46,564 nt of DNA from positions 1-46,564 of the forward strand of contig MHZX01000129.1 of NCBI GenBank assembly GCA_001828935.1. The letters are read 5' to 3'. The position numbers and the translations under genes are program-made. The notes below the pieces were generated by a model, which worked only from the letters and a program-made list of their open reading frames with translations, was not told the origin of the DNA and did no database searches. Shown here piece by piece: positions 1 to 46,564 of the stretch. Position 1 is the stretch's first letter. Every line of letters begins with the position of its first letter. The stretch is from Rhodocyclales bacterium RIFCSPLOWO2_02_FULL_63_24 (GTDB lineage: Bacteria > Pseudomonadota > Gammaproteobacteria > Burkholderiales > Rhodocyclaceae).

Positions 1-87
1 ACACCCTTGCCGTTCGGCTAACTCTTCCCCTTGCCGGGCGAGTAGAGGACTTTCACCTCCAAGTAAGTGCGCCCTGCCGGGCGCACC

Positions 88-116
88 AAAAAAAACGCAA
101 CCCGAATAAGGTTGCG
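88..116 (-). terminator. Intrinsic terminator, minus strand
   Basis: CGCAACC (96-102) pairs with GGTTGCG (110-116) around a 7-nt loop. The eight A residues at 88-95 read as a U-tract on the minus strand. This fits a Rho-independent terminator for leftward transcription, although no minus-strand gene feeding it is visible between it and the OsmC-family gene. Confidence 0.5.
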
Positions 117-300
117 CTTAATCCACGCCAAAGGAGGAGGGTGGAGGAGACAAGGGTCAAACACGGACTGACTAAACTGCTTAAGGTATCAGTCTGCGTT
201 CAGTTGGAGCGATTCTTTCACAACTAATGCTGCAATGCAAGATATTTTGTGCATTGCGCAACAGAGGTGGAGCGTAGCGGCATGCCAACCTCCAATCTTA

Positions 301-328
301 TTGATTACATTAGTAATTAATCTATTTA
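301..328 (+). promoter_or_regulatory. Candidate sigma-70 promoter of the OsmC-family gene
   Basis: TTGATT (301-306) and TATTTA (323-328) are separated by 16 bp in the only AT-rich stretch before the gene. The spacer contains a short palindrome, ATTAC-N4-GTAAT, near 304-317 that could be an operator. The assignment rests on sequence similarity alone, and the leader to the chosen ATG would be about 140 nt. Confidence 0.3.
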
Positions 329-473
329 CTTGCAAATCCAAACTGAGAAATTTGTTTATGGCGTCGCAAACGGGTCGTCGCCACACCAAAATACGATCCG
401 TTTGGTGCGGCGCCACATTCGCATTTCGGCTCCCCGGATAGAATGCCGGCAATTGCTTGATGGAGTGGAATGC

Positions 474-899
474 ATGGAATGCACAGTACGATGGCATGAG
501 GGGATGAGTTTTGTTGCCGAGACCGGCAGCGGACATTTGGTATGCATGGACGGAGCGCCCGATGCGGGCGGACGCAACCTGGCGCCGCGGCCGATGGAAA
601 TGCTGCTGGCCGGTACCGGTGGCTGCACGGCCTTCGACATTGTGCTGATCCTGAAGCGCGGCCGCCATGAAGTGAGCGGGTGCGAAGTAAAGCTTCAGGC
701 CGATCGTGCCGAGATGGATCCGAAAGTCTTTACGCGCATCAACATGCACTTCGTGGTGACCGGAAAGAATCTCAAGCCGGAGGTGGTCGAGCGTGCGGTC
801 AAGCTATCCGCCGAGAAATACTGCTCGGCGTCGATCATGCTCGGCCAGACGGCCGAGATCACCCATAGCTTCGAGGTGCTTGAGCCTCAGGCGACGTAG
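474..899 (+). CDS. OsmC family protein (YhfA-like)
   Basis: A 141-aa OsmC/Ohr-superfamily protein. The fold and the two conserved cysteines are recognisable: Cys51 in the TGGCTAFD segment and Cys117 in EKYCSAS. In characterised OsmC/Ohr members this pair reduces organic hydroperoxides. Start MECTVRWHEG matches the usual beginning of the YhfA-type subgroup, whose substrate is not established, so peroxidase activity is inferred. The ATG at 474 has GGAG 8 nt upstream; a longer frame from 330 was rejected because the extension is unrelated. The 3' end overlaps the end of coq7 on the other strand by 13 bp, so the two genes converge. Expected location is the cytoplasm. Confidence 0.85.
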   Translation: MECTVRWHEGMSFVAETGSGHLVCMDGAPDAGGRNLAPRPMEMLLAGTGGCTAFDIVLILKRGRHEVSGCEVKLQADRAEMDPKVFTRINMHFVVTGKNLKPEVVERAVKLSAEKYCSASIMLGQTAEITHSFEVLEPQAT

Positions 900-1510
900 G
901 AAAGCTTCGTCATGAGCTTCGACGAAAGTTTCATCGCCAACTTGATTGGCGAAGGTAGCTCCCTGGCGCCATAGTGATTCGCTGTTTCGGCATGGCGAAT
1001 CTCGTCGACTTTCATTTGCTCCAGAACTTCCCACGACTTGCGATCCTGCGCCGGCAAGCGGGCCTTGTGGCTTTCCAGATGCCCTTCCACCTGACGCTCG
1101 GTTTCCGCAAGAAAACCGAGACTCCAAGCATCGCCGCATTTTCCGGCGAATGCGCCAATCGCAAGGGAGCCGGCATACCACAGCGGATTGAACAGGCTCT
1201 TGCGCCCGCCTAACTCGGCAATACGCCGCTCAGTCCAGTTGAGATGTTCGGTCTCTTCCCAGGCCGCCTGCTCCAACTCGCGCTTGACCGCCGGATCGCG
1301 TGAACTCAGCGCTTGGCCTTGATACAAGGCCTGGGCGCAGATTTCACCGCAGTGGTTGACTCGCATCAGAGCCGCAACATGGCGCTTCTCGGCTTCGCTC
1401 ATTTCCGCCTCGCGCAGATCCTCGCCAGGCATCGGACGGCGAGTCGGAGCAGAGGCAAAGACCGCGCGCAAGGCCTTGTCGAATTCCGGGATCAGGATGT
1501 CGATCAGCAA
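887..1510 (-). CDS. coq7: 2-octaprenyl-3-methyl-6-methoxy-1,4-benzoquinol hydroxylase (demethoxyubiquinone hydroxylase)
   Basis: Coq7 catalyses the penultimate oxygen-dependent hydroxylation in ubiquinone synthesis, at the membrane. The 207-aa length is normal. Di-iron ligands are visible: Glu56 in CGE, the E86-x-x-H89 pair in EETEHL, Glu138, and E170-x-x-H173 in DEIRH. I chose TTG at 1510 because translation then begins MLIDILIPEFDKAL, the family's normal N terminus, with GGAG 5 nt upstream; an in-frame upstream extension to 1585 runs into the CNP1-like gene and has no family similarity. It is the last gene of the rppH-CNP1-coq7 operon. Its 3' end overlaps the OsmC-family gene antisense. Confidence 0.92.
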   Translation of the reverse strand: MLIDILIPEFDKALRAVFASAPTRRPMPGEDLREAEMSEAEKRHVAALMRVNHCGEICAQALYQGQALSSRDPAVKRELEQAAWEETEHLNWTERRIAELGGRKSLFNPLWYAGSLAIGAFAGKCGDAWSLGFLAETERQVEGHLESHKARLPAQDRKSWEVLEQMKVDEIRHAETANHYGARELPSPIKLAMKLSSKLMTKLSYVA

Positions 1511-1523
1511 GAGCGCTCCGTTA

Positions 1524-2069
1524 TTAGTTCGAATTGGGATGCTTGCCCAGACGCAGGGCATTACGGCCTTCGTCAGCATCGGCAATTGCGGTGCCGGTCG
1601 GGCAAAACAGATCGCGGCTCAACGCAGCGTGGTGCCGATTGACCGGTTTGTTTTCGATCGGCCGCCATTCGACGCGGGCGGCGCGCGACTTGACCCAGGT
1701 GCCGTCGCTGCGACCCGTGGCGTAATGTTTCCAGTTTCGTTCCCGGCAATTGATGCCCTCGAAACTGACATTGGTGGCGCCGCCGGCCGTCTTTACGACG
1801 AGCGCATAGCGGACCACGCCGTCGGCACCTACGGAAAGTGTGCTGGCGTCGACGAGGTACTTGTTGGTAGCTACTGCGCTAACGTAGAACTCACGCAGAT
1901 TTTCTTCCTTGGGAAAGGCGGGAAGCTCGACGTCCTGCTGCTCCTGCCAAGGCGCGGCATCGTCGTAGCCCGTGTTGTATCGCGCGGTACCGTCGCCAAA
2001 ACGATCCGGCGCTTGCGCGGCGGCACTCGCCGCCACGCCCACCAGAAGCAGGATCGCCCAGAGTTTCAC
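1524..2069 (-). CDS. CNP1-like family protein, exported
   Basis: A 181-aa protein with a clear signal peptide ([20 protein letters not shown]), so it is probably periplasmic. The mature part matches the CNP1-like family, named after a protein of a cryptic neisserial plasmid: [24 protein letters not shown] and the WRPIE segment followed by [14 protein letters not shown] are typical. Function is unknown. The start is GTG at 2069, overlapping the rppH stop as GTGA, which implies translational coupling. The conserved link to rppH and coq7 in betaproteobacteria is recalled from general knowledge and does not itself reveal a role. Confidence 0.85.
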
Positions 2070-2593
2070 TTTTCTGAGCCTTCGGTGTCCCGTTCCCAGC
2101 GCGGGACGCGCTCGTCGGGATGCACGAACAGCAAACGTGCCAACTCGATCAAGGCAGCCTCATATACGCCGCGTTTGAACTCGATCACGCTGGCCAGCGG
2201 AATCCAGTAGCTGTTCCAGCGCCAGGCATCGAATTCCGGATGTTCGCTGGCACGCAGGCAGACGTCGCTGTCACGACCGACCAGCCGCAACAGAAACCAG
2301 ATCTGCTTCTGTCCCTTGTAGGTGCTGCGCCATTCCCGGCGAATCCAGTGCTTCGGCACTTCATAGCGTAACCAGTCGCGCGTGCGGCCGATGATCCGCA
2401 CATGTTCGGGCTTGAGGCCGGTTTCCTCCTCCAGTTCGCGGAGCATCGCCTGCTCGGGCGTTTCGCCCTTCTTGATGCCCCCCTGCGGGAACTGCCAGGA
2501 ATGTTCGCGGATGCGCTTGCCCCAAAAGACCTCGTTGCGACTGTTGACCAGAACGATGCCGACGTTCGGGCGAAAGCCTTCACGATCGAGCAT
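2066..2593 (-). CDS. rppH: RNA pyrophosphohydrolase
   Basis: RppH removes pyrophosphate from the 5' end of triphosphorylated mRNA and so starts RNase E-dependent decay in the cytoplasm. The 175-aa sequence has a perfect Nudix box from Gly38 (GGIKKGE, then RELEEETGL ending at Leu60). The opening [15 protein letters not shown] and the WQFPQGG segment are characteristic of RppH as opposed to other Nudix enzymes. It is divergent from proS with a 131-bp gap that should hold both promoters. Downstream it overlaps the CNP1-like gene. Confidence 0.95.
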
Positions 2594-2689
2594 GATGCAT
2601 ATTCCAATGATTGACTGGTAAACATTCTTTCACAATCGCGCCTCGCTGGAAAGCCGCATTTGCCGTATCTGCAAATTTGTGGCCGAAGG

Positions 2690-2695
2690 TAAAAT
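2690..2695 (+). promoter_or_regulatory. Possible -10 element of proS
   Basis: TAAAAT at 2690-2695 lies 30 nt before the proS ATG in the rppH/proS divergent gap. No good -35 hexamer is seen at the right distance, so this is only a candidate. Confidence 0.25.
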
Positions 2696-2724
2696 GTGCG
2701 TTTCCCGTTCGTTCAGCCCAAGCC

Positions 2725-4437
2725 ATGCGTGCCAGCCAGTTCTTCATCGCCACTCTCAAGGAAGCTCCCTCCGACGCCGAAATCGTCAGCCACAAGCTGA
2801 TGCTGCGCGCCGGCCTGATCCGTCGTCTCGCCGGCGGCATCTACACCTGGCTGCCGATGGGGCTGCGCGTATTGCGCAAAGTCGAGAACATCGTGCGCGA
2901 GGAAATGAATCGCGCCGGAGCCATCGAATTGCTCATGCCGGCGGTACAACCTTTTGAATTATGGGAGGAATCCGGACGCGGCCCGAAGTATGGTCCGGAA
3001 CTGCTGCGCTTCAAGGACCGCCACCAGCGCGAGTTCGTGATCGGACCGACGCACGAGGAAGTCATCACCGACGTGGTGCGCCGCGAGGTCAAGAGCTATC
3101 GTCACCTGCCACGCCATTTCTATCAGATCCAGACCAAGTTCCGCGACGAGATCCGGCCGCGCTTTGGTGTCATGCGTGGACGCGAGTTTCTGATGAAGGA
3201 CGGCTATTCTTTCCACACCTCCTACGCCGACCTGGAGCGCGAATACCGCAACATGTACGACACCTATAGCCGCATCTTCACCCGCCTCGGCCTGAAGTTC
3301 CGCGCCGTGGCGGCCGACACCGGCGCCATCGGCGGCACCGGCTCGCACGAGTTCCATGTGCTGGCGGATTCCGGCGAGGACGCGATCGCCTTTTGCCCGG
3401 CATCGGACTATGCGGCCAACGTCGAACTCGCGGAAGCGGTTGCGCCTGCAGGAGTCGGCGCCGGTGCCACGGCAGCCATGGAGAAAAAGGCCACTCCGAA
3501 AAAGACCAAGTGCGAGGACGTCGCCGCCTTTTTGGGCCTGCCCGTGACGCAGACCGTCAAGGCCATCGCCGTCATGGCGGAAAAGGAAGGTGGCAGCGAG
3601 TTCGTCCTGCTCCTGCTGCGTGGCGATCACGATCTGAACGAGATCAAGGCGCAGAAGGTGGTCGGCGAGTTCCGCTTCGCCCGCGACGAGGAAATCGTCG
3701 CCGCACTCGGCTGCAAGCCGGGCTACATCGGTGCGGTGGGATTCTCCGGCCGGGTCGTCGCCGATCGCAGCGTCGCCGTGATGAGCGACTGCATCTGCGG
3801 CGCCAACGAGGAAGGCTACCATCTCACCGGCGTCAATTTCGGCCGCGACCTGCCGCCACCCGAAACCGTTGCCGACATCCGCAACGTGGTCGAGGGCGAC
3901 CCCTCGCCCGACGGCAAGGGCGCGCTGGAGCTGTGCCGCGGCATCGAGGTCGGCCACATCTTCCAGTTGCGCACCAGGTATGCCGAAGCGTTGAAATGCA
4001 CTTTCCTCGACGAGCAAGGCAAGGACCAGGTCATGGAAATGGGCTGCTACGGCATCGGCGTATCTCGCATCGTCGGCGCCGCCATCGAGCAGGGCCACGA
4101 CGATCGCGGCATCATCTTCCCGGCCGGCATCGCGCCCTTCGCCGTGGCCGTGGTGCCGATGAATTACGCCAAATCGGATGCCGTTCGCACCGCCGCCGGC
4201 GCGCTCCATGCCGAGCTGCTGGCTGCCGGCATCGACGCCATCCTCGACGACCGCGACGAGCGGCCCGGCTCGATGTTCGCCGACTGGGAACTGATCGGCA
4301 TTCCGCATCGCGTGGTGGTCGGCGAGCGCGGCCTCAAGGAAGGCAAGCTGGAATACAAGGGACGGAGCGACACCGAAGCGACCATGGTCGCGGCTGGCGA
4401 CATGGTGGCCGTCCTCAAACAGAAGCTGTGCGGCTGA
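2725..4437 (+). CDS. proS: Prolyl-tRNA synthetase, prokaryotic type
   Basis: A class II aminoacyl-tRNA synthetase that charges tRNA-Pro in the cytoplasm. The 570-aa length fits the bacterial type, which carries an editing (INS) domain between motifs 2 and 3; here it spans roughly residues 225-405. Motif 2 is visible as [18 protein letters not shown] and the motif 3 region as [14 protein letters not shown]. The C-terminal anticodon-binding domain includes [16 protein letters not shown]. The ATG at 2725 gives the family N terminus [19 protein letters not shown]; an open extension back to 2611 is not family-like. The end overlaps the start of the lytic transglycosylase by 10 bp. Confidence 0.97.
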
Positions 4438-5042
4438 TATTTGGTCTCGCGCTGAACCTCGCCGTCGCGCTGTTGCCAACGGCGACTTGGGCCGGCGCGC
4501 AGCACTATGAACCTCTGGCTGACAGCGTGCGGGCGGGCTTGCACGCTGCGATTGCCGACCGCGCAGCACCCGAGCCGCAGTTTCCCTCGATCCAGGAAAA
4601 GGTGAACTGGCTGACCGAGATGTCGGCGCGCCTGACCCGCCGCATGCCCGACCGCGAGGCGCGCCTGGATTTCCTCAAGACCGTGTATTACGAAGCCAAG
4701 CGCGCCGGCCTCGATCCGCAGATGGTGCTCGGCCTGATCCAGGTCGAGAGCGGCTTCAAGAAATATTCCGTTTCCTCGGCCGGTGCCCGCGGCTATATGC
4801 AAGTGATGCCCTTCTGGGTTCGCCTGATCGGCCACAAGGACAGCAACCTGTTCCACATGCGCACCAACCTGCGCTTCGGCTGCACCATCCTGCGCCACTA
4901 CCTGGACATCGAGAACGGCGATCTCTACCGCGCGCTGGGACGTTACAACGGCAGCCTGGGCAAACCTGAGTACCCCGGCATGGTGCGGGGGGCGTGGGAA
5001 AAGCAGTGGAGTTGGGGACCGCAGGTGATCGGGCCGCGATAG
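4428..5042 (+). CDS. Lytic transglycosylase, SLT domain
   Basis: A 204-aa exported murein lytic transglycosylase, expected to cleave peptidoglycan glycan strands in the periplasm. With the GTG start at 4428 the protein begins with a good signal peptide ([17 protein letters not shown], cleavage near residues 22-24). Catalytic Glu107 sits in [18 protein letters not shown], followed by GYMQVMPFW and later RYNGS, the SLT family-1 hallmarks. The start lies inside the last codons of proS, suggesting co-transcription and coupling. No ATG exists at a sensible position, and the ribosome-binding site is weak (AGAAG). The frame stays open far upstream only because it is a shadow of proS. Confidence 0.85.
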
Positions 5043-5059
5043 GCCCTGCGCTATTTCGT

Positions 5060-5081
5060 CGCCGTAACGCCAGCGCCGACT
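5060..5081 (+). repeat. Copy of the dispersed 22-nt motif
   Basis: CGCCGTAACG followed by CCAGCGCCGACT, 18 bp after the lytic transglycosylase stop. It forms the outer end of the left inverted repeat. Confidence 0.6.
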
Positions 5082-5345
5082 CTTGCTTCAGTGCCATCCC
5101 CGAGGCCGCGCCGGGTCTCGCCCCGGCAGGCGACCTACTTTCTTGTTCGCGCAAGAAAGTAGGCAAAGAAGCGCTCCCCGCCTCCCCGGCCCTTTGGGCT
5201 ACCCTCGCTGCGGAAGGCCCGCCGGGCCGGTCGCTAAACTCGCTTCGCTCAGACAACGCGACCGGACTTCCCCCGGCGAACCTTTCTCGCTCGGCGGGTC
5301 AGAGGGGAATACAAACCGTCGCGCGTGTCAGGTCGTGCTGAAAGT
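5060..5345 (+). repeat. Dispersed repeat, left copy of an inverted pair
   Basis: About 280 bp that recur in opposite orientation at 6346-6643, beyond the Mrr-like gene. Shared blocks, in order from the outer end: the 22-nt motif ending AGCGCCGACT (5060-5081), GCCGGG-TCTCGC-CCCGGC (5110-5127), an 11-bp hairpin CTACTTTCTTG/CAAGAAAGTAG (5135-5162), AGGCAAAGAAGCGCTCCCCG, CTACCCTCGCTGCGGAAGG with the GCCCGCCGGGCCGGTCGC that follows, CAACGCGACCGG, and GCTCGGCGGGTCAGAGGGGA. Open frames across it are repeat artefacts. No transposase is present. The type is a family I have seen as spurious ORFs in many proteobacterial genomes, but I cannot name it. Confidence 0.85.
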
Positions 5346-5466
5346 CACGTGAAGTTGATCTTTTTGGTTGCAATCCCCAAAGCATAGCCAGTGATACCAT
5401 GCTTCCGAGCAACCCCTGCGAATTAGCTGTTCAATTCTTTTGCCCGGTCCATTTGAGCTGCGACCT

Positions 5467-6345
5467 ATGACGCGAAAAAAGAAAGAGGAAGGTTCCCAGT
5501 TCGTCCGATACTTCGGGCCACTTCTGGATGCACTTCGCGGCCTTGGTGGTTCCGGAACACCAGATGAGGTTGTCGAACGAATCGCTAAGGATTTTGGCAT
5601 CTCCGATGCAGTTCAAAATGAACTTCTTCCATCTGGCGAATCTCGGTATCGAAATCAGGTTGCATGGGCGAGGTTCTACTTGGTCCGTGAAGGCCTTCTC
5701 GACTCATCAAAGCGCGGGGTCTGGAGTCTTACTGAGCGAGGGCGTGGAACTACGCTTTCGCCGGAGCAGTCGCGCGAGATTTTCCTCAAATGGGTCCGCA
5801 TCTATCAAGAACAACGACGAGCAAAAATACAGGCGCCGGAACCTGCAGAGGAACAAGTGGCCGAAGGCACCGGTGCCACGCCTAGCGACTACCGCGGCCA
5901 AGTCATCGGCCTACTTCTGAAACTGCCTCCATCGGGCTTTGAGCGGCTGTCTCAGCGCCTGTTAAGGGAGGCTGGCTTTACCCAGGTCGTGGTTACTGGT
6001 AGTAGTGGTGATGGGGGTATCGACGGATATGGCACTCTCCAAATCAATCCATTGGTTTCCTTCAAAGTCCTTTTCCAATGCAAACGCTACACAAAATCCG
6101 TCTCCCCCTCGCATGTTCGCGATTTCCGTGGCGCAATGGCTGGTCGTGCGGATAAGGGCATATTCATCACAACCGGAACCTTCTCTGCCGAGGCCCGTCG
6201 TGAAGCCTCACGCGATGGAGTTCCGCCAATTGAGCTTATAGATGGAGAGAAGCTCGTTGACATGCTTGAGTATCTTGAACTCGGCCTCAAACCGGTAACT
6301 ACTTATGAAATTGACGAGTCATTCTTTGGCGAGTTCAAGGGCTAG
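5467..6345 (+). CDS. Mrr-like restriction endonuclease
   Basis: A 292-aa protein with the Mrr architecture. An N-terminal winged-helix domain (about residues 10-95, similar to Mrr_N) is joined by a charged linker to a C-terminal PD-(D/E)XK-type nuclease (about 140-265). Catalytic signs are Glu159 in GFERL, Asp186 in GDGGIDG, and Gln204-x-Lys206 in FQCKRY, the QxK variant typical of Mrr. Mrr enzymes cut methylated foreign DNA; the specificity here is unknown. No methyltransferase is adjacent, consistent with a type IV system. The start is ATG 5467 (MTRKKKEE). The gene is visibly less GC-rich than its neighbours and lies exactly between two inverted repeat copies, so acquisition by transfer is likely. 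Confidence 0.85.
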   Translation: MTRKKKEEGSQFVRYFGPLLDALRGLGGSGTPDEVVERIAKDFGISDAVQNELLPSGESRYRNQVAWARFYLVREGLLDSSKRGVWSLTERGRGTTLSPEQSREIFLKWVRIYQEQRRAKIQAPEPAEEQVAEGTGATPSDYRGQVIGLLLKLPPSGFERLSQRLLREAGFTQVVVTGSSGDGGIDGYGTLQINPLVSFKVLFQCKRYTKSVSPSHVRDFRGAMAGRADKGIFITTGTFSAEARREASRDGVPPIELIDGEKLVDMLEYLELGLKPVTTYEIDESFFGEFKG

Positions 6346-6643
6346 TTTTCGGCACGGTCTGACACGCGTGACGCTTTTCATTCCCCTCTGACCCGCCGAG
6401 CGAGGAAGGTTCGCCGGGAGGTTTCCGGTCGCGTTGTCCGACGACGGCCGGTTTTTGGCCGGCTAGTTTAGCGACCGGCCCGGCGGGCCTTCCGCAGCGA
6501 GGGTAGCCCGCAGGGCCGGGGCGGCGGGGAGCGCTTCTTTGCCTACTTTCTTGCGCAAACAAGAAAGTAGGTCGCCTGCCGGGGCGAGACCCGGCATCTC
6601 CCTTGAGAGTACAGCCCCAGAAGTCGGCGCTGACGATACGGCG
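6346..6643 (-). repeat. Dispersed repeat, right copy of an inverted pair
   Basis: The reverse complement matches 5060-5345 over nearly its whole length with scattered differences. The hairpin CTACTTTCTTG/CAAGAAAGTAG is at 6543-6570 and the 22-nt motif is at 6622-6643. The copy begins immediately after the stop of the Mrr-like gene. It has a small insertion relative to the left copy: the inverted pair GGCCGG and CCGGCC around 6447-6464. An open frame over 6335-6655 on the minus strand is an artefact of the repeat. Confidence 0.85.
6622..6643 (-). repeat. Copy of the dispersed 22-nt motif
   Basis: Minus strand CGCCGTATCG followed by TCAGCGCCGACT. It forms the outer end of the right inverted repeat. 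Confidence 0.6.
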
Positions 6644-6665
6644 GAAATTACGCACTGACCTCTGG

Positions 6666-6685
6666 ATTCCCGCTTTCGCGGGAAT
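6666..6685. repeat. dRS3-like 20-bp inverted repeat, possible ffh terminator
   Basis: ATTCCC (6666-6671), eight bases, GGGAAT (6680-6685). This fits the neisserial dRS3 consensus ATTCCC-N8-GGGAAT, and the inner bases also pair (GC-rich 9-bp stem). It lies 9 bp beyond the ffh stop and could end ffh transcripts, though no long T-run follows on the minus strand. Confidence 0.6.
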
Positions 6686-6694
6686 GACGAAGCG

Positions 6695-8050
6695 TCACCG
6701 CATCCCCGGCAGCATGCCCTTCATGCCCCGCATCATCTTCTGCATTCCCCCCTTGGAAAACTGCTTCATCATCTTCTGCGTCTGCTCGAACTGATTCAGC
6801 AGACGATTGACTTCCTGCACCGACACGCCGGCGCCGGTGGCGATGCGGCGCTTGCGGTTGGCCTTGATGATCTCGGGTTTGCTGCGCTCGCCCGGCGTCA
6901 TCGAGTTGATGATGCCTTCCAGGCGCCGCACGGTTTTGTCCTCCATGCCGCCGCCGGCCTTCTGCGCCAGAGCGCCGAACTGCGCGGGCAGTTTGTCGAG
7001 CATGGCGGCCATGCCGCCCATCTTCTTCATCTGGCCGATCTGGTCTTTGAAGTCGTTGAGATCGAAGCCCTTGCCGGCCTTCATCTTCTTGACGAATTCC
7101 TGCGCCTTGTCCTGATCGACGCCGCGCTGGGCTTCCTCGACCAGGCCGAGGATGTCGCCCATGCCGAGGATGCGCGAGGCCATGCGTTCGGGATGGAATT
7201 CCTCCAGCCCGGTGAGCTTTTCGCCGACCCCGGCGAACTTGATCGGCTTGCCGGTGACGTGGCGCACCGACAGCGCCGCGCCGCCGCGCGAATCGCCGTC
7301 GAGCTTGGTCAGGATCACGCCGGTCAGCGGCAGCGCCTCGTTGAAGGCCTTGGCCGTATTCACCGCATCCTGGCCGAGCATGGCGTCCACCACGAACAGG
7401 GCTTCTATCGGGTTCAGGAGGGCATGCAGATCCTTGATCTCGGCCATCATCGCTTCATCGATCGCGAGCCGTCCGGCGGTGTCGACGAAGAGCACGTCGT
7501 AGTAGTGCCGCTTGGCGTGATCCAGTGCGGCGGCGGCAATATCGGCTGGCTTCTGCCCGCCCGAAGAGGGGAAGAAGTCGATTCCGGCCTGGGCCGAAAC
7601 GGCTTTCAACTGCTCGATGGCGGCTGGGCGATAAACGTCGCAGCTTACCGTCAGGACCTTCTTCTTCTGTCGTTCCTTGAGCCACTTGCCGAGCTTGGCC
7701 GTGGTGGTGGTCTTGCCGGCCCCCTGTAGGCCCGACATCAGGATCACGGCCGGCGGCTGGGTGGCGAGATTCAAGCCGGAGCTGGCGCCACCCATCAACT
7801 CGGTCAACTCCCGATGCACGACGCCGACCAGCGCCTGGCCGGGCGTCAGGGAACCGATGACTTCCTGTCCCAGCGCCTTCTCCTTGACGTGGGCGGTGAA
7901 GTCCTTGACCACCGGCAGAGCCACGTCGGCTTCGAGCAAAGCCATGCGCACTTCGCGCAGCATGTCGGAAATGTTGTCGTCGGTCAGCCGGGCCTGGCCG
8001 CGCAGGTTCTTTACGACGCGGACGAGGCGCTGAGTAAGGTTATCTAGCAT
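6695..8050 (-). CDS. ffh: Signal recognition particle protein Ffh
   Basis: Ffh binds 4.5S RNA and signal sequences of nascent inner-membrane proteins, and docks with FtsY. The 451-aa protein has the N domain (MLDNLTQRLVRVVKNLRGQ), the GTPase G domain with P-loop GLQGAGKTTTTAKLG and DTAGRLAIDE, and a methionine-rich M domain ending KMMRGMKGMLPGMR. The ATG at 8050 gives the normal N terminus; a longer open frame to 8116 runs into the divergent gene's leader. It is divergent from a CcsA/YpjD-like gene, an arrangement also seen in enterobacteria. Confidence 0.97.
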   Translation of the reverse strand: MLDNLTQRLVRVVKNLRGQARLTDDNISDMLREVRMALLEADVALPVVKDFTAHVKEKALGQEVIGSLTPGQALVGVVHRELTELMGGASSGLNLATQPPAVILMSGLQGAGKTTTTAKLGKWLKERQKKKVLTVSCDVYRPAAIEQLKAVSAQAGIDFFPSSGGQKPADIAAAALDHAKRHYYDVLFVDTAGRLAIDEAMMAEIKDLHALLNPIEALFVVDAMLGQDAVNTAKAFNEALPLTGVILTKLDGDSRGGAALSVRHVTGKPIKFAGVGEKLTGLEEFHPERMASRILGMGDILGLVEEAQRGVDQDKAQEFVKKMKAGKGFDLNDFKDQIGQMKKMGGMAAMLDKLPAQFGALAQKAGGGMEDKTVRRLEGIINSMTPGERSKPEIIKANRKRRIATGAGVSVQEVNRLLNQFEQTQKMMKQFSKGGMQKMMRGMKGMLPGMR

Positions 8051-8106
8051 GAGTGGGAGACGGGTAGATGCAGAAAGAGATAGAAGGCTTGGTGTAGACT
8101 TCGCCG

Positions 8107-8931
8107 ATGCCTGCAATCTTAATGCATCTGCTGGCCGCAGCCCTGTATGCCGGCCTGGCGGTACATCTTTGGCGCACTCGCTGGCGCGGACCGGCGCTCG
8201 ACCAACCGGCGGGCGGGCTCAAGCTTGGCGAACGTGGGCTCCTGCTGGTGGCTCTCGTTGCACATGCGGTCAGTCTGCGCATGGCGATTTTCGACGGCGA
8301 GAACATGCGCTTTGGCTTCGCCATCGCGCTCTCCGTGATGCTTTGGCTGGCAATCGCGCTGTACTGGATCGAAAGTTTCTACGCCCGCATGGATGGCTTG
8401 CAGGTCATCGGCCTGCCGGCGGCAGCCGTGGCAGCCATGTTGCCGGGACTATTTTCCGAAGCCCATGTGCTGGCCAATGCGGGCTCGGTGGCGTTCCGAC
8501 TGCATTTCCTGATGGCCATGCTGGCCTACAGCCTGTTTACCCTGGCAGCCCTGCACGCCTTACTGATGGCGACTGCCGAAAAGAGCCTGCATCGCGGCCG
8601 CATCTCGCCGCTATTGGCCGGCTTGCCGCCCTTGCTGACGATGGAGACGCTGCTGTTCCGCCTGATCCATGTCGCCTTCGTCCTGCTTACGTTCACGCTG
8701 ATTTCAGGGGTGTTCTTCTCCGAAACCCTGTTTGGCAAGGCGCTTACCTTCAATCACAAGACTGTGTTCGCGATTCTGTCCTGGTTGATCTTCGCCGCAC
8801 TGCTGGCCGGACGCCACTTGCGCGGCTGGCGTGGCCGCGTGGCGCTGCGCTGGACGCTGGCCGGCTTCGCCGCATTGCTGCTGGCCTACGTGGGCAGCCG
8901 CTTCGTGCTTGAGGTCATTCTCGGCCGCTGA
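8107..8931 (+). CDS. Cytochrome c assembly-type inner membrane protein (CcsA/YpjD family)
   Basis: A 274-aa polytopic protein with about eight hydrophobic segments, matching the CcsA/CcmC/YpjD superfamily. The segment FRLHFLMAMLAYSLFTLAALHALLM and the late FNHKTVFAILSWLIFA are typical of YpjD-like proteins; the histidines there correspond to heme-ligand positions in the family. Its neighbour ffh is the same as for E. coli ypjD. Full c-type cytochrome maturation function is not implied, because YpjD itself is poorly defined. The stop overlaps the start of the next gene (TGATGG), indicating an operon. Confidence 0.8.
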   Translation: MPAILMHLLAAALYAGLAVHLWRTRWRGPALDQPAGGLKLGERGLLLVALVAHAVSLRMAIFDGENMRFGFAIALSVMLWLAIALYWIESFYARMDGLQVIGLPAAAVAAMLPGLFSEAHVLANAGSVAFRLHFLMAMLAYSLFTLAALHALLMATAEKSLHRGRISPLLAGLPPLLTMETLLFRLIHVAFVLLTFTLISGVFFSETLFGKALTFNHKTVFAILSWLIFAALLAGRHLRGWRGRVALRWTLAGFAALLLAYVGSRFVLEVILGR

Positions 8932-10202
8932 TGGAAGGGATTCCTTTACCCGCGCAGTTCGCTGCGCTGGCGGTGCTGCTGGCCTGCTCCGCGTTCTTCT
9001 CGATGACCGAAACGGCGATGATGGCCTCGAACCGCCATCGCCTGCGCCACCTCGCCAACCAGGGCGATCGGGGCGCGAAGCTGGCCCTCGAACTGCTTGG
9101 TCGCACCGACAAGATGCTGGGCGTGATCCTGCTCGGCAACAACTTGGTCAATGCCGCCGCCGCGACCCTGGTATCGGTCATCACCATCGAACTGTTCGGC
9201 GAGGAGAAATGGGCCCTGAGCGTGGGCACCTTGCTGGTGACCTTCGCCATCCTGGTGTTCTCCGAAATCACGCCGAAGATTCTCGCCGCGGCCCATGCCG
9301 ACCGCTTGGCGCGAGTGCTGGCCTACCTGATCTGGCCATTGCTGCGCGGCGCCTACCCCATCGTCTGGTTCGTCAACCTGTTCGTCAACGCCCTGTTGTG
9401 GCTGCTTCGCCTGAAGCCGAAAGGCGGCGACGAAAACTCCCGGCTCAGCGTCGATGAGTTGCGTTCCCTGGTGCTCGAATCGGGCAATTTCATTCCCCAG
9501 CAACACCGCTCCATCCTGCTCAACCTGTTCGAACTGGAACGGTTGGCCGTCGCCGACATCATGACGCCACGCGGCGAAATTGAGTCCATCGACATCGCCG
9601 CGCCGATCGAGCAGATCAAGGCGCAACTGGCGACGAGTTTTCACACGCGGGTCGCGGTATTCGAGAACGATCCTGGCAACGTTATCGGCGTCCTCCATCA
9701 GCGCAGGCTGCTGGCCGAAGCATTTGCGGGAGAGATCGATCATGCGGCACTGCGCGAGCGCATGTCCGAGCCTTACTTCATTCCTGCCGCTACGCCGATC
9801 TACACCCAGCTCCAGTTCTTTCGCGAAAACCGGCAGCGCATGGGGCTCGTGGTCGACGAATATGGCGAAATCGAAGGACTGGTAACGCTGGAAGACATCA
9901 TCGAAGAACTGATTGGCAAATTCACCTCGCGCCAGTCGGATGTTGGCGGTTCGCTGTCCTGGAACGACGACGGCGAGGTATTGGTCGACGGTGCAGCCGG
10001 CCTGCGCGACCTGAATCGAATGCTGGATCTTGAGTTTCCCCTGGATGGACCGCGCACGCTCAACGGATTGATTGTCGAGCATCTGCAGGATATTCCCGAA
10101 GTCGGGGTTGGCGTTCGGGTAGGCGGAGTACCGATGGAGATCGTGCAAACACAGGACCGAAAAGTCAAAATGGTGCGCCTTCACCGCCCCCCCGGAGAGT
10201 GA
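8931..10202 (+). CDS. HlyC/CorC (CorB/YfjD-type) transporter: DUF21, CBS pair, CorC_HlyC domain
   Basis: A 423-aa protein of the CNNM/CorB family, thought to move or regulate Mg2+ or related ions at the inner membrane. Residues 1-180 form the DUF21 transmembrane region (SAFFSMTETAMMASNRHR, LGNNLVNAAAATLV, FSEITPK). Two CBS domains follow at about 200-330, with DIMTPRGEIESID at the start of the first and GLVTLEDIIEELIGKF closing the second. The C-terminal CorC_HlyC domain ends the protein. It is coupled to the CcsA/YpjD-like gene by a 1-nt overlap. The specific ion cannot be deduced from sequence. Confidence 0.88.
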   Translation: MEGIPLPAQFAALAVLLACSAFFSMTETAMMASNRHRLRHLANQGDRGAKLALELLGRTDKMLGVILLGNNLVNAAAATLVSVITIELFGEEKWALSVGTLLVTFAILVFSEITPKILAAAHADRLARVLAYLIWPLLRGAYPIVWFVNLFVNALLWLLRLKPKGGDENSRLSVDELRSLVLESGNFIPQQHRSILLNLFELERLAVADIMTPRGEIESIDIAAPIEQIKAQLATSFHTRVAVFENDPGNVIGVLHQRRLLAEAFAGEIDHAALRERMSEPYFIPAATPIYTQLQFFRENRQRMGLVVDEYGEIEGLVTLEDIIEELIGKFTSRQSDVGGSLSWNDDGEVLVDGAAGLRDLNRMLDLEFPLDGPRTLNGLIVEHLQDIPEVGVGVRVGGVPMEIVQTQDRKVKMVRLHRPPGE

Positions 10203-10318
10203 TACTCTCGGCATACGCAGGGCGTAGAATGCCCAAGGTGAAGTTCGGTGGAGGCTGGCGCCGCTTTTTTTGGCGCTAAGCAGAGCGGCCGAAACCAAAA
10301 TTCAAGCGGGAGAAGCTG

Positions 10319-11551
10319 ATGGCCACAGCAGGCAAGCCAGAGAAAAAAGACGGCCCCAAAGAGCTCAATTTTTCCTGGGAAGGCAAGAACAAGACGGGCA
10401 AGGTGGTTCGCGGCGAGCTCAAGGCGGCCAGCGAAGCGGTGGCTAACGCGGCCCTGCGGCGGCAAGGCATCAACGTCACCAAGCTCAAGAAGCAGAAAGT
10501 AGGTTCTGCCGGCAAGGTTTCGGACAAGGACATCACGCTGTTTTCCCGCCAGCTTGCCACCATGGTCAAGTCGGGCGTGCCGCTGCTGCAATCCTTCGAC
10601 ATCGTCGGCAAGGGCACCAACAATCCGTCTCTGGCCAAACTGCTGTTCGACATCAAGTCCGACGTCGAAACCGGTTCCAATCTCGCTTCGGCATTTCGCA
10701 AGTACCCCCAGTATTTCGATGCCTTGTTCTGCAACCTGGTCGAAGCCGGGGAGCAGGCGGGCATTCTCGATACTTTGCTGGACCGCTTGGCCACTTATAA
10801 GGAGAAGATTCAGGCGATCAAATCCAAGATCAAGGGCGCCCTGTTCTATCCGATCTCCATTCTTGTCGTGGCCTTTGTCATCACGGCCGTGATCATGATT
10901 TTTGTGGTACCCGCGTTCAAGAACGTGTTTGCCAGTTTCGGCGGCGAGCTGCCGGCACCGACGCAAATCGTGATCGCCATTTCGGACGGATTTGTCGCCA
11001 ACTGGCACATCATCTTCGGCGGCATTTACGCTGTCATCTACGGCATCATTCAGGCCTTCAAGCGCTCCCGGGCACTGCAGATCGCGGCCGACAAATACGC
11101 CTTGAAGCTGCCGGTATTCGGCGACCTGATCAAGAAATCGTCCATTGCACGCTGGACGAGAACCCTGTCCACAATGTTCGCCGCCGGCGTACCGCTGGTC
11201 GAAGCGCTCGACTCGGTCGGCGGCGCGGCGGGCAACTATGTCTACACCATGGCGACCCAACAGATACAGGCCGAAGTTTCCACCGGTTCCAGCCTGACGG
11301 TGGCCATGGAGAATTCCGGCGTCTTTCCGCCAATGGTGACGCAGATGGTCGCCATCGGCGAAGAGTCCGGCCAGCTCGATTCGATGCTGGGCAAGACTGC
11401 CGACTTCTTCGAAGCCGAGGTCGACGAAGCCGTGGAAGCGCTGTCGAGCTTGATGGAACCGATGATCATGGTCTTCCTTGGCGGCCTTATCGGCGGCCTG
11501 GTGGTCGCCATGTACCTGCCAATCTTCAAACTCGGCTCGGTTGTTGGTTAA
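10319..11551 (+). CDS. pilC: Type IV pilus inner-membrane platform protein PilC
   Basis: PilC is the inner-membrane platform on which pilins are assembled by PilB and removed by PilT. The 410-aa length is standard. Two GspF/PilC domains are visible: residues about 75-200 (LFSRQLATMVKSGVPLLQS, NLVEAGEQAGILDTLLDRL) and about 275-400 (RWTRTLSTMFAAGVPLVEAL, MVAIGEESGQLDSMLGK), each followed by hydrophobic helices. It starts with ATG after GGGAGAAG. pilD follows 33 bp later; pilB, often the upstream partner, is absent here and is replaced by the CorC-like gene. Confidence 0.95.
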   Translation: MATAGKPEKKDGPKELNFSWEGKNKTGKVVRGELKAASEAVANAALRRQGINVTKLKKQKVGSAGKVSDKDITLFSRQLATMVKSGVPLLQSFDIVGKGTNNPSLAKLLFDIKSDVETGSNLASAFRKYPQYFDALFCNLVEAGEQAGILDTLLDRLATYKEKIQAIKSKIKGALFYPISILVVAFVITAVIMIFVVPAFKNVFASFGGELPAPTQIVIAISDGFVANWHIIFGGIYAVIYGIIQAFKRSRALQIAADKYALKLPVFGDLIKKSSIARWTRTLSTMFAAGVPLVEALDSVGGAAGNYVYTMATQQIQAEVSTGSSLTVAMENSGVFPPMVTQMVAIGEESGQLDSMLGKTADFFEAEVDEAVEALSSLMEPMIMVFLGGLIGGLVVAMYLPIFKLGSVVG

Positions 11552-11584
11552 GTTGGCCTGCAGATTGGCAGCTGAGCGCCAGAA

Positions 11585-12439
11585 ATGATCGCCCAGTTCG
11601 CCGATCCGGCGGTGTTTGCTACCGTCGCCGGATTGCTCGGCCTGATGGTTGGCAGTTTCCTCAATGTCGTCATCCACAGATTGCCGATCATGATGGAGCG
11701 CGACTGGGCATTGCAGTGCGCCGAACTCAAGGGTGAGACTCCGCCCGCCTTCGAGCCGCTTTCCCTGGCACGCCCGCGCTCGCGCTGCCCGCAATGCGGT
11801 CACGCGATCAGCGCGCTGGAAAATATCCCGGTCCTCAGTTGGCTGGTGCTGCGCGGCCGGTGCAAGGGATGCGGCGCAGCGATTTCCTTCCGCTATCCGC
11901 TGGTCGAGGCGCTTACCGGGCTGCTGTTCGCATTCGCCGCCTGGCATTTCGGATTCACTGCCGCCGGCCTCGGCGCCCTGGTCTTTGTCGCAGCGCTGGT
12001 TGCGCTGACCGGCATCGATTTCGATACCCAGTTGTTGCCCGACGACATCACCCTGCCCCTCCTCTGGCTGGGACTGGCACTCAATGCTTTCGGCGTCTTC
12101 ACCGACCTGAAGAGTGCCGTGATCGGCGCCATGACCGGCTATCTGTCGCTTTGGGGGGTGTACTGGCTATTCAAGCTCACCACCGGCAAAGAGGGCATGG
12201 GCTACGGCGACTTCAAGCTGCTGGCGGCGCTCGGTGCCTGGCTCGGCTGGCAGATGCTGCCTTTGACCATCCTGCTCTCTTCCTTGGTCGGCGCAGTGGT
12301 GGGTATCGTCCTGATGGTCTTTGCCCGTCACAGCCGCAACGTGCCGATTCCTTTCGGCCCCTACCTGGCCGCCGCGGGAGCGATTGCCTTGGTCTGGGGC
12401 AAACCCCTGACCCACGCCTATCTCGGCGTCGCCCTGTAG
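11585..12439 (+). CDS. pilD: Prepilin peptidase / N-methyltransferase PilD
   Basis: PilD cleaves the leader of type IV prepilins and methylates the new N terminus. It also serves type II secretion pseudopilins. The 284-aa polytopic protein has the N-terminal methylation domain with the zinc-binding cysteine pairs CPQCGH and CKGCGA, and a peptidase core. The aspartic protease residues are in GIDFDTQLLPDD and in GYGDFKLLAALGAWLG (GxGDxK-type motif). It is adjacent to pilC as in many pilus loci. Membrane-embedded. Confidence 0.95.
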   Translation: MIAQFADPAVFATVAGLLGLMVGSFLNVVIHRLPIMMERDWALQCAELKGETPPAFEPLSLARPRSRCPQCGHAISALENIPVLSWLVLRGRCKGCGAAISFRYPLVEALTGLLFAFAAWHFGFTAAGLGALVFVAALVALTGIDFDTQLLPDDITLPLLWLGLALNAFGVFTDLKSAVIGAMTGYLSLWGVYWLFKLTTGKEGMGYGDFKLLAALGAWLGWQMLPLTILLSSLVGAVVGIVLMVFARHSRNVPIPFGPYLAAAGAIALVWGKPLTHAYLGVAL

Positions 12440-12520
12440 CCCCTTGAAAAGCCAGCGTTCGGCCGCATCCTCATGGGGTTGGGATAGCGTGGTCGTGGCC
12501 GGCGCGCCAAGGGCTTCAGC

Positions 12521-12526
12521 TATAAT
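12521..12526 (+). promoter_or_regulatory. Possible -10 box of the fmdB-aspS gene string
   Basis: A perfect TATAAT at 12521-12526 sits 32 nt before the FmdB-like start, but no recognisable -35 element lies 16-18 bp upstream. It would serve the FmdB-like, DUF502 and aspS genes. Confidence 0.4.
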
Positions 12527-12557
12527 CTCTTTCTTTGCCAGAATTCCGGAGAACATC

Positions 12558-12821
12558 ATGCCGATCTACGCTTATCGCTGCACCGATTGCGGCTTTGAGA
12601 AAGATGTCATGCGAAAAGTCAGCGATCCGCTACTGACTACCTGCCCCGAGTGCAGGAGCGAAGGTTTCACCAAACAGCTCACCGCGCCGGGCTTTCAGCT
12701 CAAGGGCAACGGTTGGTATGCCACCGACTTCAAGGGTGGCGGCTGCAAGGCAGCGGATACCGGGAGCAGCAACCCGCCACCTTGTCAGGGTGGGACCGGC
12801 AGCTGCGCCGCCAATAGCTGA
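12558..12821 (+). CDS. FmdB-like zinc ribbon protein
   Basis: An 87-aa small protein with the FmdB/CxxC_CxxC_SSSS zinc ribbon: YAYRCTDCGFEK and TTCPECRS form the two CxxC knuckles. The family was named from a methanogen formamidase regulator but its role in bacteria is unsettled. The C terminus is rich in Gly, Ser and Cys (CKAADTGSSNPPPC), as is usual in beta- and gammaproteobacterial members. The ATG at 12558 follows CCGGAG. It leads a plus-strand string with DUF502 and aspS, a neighbourhood frequent in betaproteobacteria. Confidence 0.85.
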   Translation: MPIYAYRCTDCGFEKDVMRKVSDPLLTTCPECRSEGFTKQLTAPGFQLKGNGWYATDFKGGGCKAADTGSSNPPPCQGGTGSCAANS

Positions 12822-12832
12822 TCTCGCCCGCC

Positions 12833-13465
12833 TTGGCGTCAGCCTTGAAAAAGTACTTCATCACGGGACTCCTGATCTGGGTTCCGCTGGCGATCACGGC
12901 CTGGGTGCTGTCCCTGATCGTCCGTTCCATGGATCAATCCCTGCTGCTCCTGCCGCAGGCGATCCATCCCGAGCACCTGCTGGGGATGTACATCCCCGGC
13001 ATCGGCGCGTTGCTGACCCTGGTGGTGGTGTTCCTCACCGGCCTGATCACGGCCAATATCGTCGGCCAGAAGCTGGTGCGCTTCTGGGAAGGGGTGCTGG
13101 CCCGCATTCCTGTGGTGAAGTCGATCTACTACAGCGTCAAGCAGGTAAGCGATACGCTGTTTTCGGGCAGCGGCGTTGCTTTCCGCAAGGTTCTGCTGGT
13201 CCGCTACCCGCATCCCGAAGCGTGGTCGGTGGCCTTCCAGACCGGACATCCGGCCCGCGATGTCGCCGACATGCTGCCGGAAGAGCACGTCGGGGTGTTC
13301 ATCCCCACCACGCCCAGCCCGGTCAATGGCTTCTTCTTCTTTGTGAAAAGAAAGGATGTCATCGAGCTTGACATGAACGTCGACGAAGCCCTGAAGTACA
13401 TCGTCTCCATGGGCGTCGTCGCCCCGCCCATGAGGAATCCCCTCGGGCGCGCCCAGAATCAGTAA
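12833..13465 (+). CDS. DUF502 family inner membrane protein
   Basis: About 210 aa with two N-terminal transmembrane helices (TGLLIWVPLAITAWVLSLIV and a second near residues 60-80) and a soluble C-terminal half. VKSIYYSVKQVSDTLF, GVFIPTTPSPVNGFFFF and AMKYIVS-like ALKYIVSMG segments mark the DUF502 family, whose function is unknown. There is no ATG start. TTG at 12833 or TTG at 12845 is used; the second gives MKKYFITGLL, which resembles many homologues. It lies 11 bp after the FmdB-like stop and 36 bp before aspS, so it is probably co-transcribed. Confidence 0.85.
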   Translation: MASALKKYFITGLLIWVPLAITAWVLSLIVRSMDQSLLLLPQAIHPEHLLGMYIPGIGALLTLVVVFLTGLITANIVGQKLVRFWEGVLARIPVVKSIYYSVKQVSDTLFSGSGVAFRKVLLVRYPHPEAWSVAFQTGHPARDVADMLPEEHVGVFIPTTPSPVNGFFFFVKRKDVIELDMNVDEALKYIVSMGVVAPPMRNPLGRAQNQ

Positions 13466-13501
13466 CCGCCCTTGCGGGCATCACAACAGTCCGGAATTCC
13501 T

Positions 13502-15301
13502 ATGCGTACCCACTATTGCGGCGAGGTGAATGCCTCCCATGTCGACCAGATCGTCACCCTTTGCGGCTGGAACCACCGCCGTCGCGATCACGGCGGCGTG
13601 ATCTTCATCGACCTGCGCGACCGGGAGGGACTGGCCCAGGTGGTTTGCGATCCGGATCGTCCCGACATGTTCAAGATCGCCGAGGACGTGCGCAACGAAT
13701 TCGTGCTCAGGGTCACCGGCAAGGTGCGCCGTCGGCCGGCCGGCACCGAGAACCCCAATCTGGCCTCGGGCGAGATCGAGATCCTCTGCCATGAACTGGG
13801 AGTGCTCAATGCCGCAGTCACGCCGCCCTTCCAGCTCGACGAGGAAAATCTCTCGGAGAATGTCCGCCTCACTCATCGCGTGATCGACCTGCGCCGCCCG
13901 CAGATGCAGAAGAACCTGATGCTGCGCTACAAGGTGGCCATGGCCTTCCGTCGCTTCCTCGACGACCAGGGCTTCATTGACATCGAAACGCCGATGCTGA
14001 CCAAATCGACGCCGGAAGGCGCACGCGACTATCTGGTGCCTTCCCGCGTGCACCCCGGCCAGTTCTTCGCCCTACCGCAATCGCCGCAGCTGTTCAAGCA
14101 ACTGCTGATGGTGGCCGGTTACGACCGCTATTACCAGATCACCAAGTGTTTCCGCGACGAAGACCTTCGCGCCGACCGGCAGCCGGAATTCACCCAGGTC
14201 GATATCGAGACATCCTTCCTCGGCGAGGAGCAGATCACCGCCCTCATGGAAGAGATGATCCGCAGCGTGTTCAGGCAGGCCTTGTCGGTAGATCTTCCCA
14301 ATCCCTTCCCCCGCATTTCCCACACCGAAGCCATGAGCCGCTACGGCTCCGACAAGCCTGACCTGCGCGTCACGCTGGAGCTCACCGAAGTCACCGATGC
14401 GGTGGCCGATGTCGCCTTCAAGGTCTTCAGCGGTCCGGCGACGTCGGGCGGCCGGGTGGCGGCGCTGCGCGTGCCGGGCGGCGCGTCGCTCACGCGCGGC
14501 GAGATCGACGGCTATACCGAGTTCGTCAAGATATACGGCGCCAAGGGACTGGCCTACATCAAGGTCAATGACGCCTCGAAGCTGAACGAAGAAGGCCTGC
14601 AGTCGCCCATCGTCAAGAATCTTCACGAAACGGCGCTGAAAACCATCATCGAACGTACCGGCGCCCAATCCGGCGACCTGATTTTCTTCGGCGCCGACAA
14701 GACCAAAGTCGTCAACGACGCGCTGGGTGCCTTGCGCTCCAAGATCGGCCACGAGAAAGGCTACGTCGATGGTTCCGCCTGGCGCCCGCTGTGGGTAGTC
14801 GATTTCCCGATGTTCGAATACGACGAGGAAAACAAGCGCTGGGCGGCCTGCCACCACCCCTTCACCAGCCCGAAGGACGGTCACGAGGCCTTGATGGCCA
14901 CCGATCCAGGAAAATGTCTGGCCAAGGCCTATGACCTCGCGCTGAACGGCTGGGAAATGGGCGGCGGCTCGGTGCGCATCCATCGCGCCGAAGTGCAGGA
15001 AAAGGTATTCCAGGCGCTGGGCATCAGCCCCGAGGAACAACAGGCCAAGTTCGGCTTCCTGCTCGATGCGCTGAAGTACGGCGCCCCGCCCCATGGCGGT
15101 CTGGCCTTCGGCCTCGACCGCATCGTCACCATGATGGCCGGCGCCGATTCGATTCGCGACGTAATCGCATTTCCCAAGACGCAGCGCGCCCAGTGCCTGC
15201 TGACCGATGCGCCGTCCAACGTCGATGAGAAGCAGTTGCGCGAGTTGCACATCCGGCTGCGGCAGAAGGTCGAAACCCAGGTCGAAGTCAGCAAGGGCTG
15301 A
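13502..15301 (+). CDS. aspS: Aspartyl-tRNA synthetase
   Basis: A class II synthetase of 599 aa, the usual bacterial length. It has the N-terminal OB-fold anticodon domain ([21 protein letters not shown]), motif 2 ([18 protein letters not shown]), the bacterial insertion (GAD) domain around residues 290-420, and motif 3 ([16 protein letters not shown]). The flipping-loop segment is [13 protein letters not shown]. Whether it discriminates tRNA-Asp from tRNA-Asn cannot be told here. The ATG at 13502 gives [14 protein letters not shown], the common start in betaproteobacteria. The RNase gene begins 2 bp after its stop. Confidence 0.97.
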
Positions 15302-15303
15302 GC

Positions 15304-15645
15304 ATGCTGCGCCGCTTTCTCGCGCTGCTATGCATCGGTCTTGTACTGCCGGCGGCGGCATTCGACACCGTCATTGCCGAAGCAAGTCTGCCGGCGGAAG
15401 CACGCGAAACCCTGCGCCTGATTGACCGCGGCGGCCCGTTTCCTTACCCCCGCGACGGCATCACTTTCCATAACCGCGAACACCGACTGCCCGAGCAGTC
15501 GCGTGGCTATTATCGCGAGTACACAGTGCCAACGCCTGGTAGTCGGGATCGAGGAGCGCGGCGGATTATCACCGGCGAGCAGCCCCCCGCAGTGTTCTAC
15601 TACACAGCCGATCACTACGAAACTTTCCGTCGAATCCAACGATGA
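15304..15645 (+). CDS. Secreted guanine-specific ribonuclease, N1/T1 (barnase-like) family
   Basis: A 113-aa protein with a signal peptide (MLRRFLALLCIGLVLPAAAF). The mature domain resembles microbial RNases N1/T1/barnase: GITFHNREHRLPEQSRGYYREYT, TPGSRDRGARRIITG and YYTADHYETFRRI include the catalytic Glu, Arg and His positions of the fold. It probably cleaves single-stranded RNA outside the cytoplasm; the target is not known. It is tightly placed after aspS, and its stop overlaps the barstar-like start (ATGA), so enzyme and inhibitor are coupled. Confidence 0.85.
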   Translation: MLRRFLALLCIGLVLPAAAFDTVIAEASLPAEARETLRLIDRGGPFPYPRDGITFHNREHRLPEQSRGYYREYTVPTPGSRDRGARRIITGEQPPAVFYYTADHYETFRRIQR

Positions 15646-16097
15646 GCGCCGTTGACCACTACCAGGCCCTGTTTGCCGATGCCGGCAAGGCGGGTGTCCA
15701 TCATTTGCCGCAGGGCGACCTGGAGCCGCTGATCGCCGGCGCCGGCGCTGCAGGCTGCTTGGTGCAGCGTGTTGATCTTGCTCGTGCGCGCGACAAGGAA
15801 GAGATGCTGGACGCAATCGGCGCTGCGCTCGGCTTCCCTGAATGGTTCGGCCACAACTGGGATGCGCTGAATGATTGCCTGCTCGATATGGGCTGGCGTC
15901 CGGCCGAAGGCTACGTGATCCTGCTCGATCATTGCGACGGCATTCATGGCCGCGCCGAGGCGGACTTCGTTGCCCTGATGCAGACCTTCCAGTCGGCCGC
16001 CGAAGAATGGCGCGAACAGGGCGTTCCCTTCTGGTGTCTGGTCGACATGCATGCCGACGGCATCGCCTGGCTGCCGACGGTGGCCCAGCCCGGTTGA
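15642..16097 (+). CDS. Barstar-family RNase inhibitor
   Basis: A 151-aa protein whose central part matches barstar: FPEWFGHNWDALNDCLLDMGW corresponds to the barnase-binding helix, with an Asp in the position of the key inhibitory acid. It is longer than barstar itself (about 90 aa) at the N terminus, as is common in betaproteobacterial relatives. It lacks a signal peptide, so it should stay cytoplasmic and neutralise the RNase of the preceding gene before export. It overlaps that gene by 4 bp and nudB by 1 bp. Confidence 0.88.
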   Translation: MSAVDHYQALFADAGKAGVHHLPQGDLEPLIAGAGAAGCLVQRVDLARARDKEEMLDAIGAALGFPEWFGHNWDALNDCLLDMGWRPAEGYVILLDHCDGIHGRAEADFVALMQTFQSAAEEWREQGVPFWCLVDMHADGIAWLPTVAQPG

Positions 16098-16549
16098 TGG
16101 ACTACAAGAAGCCGGTCTCGGTGCTGGTGGTAATCCACACGCTGGCGCTGGACGTGCTGCTGCTGGAACGCGCCCGCCACCCGGGTTTCTGGCAATCGGT
16201 CACCGGTAGCCAGGAAGACGGTGAACCGCTGCTTGAAACGGCCCGGCGCGAAGTTCATGAAGAAACCGGCATCGACGCGGCGACCACCGATCTCATCGAC
16301 TGGCAATTCACCAATCGCTACGAGATCTTTGCCGAGTGGCGATATCGCTACGCACCCGGCATCACGCACAACACCGAGCACGTGTTCAGCCTGTGTCTAC
16401 CGGAACAGCTTGCCGTGAGCATCGCACCGGACGAACATCTGGCTTATCGCTGGCTGCCTTGGCGCGAGGCGGCGGCGGCCTGCTTTTCGTGGAGCAATCG
16501 CGACGCCATCCTCGAGTTGCCGCAGCGCCTGATCAATAGGCAAGGCTGA
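16097..16549 (+). CDS. nudB: Dihydroneopterin triphosphate diphosphatase
   Basis: A 150-aa Nudix hydrolase of the folate pathway that removes pyrophosphate from dihydroneopterin triphosphate. The Nudix box runs from GSQEDGE to REVHEETGI. The start MDYKKPVSVLVVIHT and the segments LLLERARHPGFWQSVTGS and TNRYEIFAEWRYRY are typical of NudB. ATG overlaps the barstar-like stop (TGATGG). Its 3' end overlaps the beta-barrel-like gene on the other strand by 17 bp. Confidence 0.92.
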   Translation: MDYKKPVSVLVVIHTLALDVLLLERARHPGFWQSVTGSQEDGEPLLETARREVHEETGIDAATTDLIDWQFTNRYEIFAEWRYRYAPGITHNTEHVFSLCLPEQLAVSIAPDEHLAYRWLPWREAAAACFSWSNRDAILELPQRLINRQG

Positions 16550-17819
16550 TCCCGACAAACGCCGCAGCGCGTTCGGGCAACAGACGATAGGCGGCGTCGG
16601 CAGGCCCGCCGTAGCGGCGCAAGCCCGCGTCGAAGCGCAGCCGTTCGCCTTGCCAGGCCAATGCCGTGGTCAGCGTCCAGCCGCCATCGCCGAGGGATTT
16701 AAGTACATCGACGGAGGCCGACCAGGCGCCGCCCGGCTCGCTCCATGCCAGACGCGCCAACAGGCCGCGTTGCGCGAGGTTGCCCTGGTCGAACATGCGC
16801 GTCGAGGCCGCCGTGGCGCCGGCGACGGCCGCTGCCGGAACGCCCGGCAGGCCGCTCAGTGCCGCCCGTCGCGCGGCCTGACGCACCAGTCGTTGCCAGT
16901 CGGCCGGCGTAGGCGTCGTGCCGTCCCACCAGAATTCGCCGAGCAGCGAATAGCCCTCTGCGCTGGTCCAGGTACCCCCTACCAGCACCTTGCGCGGCGT
17001 GGCGATGGCTTCCGTGACGAGTGCGCTGTCTGCCGACAACAGCTGGGCGACCGAAGCACCATCGGCGAGCGGCACCTGTCGCTCGCCCCGCCGCTGCAAC
17101 AGGGCGGAAGCGTGAAGCTCCAGCGCATCGCTGGGCACCATGGACGCCGCGGCTCCCAGTTCCAGGCCGTAGCGATTGGAGTTGCGCAACACGCCGTGCA
17201 GATCGGCCGCGCCGACGCGACGGTAAATCTTCAAGGCCACAGAGCCATCCTCGCGCGCCTCGCCGCGCCGCTGATGGCCGGGGTTGGCGATCACCAGCGA
17301 CCAGGCGCCGTCGGCCGTGAAATTGTCCCAACTCAGCATCGGAATACCTTCCAGTTGAGGCGCTGCGAGCTGCAAGCGGCTTTCCCGCTGCAGCACGTCG
17401 AGCGGCCGGAACGCATAGGCGACATCGCCGGAGAGCATTTTCTTGCCGACCGAAAAGCGCTGTCCGCCGAGGCTGAGGTCGGCGTAGGCCTCGTTGGCGA
17501 CAAACCTTCCGCTTGGCTTGACCCCTTCCTGGCCCGATTCGGTGGCGGTCAGCAACAAGGACAGCGGGCCGACGCGCCCGCGCAATTCCTGTTCGATGCG
17601 ATAGCGGTCGCGGCCAAAATCGGTCAGCCCCAGTCCGGCCGCCAACGGACTGTCGCGGCGCAGTTCGTGGCCTTCGCCGACTAGGCGCGAGGTCCAGCCG
17701 AAATCCGGCGCGCCGTCCTCGGCGCCGGCGGACAGCGTCGCGCTGGCAGTCAGCAGTCCGGCCAGACAATGCAAGAGTCGGCGCTGACAAGACGGCGCAG
17801 TAAAGCGAAGACGCTTCAT
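16533..17819 (-). CDS. Predicted outer-membrane beta-barrel protein, uncharacterised
   Basis: A 428-aa protein of unknown family. It has a signal peptide-like start (KRLRFTAPSCQRRLLHCLA, then a hydrophobic stretch to SAGA), many short alternating hydrophobic stretches, and the C-terminal AFVGISLAY ending in an aromatic residue, as in Bam-inserted barrels. It has no recognised enzymatic motif. It is the last gene of the coupled operon with an ABC ATPase, a permease and a LolA-like carrier (ATGA overlap with the latter), so it may be the outer-membrane receiver or an exporter pore. A copy of the dispersed 22-nt repeat forms codons about 8-15 of the leader. Confidence 0.7.
   Translation of the reverse strand: MKRLRFTAPSCQRRLLHCLAGLLTASATLSAGAEDGAPDFGWTSRLVGEGHELRRDSPLAAGLGLTDFGRDRYRIEQELRGRVGPLSLLLTATESGQEGVKPSGRFVANEAYADLSLGGQRFSVGKKMLSGDVAYAFRPLDVLQRESRLQLAAPQLEGIPMLSWDNFTADGAWSLVIANPGHQRRGEAREDGSVALKIYRRVGAADLHGVLRNSNRYGLELGAAASMVPSDALELHASALLQRRGERQVPLADGASVAQLLSADSALVTEAIATPRKVLVGGTWTSAEGYSLLGEFWWDGTTPTPADWQRLVRQAARRAALSGLPGVPAAAVAGATAASTRMFDQGNLAQRGLLARLAWSEPGGAWSASVDVLKSLGDGGWTLTTALAWQGERLRFDAGLRRYGGPADAAYRLLPERAAAFVGISLAY
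17776..17797 (-). repeat. Copy of the dispersed 22-nt motif inside the beta-barrel gene leader
   Basis: Minus strand CGCCGTCTTG followed by TCAGCGCCGACT, then CTTGCATTG. It encodes part of the signal-peptide region, including CQRRL. Confidence 0.6.
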
Positions 17820-18592
17820 TGCGTCAGGTCCGCCCGCACCAGGAAGGCCGGGTTGAAGTAATCGTCGGACAGGGTCTTGTCCGTGCGCGACAGGTAGTGC
17901 ACCTCGGTCGAGCGCTCCTTCTGCAAGTGATCGATCAGGGTCATCACCGTCACCTGCTTGCGACCGTCGACAGTGCCCAATTGGAAGCGGGCCAGCTTGG
18001 CGAGTTTGTCGGAAGCGACATACAGCTCCGCCTGTACCGGATGATGATCCTTCTTCGCCAGGTAGAGCACGATGCGCGGATAGCTGACGCCCTTGCGCTG
18101 ACCAACAAGGTCAAGCTTGAGGCAGGGCACGCCGTCGATGGTCTCCTCGCCGACCTGCCGGCCGTCGTAATCCTCGCCCCAGGTCATGGTCGCGACATCA
18201 CCGGTCGAGGCTTCGCCGAGCAGCTTCTGCATGGCCGTAATGCGCAGCGGACGCTGGCTGGAGGGCATCATCAGCCAGTAGTCATCGCCCAGCATCAGCA
18301 TTTTTTGTCCGCGCTCGGTCGCGGTACGGAACAGCACCAGCGAACGGTGGCCGGGCTTCAGATAGACGGCATAGAGCCGAGTCTTGTCCAGCACGCCGGC
18401 CCTGAAGGTGCGCACCTCGGTTTCGACCCGCCCCGATTCCATGGCCAGGCGATAGGCATCGGCCTGCTTCAGCAGAGCCTTGACCTTGGCGTCCTCTGCT
18501 GCCATTACCTGCCCGCAGAGCGGAATCCCAAGTATACAAAGCGCCGCGAGACTGATCGCCGCCAGCGACAATAGTGCAATTCTCTTAAACAT
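17816..18592 (-). CDS. LolA-like outer-membrane lipoprotein-sorting protein
   Basis: A 258-aa exported protein of the LolA/LppX-like fold family (COG2834 type). MFKRIALLSLAAISLAALCILGIPLCG is the signal peptide region. The mature part has the usual repeating pattern of beta strands: VETEVRTFRAG, TRLYAVYLKPG, KMLMLGDDYWLMMPSS, WGEDYDGRQVGEETIDGVPCLKLDL and later YFNPAFLVRADL. Such proteins carry acyl chains or lipoproteins across the periplasm; here the cargo is unknown. It is distinct from housekeeping LolA in size and context. ATG 18592 is chosen because upstream residues are shadow of the permease gene. It overlaps the permease stop by 8 bp. Confidence 0.82.
   Translation of the reverse strand: MFKRIALLSLAAISLAALCILGIPLCGQVMAAEDAKVKALLKQADAYRLAMESGRVETEVRTFRAGVLDKTRLYAVYLKPGHRSLVLFRTATERGQKMLMLGDDYWLMMPSSQRPLRITAMQKLLGEASTGDVATMTWGEDYDGRQVGEETIDGVPCLKLDLVGQRKGVSYPRIVLYLAKKDHHPVQAELYVASDKLAKLARFQLGTVDGRKQVTVMTLIDHLQKERSTEVHYLSRTDKTLSDDYFNPAFLVRADLTQ
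18508..18543 (-). repeat. Dispersed repeat inside the LolA-like gene leader
   Basis: This 36-bp stretch is close to 27711-27744: both contain GCGGAATCCCA flanked by CCTGCC on one side and ACA/GCAGAGCG on the other. On the coding (minus) strand it forms the part of the signal peptide that reads LCILGIPLCG. Confidence 0.5.
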
Positions 18593-19796
18593 GGGCGAGG
18601 GCCTCCGTGACGGGTTTGTTGGCGGCGCGGCTGCTGACGATCCAGGCCGCGCCCGCCGCCAGAACGATGACGACCAGGGTGACCGCGCCATACAACACTG
18701 GCGAGAAACTGAGAAACAGCGGATAGCCGGCGGAGCGTCCCGGCGGCGGCGGCATTTCGATGCCGGCAAACAGCAGAAACACCGTTGCCGCGCCCGCCAG
18801 CAACATCCCGAATGCAGAGCCGACGCCGCCGATCAGCATGCCTTCGAGTACGAAGTTGCGCACGATCTCGGCGGGCAGGGTGCCGATCGCGCGCAGGGTG
18901 CCGATCTCGCGTGTCCGCTCGACCACGGCCATGCCCAGCGTGTTGCTCATGGCGAACAGCACGATGCAGATCATGATCATGCCGAGGATGCCGAAGATGC
19001 GGTTGTAGAGCGCCCGTACGGCCTGGTAGAACACCGCCAGGTCGCGCCAGGTCTTGACCGCCAGGTCAGGCTGCATTTCCCTGACGCGAGCGGCGATGGC
19101 CTCGGTGTCCGCGGTCTCCTTGAGATAGACGGACAGCGTGCCGGCCTTGTCGCTGAGCAGAAGCTTTTGCACCGAGGCCAGGTCGGCCAGCACCAGTCGC
19201 TTGTCGATCTCCGGCACACCGACGCTGGCGATGCCGCTGACCAAAACATCCACCGCATTCAGGTTGCCTTCGGTGGTGGTGGACAACAGGGTCAACGAAC
19301 TGCCGACCTTGGCCTTCATCAGGCGTGCCAGCTCGTTGCCGATGACCACTTCCGGCGCTGCTGCTGCAGCGGCGGGAGGCTGCCCGGCGATGAAGTTCAT
19401 CTGCGGACCACGCAGGCGAAAATCGATGTCGGGAACGACGCCGCTGCCGACGAACACCGCCGACTTGTCGCCGTTGGAAATCAGCCCAGAGAACTGCACG
19501 CGCGGCGCCACGGCGCGCACTTCCGGCATCGCGGCGAATTTCGCCGCGAGCGCCTCGGAATCGGCCAGGCCATGCTGCATCGGCACGTCTTCGTCGCCGT
19601 CGAAGCCGCGAACATGGGCAACCACCACATGACCCGTATCGCGCGCCGTCATTTCCTGCAGCGATTCGTAGGTGAATAGCGCGAAGCCGCCACTGCCCAG
19701 CACCGCCGCGCTTCCCAGCGCCGTAATCAACATCGCCATGAGCGAGCGCCGCCGGTTGCGCATGACGTTCTTCCAGGCAAACATCAGCCACTTCAT
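18585..19796 (-). CDS. ABC transporter permease, FtsX/LolE/MacB type
   Basis: A 403-aa permease. It has an N-terminal transmembrane helix (NRRRSLMAMLITALGSAAVLG), a large periplasmic MacB_PCD-like domain (residues about 45-240) and a C-terminal FtsX domain with three helices (about 270-400), including RTREIGTLRAIGTLPAEIVRNFVLEG, the coupling segment. The topology matches LolC/LolE and MacB, which extract substrates from the inner membrane without importing them. Only one permease gene is present, so a homodimer is likely. It is coupled to the ATPase upstream by ATGA. Confidence 0.9.
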   Translation of the reverse strand: MKWLMFAWKNVMRNRRRSLMAMLITALGSAAVLGSGGFALFTYESLQEMTARDTGHVVVAHVRGFDGDEDVPMQHGLADSEALAAKFAAMPEVRAVAPRVQFSGLISNGDKSAVFVGSGVVPDIDFRLRGPQMNFIAGQPPAAAAAAPEVVIGNELARLMKAKVGSSLTLLSTTTEGNLNAVDVLVSGIASVGVPEIDKRLVLADLASVQKLLLSDKAGTLSVYLKETADTEAIAARVREMQPDLAVKTWRDLAVFYQAVRALYNRIFGILGMIMICIVLFAMSNTLGMAVVERTREIGTLRAIGTLPAEIVRNFVLEGMLIGGVGSAFGMLLAGAATVFLLFAGIEMPPPPGRSAGYPLFLSFSPVLYGAVTLVVIVLAAGAAWIVSSRAANKPVTEALAHV

Positions 19797-20473
19797 TGCA
19801 GTTCTCCATCGATCAGGTGCAGCACACGATCGCAATGCGAACTCATGCGCTCGTCGTGGGTCGCCACCACCACCGAGGCGTTGCGCTCATGTGCCAACTC
19901 ATGCAGAAGATCGACGATCTGCCGCGCCGTGGTCGAATCGAGATTGGCCGTCGGCTCGTCGGCAATCACCAGCGCCGGCGATTTGACCAGGGCGCGGGCG
20001 ATCGCCACGCGCTGGCGCTGGCCGCCCGACAGCGCATCGGGCAGACGCCGGGCAAAGTCTTCCAGCCCCACCCGCTGCAGCGCCGTCATCACCCGCTGGC
20101 GGCGTTCTGCCGCTGCGACGCCGAGCAGCAGCAATGGGTACTCGACGTTGTCGAACACCGTCATCACCGGCACCAGGTTGAAGCCTTGGAATATGAAACC
20201 GACTTTCTCCCGACGCAAGCGGGTCAGGCCGATCTCGTCGAGACCGTCGATCGAAACGCCTCCGACTTCGCGCTCGCCGGCATCGGGCGTGTCGATCAGG
20301 CCGCAAAGATTCAGCAGCGTGCTTTTGCCGCTACCGGAAGGCCCCGTCAGGGCCACCATTTCGCCGCTGCCGACATCCAAACTGACCCCCTTCAGGGCCT
20401 CCACGCTGGTCTCGCCCACTTGGTAGCTCTTGCGCAGTCCGATGAGGCGCACGGTGCAAGTTTCCGCGTTCAT
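19793..20473 (-). CDS. ABC transporter ATP-binding protein, LolD/MacB type
   Basis: A 226-aa ATPase with Walker A GPSGSGKST, Q-loop FIFQGFNLVPVMTVFDNVEYPL, signature LSGGQRQRVAIARAL, Walker B LVIADEPT with ANLDS, and the H-loop ATHDERM. The pattern of the Q-loop region is that of the LolD/MacB/FtsE class that works with FtsX-type permeases. It overlaps the secreted protein upstream and the permease downstream by 4 bp each. It energises the envelope system of this operon. Confidence 0.93.
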   Translation of the reverse strand: MNAETCTVRLIGLRKSYQVGETSVEALKGVSLDVGSGEMVALTGPSGSGKSTLLNLCGLIDTPDAGEREVGGVSIDGLDEIGLTRLRREKVGFIFQGFNLVPVMTVFDNVEYPLLLLGVAAAERRQRVMTALQRVGLEDFARRLPDALSGGQRQRVAIARALVKSPALVIADEPTANLDSTTARQIVDLLHELAHERNASVVVATHDERMSSHCDRVLHLIDGELQ

Positions 20474-21042
20474 TTTTCAGCCTCTTTGAGTTGGGCTTCC
20501 ACCACCCCCAGTTCAGCGCGGAACCCGGCCGGCGCCGTCGCCAGCAGCGGACTGCGCCGCATCTCGGCCAGCAAGGACTTGCCGGCGGCGCGGCGATGAA
20601 AAATGCCGTCAGGCAACGCGACGAAGGTTGCCGCAGCCACCATCCGCGTTGCAAGGCTTGCCGGCGTGCCCTGTACCAGCAATCGGTCGTGCTCGGGGCG
20701 CAAGGAGGCCAGGGCCTGGTCTATGTGGTCGAGTCCCTGTTCGGAAAATTTCATTTTCTTCCACGGCAGCCAGGCGGCTTTGGCCTTGAGCGCATGGGCG
20801 CTGCCCAGATAGGCCGAGTAGAGCGGTTGCAAGGCAGGGTTGCCGGGCGCAGCCTGAAATGCCGCGATGGCCGCATCGAGTTGATCGGCGTCGCCTTGGC
20901 GGGCTCGGTTGAACTGGCTCAGTGCCGCCTCGAAAGCCGCATCGGTGGCCGTCTGCGCGCGAGCGTAAGTGGGAATGCCGGCGACCGGAAGCATGAGCAA
21001 CGCCAGCAGGAACAGCCGGCCACGGAATACGAGAAATTGCAT
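20470..21042 (-). CDS. Exported helical protein, first gene of the envelope ABC operon
   Basis: A 190-aa protein that I do not recognise. It starts with a signal peptide (MQFLVFRGRLFLLALLMLPVAGIPTYARAQ, broken near Ala-Gln), so it should be periplasmic. The rest is predicted helical, with TPR-like spacing (FNRARQGDADQLDAAIAAFQ, LYSAYLGSAHALKAKAAW). There are no cysteines in a lipobox. The ATG at 21042 has GTGGAG 8 nt upstream. Its position as first gene, coupled to the ATPase by ATGA, suggests an adaptor or substrate-binding role in the same export process. Confidence 0.7.
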   Translation of the reverse strand: MQFLVFRGRLFLLALLMLPVAGIPTYARAQTATDAAFEAALSQFNRARQGDADQLDAAIAAFQAAPGNPALQPLYSAYLGSAHALKAKAAWLPWKKMKFSEQGLDHIDQALASLRPEHDRLLVQGTPASLATRMVAAATFVALPDGIFHRRAAGKSLLAEMRRSPLLATAPAGFRAELGVVEAQLKEAEK

Positions 21043-21163
21043 GACGGAAGCTCCACTGGGTTGAAAGTGAAGCCATGCTAGAAGACCGCCAAGGAGCCGT
21101 CAGCCGCTTTGCGACGAATTGAAGATAGAGCGGCGTGAATGGCGCTGACCGGCGATGAATGGA

Positions 21164-21192
21164 CTTGAAATTTGTTTTCGGGCGCTCATGTA
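21164..21192 (+). promoter_or_regulatory. Sigma-32 (heat-shock) type promoter of hsp20
   Basis: CTTGAAA at 21164-21170 equals the sigma-32 -35 consensus. It is followed, 13 bp later, by GCTCATGTA (21184-21192), close to the CCCCATNTA -10 consensus. It lies 55 nt before the start of an hsp20-family gene, which is where heat-shock control is expected. Confidence 0.65.
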
Positions 21193-21246
21193 GTGCGCGA
21201 GGCCCCTACTCTGAGCGAGGCCGCCAACTTGAAAAAGGAGAATGAA

Positions 21247-21660
21247 ATGAGCAACTTGATTCGTCGCGATGCTCTCGATGACTTGTTCCGTGGTTTCTTT
21301 GTCCGTCCGGTCGATTTTGGATCGCAGGCCGAGGCGCCCGCGGTCAAGATCGATGTCAAGGAACAGGAAAACGGTTATTTGGTCCATGCCGAGATTCCGG
21401 GCGTCAGGAAGGAAGACATCCATGTCGCCGTCGATGGCGCCATTGTCGCGATCAGCGCCGAGCGACGTGAAGAAAAGGATGTGAAACAGGGCGAGCAGGT
21501 GCTGCGCACCGAGCGCTATTTCGGCAAGGTTTCGCGCAGCTTCCAGTTGGCACAGGAGATCGACGAGGCGCAGGTGACCGCCAAATACACCGATGGCGTT
21601 CTCGAACTGAGCCTGCCGAAGAAAGCGGCAACACAGGCACGCAGAATCACTATCCAATAG
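21247..21660 (+). CDS. Small heat shock protein, Hsp20/alpha-crystallin family
   Basis: A 137-aa ATP-independent holdase chaperone. The alpha-crystallin domain spans about residues 38-130: PAVKIDVKEQENGYLVHAEIPGVRKEDI, the RTERYFGKVSRSFQL strand and the GVLELSLPK segment. ATG 21247 is preceded by a strong AAGGAG at 6-7 nt. A sigma-32-type promoter lies upstream and a strong hairpin terminator downstream, so it is a single-gene unit. Length is normal for class A bacterial small Hsp. Confidence 0.95.
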   Translation: MSNLIRRDALDDLFRGFFVRPVDFGSQAEAPAVKIDVKEQENGYLVHAEIPGVRKEDIHVAVDGAIVAISAERREEKDVKQGEQVLRTERYFGKVSRSFQLAQEIDEAQVTAKYTDGVLELSLPKKAATQARRITIQ

Positions 21661-21664
21661 CGAT

Positions 21665-21686
21665 AGTCGGCGCTGACGGTGCGGCG
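21665..21686 (-). repeat. Copy of the dispersed 22-nt motif
   Basis: On the minus strand this reads CGCCGCACCG followed by TCAGCGCCGACT. It sits 5 bp beyond the hsp20 stop, before the terminator hairpin. See the other copies at 5060, 6622, 17776 and 39293. Confidence 0.6.
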
Positions 21687-21711
21687 AGTGGATCGCACCG
21701 AGGTATCGCGC

Positions 21712-21755
21712 AAACAGGGCAGCCCATGGCATGGCCGGAGCTTGCCCTGTTTTAT
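21712..21755 (+). terminator. Intrinsic terminator after hsp20
   Basis: AAACAGGGCA (21712-21721) pairs perfectly with TGCCCTGTTT (21743-21752) across a GC-rich 21-nt loop that can pair further. The stem ends in TTTT on the plus strand. It closes the hsp20 unit before the argB promoter. Confidence 0.7.
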
Positions 21756-21771
21756 GTCGGCTCGGTATCCC

Positions 21772-22717
<946 letters not shown>

Positions 22718-22732
22718 TCCACTGGACACGCC

Positions 22733-23320
22733 ATGAACGAAGCCCGCGCCGCCAAGGTTGGCGAAAAGAAGCTCCTGATCCTGCAGACCATTGCCGAAAT
22801 GCTGGAACGCCCGGCGGTGGAGAAAGTCACCACGGCCCTGCTCGCCAAGCAGTTGCAGGTTTCGGAAGCCGCGCTGTATCGCCATTTCGCCAGCAAGGCG
22901 CAGATGTACGAGGGCCTCATCGAGTTCATCGAGAGCGGCGTATTTTCAGTGATTACCCAGATCGAGGCGGCCGAGGAATCCGGCCTCAAGCAGGCCGAGG
23001 CCATCATCGCGTCATTGCTGCGCTTTGCGCAGAAGAACCGCGGCTTGACGCGGGTGCTGGTGGGCGACGCCCTGGTGCACGAAAATCCGCGCCTGCAAGC
23101 CCGCATCAACCAGTTGCTGGACCGAATCGAATCGACCCTCAAGCAGTGTCTGAAAGTGGCCGCGGCGCAGGGAGCGCTGAATGCCGAGCATGATTTCGGC
23201 GCTCATGCCGACCTGCTGGTCTGCTATACCTTGGGCCGCTGGCAACGCTTTGTCAAAAGCAGCTTCAAGGACGATCCGCTGGCAAGCTGGCCCGCGCAGT
23301 GGCCCATCCTGCGCGCCTGA
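22733..23320 (+). CDS. slmA: Nucleoid occlusion factor SlmA, TetR family
   Basis: A 195-aa TetR-family DNA-binding protein. In E. coli SlmA binds sites over the chromosome and antagonises FtsZ polymerisation near the nucleoid. The recognition helix region TTALLAKQLQVSEAALYRHFASKAQMYEGLIEFIE is nearly the classical SlmA signature. The length fits (198 in E. coli). The gene is co-directional with argB and its stop is 7 bp from the end of the HD-GYP regulator gene on the other strand. The role is inferred from family identity. Confidence 0.9.
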   Translation: MNEARAAKVGEKKLLILQTIAEMLERPAVEKVTTALLAKQLQVSEAALYRHFASKAQMYEGLIEFIESGVFSVITQIEAAEESGLKQAEAIIASLLRFAQKNRGLTRVLVGDALVHENPRLQARINQLLDRIESTLKQCLKVAAAQGALNAEHDFGAHADLLVCYTLGRWQRFVKSSFKDDPLASWPAQWPILRA

Positions 23321-23327
23321 TGTTGCG

Positions 23328-24884
23328 TTAGCCGTTGTCGACGTTCTCCGCCTGGGCGCCGGCGACCAGGTCGTCAAGCGCTCCGCTCCGGTAAAGGCGC
23401 AGGAAAGCGTCCACCACGCGCGGCTCGAAGTGGGCCCCGGAATCCTGCAGCAGTTGTTCGACGGCCCGCTCCGGCTCCCAGGGACCTTTGTAGGGACGGG
23501 TGCTGACCAGTGCGTCGAACACATCCACCACGGCTACGATGCGCGATTCGAAGGGAATCTGTTCGCCCTTGAGGCCATCGGGATAACCGCTGCCGCCCCA
23601 GCGTTCATGATGCGTCAGCGCCACGGAACGCGCCAAATCCAGCGAGGGATTGCGGCTCAGGATGGCATCGCCAATTCGCGGATGGTTTTGTATCAGCGCA
23701 AATTCCTCGCGGGTGAGTTTGCCCGGCTTCTTCAGGATATCGTCCGGGATGCCGACCTTGCCGACATCATGCAGGCAGCTGGCCTGGGCATAGGCGGCGG
23801 CGGTTTCGGCATCCAGGCCTAGTTCCAGCGCCAACCGCCGCGTGTACTCCTCGATCCGGCGGATATGGCTCCCGGTCGTACTGTCCTTGAACTCGGCCAC
23901 TTCGGCCAGCATGTCGATGGCCTGGTCGTAGGATTCTTCGAGGCTGCGATGCAGGAAAAAATTATGCATCGCGGCAGCGCACTGGTTGGCCATGATCTCG
24001 ATCAGTTCGCCGTCGACGGTGCTGAGACTTTCGTCCGCTTCAAGATAAACGAATCCGAAGGTCTCGTTGCGCACCCGCAAGGGCAGAATAAGGGCGCCGC
24101 TGCGCAGATTTTTGGGCGCTTCCTGGGTCAGGATGGCTTGCGAACATAGCTCGACGATCTCACGCCGGCGCGCCTCGTTGCCCGGCATGTCGTCAAGCTC
24201 GCCGGTCCCTGCGCGAATGCTGACGCCGTCGCCTTCAAGCGTGGCCATGATGCCGTCGATGGTCGAGATCAACGCCGAATGTCCCAGATTGCAAAAGCCG
24301 ATGATCTGCAGCAGCAGGCCGCGAAAATAGTCCTCGAGCTGGTTGCGTTCCAGATTGTAGAGTTCGGGAGTGACATCGAGTATGCGGCGCAGGCCGATGC
24401 GGTTGAGCTCGATGGTCTGTAGATCGCGATAGCCCTTGAGCGCCAGGCGCACCGTGGCGTAAAGCTTCTGCGTGGTGAGCTCGGTCTTGTCCTTGTAGTC
24501 GTCGATATCGAAGTTGTCGATGACGTAGCGTTCCGGCGCCAGCCCCGGCTGGCCGGTACGAATCACCAGCCGCATCATCGCGTTGCGCAGCTCGTTGCGG
24601 ATGAACGCCACCAGTTGCAGTCCCGCGTCGTCGGATTCCATCACGACGTCGATCAAGGCCAGCGCGATATCGGGATGTTCGCGCAGCAGCCGCTGGGCTT
24701 CGGCCGCCGACCCCGCGTCGATCAGTCGCAGCGGGCGGCCAGCGAATTCGAAGCCGCGCAGATTGAGCGCCGTAAGCTGTCGCACATCCGGTTCGTCGTC
24801 CACCACCAGCAGCTTCCAGGGCGTGACCCTGGGTTTGGCAACGTCATGGTGCTTGGCGTCCGGCAGCTTGCGTACGATCTTCAT
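23328..24884 (-). CDS. Response regulator with DUF3369 and HD-GYP c-di-GMP phosphodiesterase domain
   Basis: A 518-aa protein: REC domain (about residues 22-145, acidic pocket Asp29/Asp30, phosphoacceptor Asp79 in LALIDVVM, Lys at 133), DUF3369 GAF-like region (about 150-310), and HD-GYP (about 325-500). HD residues are His372-Asp373 in CLHDVGKVGIP, and the GYP signature is at 433-435 in GSGYPDGLKG. HD-GYP proteins hydrolyse cyclic di-GMP; residues for activity are intact. ATG 24884 was preferred over a longer frame, because the upstream part is shadow of the kinase gene. It overlaps the kinase gene by 41 bp, so the two form a two-component pair. Confidence 0.93.
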   Translation of the reverse strand: MKIVRKLPDAKHHDVAKPRVTPWKLLVVDDEPDVRQLTALNLRGFEFAGRPLRLIDAGSAAEAQRLLREHPDIALALIDVVMESDDAGLQLVAFIRNELRNAMMRLVIRTGQPGLAPERYVIDNFDIDDYKDKTELTTQKLYATVRLALKGYRDLQTIELNRIGLRRILDVTPELYNLERNQLEDYFRGLLLQIIGFCNLGHSALISTIDGIMATLEGDGVSIRAGTGELDDMPGNEARRREIVELCSQAILTQEAPKNLRSGALILPLRVRNETFGFVYLEADESLSTVDGELIEIMANQCAAAMHNFFLHRSLEESYDQAIDMLAEVAEFKDSTTGSHIRRIEEYTRRLALELGLDAETAAAYAQASCLHDVGKVGIPDDILKKPGKLTREEFALIQNHPRIGDAILSRNPSLDLARSVALTHHERWGGSGYPDGLKGEQIPFESRIVAVVDVFDALVSTRPYKGPWEPERAVEQLLQDSGAHFEPRVVDAFLRLYRSGALDDLVAGAQAENVDNG

Positions 24885-26424
24885 GGTCGGCCGCCTCCCG
24901 TGCGGCACTGTGTTGGGGGAATTCGACGGCAAACCGGGTTCCCCGTCCGGGCTGGCTGGTGCAACTGATGCTGCCGCCCAGGCCCTGAGTCGCCATATTG
25001 TAGGCGATGTAAAGTCCGAGCCCACTGCCGCCGGAGCCGCGGCGCGTGGTGAAAAACGGTTCGAAGGCATGCTCCAGAGTGTCCGCCGCCATGCCCGCCC
25101 CGTCGTCGCTGAATTCGATGCGGACATGGCCGCCTCCAGCGCGCGCACGAATGTGGATTTCACCCGCAGCGCTGCCATCCTGGTACGCATGCAGGTGGCT
25201 GTTCTGCAACAGATTGGTCAACAACTGTTGGAGCGCGCCGGCCGAGCCGAACACATGGATATCCCCTGGGCAATCGACGATGACCCGGATCTTCGTGTTG
25301 CGGAAAATACTTTGCAGGGTCTTCAGCACGTCGTCGATGACTTCAGCCAGGTCAAACTCGCGCTCGGCCTCCGATGTCTGGTCGACCGCGGTGCGCTTGA
25401 AGCTTTGCACCATGCTTGCGGCACGGCGCAAGTTGCCCAGCGCCAGGGCCGACGCTTCGTCGAGCATTGCCATACGCAGGCGCAGTTCTTCTTCGCTGAC
25501 TTCCGGCTGATCGATAAGGCGCCCGATTTCGGCAACCAGTTCCTGCGACTGCGAGGCAGCGCCGACCGCAATCCCGACCGGGGTATTCACTTCATGGGCA
25601 AAGCCGGCGACCATGCGGCCCAGCGAAGCCATTTTCTCGCTCTCGACCAGGTCGCCGCGCACCGCCTCCAGCGCCAGCACATTGCGTCGCGTGATCAGGA
25701 GGCTACCCCATGCCAGCAAGGCAAAGATGGCGAAGACGGCGACGTGAATGATCATGAAGCCGCGCTTTTGCGCGTCGATGATGGCGTAGATGTAGCTGGC
25801 GGGAAAACTGACGCTGATGCCGCCACTCACGCTACCAAGTTTGTAGTTCTGCTTCACATGACAGGCGATGCACGGTTCCCTGACTTCCAGCGGCGCCATG
25901 TAGCGAAAACTTGCCGTAGCGCCGGCGCCGACAATTGAAATCCGCTCGGCGCGGCTGGCGGCGAAGCCTTGCAACGATTCGCGCTCCCAAGAGTCGGGCT
26001 GATTGCCCGGATTGATCGGGTCGAGGCTGGTCTGCCGCACGCGCATGTCGCGCTCGCGTCCGATCAGTTCGTTGAGCTGGCGCGTCATGTAGGCCGGATT
26101 GATCATGGTCAGCAGCACGCCGGCGGGCGTGGTGATGTTCTTTTCCGGTACATCGAGCCAGGGGTTGGGCGGGTTTGCGGCCGTTACCGGGGCATACACG
26201 CCGCCGTGGTTCGCCGCCCAAAGGCGGGTGGCCTCGATCATCTCGAACACCAGCCGGCCACGCGCCGCCGCCATGGCATATGCATGCTGCTCCAGCTCAT
26301 GGATGTGCCACGCGTAGGAGGCAACGGTGACCAACCCCCAGAACAGGACCAGCAACGGCCACCATGCCGGCCGTCGGATAAAGCCATCGAAACTGCGAAG
26401 CAGAAGCTGCGCCGGGCGCTTCAA
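24844..26424 (-). CDS. Sensor histidine kinase with periplasmic DUF3365 (Tll0287-like) c-type heme domain
   Basis: A 526-aa membrane kinase. Helix 1 is at about residues 22-38. A periplasmic domain runs to about 222, helix 2 is about 223-246, and the kinase core follows. The periplasmic domain looks like DUF3365 and contains Cys185-Ile-Ala-Cys188-His189, a covalent heme attachment motif, so it may sense redox state, NO, CO or O2. The phosphorylated His277 is in MVAGFAHEVNTP. ATPase boxes include LTNLLQNSHLHA, FSDDGAGMA and GGSGLGLYIAYNM. The start is TTG 26424, with AAGGG 8 nt upstream. It is 4 bp after hemB, and its 3' end overlaps the HD-GYP regulator. Confidence 0.9.
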   Translation of the reverse strand: MKRPAQLLLRSFDGFIRRPAWWPLLVLFWGLVTVASYAWHIHELEQHAYAMAAARGRLVFEMIEATRLWAANHGGVYAPVTAANPPNPWLDVPEKNITTPAGVLLTMINPAYMTRQLNELIGRERDMRVRQTSLDPINPGNQPDSWERESLQGFAASRAERISIVGAGATASFRYMAPLEVREPCIACHVKQNYKLGSVSGGISVSFPASYIYAIIDAQKRGFMIIHVAVFAIFALLAWGSLLITRRNVLALEAVRGDLVESEKMASLGRMVAGFAHEVNTPVGIAVGAASQSQELVAEIGRLIDQPEVSEEELRLRMAMLDEASALALGNLRRAASMVQSFKRTAVDQTSEAEREFDLAEVIDDVLKTLQSIFRNTKIRVIVDCPGDIHVFGSAGALQQLLTNLLQNSHLHAYQDGSAAGEIHIRARAGGGHVRIEFSDDGAGMAADTLEHAFEPFFTTRRGSGGSGLGLYIAYNMATQGLGGSISCTSQPGRGTRFAVEFPQHSAAREAADHEDRTQAAGRQAP

Positions 26425-26428
26425 GGAA

Positions 26429-27499
<1,071 letters not shown>

Positions 27500-27505
27500 A
27501 ACCAG

Positions 27506-27624
27506 CAGGTGCCGGGGACATTCGTTTCCGCCACCTCCCGCTTCACCTCCCTGAGCGGGTGCCTTGAACCTTTCAAGGTGTTTCGCCCTCGGCCTTCTCC
27601 CCTTTGGTCGAGGGCTTTATTTTT
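27506..27624 (+). ncRNA. Candidate small RNA, about 119 nt
   Basis: A free-standing transcription unit with its own promoter (27472-27499) and a strong intrinsic terminator, and no convincing coding frame. It contains consecutive hairpins: GGTG/CACC arms with mismatched inner stem (27508-27535), CCCGCT/AGCGGG (27537-27559), and CCTTGAA/TTCAAGG (27562-27578). The terminator stem follows. The CCTTGAA hairpin followed by a GCC-rich stretch faintly recalls a piece of 6S RNA, but the length and overall fold do not fit. I cannot name it. Confidence 0.4.
27585..27624 (+). terminator. Intrinsic terminator of the candidate small RNA
   Basis: GCCCTCG (27585-27591) pairs with CGAGGGC (27609-27615); the next GCC/GGT bases extend the stem to 10 bp. 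TTTATTTTT follows at 27616-27624. Confidence 0.65.
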
Positions 27625-27750
27625 GGCCAAGCCAAAAATAAAAGCCCTGCGGGCGAATTGTGTGAGCTATCCCCCCGTTGAGCTATCCCCCCGGCCCCTT
27701 TTCCGGGATGCCTGCCGCAAAGCGGAATCCCAGGTACGCAGAGCGAGGGG
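27612..27750. repeat. Dispersed repeat block with long inverted repeat
   Basis: GGGCTTTATTTTTGGC (27612-27627) pairs with 27631-27647 with a single bulge and a 3-nt loop. A 14-bp direct repeat GAGCTATCCCCCCG occurs at 27664-27677 and 27680-27693. The end of the block, 27711-27744, matches 18508-18543 over about 35 bp with few changes (core GCGGAATCCCA). Open frames here are repeat artefacts similar to ones annotated in other betaproteobacteria. The stretch contains no gene. Confidence 0.6.
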
Positions 27751-27771
27751 GCGACCGATTGGCTGACTGCG

Positions 27772-28383
27772 TCAGTTTGTTGGCAACAACGGTGCATGCA
27801 ACCAGCGTCCGATCACTTGTTCCGCTTCGTCCATGCCGATCTTCTTCAGGCTGGAAAACATCTGCACCGTGATTTGCTCGCCGAAACTGGCCAGCGCCGC
27901 GCGCGTTTCACGCAGGGTCTTGGTCTGTTCCTGGCGCGTGAGCTTGTCCGACTTGGTCAGCAGGCAGTGGATGGGCCTTCCCGTGGAACCGAACCAACCA
28001 ATCATTTTCCAGTCAAGATCGGTCAGGGGACGGCGCGAATCCATGATCAGCACCAGACCGACGAGATTGGAGCGACAGGTCAGGTAGTGTTCCAGCAGGC
28101 CCTGCCATTGCAGGCGGACCGCCACCGGAACCTGGGCATACCCGTAGCCGGGCAAATCCACCATAGCGGCGCCATTCTTCATCCGGAACAGGTTGATCAA
28201 CTGGGTCCGACCGGGCGTCTTGGATACGAACGCCAGCCGGGTATGCCCCACCAAGGTATTGATGGCACTGGATTTTCCTGAGTTCGAGCGGCCGGCGAAG
28301 GCGATCTCCGGACCATCGGGCACCGGCAAACCGCTAGGCTGGGCAACAGAGATCTCGAAGGTGGCGTGGCGAAATAGGGACAT
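27772..28383 (-). CDS. engB: Ribosome biogenesis GTP-binding protein EngB (YihA/YsxC)
   Basis: EngB is an essential GTPase for assembly of the 50S subunit. The 203-aa protein has G1 GRSNSGKSS, the T-containing switch region TPGRTQLINLF, G3 DLPGYGYA, G4 LLTKSDKL and the late FSSLKKIG. The start MSLFRHATFEISVAQ is typical for betaproteobacteria. It is divergent from a cytochrome c4 gene, with a 119-bp gap that must hold both promoters (TAGAAT and TACAAT boxes are seen near 28448 and 28462). Confidence 0.96.
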   Translation of the reverse strand: MSLFRHATFEISVAQPSGLPVPDGPEIAFAGRSNSGKSSAINTLVGHTRLAFVSKTPGRTQLINLFRMKNGAAMVDLPGYGYAQVPVAVRLQWQGLLEHYLTCRSNLVGLVLIMDSRRPLTDLDWKMIGWFGSTGRPIHCLLTKSDKLTRQEQTKTLRETRAALASFGEQITVQMFSSLKKIGMDEAEQVIGRWLHAPLLPTN

Positions 28384-28502
28384 GGGGCGATACGTCGGAA
28401 ACCCGCCGCCGTGACTGGCGGAGGTAGAGAAATCAGGTGAGCTGGGATAGAATATCAGGTTTACAATTTCCGAATCCTGCAGTTTCCGAGGAGTTTTTGT
28501 TC

Positions 28503-29156
28503 ATGAAGCGTTCCCTGCTCAGTTGCCTGATTTCTCTGCTGTGCGCATTGACTGCAATCGGCGCCCAAGCCTCCGATGCCGCCAAGGCCGCCCCCAAAGG
28601 TGATGCCGCGCGCGGCCAAGTCGTCGCCTCCACCGTCTGCGTGGCGTGTCATGGCCCCGATGGCAACAGCCCGATTGCCGCCAACCCGAAGCTGGCGGGT
28701 CAGCATCCCGAATACCTGCTCAAGCAGATGAAGAACTTCAAGGCCGCCGACGGCAAGCAGCCGGAGCGTGTGAATGCGATCATGAACGGCATGATCGCCG
28801 CATACGACGACGGCCAGATGCGTGACTTGGCGGCGTATTTTGCGGCCCAGACGCAGCAGGGCGAAACGGCGAAGAATCGCGAAACCATCGAACTCGGCCA
28901 AAAGCTGTATCGCGGTGGCGATCAGGCCAAGGGCTTGCCGGCCTGCGCGGCGTGCCATGGCCCGGCCGGTGCCGGCATCCCCGCGCAATTTCCGCGCATT
29001 GGCGGCCAGTTCGCCGAATACACGGAAGCACAGCTGAAGAGTTTCCGCGAAGGCGCGCGCGCCAACGACCCGAACAAGATGATGCGAATGGTCGCGATCA
29101 AGATGACCGACGCCGAAATCAAGGCGGTATCCGACTACATCGCCGGCCTGCGCTGA
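28503..29156 (+). CDS. Diheme cytochrome c4
   Basis: A 217-aa exported cytochrome with signal peptide MKRSLLSCLISLLCALTAIGAQA. It has two CxxCH motifs: CVACH at residues 46-50 and CAACH at about 147-151. Distal Met ligands are likely in the MNGM and MMRM segments. The two-domain layout is that of cytochrome c4, which passes electrons to terminal oxidases in the periplasm. The ATG at 28503 has GAGGAG upstream. Co-location with engB is recurrent in proteobacteria. A strong terminator follows at 29178. Confidence 0.93.
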   Translation: MKRSLLSCLISLLCALTAIGAQASDAAKAAPKGDAARGQVVASTVCVACHGPDGNSPIAANPKLAGQHPEYLLKQMKNFKAADGKQPERVNAIMNGMIAAYDDGQMRDLAAYFAAQTQQGETAKNRETIELGQKLYRGGDQAKGLPACAACHGPAGAGIPAQFPRIGGQFAEYTEAQLKSFREGARANDPNKMMRMVAIKMTDAEIKAVSDYIAGLR

Positions 29157-29177
29157 TCTACAGTCCGCGAGCGAACA

Positions 29178-29207
29178 ACGGCCCGGGGAGTTCCCCGGGC
29201 CGTTTTC
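29178..29207 (+). terminator. Intrinsic terminator between cytochrome c4 and prmC
   Basis: ACGGCCCGGGG (29178-29188) and CCCCGGGCCGT (29193-29203) form an 11-bp stem with a 4-nt loop, and TTTTC follows the stem. It ends cytochrome c4 transcription and lies directly past the convergent prmC stop. Confidence 0.85.
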
Positions 29208-30060
29208 ATTGGCGCCGGCCGCCGCTGACCCGCACAATGCCCGCCAGATCGCGGTACTGTTCGATGCCGGTCAGACCCGCCGCCGCCAGCAGCTCTTTCA
29301 CCGCAACCGCCTGGTCGTAGCCGTGCTCCAGCCAGAGTTGCCCACCCGGCGCAAGGTGCGCAGACGCGCCGTCAACTATCTGGCGAATCGCGTCCAGCCC
29401 ATCCGCACCGCTCGATAGGGCAGTGGCCGGCTCGTGGCGCAGGTCGCCCGCAAGCAGATGCGGGTCGGCGTCGGCGATGTAGGGTGGATTCGTCACAATC
29501 AGGTCGAAGCGTTCGTCGGCCAGTCGGTCAAACCAGTGGCTTTGCAGCAAACGTAGCTTGGCGCCGAGCCGTTCCGCGTTGTCCTGCGCGACCTCCAGTG
29601 CCGCCGCGGAGGCGTCCACCGCGGTCACTTGCGCTTGCGGGATTTCCAGCGCCAGCGTAATCGCGATGCAGCCGCTGCCGGTGCCCAGATCGAGAATTCT
29701 TGCTGCGCTGGTCGCCGCATTGCCAGCGCCGTCCGCGTGGATACCGCTTCGCATAACTCTTGCCAGTGCAATCTCGATCAGCAGTTCGGTTTCCGGACGC
29801 GGGATCAGCACGGCGCGCGACACCGCAAACTCGCGGCCGAAGAACTCACGATACCCCAGCAAATAGGCTACCGGTTCGCCCCCCGCGCGCCGCGCCACCC
29901 GCGAGGCGAAGGCAAGCAGCGCCGCTTCGTCGAGCACTTCGTCGTCGTGGGTGAGCAGCCAGGCCGCCGGCCGGCCCAACACATGTCCCAGCAACAGGCG
30001 CGCCTCGCTCGCCGGCAGCTTCGTCCGCGCCGCCGCGAGCGCCGCGGCTACCGTGCTCAT
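29206..30060 (-). CDS. prmC: Release factor (glutamine-N5) methyltransferase
   Basis: PrmC methylates the glutamine of the GGQ motif of RF1 and RF2. The 284-aa protein has the SAM-binding motif [17 protein letters not shown] and the catalytic NPPY in [12 protein letters not shown]. The N-terminal helical domain starts [16 protein letters not shown] and includes the segment [11 protein letters not shown]. It overlaps prfA by 4 bp (ATGA), the classical enzyme-substrate gene pair. Confidence 0.96.
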
Positions 30061-31133
30061 TCAGCCAGCGCCGCCAGCAGTTCGGCCTGGTGCTCGGCGG
30101 TCAGGGCGCCGACCAGTTCATCGAGATCGCCGTCCATGATGGCGTCGATCTTGTACAGCGTCAGATTGATGCGGTGGTCGGTAATCCGCCCCTGCGGGAA
30201 ATTGTAGGTGCGGATGCGCTCGGAGCGGTCGCCGGAACCGATCAGCGATTTGCGCTGCGAGGCGATTTTCTGCTGCTGCTCGCGCTGCTTGGCGTCGTTG
30301 ATGCGCGCCGCCAGCACCGACATCGCCTGCGCCTTGTTGCGATGCTGCGAGCGGTCGTCCTGGCATTCGACGACGATGCCGGTCGGGATGTGGGTGATGC
30401 GCACCGCCGAATCGGTCTTGTTGATGTGCTGGCCGCCGGCGCCCGAGGCGCGGAAGGTGTCGATGCGCAGGTCGGCGGGATTGATGTCGATATCGACCAG
30501 CTCATCCGCCTCCGGCATCACCGCCACGGTGCACGCCGAGGTGTGGATGCGGCCCTGGGTCTCGGTCACCGGCACGCGCTGCACGCGATGGCCGCCCGAC
30601 TCGAACTTGAGCTTGGAGTAGGCGCCCCTGCCTTCGATGCGGGCGATGATCTCGCGGAATCCGCCCAGGTCGGATTCGCTGCGCGAAACGATCTCGACTT
30701 TCCAGCGCTGGCGTTCGGCATAGCGGCTATACATGCGGAACAGGTCGGCGGCGAACAGCGCCGATTCGTCGCCGCCGGTGCCGGCACGGATTTCCAGGAA
30801 CAGGTTGCGCTCGTCGTTGGGATCCTTCGGCAACAGCGCGCATTGCAGTTCGCCTTCGAGCCGGGTCATCGCGGCCGTGGCCGATTCCTGCTCGTCGAGC
30901 GCGAGTTCCTTCATCTCCGGATCGCCGAGCATTTCGCCCGCACTCGAATAGTCGGCGCTGGCGCTACGGTAAAGATGAAAGAGTTCCACCACCGGCGTGA
31001 TGTCGGCGCGCTCGCGGGTGAGCTTGCGATAGCTGTCCATGTCGCGCGCGGCCTGTTCGCCGCCGAGCAGGCCGTCGATTTCGCCAAGGCGTTCGCTCAG
31101 GCGTTCGAGTTTTTCAAGAATGCTTTTTTTCAT
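30057..31133 (-). CDS. prfA: Peptide chain release factor 1
   Basis: RF1 reads UAA and UAG. The 358-aa protein carries the codon-recognition loop as PVT in [15 protein letters not shown] (PxT motif, Val variant) and the GGQ motif in [21 protein letters not shown]. Length matches (360 in E. coli). The N-terminal segment [14 protein letters not shown] contains a copy of the dispersed 22-nt motif (30950-30971) in frame, which is odd in a conserved gene. Gene order hemA-plsB-prfA-prmC on the minus strand. Confidence 0.97.
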
Positions 31134-31144
31134 GGGATGAAGTG

Positions 31145-33673
31145 TCAGCTTGCGGGCGAAGATGCCGCGCGGGCGATGCGTTGAATGCTGTGGCGCACGT
31201 CGGCTGCCAGCAGCAGCTCGGTCTGCGCCGCGGCAAGGGTAATCCGCTCGTCGAATTGCAGCAAGCCGGCGCCATCGACCTGCAAAATCCCCGCGTCGAT
31301 CAGGTTGCTGATCACGATGGCGAACAGCAGTTTCTCCGAAAACTCGGCCGAATTGAATTCGTAAAGCATGGCCAGCCGCTGCGCCAGCAGGTGGGTGGCC
31401 TCTTCCAGCGCGTTGCGGGTCAAGCGTCCGCTGCCGTGATGCTGCAGCAGGGCCAGGGTGAGGAACTGGCGCTCCAACGTCGGACGAATGATTTCGCCCA
31501 GTTGCCGCAGTTCGGGGCTGGCCTCGCTGTTGGGCGGCGGCGCGTGCAGCATCCCGCTCTGACTCTCGACCAGTATCAGTCCGCGTTGCGCCAGTGCGGC
31601 TTCGGTGCGATCGATCACGGCATCCAGTTCATGCAATTCCCAGGGTAGGAACAGTTCGGCGCGCAGCAGCCCGTAGATGCCCCGGATTGCCTCCCTGGCG
31701 CGTTGCCGGCTGAGCCGCTGGTTGTGGCTGACCAGGCAGGCCAGTAATGCGGGCAGGGCAAACAGGTGCAGGACGTTGTTGCGGAAATAGGCCAGCAGCG
31801 CGGCCTGCCGCTCCGAGGCCAGGATCATGTCGCCCAGAGGATGCGGAGAATGCTCTACCAGATCGAGCCGGCGCACATGGTCGATCACCTCGTGCGCCGG
31901 CAGCGTGCAGTGCACGATGGACCCGGCATAGGGCGATTCCGACAGCAGGTATTGCGCATGCTCGATCTGTGTCCGCAACAGGCGTTCATCGGCGGCATGC
32001 TTGGTTGTCGAGAGCAAGGTCACGGCAAGCAGGTTCACCGGATTGACCACCGCCGCGGCATTGATGCCGCGTGCCAGCGCGGTGGCCGTCGCATCCACCA
32101 CCCCGCGCAGCCAAGGCGCCTGGGCGTCGAAATCCTCTTCCCGCCATGCCGGATGCTGCGCATCAAGGAATTCGGCCAGCGCCAGCGGCGCACCGAAATT
32201 CACATGAACCTTGCCAAAATTGCGCTGCAGCAGCCGCGCCGCGCCGAGCAGGCCGGTCAACGATTCGGACTGTTTGGGCCGGCCATGCAGCTCGGCCAGA
32301 TAGCTGCTGCCTTCCATCAGCTTCTCGTAGCCGATGTAGACGGGAACGAACAGCAGCGGCCTGGAACGGCTGCGCACGAAACTTTGCACTGTCATCGCCA
32401 GAATCCCGGCCTTGGGTGCCAGCGTGCGCCCACTGCGACTGCGCCCGCCTTCGATGAAATATTCGATCGGAAAACCGCGATCGATCATCAGGTGCAGATA
32501 CTCGAGGAACAACGTCGCGTAGAGCGGTTCGCCCTTGATCGTGCGGCGCAGGAAGAAGGCGCCGGAGCGCCGCAGCACGGAACCGACCAGCGGCAGATTG
32601 AGGTTGGCTCCCGCCGCGATGTGCGGCACCATCAGACCGCGGTTGAAAATGATGTAGGACAACAGCAGATAGTCAATATGGCTACGGTGGCAGGGCACAT
32701 AGACGATGCCGTGGCCGGGCGCCACCGCCGTGACGCGCTCGAAGTTGTGCACCTCGACACCATCGTAAACCTTGTTCCAGACCCAGGTCAGGAACAGGGA
32801 AAACGCCCGCACCACCGAATACGTGTAGTCCGACGCAATTTCGAGCGCGAAATCCCGCGCCAACTTTTGTGCGGCGACCAGCGAAATCGATTTGGTCTCC
32901 GCTTCGCGGGCGACGGCCTGGCGCACCGCAGGCGTGTTCAGCAAGGCGCGCAACTGGGTGCGGCGATGCGACAGATCGGGCCCGATCGCCATTTCGCGCT
33001 GGCGCCGGAAGTGCACCCGCAGGATCCGTCCCAGCTTGCGCAAGGCGCGTGGCGCATCGATGTCCTCGCTCAAGAGTTCGCGCAGGGAAATCGGCGCATT
33101 GAAACGCACGAACGTGTGGCGGCCATGGATCAGCATCGTCAGCAATTGCCGCAAGGTGCTGACCGATTGCCAGGTTTCGGCGAACAAGGCCTTCAATATC
33201 GAGTCCTGCTTCCTCGGTTCGCGCCCCCAGAGTATGGTCACCGGCACCAGCTGCACATCGAAGTGAGGATCGGCGACAACTGTTCTGACCAGGGATTTGA
33301 GCAACTCGGAGTGTTCCTGACGCGGATTCGGCGCGAAGCGCCCGCGCGCGTTGCGCGACAGGAAAAAGAACGAGCGTCGCGCCGTGAATGCCTCATCCCG
33401 CAGCGGTTTCAATGCCGGCGGCAAGCCAAGCTGGCGGCACTCGTGATCGAGCACCAGCAGGTTGGACAGGCGGCGCTCGTCGAGCACATAGCAAACCGCC
33501 AGCTCGGGCCGCAGTTTGAGCACCTCCGGGGTTTCGGGGAACACCCGCGTCCGCGTCCCCAGATACAACACCCGGCGCAGGACATCCAGCGTCCAGCCGG
33601 TGAAATCGAAAAAGGGCAGCTTGCTCACGGGCAGCCGGACTCGCACCCGCGCGATCGATGCGAATTCACGCAC
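31145..33673 (-). CDS. plsB: Glycerol-3-phosphate 1-O-acyltransferase PlsB
   Basis: PlsB transfers an acyl group to the sn-1 position of glycerol-3-phosphate to begin phospholipid synthesis, at the inner membrane. The 842-aa size fits (807 in E. coli). The acyltransferase blocks are seen: [12 protein letters not shown] (HX4D), [24 protein letters not shown] and [17 protein letters not shown]. The start is GTG at 33673, directly after the hemA stop (TAGGTG); later in-frame GTGs at residues 10 and 16 are alternatives, so the first few residues are uncertain. Between hemA and prfA, presumably one operon. Confidence 0.95.
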
Positions 33674-34927
33674 CTACTCCCCGGAATTGAGGCGATAAAT
33701 GCGGGAGATGAGCGCTGAAACCTCGGTACGCTCCGCGCCTTCCGCCTGATTCAGGGCGTGCGTCGGGGCGTGCAGCAGCTTGTTGGTGAGGCCGTGCGAC
33801 AGCGCGTCCAGCACCTTGGCCGGATCGTCGCCGCGCGACAGCAGCTTCAGGGCGTGCTCGACTTCGTGACGGCGCGCGCGCTCGCCCGCGTCGCGCAGGG
33901 CGCGAATGATCGGCACCGTCTCGCGCGATTCCAGCCAGTGCAGAAATCCGGAGACGCGGTCGCTGATGATCGCCTCGGCCTCGACCACGGCCGCCTGTCG
34001 CGATTCCAGGCCGGATTCGACAATCTGTCCAAGATCATCGAGCGTGTAGAGAAAAACGTCGTCGAGCCGGGTCACTTCGGCTTCGATATCGCGCGGCACG
34101 GCCAGATCGACCATGACCATCGGCCGATGGCGGCGTGCTTTCAGGGCACGCTCGACCATGCCCAGGCCGATGATGGGCAGCGAACTGGCGGTGCAGGACA
34201 CCACAATGTCGTAATCCGCCAATCGCTCGCCGAGCTGGTCGAGGCGCATGGCATCGCCGCCAAAGCGCGCCGCCAGTTCGGCGCCGCGTTCCAGCGTGCG
34301 ATTGGCGATGGTGAGCCGTTTCGGTTTCTGCGCGGCGAAATGTGCAGCGCACAGTTCGACCATCTCGCCGGCGCCAATGAACAACACCTGCTGCGCCGCG
34401 ATGCTGTCGAAAATCCGCGCCGACAAATGCACGGCGGCGGCGGCCATGGACACCGTGTTGGCGCCGATCGCCGTGGTCGAGCGAACTTCCTTGGCCACTG
34501 CAAAAGTGCGCTGGAACAGCTTGCCCAGCAAGGTGCCCAGGGTGCCGGCTTCTTCCGCAGCGCGCGCCGCCTGCTTCATCTGACCGAGGATCTGTGGCTC
34601 GCCCAGCACCATCGAATCGAGTCCGGCGGCAACGCGGAACATGTGGCGCACGGCATCCTGCTGCGGGTGCTGGTAAAGGTAGGGCTGAATCTTCTGCGGC
34701 GAAAGCGAGTGGTACTCCGCCAGCCAGTCCGCGGCAACTTGCGGCTGCTCGGCGGCGCAATACAGCTCGGTGCGGTTGCAGGTCGACAGGATCGCCGCTT
34801 CGCGCACCGACTTTGCCCGCAACAGGTCGTGCAAAGCCTGCCCCATATGTAATGGGTCGAACGCCACCTGCTCGCGTACCGCCAGCGGGGCCGTATGATG
34901 GTTGATGCCCAGAGCGAACAACTGCAC
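33674..34927 (-). CDS. hemA: Glutamyl-tRNA reductase
   Basis: HemA reduces glutamyl-tRNA to glutamate-1-semialdehyde, the first step of C5-pathway tetrapyrrole synthesis. With GTG 34927 the protein is 417 aa, nearly the E. coli length, and starts (M)[18 protein letters not shown]. The active Cys is in [24 protein letters not shown] and the NADPH-binding [13 protein letters not shown] follow. An in-frame TTG at 34963 lies at the predicted transcription start and was rejected. hemA precedes plsB, prfA and prmC; in many bacteria hemA precedes prfA directly, so plsB is an insertion in that order. Confidence 0.96.
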
Positions 34928-34969
34928 GGCGATATGACCTTGAAACGACTTGGAAACGGCCAACAGCGG

Positions 34970-34997
34970 GTATTAGAACCCCAGAAGACCCAAACAA
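34970..34997 (-). promoter_or_regulatory. Sigma-70 promoter of hemA
   Basis: On the minus strand: TTGTTT (34992-34997), 16-bp spacer, TAATAC (34970-34975). The expected start of transcription is near 34963, giving a 36-nt leader to GTG 34927. Confidence 0.5.
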
Positions 34998-35237
34998 CAA
35001 GGGCCAGCCCCGCTCCGCGGCCACCCGGACGGACGTGAGGTATGAATTATATTGGGCGGGCGGGGTCAGCGGAACTGCAACGTGATGCACAGCGATGCCC
35101 GGGCCGCGAACGGCTTGAGGCCGGCGATTCGCCGCGCTAAGCCCGGCAGCGCCGGCAAACAGGTAAAATCGCGCCCGTTCGCGGCGCCCGGCCGCAACAC
35201 GTGGCGTGCCACCCGCGCCGACTCTTGGAGAATCTCA

Positions 35238-35846
35238 GTGCAACTCGTCTGTCTCGATCTCGAAGGCGTGCTCGTTCCGGAAATCTGGATCGAGTTTTCC
35301 AAACGCACCGGCATCCCGGAACTCTCTCGCACCACCCGCGACGAGCCGGACTACGACAAGCTGATGAAGTACCGGCTGGACTTGCTGAAAACCCACAAGC
35401 AGGGCCTGCCCGACATCCAGAAGGTGATTTCCGACATGGGGCCGATGGCCGGCGCCAAGGACTTTCTCGACGCCCTGCGGCGCGACTACCAGGTCATCAT
35501 CCTGTCCGACACTTTCTATGAGTTCGCCATGCCGCTGATGGCGCAACTCAACATGCCCGTTCTGTTCTGCCACAAGCTCGAAACCGACCCGGCTGGCTTC
35601 GTGGTGAACTACCACCTGCGCATGCCGAACCAGAAGAAAGAATCGGTACAGCGTTTTCGCGAACTCCAGTTCAAGGTGATCGCCGCCGGCGATTCCTACA
35701 ACGACACGGCGATGCTGGGCGCGGCGCATGCCGGCATCCTGTTCCACCCGCCGCAGAATGTGATCGACGAGTTCCCGCAGTTTCCGGTGACCATGAATTA
35801 CGCCGAACTGCGCAGTGAAATCGACAAGGCATCGGCGAGGATATGA
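35238..35846 (+). CDS. thrH: ThrH-like phosphoserine phosphatase / phosphoserine:homoserine phosphotransferase
   Basis: A 202-aa HAD hydrolase close in length to Pseudomonas aeruginosa ThrH (205 aa). In that organism ThrH is both a phosphoserine phosphatase and transfers phosphate to homoserine. Motif I reads DLEGVLVPE (Asp nucleophile, Glu in place of the second Asp as in ThrH). Motif II is SDTFYEF, and motif III-IV region has MPNQKKESV and GDSYNDTAMLG. The start is GTG 35238 with GGAG 7 nt upstream. A TAAAAT box lies at 35164. The enzyme is expected in serine or threonine metabolism. Confidence 0.85.
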   Translation: MQLVCLDLEGVLVPEIWIEFSKRTGIPELSRTTRDEPDYDKLMKYRLDLLKTHKQGLPDIQKVISDMGPMAGAKDFLDALRRDYQVIILSDTFYEFAMPLMAQLNMPVLFCHKLETDPAGFVVNYHLRMPNQKKESVQRFRELQFKVIAAGDSYNDTAMLGAAHAGILFHPPQNVIDEFPQFPVTMNYAELRSEIDKASARI

Positions 35847-35868
35847 CGTCCCGCCGCCGAGCCGCCTC

Positions 35869-35960
35869 AAGGCGGGACAAGCCAAAACTCCGGAAGTCGC
35901 GCGCAGCGCGACTGAACATGTGTCATCCCCTTCCCTGGGAAGGGGAGCGAGGGGAAGGCT
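35869..35960. repeat. Short palindromic repeat region before purU
   Basis: CCCCTTCC-CT-GGGAAGGGG (35927-35945 region) forms a compact hairpin, followed by GCGAGGGGAAGG. A weaker pair, CGCGCGCAGCGCG, lies near 35898-35910. The ribosome-binding GGGGAAGG of purU is inside the end of this element. It may be a terminator for thrH, though a T-run is lacking. Confidence 0.4.
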
Positions 35961-35966
35961 GATAGC

Positions 35967-36827
35967 GTGCACCGCGCGCGCTTCTACACGCTGACCGCCT
36001 CCTGCCCGGACCAGGTCGGCATCATCGCGCGCGTTACCGGCTTCATCGCCGAACACCGCGGCTGGATACTCGAATCGAGTTTTCATGCCGACGATCTGGA
36101 TGGCCGCTACTTCATGCGCATCGAGGTCAGGGCCGATTCGCTGCCCTTTCACCTTGCCGAATTCCGCAGCCGCTTCCAGCCCCTGGCCGACGAACTGCAA
36201 ATGGACTGGCGCATCAACGACTCGGCGGTGAAGAAACGGGTCGTGGTGCTGGTCTCGAAGCAGGAGCATTGTCTCTACGACCTGCTGGCGCGCTGGCAAT
36301 CCAAGGAACTCGATATCGAGATCGCCTGCGTGATCTCGAATCACGATACATTCAAAGGCTTCGTCGAGTGGCACGGCATACCGTTCCATCATGTGCCGGT
36401 GCCGACTGAGCACAAGGCCGCCGCCTATGCCGAAGTCCAGCGCCTGTTCGAGGAAGTGCATGGCGACACCATGGTGCTGGCGCGCTACATGCAAATCCTG
36501 TCGCCCGAGCTATGCGCCGCCTATCCGGGACGCATCCTCAACATCCACCACAGCTTCCTGCCTTCCTTCGTCGGCGCCAAGCCTTACCACCAGGCTTACA
36601 CGCGCGGCGTCAAGCTGATCGGCGCCACCTGCCACTACGTCACCGAAGCGCTCGACCAAGGCCCGATCATCGAGCAGGACGTTATCCGCATCGACCATTC
36701 GGATTCGGTCGAGGACATGGTGCGCTACGGCAAGGACATCGAAAAGACCGTGCTGGCGCGCGGCCTGCGCTATCACCTGGAAGATCGCGTGCTGGTCCAC
36801 GGCAACAAGACCGTGGTGTTCCGCTAA
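35967..36827 (+). CDS. purU: Formyltetrahydrofolate deformylase
   Basis: PurU hydrolyses 10-formyl-THF to formate and THF, balancing one-carbon units. The 286-aa protein has an N-terminal ACT domain (residues 5-85, FYTLTASCPDQVGIIARVTGF) and a formyl transferase-like catalytic domain with the conserved LVSKQEHCLYDLLARW, SNHD and ILNIHHSFLPSFVGAKPYHQAY segments, and DQGPIIEQDV. The start is GTG 35967 with GGGGAAGG 8 nt upstream. No ATG is available at a suitable place. Confidence 0.96.
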   Translation: MHRARFYTLTASCPDQVGIIARVTGFIAEHRGWILESSFHADDLDGRYFMRIEVRADSLPFHLAEFRSRFQPLADELQMDWRINDSAVKKRVVVLVSKQEHCLYDLLARWQSKELDIEIACVISNHDTFKGFVEWHGIPFHHVPVPTEHKAAAYAEVQRLFEEVHGDTMVLARYMQILSPELCAAYPGRILNIHHSFLPSFVGAKPYHQAYTRGVKLIGATCHYVTEALDQGPIIEQDVIRIDHSDSVEDMVRYGKDIEKTVLARGLRYHLEDRVLVHGNKTVVFR

Positions 36828-37237
36828 ACGCTACAGCCCTCCTGGCCTGCACATGCGAATGACACTCAGCGCATAGGCAGACTGGGCGATAGCGCTGTTC
36901 TCATTCCCGGCCCATGGAATAGAAACACCCAAAAGCGGGAATGCATAGACCGGCTTGCACCATACACGGGCACCAGGACTTCGCGACGAATTCTTGCCTC
37001 ATATAACTTAGGTTAAAAAGTTTCTGGCGCCAGGATTCGACGCCGATCCTGTCTGCTGGCGGGTCAGGCGATTGTGTATCTAAGTAAGGCTGCGAAAAGC
37101 TGCTCACACCACTGAATCTTCCTATCTCAGTGCTCATGGGAAGGCACGCATATTGCATGCGCAACAAGTGTCGATCGTTCGCACCAGTCAGACCGAGTAC
37201 GTTGATGCGACGGATCACGGTGCAAAGGGGAGCGAAA
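36828..37237. other. 410-bp intergenic region, purU to STAS gene
   Basis: No open frame of note. The stretch is less GC-rich than the flanks. It contains inverted arms CATTCCCG (36902-36909) and CGGGAATG near 36935, spaced about 26 bp apart, a CTGGCGCCAG palindrome near 37024, and the sigma-54 type promoter at 37142-37157. The long leader upstream of that promoter could hold enhancer-binding sites. Confidence 0.5.
37142..37157 (+). promoter_or_regulatory. Sigma-54 (RpoN) type promoter
   Basis: AGGCACG (37142-37148), four bases, TTGCA (37153-37157). The invariant GG and GC are exactly 10 bp apart, and only the first base differs from the TGGCACG-N4-TTGCW consensus. It points at the STAS-domain gene 80 bp downstream. 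Confidence 0.6.
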
Positions 37238-37540
37238 ATGTTAATTCAGTTGGAAACGAAGGAAAGCTGCACCACCATCGCCCTGCATGGGCAGTTCGTG
37301 TTTGATACCCACCGCGATTTTCGCGATGCCTCGACCCGCGCATTGCAGGAGGCGTCGCAAGAAATCCAGATCGATCTGAGCAAACTGGGCTACATGGACA
37401 GTTCCGCCCTGGGCATGCTACTGGTGTTCAATGACAAGGCCAAGGATGCCGGCAAACGGGTGGTGCTTAACAATGGCCAGGGTGAAATCAGTGAGCTCCT
37501 GAAGCTCACGCGGATGGAGACCATGCTCGCAATTGCCTGA
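37238..37540 (+). CDS. Single-domain STAS protein (anti-sigma factor antagonist type)
   Basis: A 100-aa protein made of a single STAS domain: LIQLETKESCTTIALHGQFVF at the N terminus, then IDLSKLGYMDSSALGML, where Ser corresponds to the phosphorylated residue of SpoIIAA-type antagonists. ATG 37238 has AAAGGGGAG 4-10 nt upstream. No partner kinase or sigma factor is nearby. A sigma-54 type promoter precedes the gene, so it may serve motility, chemotaxis or surface-attachment signalling, as some proteobacterial STAS proteins do. Convergent with lgt, 19 bp between stops. Confidence 0.85.
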   Translation: MLIQLETKESCTTIALHGQFVFDTHRDFRDASTRALQEASQEIQIDLSKLGYMDSSALGMLLVFNDKAKDAGKRVVLNNGQGEISELLKLTRMETMLAIA

Positions 37541-37559
37541 TGCGGGCGTTCGCTGCCCG

Positions 37560-38348
37560 TCAGCGCCTGACGGGTGGCTTTCGCAACATCAACCAGATTC
37601 CGAACAGCACCATCGGCAGGCTCAGCCACTGCCCCATGCTCACCGTGTAGGACAGGCCGAAGATGCCGTGGTCCGGCTCGCGGAAATACTCGGCGACGAA
37701 GCGCAGCGTGCCGTAGCCGATCATGAACATGCCCGATACCGCCCCCAATGCGCGCTGCCGCGACGAATACAGCCACAGAATGACGAACAGCAGCAGGCCT
37801 TCGCCGGCGGCTTGATACAGCGGCGACGGATGGCGCGGCAAGCGATCGACATGGGGGAAAATCATCGCCCAGGGCAGACTCGGGTCGGCCGCCCGCCCCC
37901 ACAGTTCGCCGTTGATGAAATTGCCGATGCGGCCTGCCATCAGGCCCAGTGGCACCAGCGGGGCGATGAAATCGGTGACCTGGAAAAACGTCCTGCCGGA
38001 CTTGCGGCCCCATAGCGCCATCGCCACGAAGACGCCGAGCATGCCGCCGTGGAAGGCCATGCCGCCTTTCCATACCGCGAGAATTTCCAGCGGATGCGCC
38101 AGGTAGTAGCCCGGTTCGTAGAACAGCACCTGCCCCAAGCGCCCACCTAAGACCACGCCGAGTACACCGTAGAACAGCAGGTCGTCGACATCCTGCGCGC
38201 TCGTGGCGTGCCAGGACTGGGACGCGGCGCGCCGCTTGCCGAGCCAGAGGAAGGCGACAAAGCCGGCCAGGTACATGAGGCCGTACCAGCGCACTGCCAG
38301 CGGGCCGATGGAAATGGCGATGGGGTCGAACTGGGGATGGATCAGCAT
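37560..38348 (-). CDS. lgt: Prolipoprotein diacylglyceryl transferase
   Basis: Lgt transfers diacylglycerol from phosphatidylglycerol to the lipobox cysteine of prolipoproteins in the inner membrane. The 262-aa polytopic protein has the signature [25 protein letters not shown] in the first helices, and [11 protein letters not shown] with the conserved His. The start [23 protein letters not shown] is standard. It lies 6 bp after the SEC-C gene stop and is likely co-transcribed with it. Confidence 0.96.
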
Positions 38349-38354
38349 GGTGAA

Positions 38355-39248
<894 letters not shown>

Positions 39249-39292
39249 GGTGATGGCGTGGCCGTTTGAAGACCGGCAGGATAGCGGGTAAC

Positions 39293-39314
39293 AGTCGGCG
39301 CTGGTGATACGGTG
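39293..39314 (-). repeat. Copy of the dispersed 22-nt motif
   Basis: On the minus strand this reads CACCGTATCACCAGCGCCGACT minus its last two, so its core is CAGCGCCGACT. It lies 45 bp upstream of the SEC-C gene start, between it and the toxin gene. Confidence 0.5.
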
Positions 39315-39394
39315 CCGGCGATATTTTTATGGCATCAAGATGCGCTGAAATGCCGTTCGGGCTTGTCCAGCTGCCTACCCGGCCTTGACCGAGT

Positions 39395-39817
39395 TTATGT
39401 GATTGCCCACGGATTGAACACCACCGGCAGCGCCGCCACAAAGTCACGGTCGTTGCGTGTCACCAGGACCAAGCCATGTTCAACCGCCGTCGTCGCGATG
39501 ATCGAATCGAAGGCAGCCATCGTGCGCCCACCGGCCTCGACGCTGGCGCACATCTCGCCCCAGTAGGCGGCGGTCTCGCGCGTGAACGGCAGTATCCGGT
39601 CGGCAAACCCGGCCTGCAATTGCTCGAGCCAGGTCGCCAGATCGGTCTTGCGACGCGAAGCGGGCAAGCGCGCCACGCCGCGCCGCAATTCCGCCAGCGA
39701 CATCGCGGCAACGTACAGGTCGTTTTCGGCGCGGGCATTGATCCACGCCAGCACCTTGGCCTCGGGTGCCGTCTTGACGAATTCCGACAGCACGCAGGTG
39801 TCGAGCAGGTACTTCAC
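39395..39817 (-). CDS. vapC: PIN-domain toxin, VapC family
   Basis: A 140-aa PIN-domain ribonuclease toxin. Acidic residues are in place: Asp6 in LLDTCVLSE, Glu43 in LAELRRG, and Asp in MAAFDSIIATTA plus TRNDRDF near the C terminus. Typical VapC toxins cut tRNA or rRNA; the target is not deducible here. It overlaps the antitoxin gene by 4 bp (ATGA), the standard arrangement. The FitB-like FNPW end is common in this subgroup. Confidence 0.9.
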   Translation of the reverse strand: MKYLLDTCVLSEFVKTAPEAKVLAWINARAENDLYVAAMSLAELRRGVARLPASRRKTDLATWLEQLQAGFADRILPFTRETAAYWGEMCASVEAGGRTMAAFDSIIATTAVEHGLVLVTRNDRDFVAALPVVFNPWAIT

Positions 39818-40056
39818 AAGTCGAGCGCTCGCACCGTTTCAGCGGAACGGGAAATATCCAGCGGTTTGCCGCGCGGCGCGCCGTTCAACACCGCCAGCAG
39901 CGATGGCCCTGCCAGCAGGCGTCGGTATTCCAGCGCGGCCATTACCACCACGGCCTCCTCGCCGCGCCGCGTGACGAGTTGCGGACCTTCGGCGAGCGTG
40001 CAATCCACCAACTCGCTAAAGCGGCTCTTGGCCTCCTGCAATTGCCACGTGTGCAT
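39814..40056 (-). CDS. Phd/YefM-family antitoxin
   Basis: An 80-aa antitoxin. MHTWQLQEAKSRFSELVD is the typical Phd/YefM DNA-binding N terminus, followed by GPQLVTRRGEEAVVVMAALEYRRLL. The C-terminal tail would bind the PIN toxin. ATG 40056 has GGAG 6 nt upstream; an in-frame ATG at 40071 lies in the palindrome and has no ribosome-binding site. Autoregulation by the complex on the palindrome at 40068-40104 is expected. Confidence 0.9.
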   Translation of the reverse strand: MHTWQLQEAKSRFSELVDCTLAEGPQLVTRRGEEAVVVMAALEYRRLLAGPSLLAVLNGAPRGKPLDISRSAETVRALDL

Positions 40057-40067
40057 GATGATCTCCT

Positions 40068-40104
40068 TCACGATGGACTAGTCAGTCTGACTAGTCCATC
40101 GTGA
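40068..40104. promoter_or_regulatory. 37-bp perfect palindrome, putative operator of the toxin-antitoxin operon
   Basis: TCACGATGGACTAGTCAG (40068-40085), one central T, then its exact reverse complement (40087-40104). It begins 12 bp upstream of the antitoxin start. On the minus strand TTGACT (40121-40126) and a weak CACGAT (40098-40103, 17-bp spacer) form a possible promoter whose -10 lies inside the palindrome. Phd/YefM antitoxins repress their own promoter at such palindromes. Confidence 0.65.
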
Positions 40105-40160
40105 CTCAATGCGCGGCGGAAGTCAAGACGAGATCGCCTGATGCTGCCGAGCGAGCCCGA

Positions 40161-40366
40161 TCAATAACCGGTAAGAAAGCGGCGCGCGTCCGCCGTTGCG
40201 TAGACAAGCTGGTCCGGATCCTCCAGGCTGACATGGGGCTTGCCCGGAAAGGCGACGCGCGCCGCCAGCGTCGTCTTCCCCGACTGGCGCGCGGCCCGGT
40301 CAGCGCCACGATGGGAAAGCCGCGCGCCAGACGCAGGACGGTATTCAACGCGGTGCGGGAAATCAT
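40161..40366 (-). pseudogene. Frameshifted N-terminal remnant of an AAA+ ATPase (DUF4143-type)
   Basis: Starting at ATG 40366, the frame reads MISRTALNTVLRLARGFPIVALTGPR. Here the Walker A motif should follow, but the frame is lost; in the next frame it resumes as RQSGKTTLAARVAFPG and then KPHVSLEDPDQLVYATADARRFLTGY, ending in TGA at 40161. Together these match the first ~68 aa of ATPases with a DUF4143 tail, normally about 400 aa. So the gene carries one frameshift near 40290 and has lost the rest. It is not functional. Confidence 0.75.
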
Positions 40367-40910
40367 GGCGATCCCGGCTCGTAGGCTGCCTTCCGCTGCC
40401 ACGCAAGCACATTGCGCTGGCCCGATGGAGCCGCGTCATATTGATTCGACCCGCTTGCCCGCAAACGGCCATAACCGGGCATAGCGGCAACCAAATTTCG
40501 AGAGTCTCCAACGACGGGTAACCAATCCAGAACCAGCCGCTCGCCCCTGTCGCTGCTCTGAACGGCTCGTCGGCCAGAACGGTCCTTCGACGCGTATTGC
40601 TGCCGTTCATCAACTCACCAGCAAGGAATCTGGGGTGATAAATCCGAGCGGCAGCTTATCGAATATAGCAACTCACGCTATGCGCCCCCTTGAGTCATAT
40701 GCAACAAGTCTTATCGACTGAGCGGCGTTGCTTCCATTGGGGTCATTGAAGATCGACAGCATATTCCTCAATAGTTTCTCGACTGTGCTCACCCGATTTT
40801 GTAAGAATCGATGACAAGTCGCGCGTTGTCACGTTGCGTTACCAAAATCGCCAGCACGACAGGCGGCGATGGCCGACAATCCGGCCATTCATTCCAATCG
40901 GAGCATTCCC
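40367..40910. other. 540-bp intergenic region before cytochrome b561
   Basis: No convincing gene. A 150-aa frame on the minus strand across 40161-40613 includes the ATPase remnant at its end, but the first half is not recognisable. From about 40630 the sequence is less GC-rich. No clear promoter for the b561 gene was found. Confidence 0.4.
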
Positions 40911-41420
40911 ATGCAAACTTTTCGCTATGCCAAGCCCCGGATCGCCATCCATTGGCTGGCTGCGGTCCTGATCGCGTTCATGCTTGCCACCGGCAGTCTG
41001 GTGTTGGCCGAGTTGCCCAATACGCTAGAGAAGATCGGCAGCCTGCGCATCCACATGATCCTCGGCGGCCTGGCCGGCCTGCTGGTGTTGATCCGCATCG
41101 GTCTGGGGCGCGCCTATCCTGCCCCGGCCGCCGCTGCCAGCGAAAAGCTCGCGCACGCCGGTCACGTCTTGCTCAATCTGGTCATCCTCTTTATGGCAAT
41201 CAGCGGCATGTTGCTGGCATTGCAGAGCGGAGCGCTGGATGCGGTCTTTTTTGGCGGCGTCCTGCCCGAGGACTTCAAGAGTTTCACGCCGCGCAAGGTG
41301 CATGGCCTGCTCTCCCGCGTTGCCATGGGGTTGATCGCCGTGCATGTACTGGCCGCGCTCTATCACCAGTTCATCGTCAGGGATCGACTGCTGTCGCGCA
41401 TGGGCCTGGGAGCCAGGTAA
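40911..41420 (+). CDS. Cytochrome b561-family membrane protein
   Basis: A 169-aa diheme cytochrome b561 with four transmembrane helices. Heme-ligand histidines are plausible at AIHWLAAVL, RIHMILGG, KVHGLLSRVAMG and AVHVLAALYHQ. The family passes electrons between quinol and periplasmic acceptors; in E. coli YodB and CybB some act as superoxide:quinone oxidoreductases. The ATG at 40911 has GGAG 7 nt upstream. It lies 51 bp before the HlyD-like gene, so it may belong to the exporter operon. Confidence 0.85.
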   Translation: MQTFRYAKPRIAIHWLAAVLIAFMLATGSLVLAELPNTLEKIGSLRIHMILGGLAGLLVLIRIGLGRAYPAPAAAASEKLAHAGHVLLNLVILFMAISGMLLALQSGALDAVFFGGVLPEDFKSFTPRKVHGLLSRVAMGLIAVHVLAALYHQFIVRDRLLSRMGLGAR

Positions 41421-41471
41421 ATCCGGCCTTTCCCTGGCGCTTGGTGCTCCCCTCACTTCTTTGGCGAATCG

Positions 41472-42659
41472 ATGATGAAACTGCCCTTTAACCGTAGCCT
41501 TGGCTTCATCCTTGCAGGCATTGCGCTGGTGGCCGGCCTGGTCTGGGTCGTGGTCCGCAACGGACCGCTGGCGCCGGTCCGGGCCACCGTTGCGACGCTA
41601 AGCCGCGCCGACGTTTCACCGATTCTGTTCGGTATCGGCGTGGTCGAGGCGCGGCGCAGCTATCTGGTGGGGCCCACCGTCGCCGGTCGCGTGAAACAGG
41701 TCACCGTCGATGTGGGCGACGTGGTCCGCGCCGGCCAGTTGCTGGCGGAGATGGAACCGGTCGACCTCGATCAACGACTGGCGTCGTCCGCCGCCGCCGC
41801 TGCACGGGCGAAGAGCGCCGTCGATACGGCGCAGGCGCAACTGGCGGACAGCCTGAGTCGGCATAAAGTGGCCGTCGCCAATGCGCGCCGCTATGACGAC
41901 CTTGGGCGCAAGGGATTTGTCAGTTCCAGTGTTACCGAAGGCAAGACGCAAGAGGAGAAATCCGCCGCGGCCCAAGTCGCGGTGGCTAGCGCCACAGTGA
42001 CGAGCGCCCAACAGGATTTGCGGCGACTGAACTCCGAACGGGAAGCCGTCGGCGCGCAACGCGCCAGCATTCGATTGTTGGCACCCAGCGATGGCGTCGT
42101 GACGTCGCGCGATGCCGAGCCGGGTTCGACTGTTGTCGCCGGACAGGCGGTAGTGAAGCTCATCGCACCCGACAGCCTGTGGGTCAAGACGCGCCTGGAT
42201 CAGCATCGTTCCGCCGGTTTGCAGGCGGGTCTGACGGCCGGGATTGCCCTGCGCTCGCGCCCCGGTGCGCCGATGCCGGGCAAGGTGGCGCGCATCGAAC
42301 TGCTGAGCGACAGCGTGACCGAGGAACGCATCGCGCAGGTGGCTTTCGATGCACTGTCCGCCGGTGTATCGGTCGGCGAGATGGCCGAAGTCACACTGCG
42401 TATTCCGGCCATCAAGAATGTTCTCACCCTGCCCAATGCCGCACTGCGCACCCGCGGCGGCCAGACCGGCGTCTGGTTGTACAGCGGCGATACCCTGACG
42501 TTTGCGACGGTGAAAGCGGGGATGACCGGCGCCGACGGCAAGCTGCAAATCCTTGAAGGACTCAAGGAAGGCGACACGGTCATCGTGCATAGCGAGCGCG
42601 ATATCGACGAGCGCAGCCGAGTCAAGATTGTCCCCGCTCTTGTAACCTCCGGCTCGTGA
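41472..42659 (+). CDS. Periplasmic adaptor subunit of an ABC exporter (HlyD/DevB type)
   Basis: A 395-aa membrane-fusion protein anchored by an N-terminal helix (LGFILAGIALVAGLVWVV). It has a lipoyl-like half motif (VGPTVAGRVKQVTVDVGDVVRAGQLLAEMEP), a long coiled-coil hairpin (residues about 100-190, Ala-rich) and the second lipoyl half (RLLAPSDGVVTSRDAEPGSTVVAGQAV), followed by a beta-barrel domain. It connects the FtsX-type permease downstream to the TolC-family duct. The start could be ATG 41472 or 41475. The permease gene begins 7 bp after its stop. Confidence 0.88.
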   Translation: MMKLPFNRSLGFILAGIALVAGLVWVVVRNGPLAPVRATVATLSRADVSPILFGIGVVEARRSYLVGPTVAGRVKQVTVDVGDVVRAGQLLAEMEPVDLDQRLASSAAAAARAKSAVDTAQAQLADSLSRHKVAVANARRYDDLGRKGFVSSSVTEGKTQEEKSAAAQVAVASATVTSAQQDLRRLNSEREAVGAQRASIRLLAPSDGVVTSRDAEPGSTVVAGQAVVKLIAPDSLWVKTRLDQHRSAGLQAGLTAGIALRSRPGAPMPGKVARIELLSDSVTEERIAQVAFDALSAGVSVGEMAEVTLRIPAIKNVLTLPNAALRTRGGQTGVWLYSGDTLTFATVKAGMTGADGKLQILEGLKEGDTVIVHSERDIDERSRVKIVPALVTSGS

Positions 42660-42666
42660 ACCCGCC

Positions 42667-43860
42667 GTGATCAATCTCGCCGGCCGTGACATTCTGCATT
42701 CCTGGGGAAAGTTCGTCCTGACCGGGATGGGCCTCGGCTTGCTGATCGGCGTCACGCTGACCATGGCCGGCGTCTATCGCGGCATGGTGGATGACGCCAA
42801 GGTGTTGCTGACCAATAGCGGTGCCGATCTGTGGGTGGTGCAGAAAGACACCCAGGGGCCTTACGCCGAATCATCCAGCATCAAGGACGATGTCTATCGG
42901 CAGATCCTCGGCCTGGCCGGGGTGGCGCGGGCGGCCAACGTGACCTATCTGACCATGCAGGTACGCCATGGCGACAAGGACGAGCGCACCATGGTGGTCG
43001 GCTTCGAACCCGATCAGCCGGGCGAGCCGGGCTATCTGGTGGCCGGCCGGCGCCTGGTGCGCGGCCACTATGAAGCCATCGCCGACGTAAAAACCGGCTT
43101 TCGCCTGGGCGAGCGGATCCGGATTCGGCGGCACGACTACGAGGTAGTCGGCCTGACAAGCCGCATGGTGTCCTCGGGTGGCGATCCCATGGTGTTCATT
43201 CCACTCAAGGATGCCCAGGAAGCGCAGTTTCTCAAGGACAACGACGCCATCATCGGCGACCGGGCGCGCACCGCCGCCAATCCCTCGCTCAATCGCCCCG
43301 GCGTACCCGGCTTGCTCGACGCGATCAACGCCTCACAGTCCAGCAATCGCAATGTGAACGCGGTGCTGGTGCGGGTCGAGGCGGGCACCGCGCCGGACGC
43401 TGTGGCGAAGGAAATCCGCCGCTGGAAGCACCTGGAAGCGTACACCGGCACACAAATGGAAGACATCCTGATCGCCAAGCTGATCGCCACGGCAGCCAAG
43501 CAGATCGGCATGTTTCTGGCGATTCTGGTGATTGTCAGCGCGGCCATCGTGGCCTTCATCATCTACACCATGACCCTGGGCAAAATCCGCGAGATAGCGG
43601 TGCTGAAGCTGATCGGCACGCACAACCGGACCATTTCCGCGATGATCCTGCAACAGGCCGTCGGGCTCGGACTGATCGGCTTTGCGGTGGGCAAGATCGC
43701 GGCGACGCTCTGGGCGCCCGCGTTCCCGAAATTCGTGTTGCTCGAACCCGCAGACGCGATAAGCGGCTTCGTGATCGTGATGGTGGTCTGCGCACTGGCC
43801 AGCACCCTGGCGATCCACGCGGCGCTGAAGGTCGATCCGGCCGAAGCGATCGGCGGTTGA
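42667..43860 (+). CDS. ABC exporter permease, FtsX/DevC type
   Basis: A 397-aa permease. It has an N-terminal helix (GKFVLTGMGLGLLIGVTLTMAG), a periplasmic domain with GADLWVVQKDTQGP and the SSGGDPMVFIPL stretch, and three C-terminal helices of the FtsX domain (MFLAILVIVSAAIVAFIIYTM, and two after KIREIAVLKLIGT). The layout resembles DevC of the cyanobacterial DevBCA exporter. Start GTG 42667. It is coupled to the ATPase by a 1-bp overlap. Confidence 0.9.
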   Translation: MINLAGRDILHSWGKFVLTGMGLGLLIGVTLTMAGVYRGMVDDAKVLLTNSGADLWVVQKDTQGPYAESSSIKDDVYRQILGLAGVARAANVTYLTMQVRHGDKDERTMVVGFEPDQPGEPGYLVAGRRLVRGHYEAIADVKTGFRLGERIRIRRHDYEVVGLTSRMVSSGGDPMVFIPLKDAQEAQFLKDNDAIIGDRARTAANPSLNRPGVPGLLDAINASQSSNRNVNAVLVRVEAGTAPDAVAKEIRRWKHLEAYTGTQMEDILIAKLIATAAKQIGMFLAILVIVSAAIVAFIIYTMTLGKIREIAVLKLIGTHNRTISAMILQQAVGLGLIGFAVGKIAATLWAPAFPKFVLLEPADAISGFVIVMVVCALASTLAIHAALKVDPAEAIGG

Positions 43861-44594
43861 TGATGGAACCGGCAATGGAACCGGCCATGGACAAGGGCAT
43901 TCATATCGAGGGCCTGAGCAAGCGCTACGGCGCAGGCGATACCGCCGTCGATGCGCTCAAGGAGGTGAACATGAGCGTCGCTCCCGGCGAAGTGATCGGC
44001 CTGGTGGGTCCGAGCGGCTCCGGCAAGACCACCTTGCTCAAGTGCCTGGGAGCGGTGATCGAACCCACGCGCGGACGCATGACGCTGGGCGGCGAGGTCA
44101 TTTACGAACAGGGCTGGAAGATACCCGACCTGCGCGCCCTGCGCCGGGACCGCATCGGCTTCGTATTTCAGGCGCCCTACCTGATTCCATTTCTCGACGT
44201 GACCGACAACGTGGCGCTGTTGCCCATGCTGGCCGGCCGCTCGAACAGTGAGTCCCGTGCGCGGGCATTGGAGCTGTTGCAGACGCTCGACGTGGCGCAT
44301 CGGGCCAGGGCGCAAATCTCGGAACTCTCCGGCGGCGAGCAGCAGCGGGTATCGATCGCCCGCGCACTCGCCAATCGGCCCCCGGTCATACTTGCCGACG
44401 AACCCACCGCGCCGCTGGATAGCGAACGGGCGCTGACGGTCATGCGCATCCTCAACCAGATGGCCCGCCAATACCAGACCGCGATCATCGTCGTCACCCA
44501 CGACGAGAAGATCATCCCCACCTTCAAGCGCATCTATCACATTCGCGATGGCCGGACCGTGGAAGAAGCAGGCGAAGGCCGTGAAATCTCCTGA
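43860..44594 (+). CDS. ABC exporter ATP-binding protein (DevA/LolD type)
   Basis: A 244-aa ATPase with Walker A GPSGSGKTT, Q-loop GFVFQAPYLIPFLDVTDNV, signature LSGGEQQRVSIARAL, Walker B VILADEPT and the H-loop VVTHDEKI. It pairs with the FtsX-type permease before it. Start ATG 43860 overlaps the permease stop (TGATGATGG). ATG 43863 or the next ATG could also be used. The TolC-family gene begins 46 bp later. Confidence 0.92.
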   Translation: MMEPAMEPAMDKGIHIEGLSKRYGAGDTAVDALKEVNMSVAPGEVIGLVGPSGSGKTTLLKCLGAVIEPTRGRMTLGGEVIYEQGWKIPDLRALRRDRIGFVFQAPYLIPFLDVTDNVALLPMLAGRSNSESRARALELLQTLDVAHRARAQISELSGGEQQRVSIARALANRPPVILADEPTAPLDSERALTVMRILNQMARQYQTAIIVVTHDEKIIPTFKRIYHIRDGRTVEEAGEGREIS

Positions 44595-44640
44595 AGATTC
44601 CGGGTCATTTGCAACAACATTTAATCCACGAGTGAGTGCA

Positions 44641-45972
44641 ATGAAGAAAGCGCTGTCCTTGATATTCGCGGGAGCCTTTGCCTGCCCGCTGGCAGGCATT
44701 GCCCATGCCGCCGACCTGCTGTCGGTCTATCGCGATGCCGCGACCCATGACGCCCAGTTCGGCGCCGCGCGCGCTGCCCTCGATGCCGGCCGCGAAAAGC
44801 TGCCGCAGGGCCGCGCCGGCTTGCTGCCCACCATCGGCCTGGGCGCCAGCACGGTCTGGAACGAAACCGAAAGCACGCGGCGCGTCAATGGCGCCACGGC
44901 AGTACCCGCCGACTACAACAGCAACGGTTGGACCGTCACCCTGACGCAGCCCATATTCCGTTGGCAGAATTGGGTTGCCTACCACCAGGCCGAAATCTCG
45001 GTGGCGATTGCAGAGGCCCAGTTCGGCGCCGCCAGGATGGATCTGATCCTGCGCGCGGCGCAGGCCTACTTCGACGTGCTGTTGGCGCAAGACGCGCTGG
45101 CCACGGCACGGGCGCAGAAGACTGCGACCGTCGAGCAACTCGAATCCGCCAGACGCAACTTCGAAGTCGGCACCGCAACGAATACCGACAGCCACGAAGC
45201 GCAGGCGCGCTTCGACCTCATCGCCGCCCAGGAACTCGCCGCGCAGAATGATCTGACGGTCAAGGGGCATGCCCTGCAAATGCTGATCGGCAAGCCGCCG
45301 GAAGCGCTCAAGCGCTTGCGCCAAGGCGTCGCCATGACGCCGCCGCAGCCGGCCGACATGAACCAGTGGGTCGAGATGGCGGAGACCGGCGCAGCGACGG
45401 TCCAGATCGCGCAGGCCAGCCTCGAGATCGCGCAACGCGAAATCGAAAAGCAGCGCGCCGGGCATTACCCCGCCATCGACCTGGTGGCAACACGCGGCAA
45501 CAGTGCGCAAACCTACAGCTCGACATTCGGCACAGGTGTGGATAGCAAAGCCAGCACCATTGGCCTGCAACTGAGCCTGCCCTTGTTTGCCGGCGGAGCA
45601 GTGTCCTCGAAGGATCGCGAAGCCGTGGCCTTGAAGGAGAAAGCCGCGGCGGACCTCGACCATGCCCGCCTTAGCGCGGCTCTGGCGGCACGGCAGGCCT
45701 ACCTGGGTGTTACCTCCGGCCTTTCCCAGGTCAGGGCCTACGAAGCGGCACTGATATCCTCGCAGTCCGCGCTGGACTCGAACAAGCTCGGCTACGATGT
45801 CGGCGTGCGCATCAACATCGACGTGCTGAACGCGCAAACCCAGCTCTACGACACCGCGCAAAAACTCGCCAGGGCCCGTCTCGATACCCTGGCGGCACTG
45901 CTCAAGCTGAAGCTCGCGGCCGGCAATCTGGGTGACGAGGATGTATTGGCAATCAATGCCCTGCTGGAGTGA
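44641..45972 (+). CDS. TolC-family outer membrane efflux protein
   Basis: A 443-aa outer-membrane factor with signal peptide MKKALSLIFAGAFACPLAGIAHA. Two OEP repeats of coiled coil are visible (about residues 30-230 and 250-430). Typical TolC segments are LLSVYRDAATHDAQF, QAYFDVLLAQDAL, PLFAGGAVSSK and GYDVGVRINIDVLNAQTQLYD. It completes a tripartite exporter with the DevBCA-like proteins encoded upstream. The start ATG 44641 has GAGTG upstream; a longer frame is not signal-peptide-like. Confidence 0.94.
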   Translation: MKKALSLIFAGAFACPLAGIAHAADLLSVYRDAATHDAQFGAARAALDAGREKLPQGRAGLLPTIGLGASTVWNETESTRRVNGATAVPADYNSNGWTVTLTQPIFRWQNWVAYHQAEISVAIAEAQFGAARMDLILRAAQAYFDVLLAQDALATARAQKTATVEQLESARRNFEVGTATNTDSHEAQARFDLIAAQELAAQNDLTVKGHALQMLIGKPPEALKRLRQGVAMTPPQPADMNQWVEMAETGAATVQIAQASLEIAQREIEKQRAGHYPAIDLVATRGNSAQTYSSTFGTGVDSKASTIGLQLSLPLFAGGAVSSKDREAVALKEKAAADLDHARLSAALAARQAYLGVTSGLSQVRAYEAALISSQSALDSNKLGYDVGVRINIDVLNAQTQLYDTAQKLARARLDTLAALLKLKLAAGNLGDEDVLAINALLE

Positions 45973-45993
45973 GTGCATGTACGAGAGAAAGCC

Positions 45994-46564
45994 ATGAGCG
46001 CCGCGCCGGAACATCTGCTGGTGGTCGATGACGATCGCGAGATTCGCAAGCTGCTCACGGAATACCTGGAGCAGGCGGGCTATCGCGTCTCCGCCGTGGC
46101 CGACGGCAAGGCGATGCGACGCACGCTGGAGACGAACCGGATCGACCTCGTGGTGCTCGACCTGATGTTGCCCGGCGAGGACGGCCTGACGCTGTGCCGC
46201 GACCTGCGCGCCCGCTCCAACCTGCCGGTGCTGATGCTCACCGCGCGCGGCACGGAAGTCGACCGCATCGTCGGACTGGAGATGGGCGCCGACGATTACC
46301 TGGCCAAACCCTTCAATCCGCGCGAGTTGCTGGCACGCATCAAGAGCATTTTGCGACGCGCCCAGTCCTTGCCGCCGAATCTCGAAGCGGAGGACGTCGG
46401 CGCCTTTCGTTTCGCCGACTGGAGCCTCGATGTAGCGGCCCGTCATCTTGTCGCGCCGGACGGTCTGGTGGTGCCCCTTTCCGGCGCCGAATACCGCCTG
46501 CTGCGGGTGTTTCTCGAACACGCGCAGCGCGTGCTCTCGCGCGACCAGTTGCTCGAACTGGCCA
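45994..46564 (+). CDS. OmpR-family response regulator, cut by the window end
   Basis: The first 190 codons of a winged-helix response regulator; the C terminus is outside the window. REC domain: acidic Asp13-Asp14-Asp15 region in VVDDDREIR, phosphoacceptor Asp in VVLDLMLPGEDG, Thr in LMLTARG, Lys in YLAKPFNP. The DNA-binding domain starts near residue 130 with FADWSLDVAAR and PLSGAEYRLLRVFLEH. ATG 45994 follows GAGAGAAAGCC. It is 21 bp after the TolC-family gene, so a sensor kinase probably follows and the system may control the exporter. Confidence 0.9.
   Translation, partial: MSAAPEHLLVVDDDREIRKLLTEYLEQAGYRVSAVADGKAMRRTLETNRIDLVVLDLMLPGEDGLTLCRDLRARSNLPVLMLTARGTEVDRIVGLEMGADDYLAKPFNPRELLARIKSILRRAQSLPPNLEAEDVGAFRFADWSLDVAARHLVAPDGLVVPLSGAEYRLLRVFLEHAQRVLSRDQLLELA

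Follow-up and report, generated by a model that had tools for sequence, protein, structure and literature searches.

A restriction gene enclosed by two long inverted arms in Rhodocyclales bacterium RIFCSPLOWO2_02_FULL_63_24 belongs to a widespread family of cassettes that have no recombinase of their own; that they are moved by natural transformation and homologous recombination is our favoured explanation, at about even odds (a probability of roughly 0.5). The unit occupies positions 5060 to 6643 of the window, i.e. of the whole stretch of 46,564 nucleotides that was analysed. A cassette of this family consists of one to few foreign, low-GC genes between two inverted arms of ~300 bp, each with a core of ~200 bp that carries conserved hairpins. 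The cassettes hold preferred intergenic sites; their content varies from one species to the next, with unchanged chromosomal flanks.

The left arm of the window's cassette, delimited by a search of its own genome and by complementarity, spans 284 bp (5060-5343, + strand), and the right arm is an inverted copy of 297 bp (6347-6643, - strand). An earlier note on this DNA had described near-identical repeats of ~280 bp with hairpins around an Mrr-like gene. The arrangement was confirmed, but near-identity is restricted to a core: the arms are 96% complementary in one block (134 bp) and 86% in another (95 bp), whereas over their full length they are ~82% identical (E 4.8e-81, own-genome search). 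Model R1 recognised a structured core in the left arm at 5110-5309 (+) with 220.8 bits, this arm being one of the model's 62 source arms, and in the right arm at 6381-6595 (-) with 199.9 bits. The hairpin CTACTTTCTTG-TTCGCG-CAAGAAAGTAG at 5135-5162, whose stem shows compensatory changes throughout the family, recurs in the right arm as CTACTTTCTTG..CAAGAAAGTAG at 6543-6570. At the outer end of each arm, as the earlier note had it, lies a 22-nt motif (5060-5081, +; 6622-6643, -); both copies point inward, and the 22 nt are the core of a sharply bounded 26-bp motif. The right arm begins 1 nt past the stop codon of the enclosed gene and the gap between the left arm and the ATG is 123 bp; on the inner side of the left arm conservation within the genus often extends ~50 bp further inward (by eye). 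The site is flanked by slt, a lytic transglycosylase-like reading frame (4438-5042, +), and by the SRP54-like ffh (6695-8050, -), both named after the earlier note. Rfam yielded 0 matches at E ≤ 1 for positions 4900-6900. A further palindromic repeat, CTGGATTCCCGC..GCGGGAATGACG, is located just outside the right arm (6662-6689) and recurs near motif copies in relatives. Elsewhere in the window a 31-bp repeat occurs in two copies that are 84% identical (18513-18543 and 27715-27745).

The cargo gene (5467-6345, +; 292 aa) matched the Pfam domains Mrr_cat (PF04471; 9.9e-33, 113.1 bits, cut-off 21) and Mrr_N (PF14338; 1.9e-25, 89.2 bits, cut-off 29.5). PADLOC models of type IV restriction matched as well, mREase_IV with 1.2e-27. 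By both domains the gene is assigned to the Mrr-type, methyl-directed type IV restriction enzymes, and its product is predicted to cut modified DNA. Its GC content is 0.53, that of the stretch preceding it 0.48 and that of neighbouring genes ~0.64, which agrees with the lower GC reported before. The absence of a transposase or integrase from the unit was likewise confirmed by the Pfam scan of the cargo, leaving a passenger between inverted repeats. We inspected the window and 50 of 80 loci with Mrr relatives, five of them too near a contig end. Relatives from other named bacteria with 84% (L086), 86% (L091) and 73% (L097) amino acid identity lie between attC-like sites and another (L099) between long REP-like inverted repeats, both judged by eye. 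Thus the Mrr gene looks like an itinerant passenger. A firm association of Mrr with the arm cassettes was rejected, as a scan of 50 of the 80 kept Mrr relatives with the arm model found none bracketed; the sole arm among these 50 was a single weak one 1.6 kb from the relative in L121. The 22-nt motif was absent from all 80 Mrr-relative loci (586 kb).

The pairing of the arms is unlikely to be accidental and lies far from chance: the left arm matched 45 places in its own genome (G000), which include three other inward-facing pairs on contigs C39, C31 and C93. The C39 cassette encloses a 208-aa frame, that on C31 a 171-aa frame, an HTH-like frame (by eye) and others, and that on C93, upstream of metG, a 170-aa frame. 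Arm fragments were found on C130, C49 and C9, and the remaining short matches were mostly single copies of the outer motif. No cargo of the four complete cassettes matched that of another. So the question raised before, whether repeat pairs flank other variable genes, is answered in the affirmative. Among the matches listed (16 candidates scored per genome in most), 23 of 31 genomes of the genus had arm-core matches and one (G004) had the outer part of the arm only. Seven others (G006, G007, G015, G026, G027, G028, G030) showed no arm core among the matches listed, and what did match there may be the motif only; G026 matched with slt alone among those listed.

Forty cassettes, 28 from the genus and 12 from the family, were compared with each other, having been chosen as inward pairs from the fetched stretches; cargo was counted as matching at a tblastx E ≤ 1e-8. 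The comparison omitted family pairs with little or no cargo (G056, G138, G172, G122 and two of G162), a 134-bp pair near metG in G021, a 233-bp interval between arms of the same direction in G008 and an IS481-like interval in G001 (L084 1181-2492). The latter contains an IS481-like transposase gene between arm pieces (1271-2446), probably an insertion into a cassette. The GC content of the cargo in the genus was 0.47-0.57; that of the flanks, taken over 16 intervals, was 0.59-0.67.

Changing cargo at fixed chromosomal sites is well supported by this comparison. Minimal mobile elements are defined as variable genes at conserved sites, and conserved flanks with differing genes were indeed found at slt|ffh and at metG. 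Eight genus cassettes have slt|ffh flanks in common, with pairwise identities of 82-94% over the matched flank, and no cargo match was seen among the eight at the above threshold. Every one of them has one flank or both in common with other cassettes, and for five of them slt and ffh were found on either side of the same interval. Of the 27 genomes probed, 17 had slt and ffh joined in this way. Five of these carry arm pairs (G000, G023, G018, G022, G008). Four are nearly empty, with 14 bp in G001, 46 bp in G014 and 58 bp in G017 (one motif each in the last two) and 79 bp in G016. Seven measure 122-370 bp and contain between one and three copies of the motif; the CCGGG hairpin is present as well in three of these seven. 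Remnants of the motif and of the hairpin are thus a feature of the short intervals. G026 has 1543 bp without arms. In the other ten genomes slt and ffh were not joined. Three of these (G020, G021, G024) have cassettes on contigs matching the ffh-side flank, the slt contig of G021 stopping 148 bp past slt; G009 has an arm beyond slt, and in G003 the contig stops at the start of an arm. Past slt, G007, G002, G027, G006, G030 and also G024 continue with other sequence for 3.3-5.4 kb. In five loci (L067, L068, L069, L072, L081) a small frame, MQTVNIRQLKTNP..., resembling Phd/YefM-type antitoxins, precedes the cassette on the slt side (by eye).

The second site lies upstream of metG, where 11 of 27 genomes have arms no more than 1.5 kb away (29 loci were covered, of which three extend <310 bp upstream). 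Seven metG cassettes were compared and only those of G003 and G023 had cargo in common. A further site in the genus is common to cassettes of G001 and G022 by both flanks, and in a second genus G106 and G151 have one flank in common. In G007, G027, G006 and G030 a single contig carries slt and metG at a distance of 0.1-1.2 kb; elsewhere the gene that slt faces is ffh. Because the slt and metG junctions are both cassette sites, an arm-mediated rearrangement is possible. Related cargo also occurs at different sites, as distinguished by comparing flanks over at most 760 bp per side: that of the C31 cassette in the window's genome recurs in the metG cassettes of G023 and G003 (82-84% amino acid identity) and part of that on G020:C280 in G024:C23 (86% over 189 aa). 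Of the weaker matches, three span 30-37 aa and another 80 aa at 35%. The first 100 bp of the arm core are hardly more alike at the same site (0.913) than at different sites of different genomes (0.893). The corresponding values for the outer 50 bp of the arms are 0.802 and 0.786, without a signal of exchange breakpoints.

Taken together, the idea of a defined, non-autonomous cassette gained support, since other variable genes, too, are enclosed by repeat pairs, and relatives differ in what lies between slt and ffh, down to the nearly empty sites of 14-58 bp for which the earlier note had suggested to look. The opposite case, random repeat copies with a vertically inherited Mrr gene beside single repeats, did not materialise.

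The content of the cassettes was assessed by a Pfam scan of 30 proteins besides that of the window, a subset of the reading frames. Matches above the curated cut-offs were Mrr_N (G021), Mrr_cat (G058), HNH (G023), HARE-HTH (G022), T5orf172 (G151), PNPOx (G129), NgoFVII-type PLD (G005), HIRAN (G017), DUF4145 (G012) and DUF4435 with AAA (G024). The IS481-like transposase of G001 is also among the 30; several further matches were weak, and 13 proteins had no match at E ≤ 0.01. Among ten cargo proteins searched with PADLOC, a fused AriAB of the PARIS system stood out (4.7e-138; L311 1347-2945, G024:C38), followed by a TIR effector in G001 (4.2e-09); PtuB and PbeA/mREase_IV matches were weak and five of the ten had none. 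The earlier note had suggested an exchange of defence genes. Mrr, PARIS, TIR-like, PLD/NgoFVII-like and HNH genes are indeed among the cargo, but 13 of the 30 other proteins lack a Pfam match; judged by these domain matches, defence is not the only kind of cargo.

The repeat extends beyond this genome, and sequence searches found its structured core across the family and the order. In the family the left arm matched at least 51 of 150 genomes at E ≤ 0.001, in 28 of 68 genera (5 candidates scored per genome in most); 13 of the 51 had E > 1e-6 and may be motif only, while strong matches of 2e-10 or better occurred in at least 38 genomes of 22 genera. Outside the genus, homology is mostly confined to positions 51 to ~250 of the query, that is, to the core without the motif. 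Cassettes of the family beyond the genus have equally varied cargo, although some arm pairs enclose 100-210 bp only. In G078 (L219, L220) three to four arm cores follow each other in direct orientation, mostly ~380 bp apart and without genes.

An alignment (A1) of 62 arm cores was built from 61 of 80 listed arms and the window's left arm. The 19 listed arms left out include those with insertions of ~70 bp, near-duplicates and the copies in L202 that stem from the window itself. RNAalifold predicted 42 pairs, 28 of which show compensatory (double) changes; columns 27-58, for example, are CG in 32 and GC in 30 cores. A model of A1 matched at least 70 of 200 genomes of the order in 44 of 109 genera (12 candidates scored per genome in most). 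At the best-matching loci outside the family an inward-facing partner lay within 1.5 kb in 10 of 18, and an eleventh (G608) had it ~3 kb on. For loci of the family the count was 9 of 26, one with a partial arm. The exact hairpin pattern occurred in two genomes besides the own one among 369 of the class, at loci scoring 37-54 bits with the model. As the fold of a single arm is no better than that of its shuffles (z -0.93), the case for structure rests on the covariation. Correction of palindromes by template switching could be another source of it, and the pair types in the core alignment, 55 G-U against 70 A-C cells, suggest no RNA-like excess. Within the genus the inner arm end often reads ...GAAGCYGACCC, ~50 bp inside the core (by eye; a regular expression caught 11 of 54 arm ends). 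Carriage of the arms by phages or plasmids was rejected, because blastn found no match of the left arm in either the plasmid or the viral collection; in viral contigs the hairpin pattern occurred in 0 stretches and the extended motif in one. A literature search at the level of titles and abstracts yielded neither a description of the arm repeat nor of any uptake sequence in the window's family.

The motif at the outer ends turned out not to be a marker of cassette ends as first thought. Its ~660 genomic copies are mostly solo, dispersed and mostly within predicted genes; the window itself has four without an arm, all on the - strand (17776-17797, with a degenerate last part, 21665-21686, 30950-30971 and 39293-39314). 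At up to two mismatches we counted 661 copies in G000 (1 for the reversed-pattern control) and 688 in G001 (control 2), split between the strands 339 to 322 and 342 to 346, i.e. without bias. Counts were 160-745 in 30 of the 31 genus genomes listed and 52 in G026, with controls of at most 6. Among the family genomes listed they were high in genera g8, g19, g38, g46 and g64, 99 in g45 and near zero in most genera. In 800 kb of the closed genome G001, AGCGCCGACT occurs 128 times exactly and its reverse 9 times. The motif logo from this stretch rises sharply over 26 positions with nearly no information outside. Gene calls were crude, being made by GC3 score; by these 123 of 160 copies (0.77) lie in predicted genes, below the coding density of 0.91, and 78 of 126 gene overlaps are in one codon phase (phase 2). 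The copies are evenly spaced (CV 0.77). In G074, from another genus, CAGCGTCGACT replaces CAGCGCCGACT, AGCGTC standing for AGCGCC, in 24 of the 26 matches listed; the variant has 136 copies at up to one mismatch (control 0) and is the one clear case of a dialect. The link of motif and arms was tested in 22 of the 28 genus cassettes, of whose 44 arms 39 were testable. In 34 of the 39 the motif points inward and in none outward (up to 4 mismatches, up to 110 bp outside the core). It lies 20-24 bp outside the core in 26 of the 34, and three of the 34 are poor matches.

By over-representation and by its dialect the motif bears the genomic hallmarks of DNA uptake sequences, and it may have a role in uptake. 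That it is instead a site of chromosome organisation or protein binding, or a relic of miniature transposons, seems quite possible without being probable. The motif is longer than the neisserial DUS, for which passages of PMC3388099 give 10-12 nt. ComEC was found in 15 of 15 genomes tested and does not discriminate, because these include five motif-poor ones (G026, G034, G047, G078, G091). Such sites would, however, fit poorly with the lack of strand bias, the sharp ends without flanking conservation, the location in genes with a codon-phase bias, the even spacing and the dialect at family level. Miniature-transposon relics in particular are unlikely, since only 4 facing pairs closer than 250 bp occurred among 177 matches in 800 kb, the copies being mostly solo; the idea that motif copies form the terminal inverted repeats of a MITE, a miniature transposon, was rejected on this ground.

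We favour the view that the cassettes travel by transformation and recombination, because flanks and arms provide homology, the motif tags the arms and minimal mobile elements set a precedent. Cassettes would enter cells by natural transformation. Homologous recombination through the chromosomal flanks would replace one cassette by another at the same site, and recombination through the arms themselves would carry a cassette to a different site. In the genus, the inward 26-bp motif usually present on each arm would label the cassette so that related cells take it up. Yet arms and cassettes occur in genera with almost no motif, so motif-driven uptake cannot be the general mechanism. Unpaired arms, the missing breakpoint signal and a share of motifs in genes below the coding density also count against this route. 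Moreover, the defined ends of the arms and their covariation are explained more readily by a recombinase that acts on folded DNA than by homologous recombination alone.

As the main rival to this route, the cassettes may be non-autonomous elements that a dedicated recombinase or HUH (Y1) transposase moves in trans by recognising the folded arms, similar to mobile insertion cassettes (MICs) or to integron cassettes served by a different enzyme, a proposal we regard as tentative. Such an enzyme would account for the defined arm ends (the inner one often GAAGCYGACCC, by eye), the strong covariation of the core, the spread of arms independently of the motif and the same cargo at different sites, and a Y1_Tnp match is present in 26 of 31 genus genomes. 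These are 21 of the 23 with arm-core matches among those listed and 5 of the 8 others. Yet neither the window's genome (91% complete) nor G005 (83%), both of which have arms, has a Y1 match, and the Pfam scan of 31 cargo proteins, a subset of the reading frames, showed no recombinase apart from the IS481-like insertion in G001. Nor do arms bracket the Y1 genes: 30 loci gave one weak arm match, and several of these genes have other, shorter inverted repeats of the AAAGGGG(T/C)CAG type. A Y1 transposase as the gene between the arms was rejected, as arms are not found at the ends of the Y1 genes in these loci. No target-site duplication was apparent when empty and filled slt|ffh sites were compared by eye, at this one site. 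Among L340-L364 of the genus, several Y1_Tnp genes are flanked by short inverted repeats of the CAAAGGGGTCAGAGTCATTT type (e.g. L349 1078-1097 and 1886-1905), which fit the TIRtron motif GGGGWSAS as given in passages of PMC3733652; the inner cassette end GAAGCYGACCC resembles it.

A purely passive role, in which structured repeats such as terminators, insulators or REP-like elements gather round foreign genes and look like cassettes through mere tolerance, we consider improbable. Compact pairs without cargo, tandem direct arrays and unpaired arms do exist, but a passive role would not predict inward pairs whose cargo changes at conserved sites. Outside the family, 10 of 18 loci have a second arm, and there it faces the first one inward.

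The route we prefer has its precedent in the minimal mobile elements of Neisseria, for which passages of PMC3388099 give a link to DUS and integration through homologous recombination. The cassettes resemble them in having variable genes at conserved sites and in the link to a sequence of uptake type, here a putative one. What sets the cassettes apart is the conserved pair of structured inverted arms around the gene, which recurs across the order; those passages of PMC3388099 mention no such arms. MICs and TIME-COMP elements likewise have repeats around passenger genes of low GC and no transposase; parts of PMC4133298 give 53.3% GC for TIME-COMP1 in a plasmid of 63.7%, and for TIMEs 38-bp Tn3-type ends with target duplications of 5 or 6 bp. 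The cassettes differ by arms of ~300 bp with a covarying core, by no duplication seen by eye at slt|ffh and by no blastn match of the left arm among the plasmids searched. Integron cassettes are also small units with structured ends (attC). The window's arms, however, are inverted rather than direct and have a multi-stem core of ~200 nt, and no integrase is among the scanned cargo proteins; the other cassettes were chosen as inward pairs and are no independent test of arm orientation against attC. REP/BIME elements and TIRtrons (RAYT, TIRYT) resemble the arms in being paired, inverted and self-complementary repeats, and the genus has Y1 genes with inverted repeats of the GGGG(T/C)CAG type, of which GGGGTCAG fits the TIRtron TIR motif GGGGWSAS in the passages of PMC3733652. 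Yet arms are not found around the Y1 genes examined, and their length greatly exceeds the 20-40 bp of REPs.

Uptake sequences of the DUS and USS type occur in hundreds of copies on both strands, also inside genes, and form dialects. The window's motif is similar in all these respects; it differs from them in its greater length of 26 bp and in belonging to another bacterial family. The uptake sequences named in the passages of PMC12616744 are DUS in Neisseriaceae and USS in Pasteurellaceae.

The arms point to an extensive family of structured DNA, for which the Rfam copy searched gave no match (positions 4900-6900). In its boldest form, which we put forward as a conjecture less probable than not, our reading states that a DNA uptake sequence arose independently for a third time in this family of betaproteobacteria-like genomes, has at least one dialect and was captured by order-wide folded-arm cassettes without a recombinase, one inward copy per arm. 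Defence and other accessory genes would then bear uptake tags of their own and be swapped at fixed sites by transformation. If true, uptake sequences would extend beyond the DUS of Neisseriaceae and the USS of Pasteurellaceae named in those passages, and accessory and defence genes would have a simple route of reshuffling among related bacteria that needs no enzyme encoded by the cassettes.
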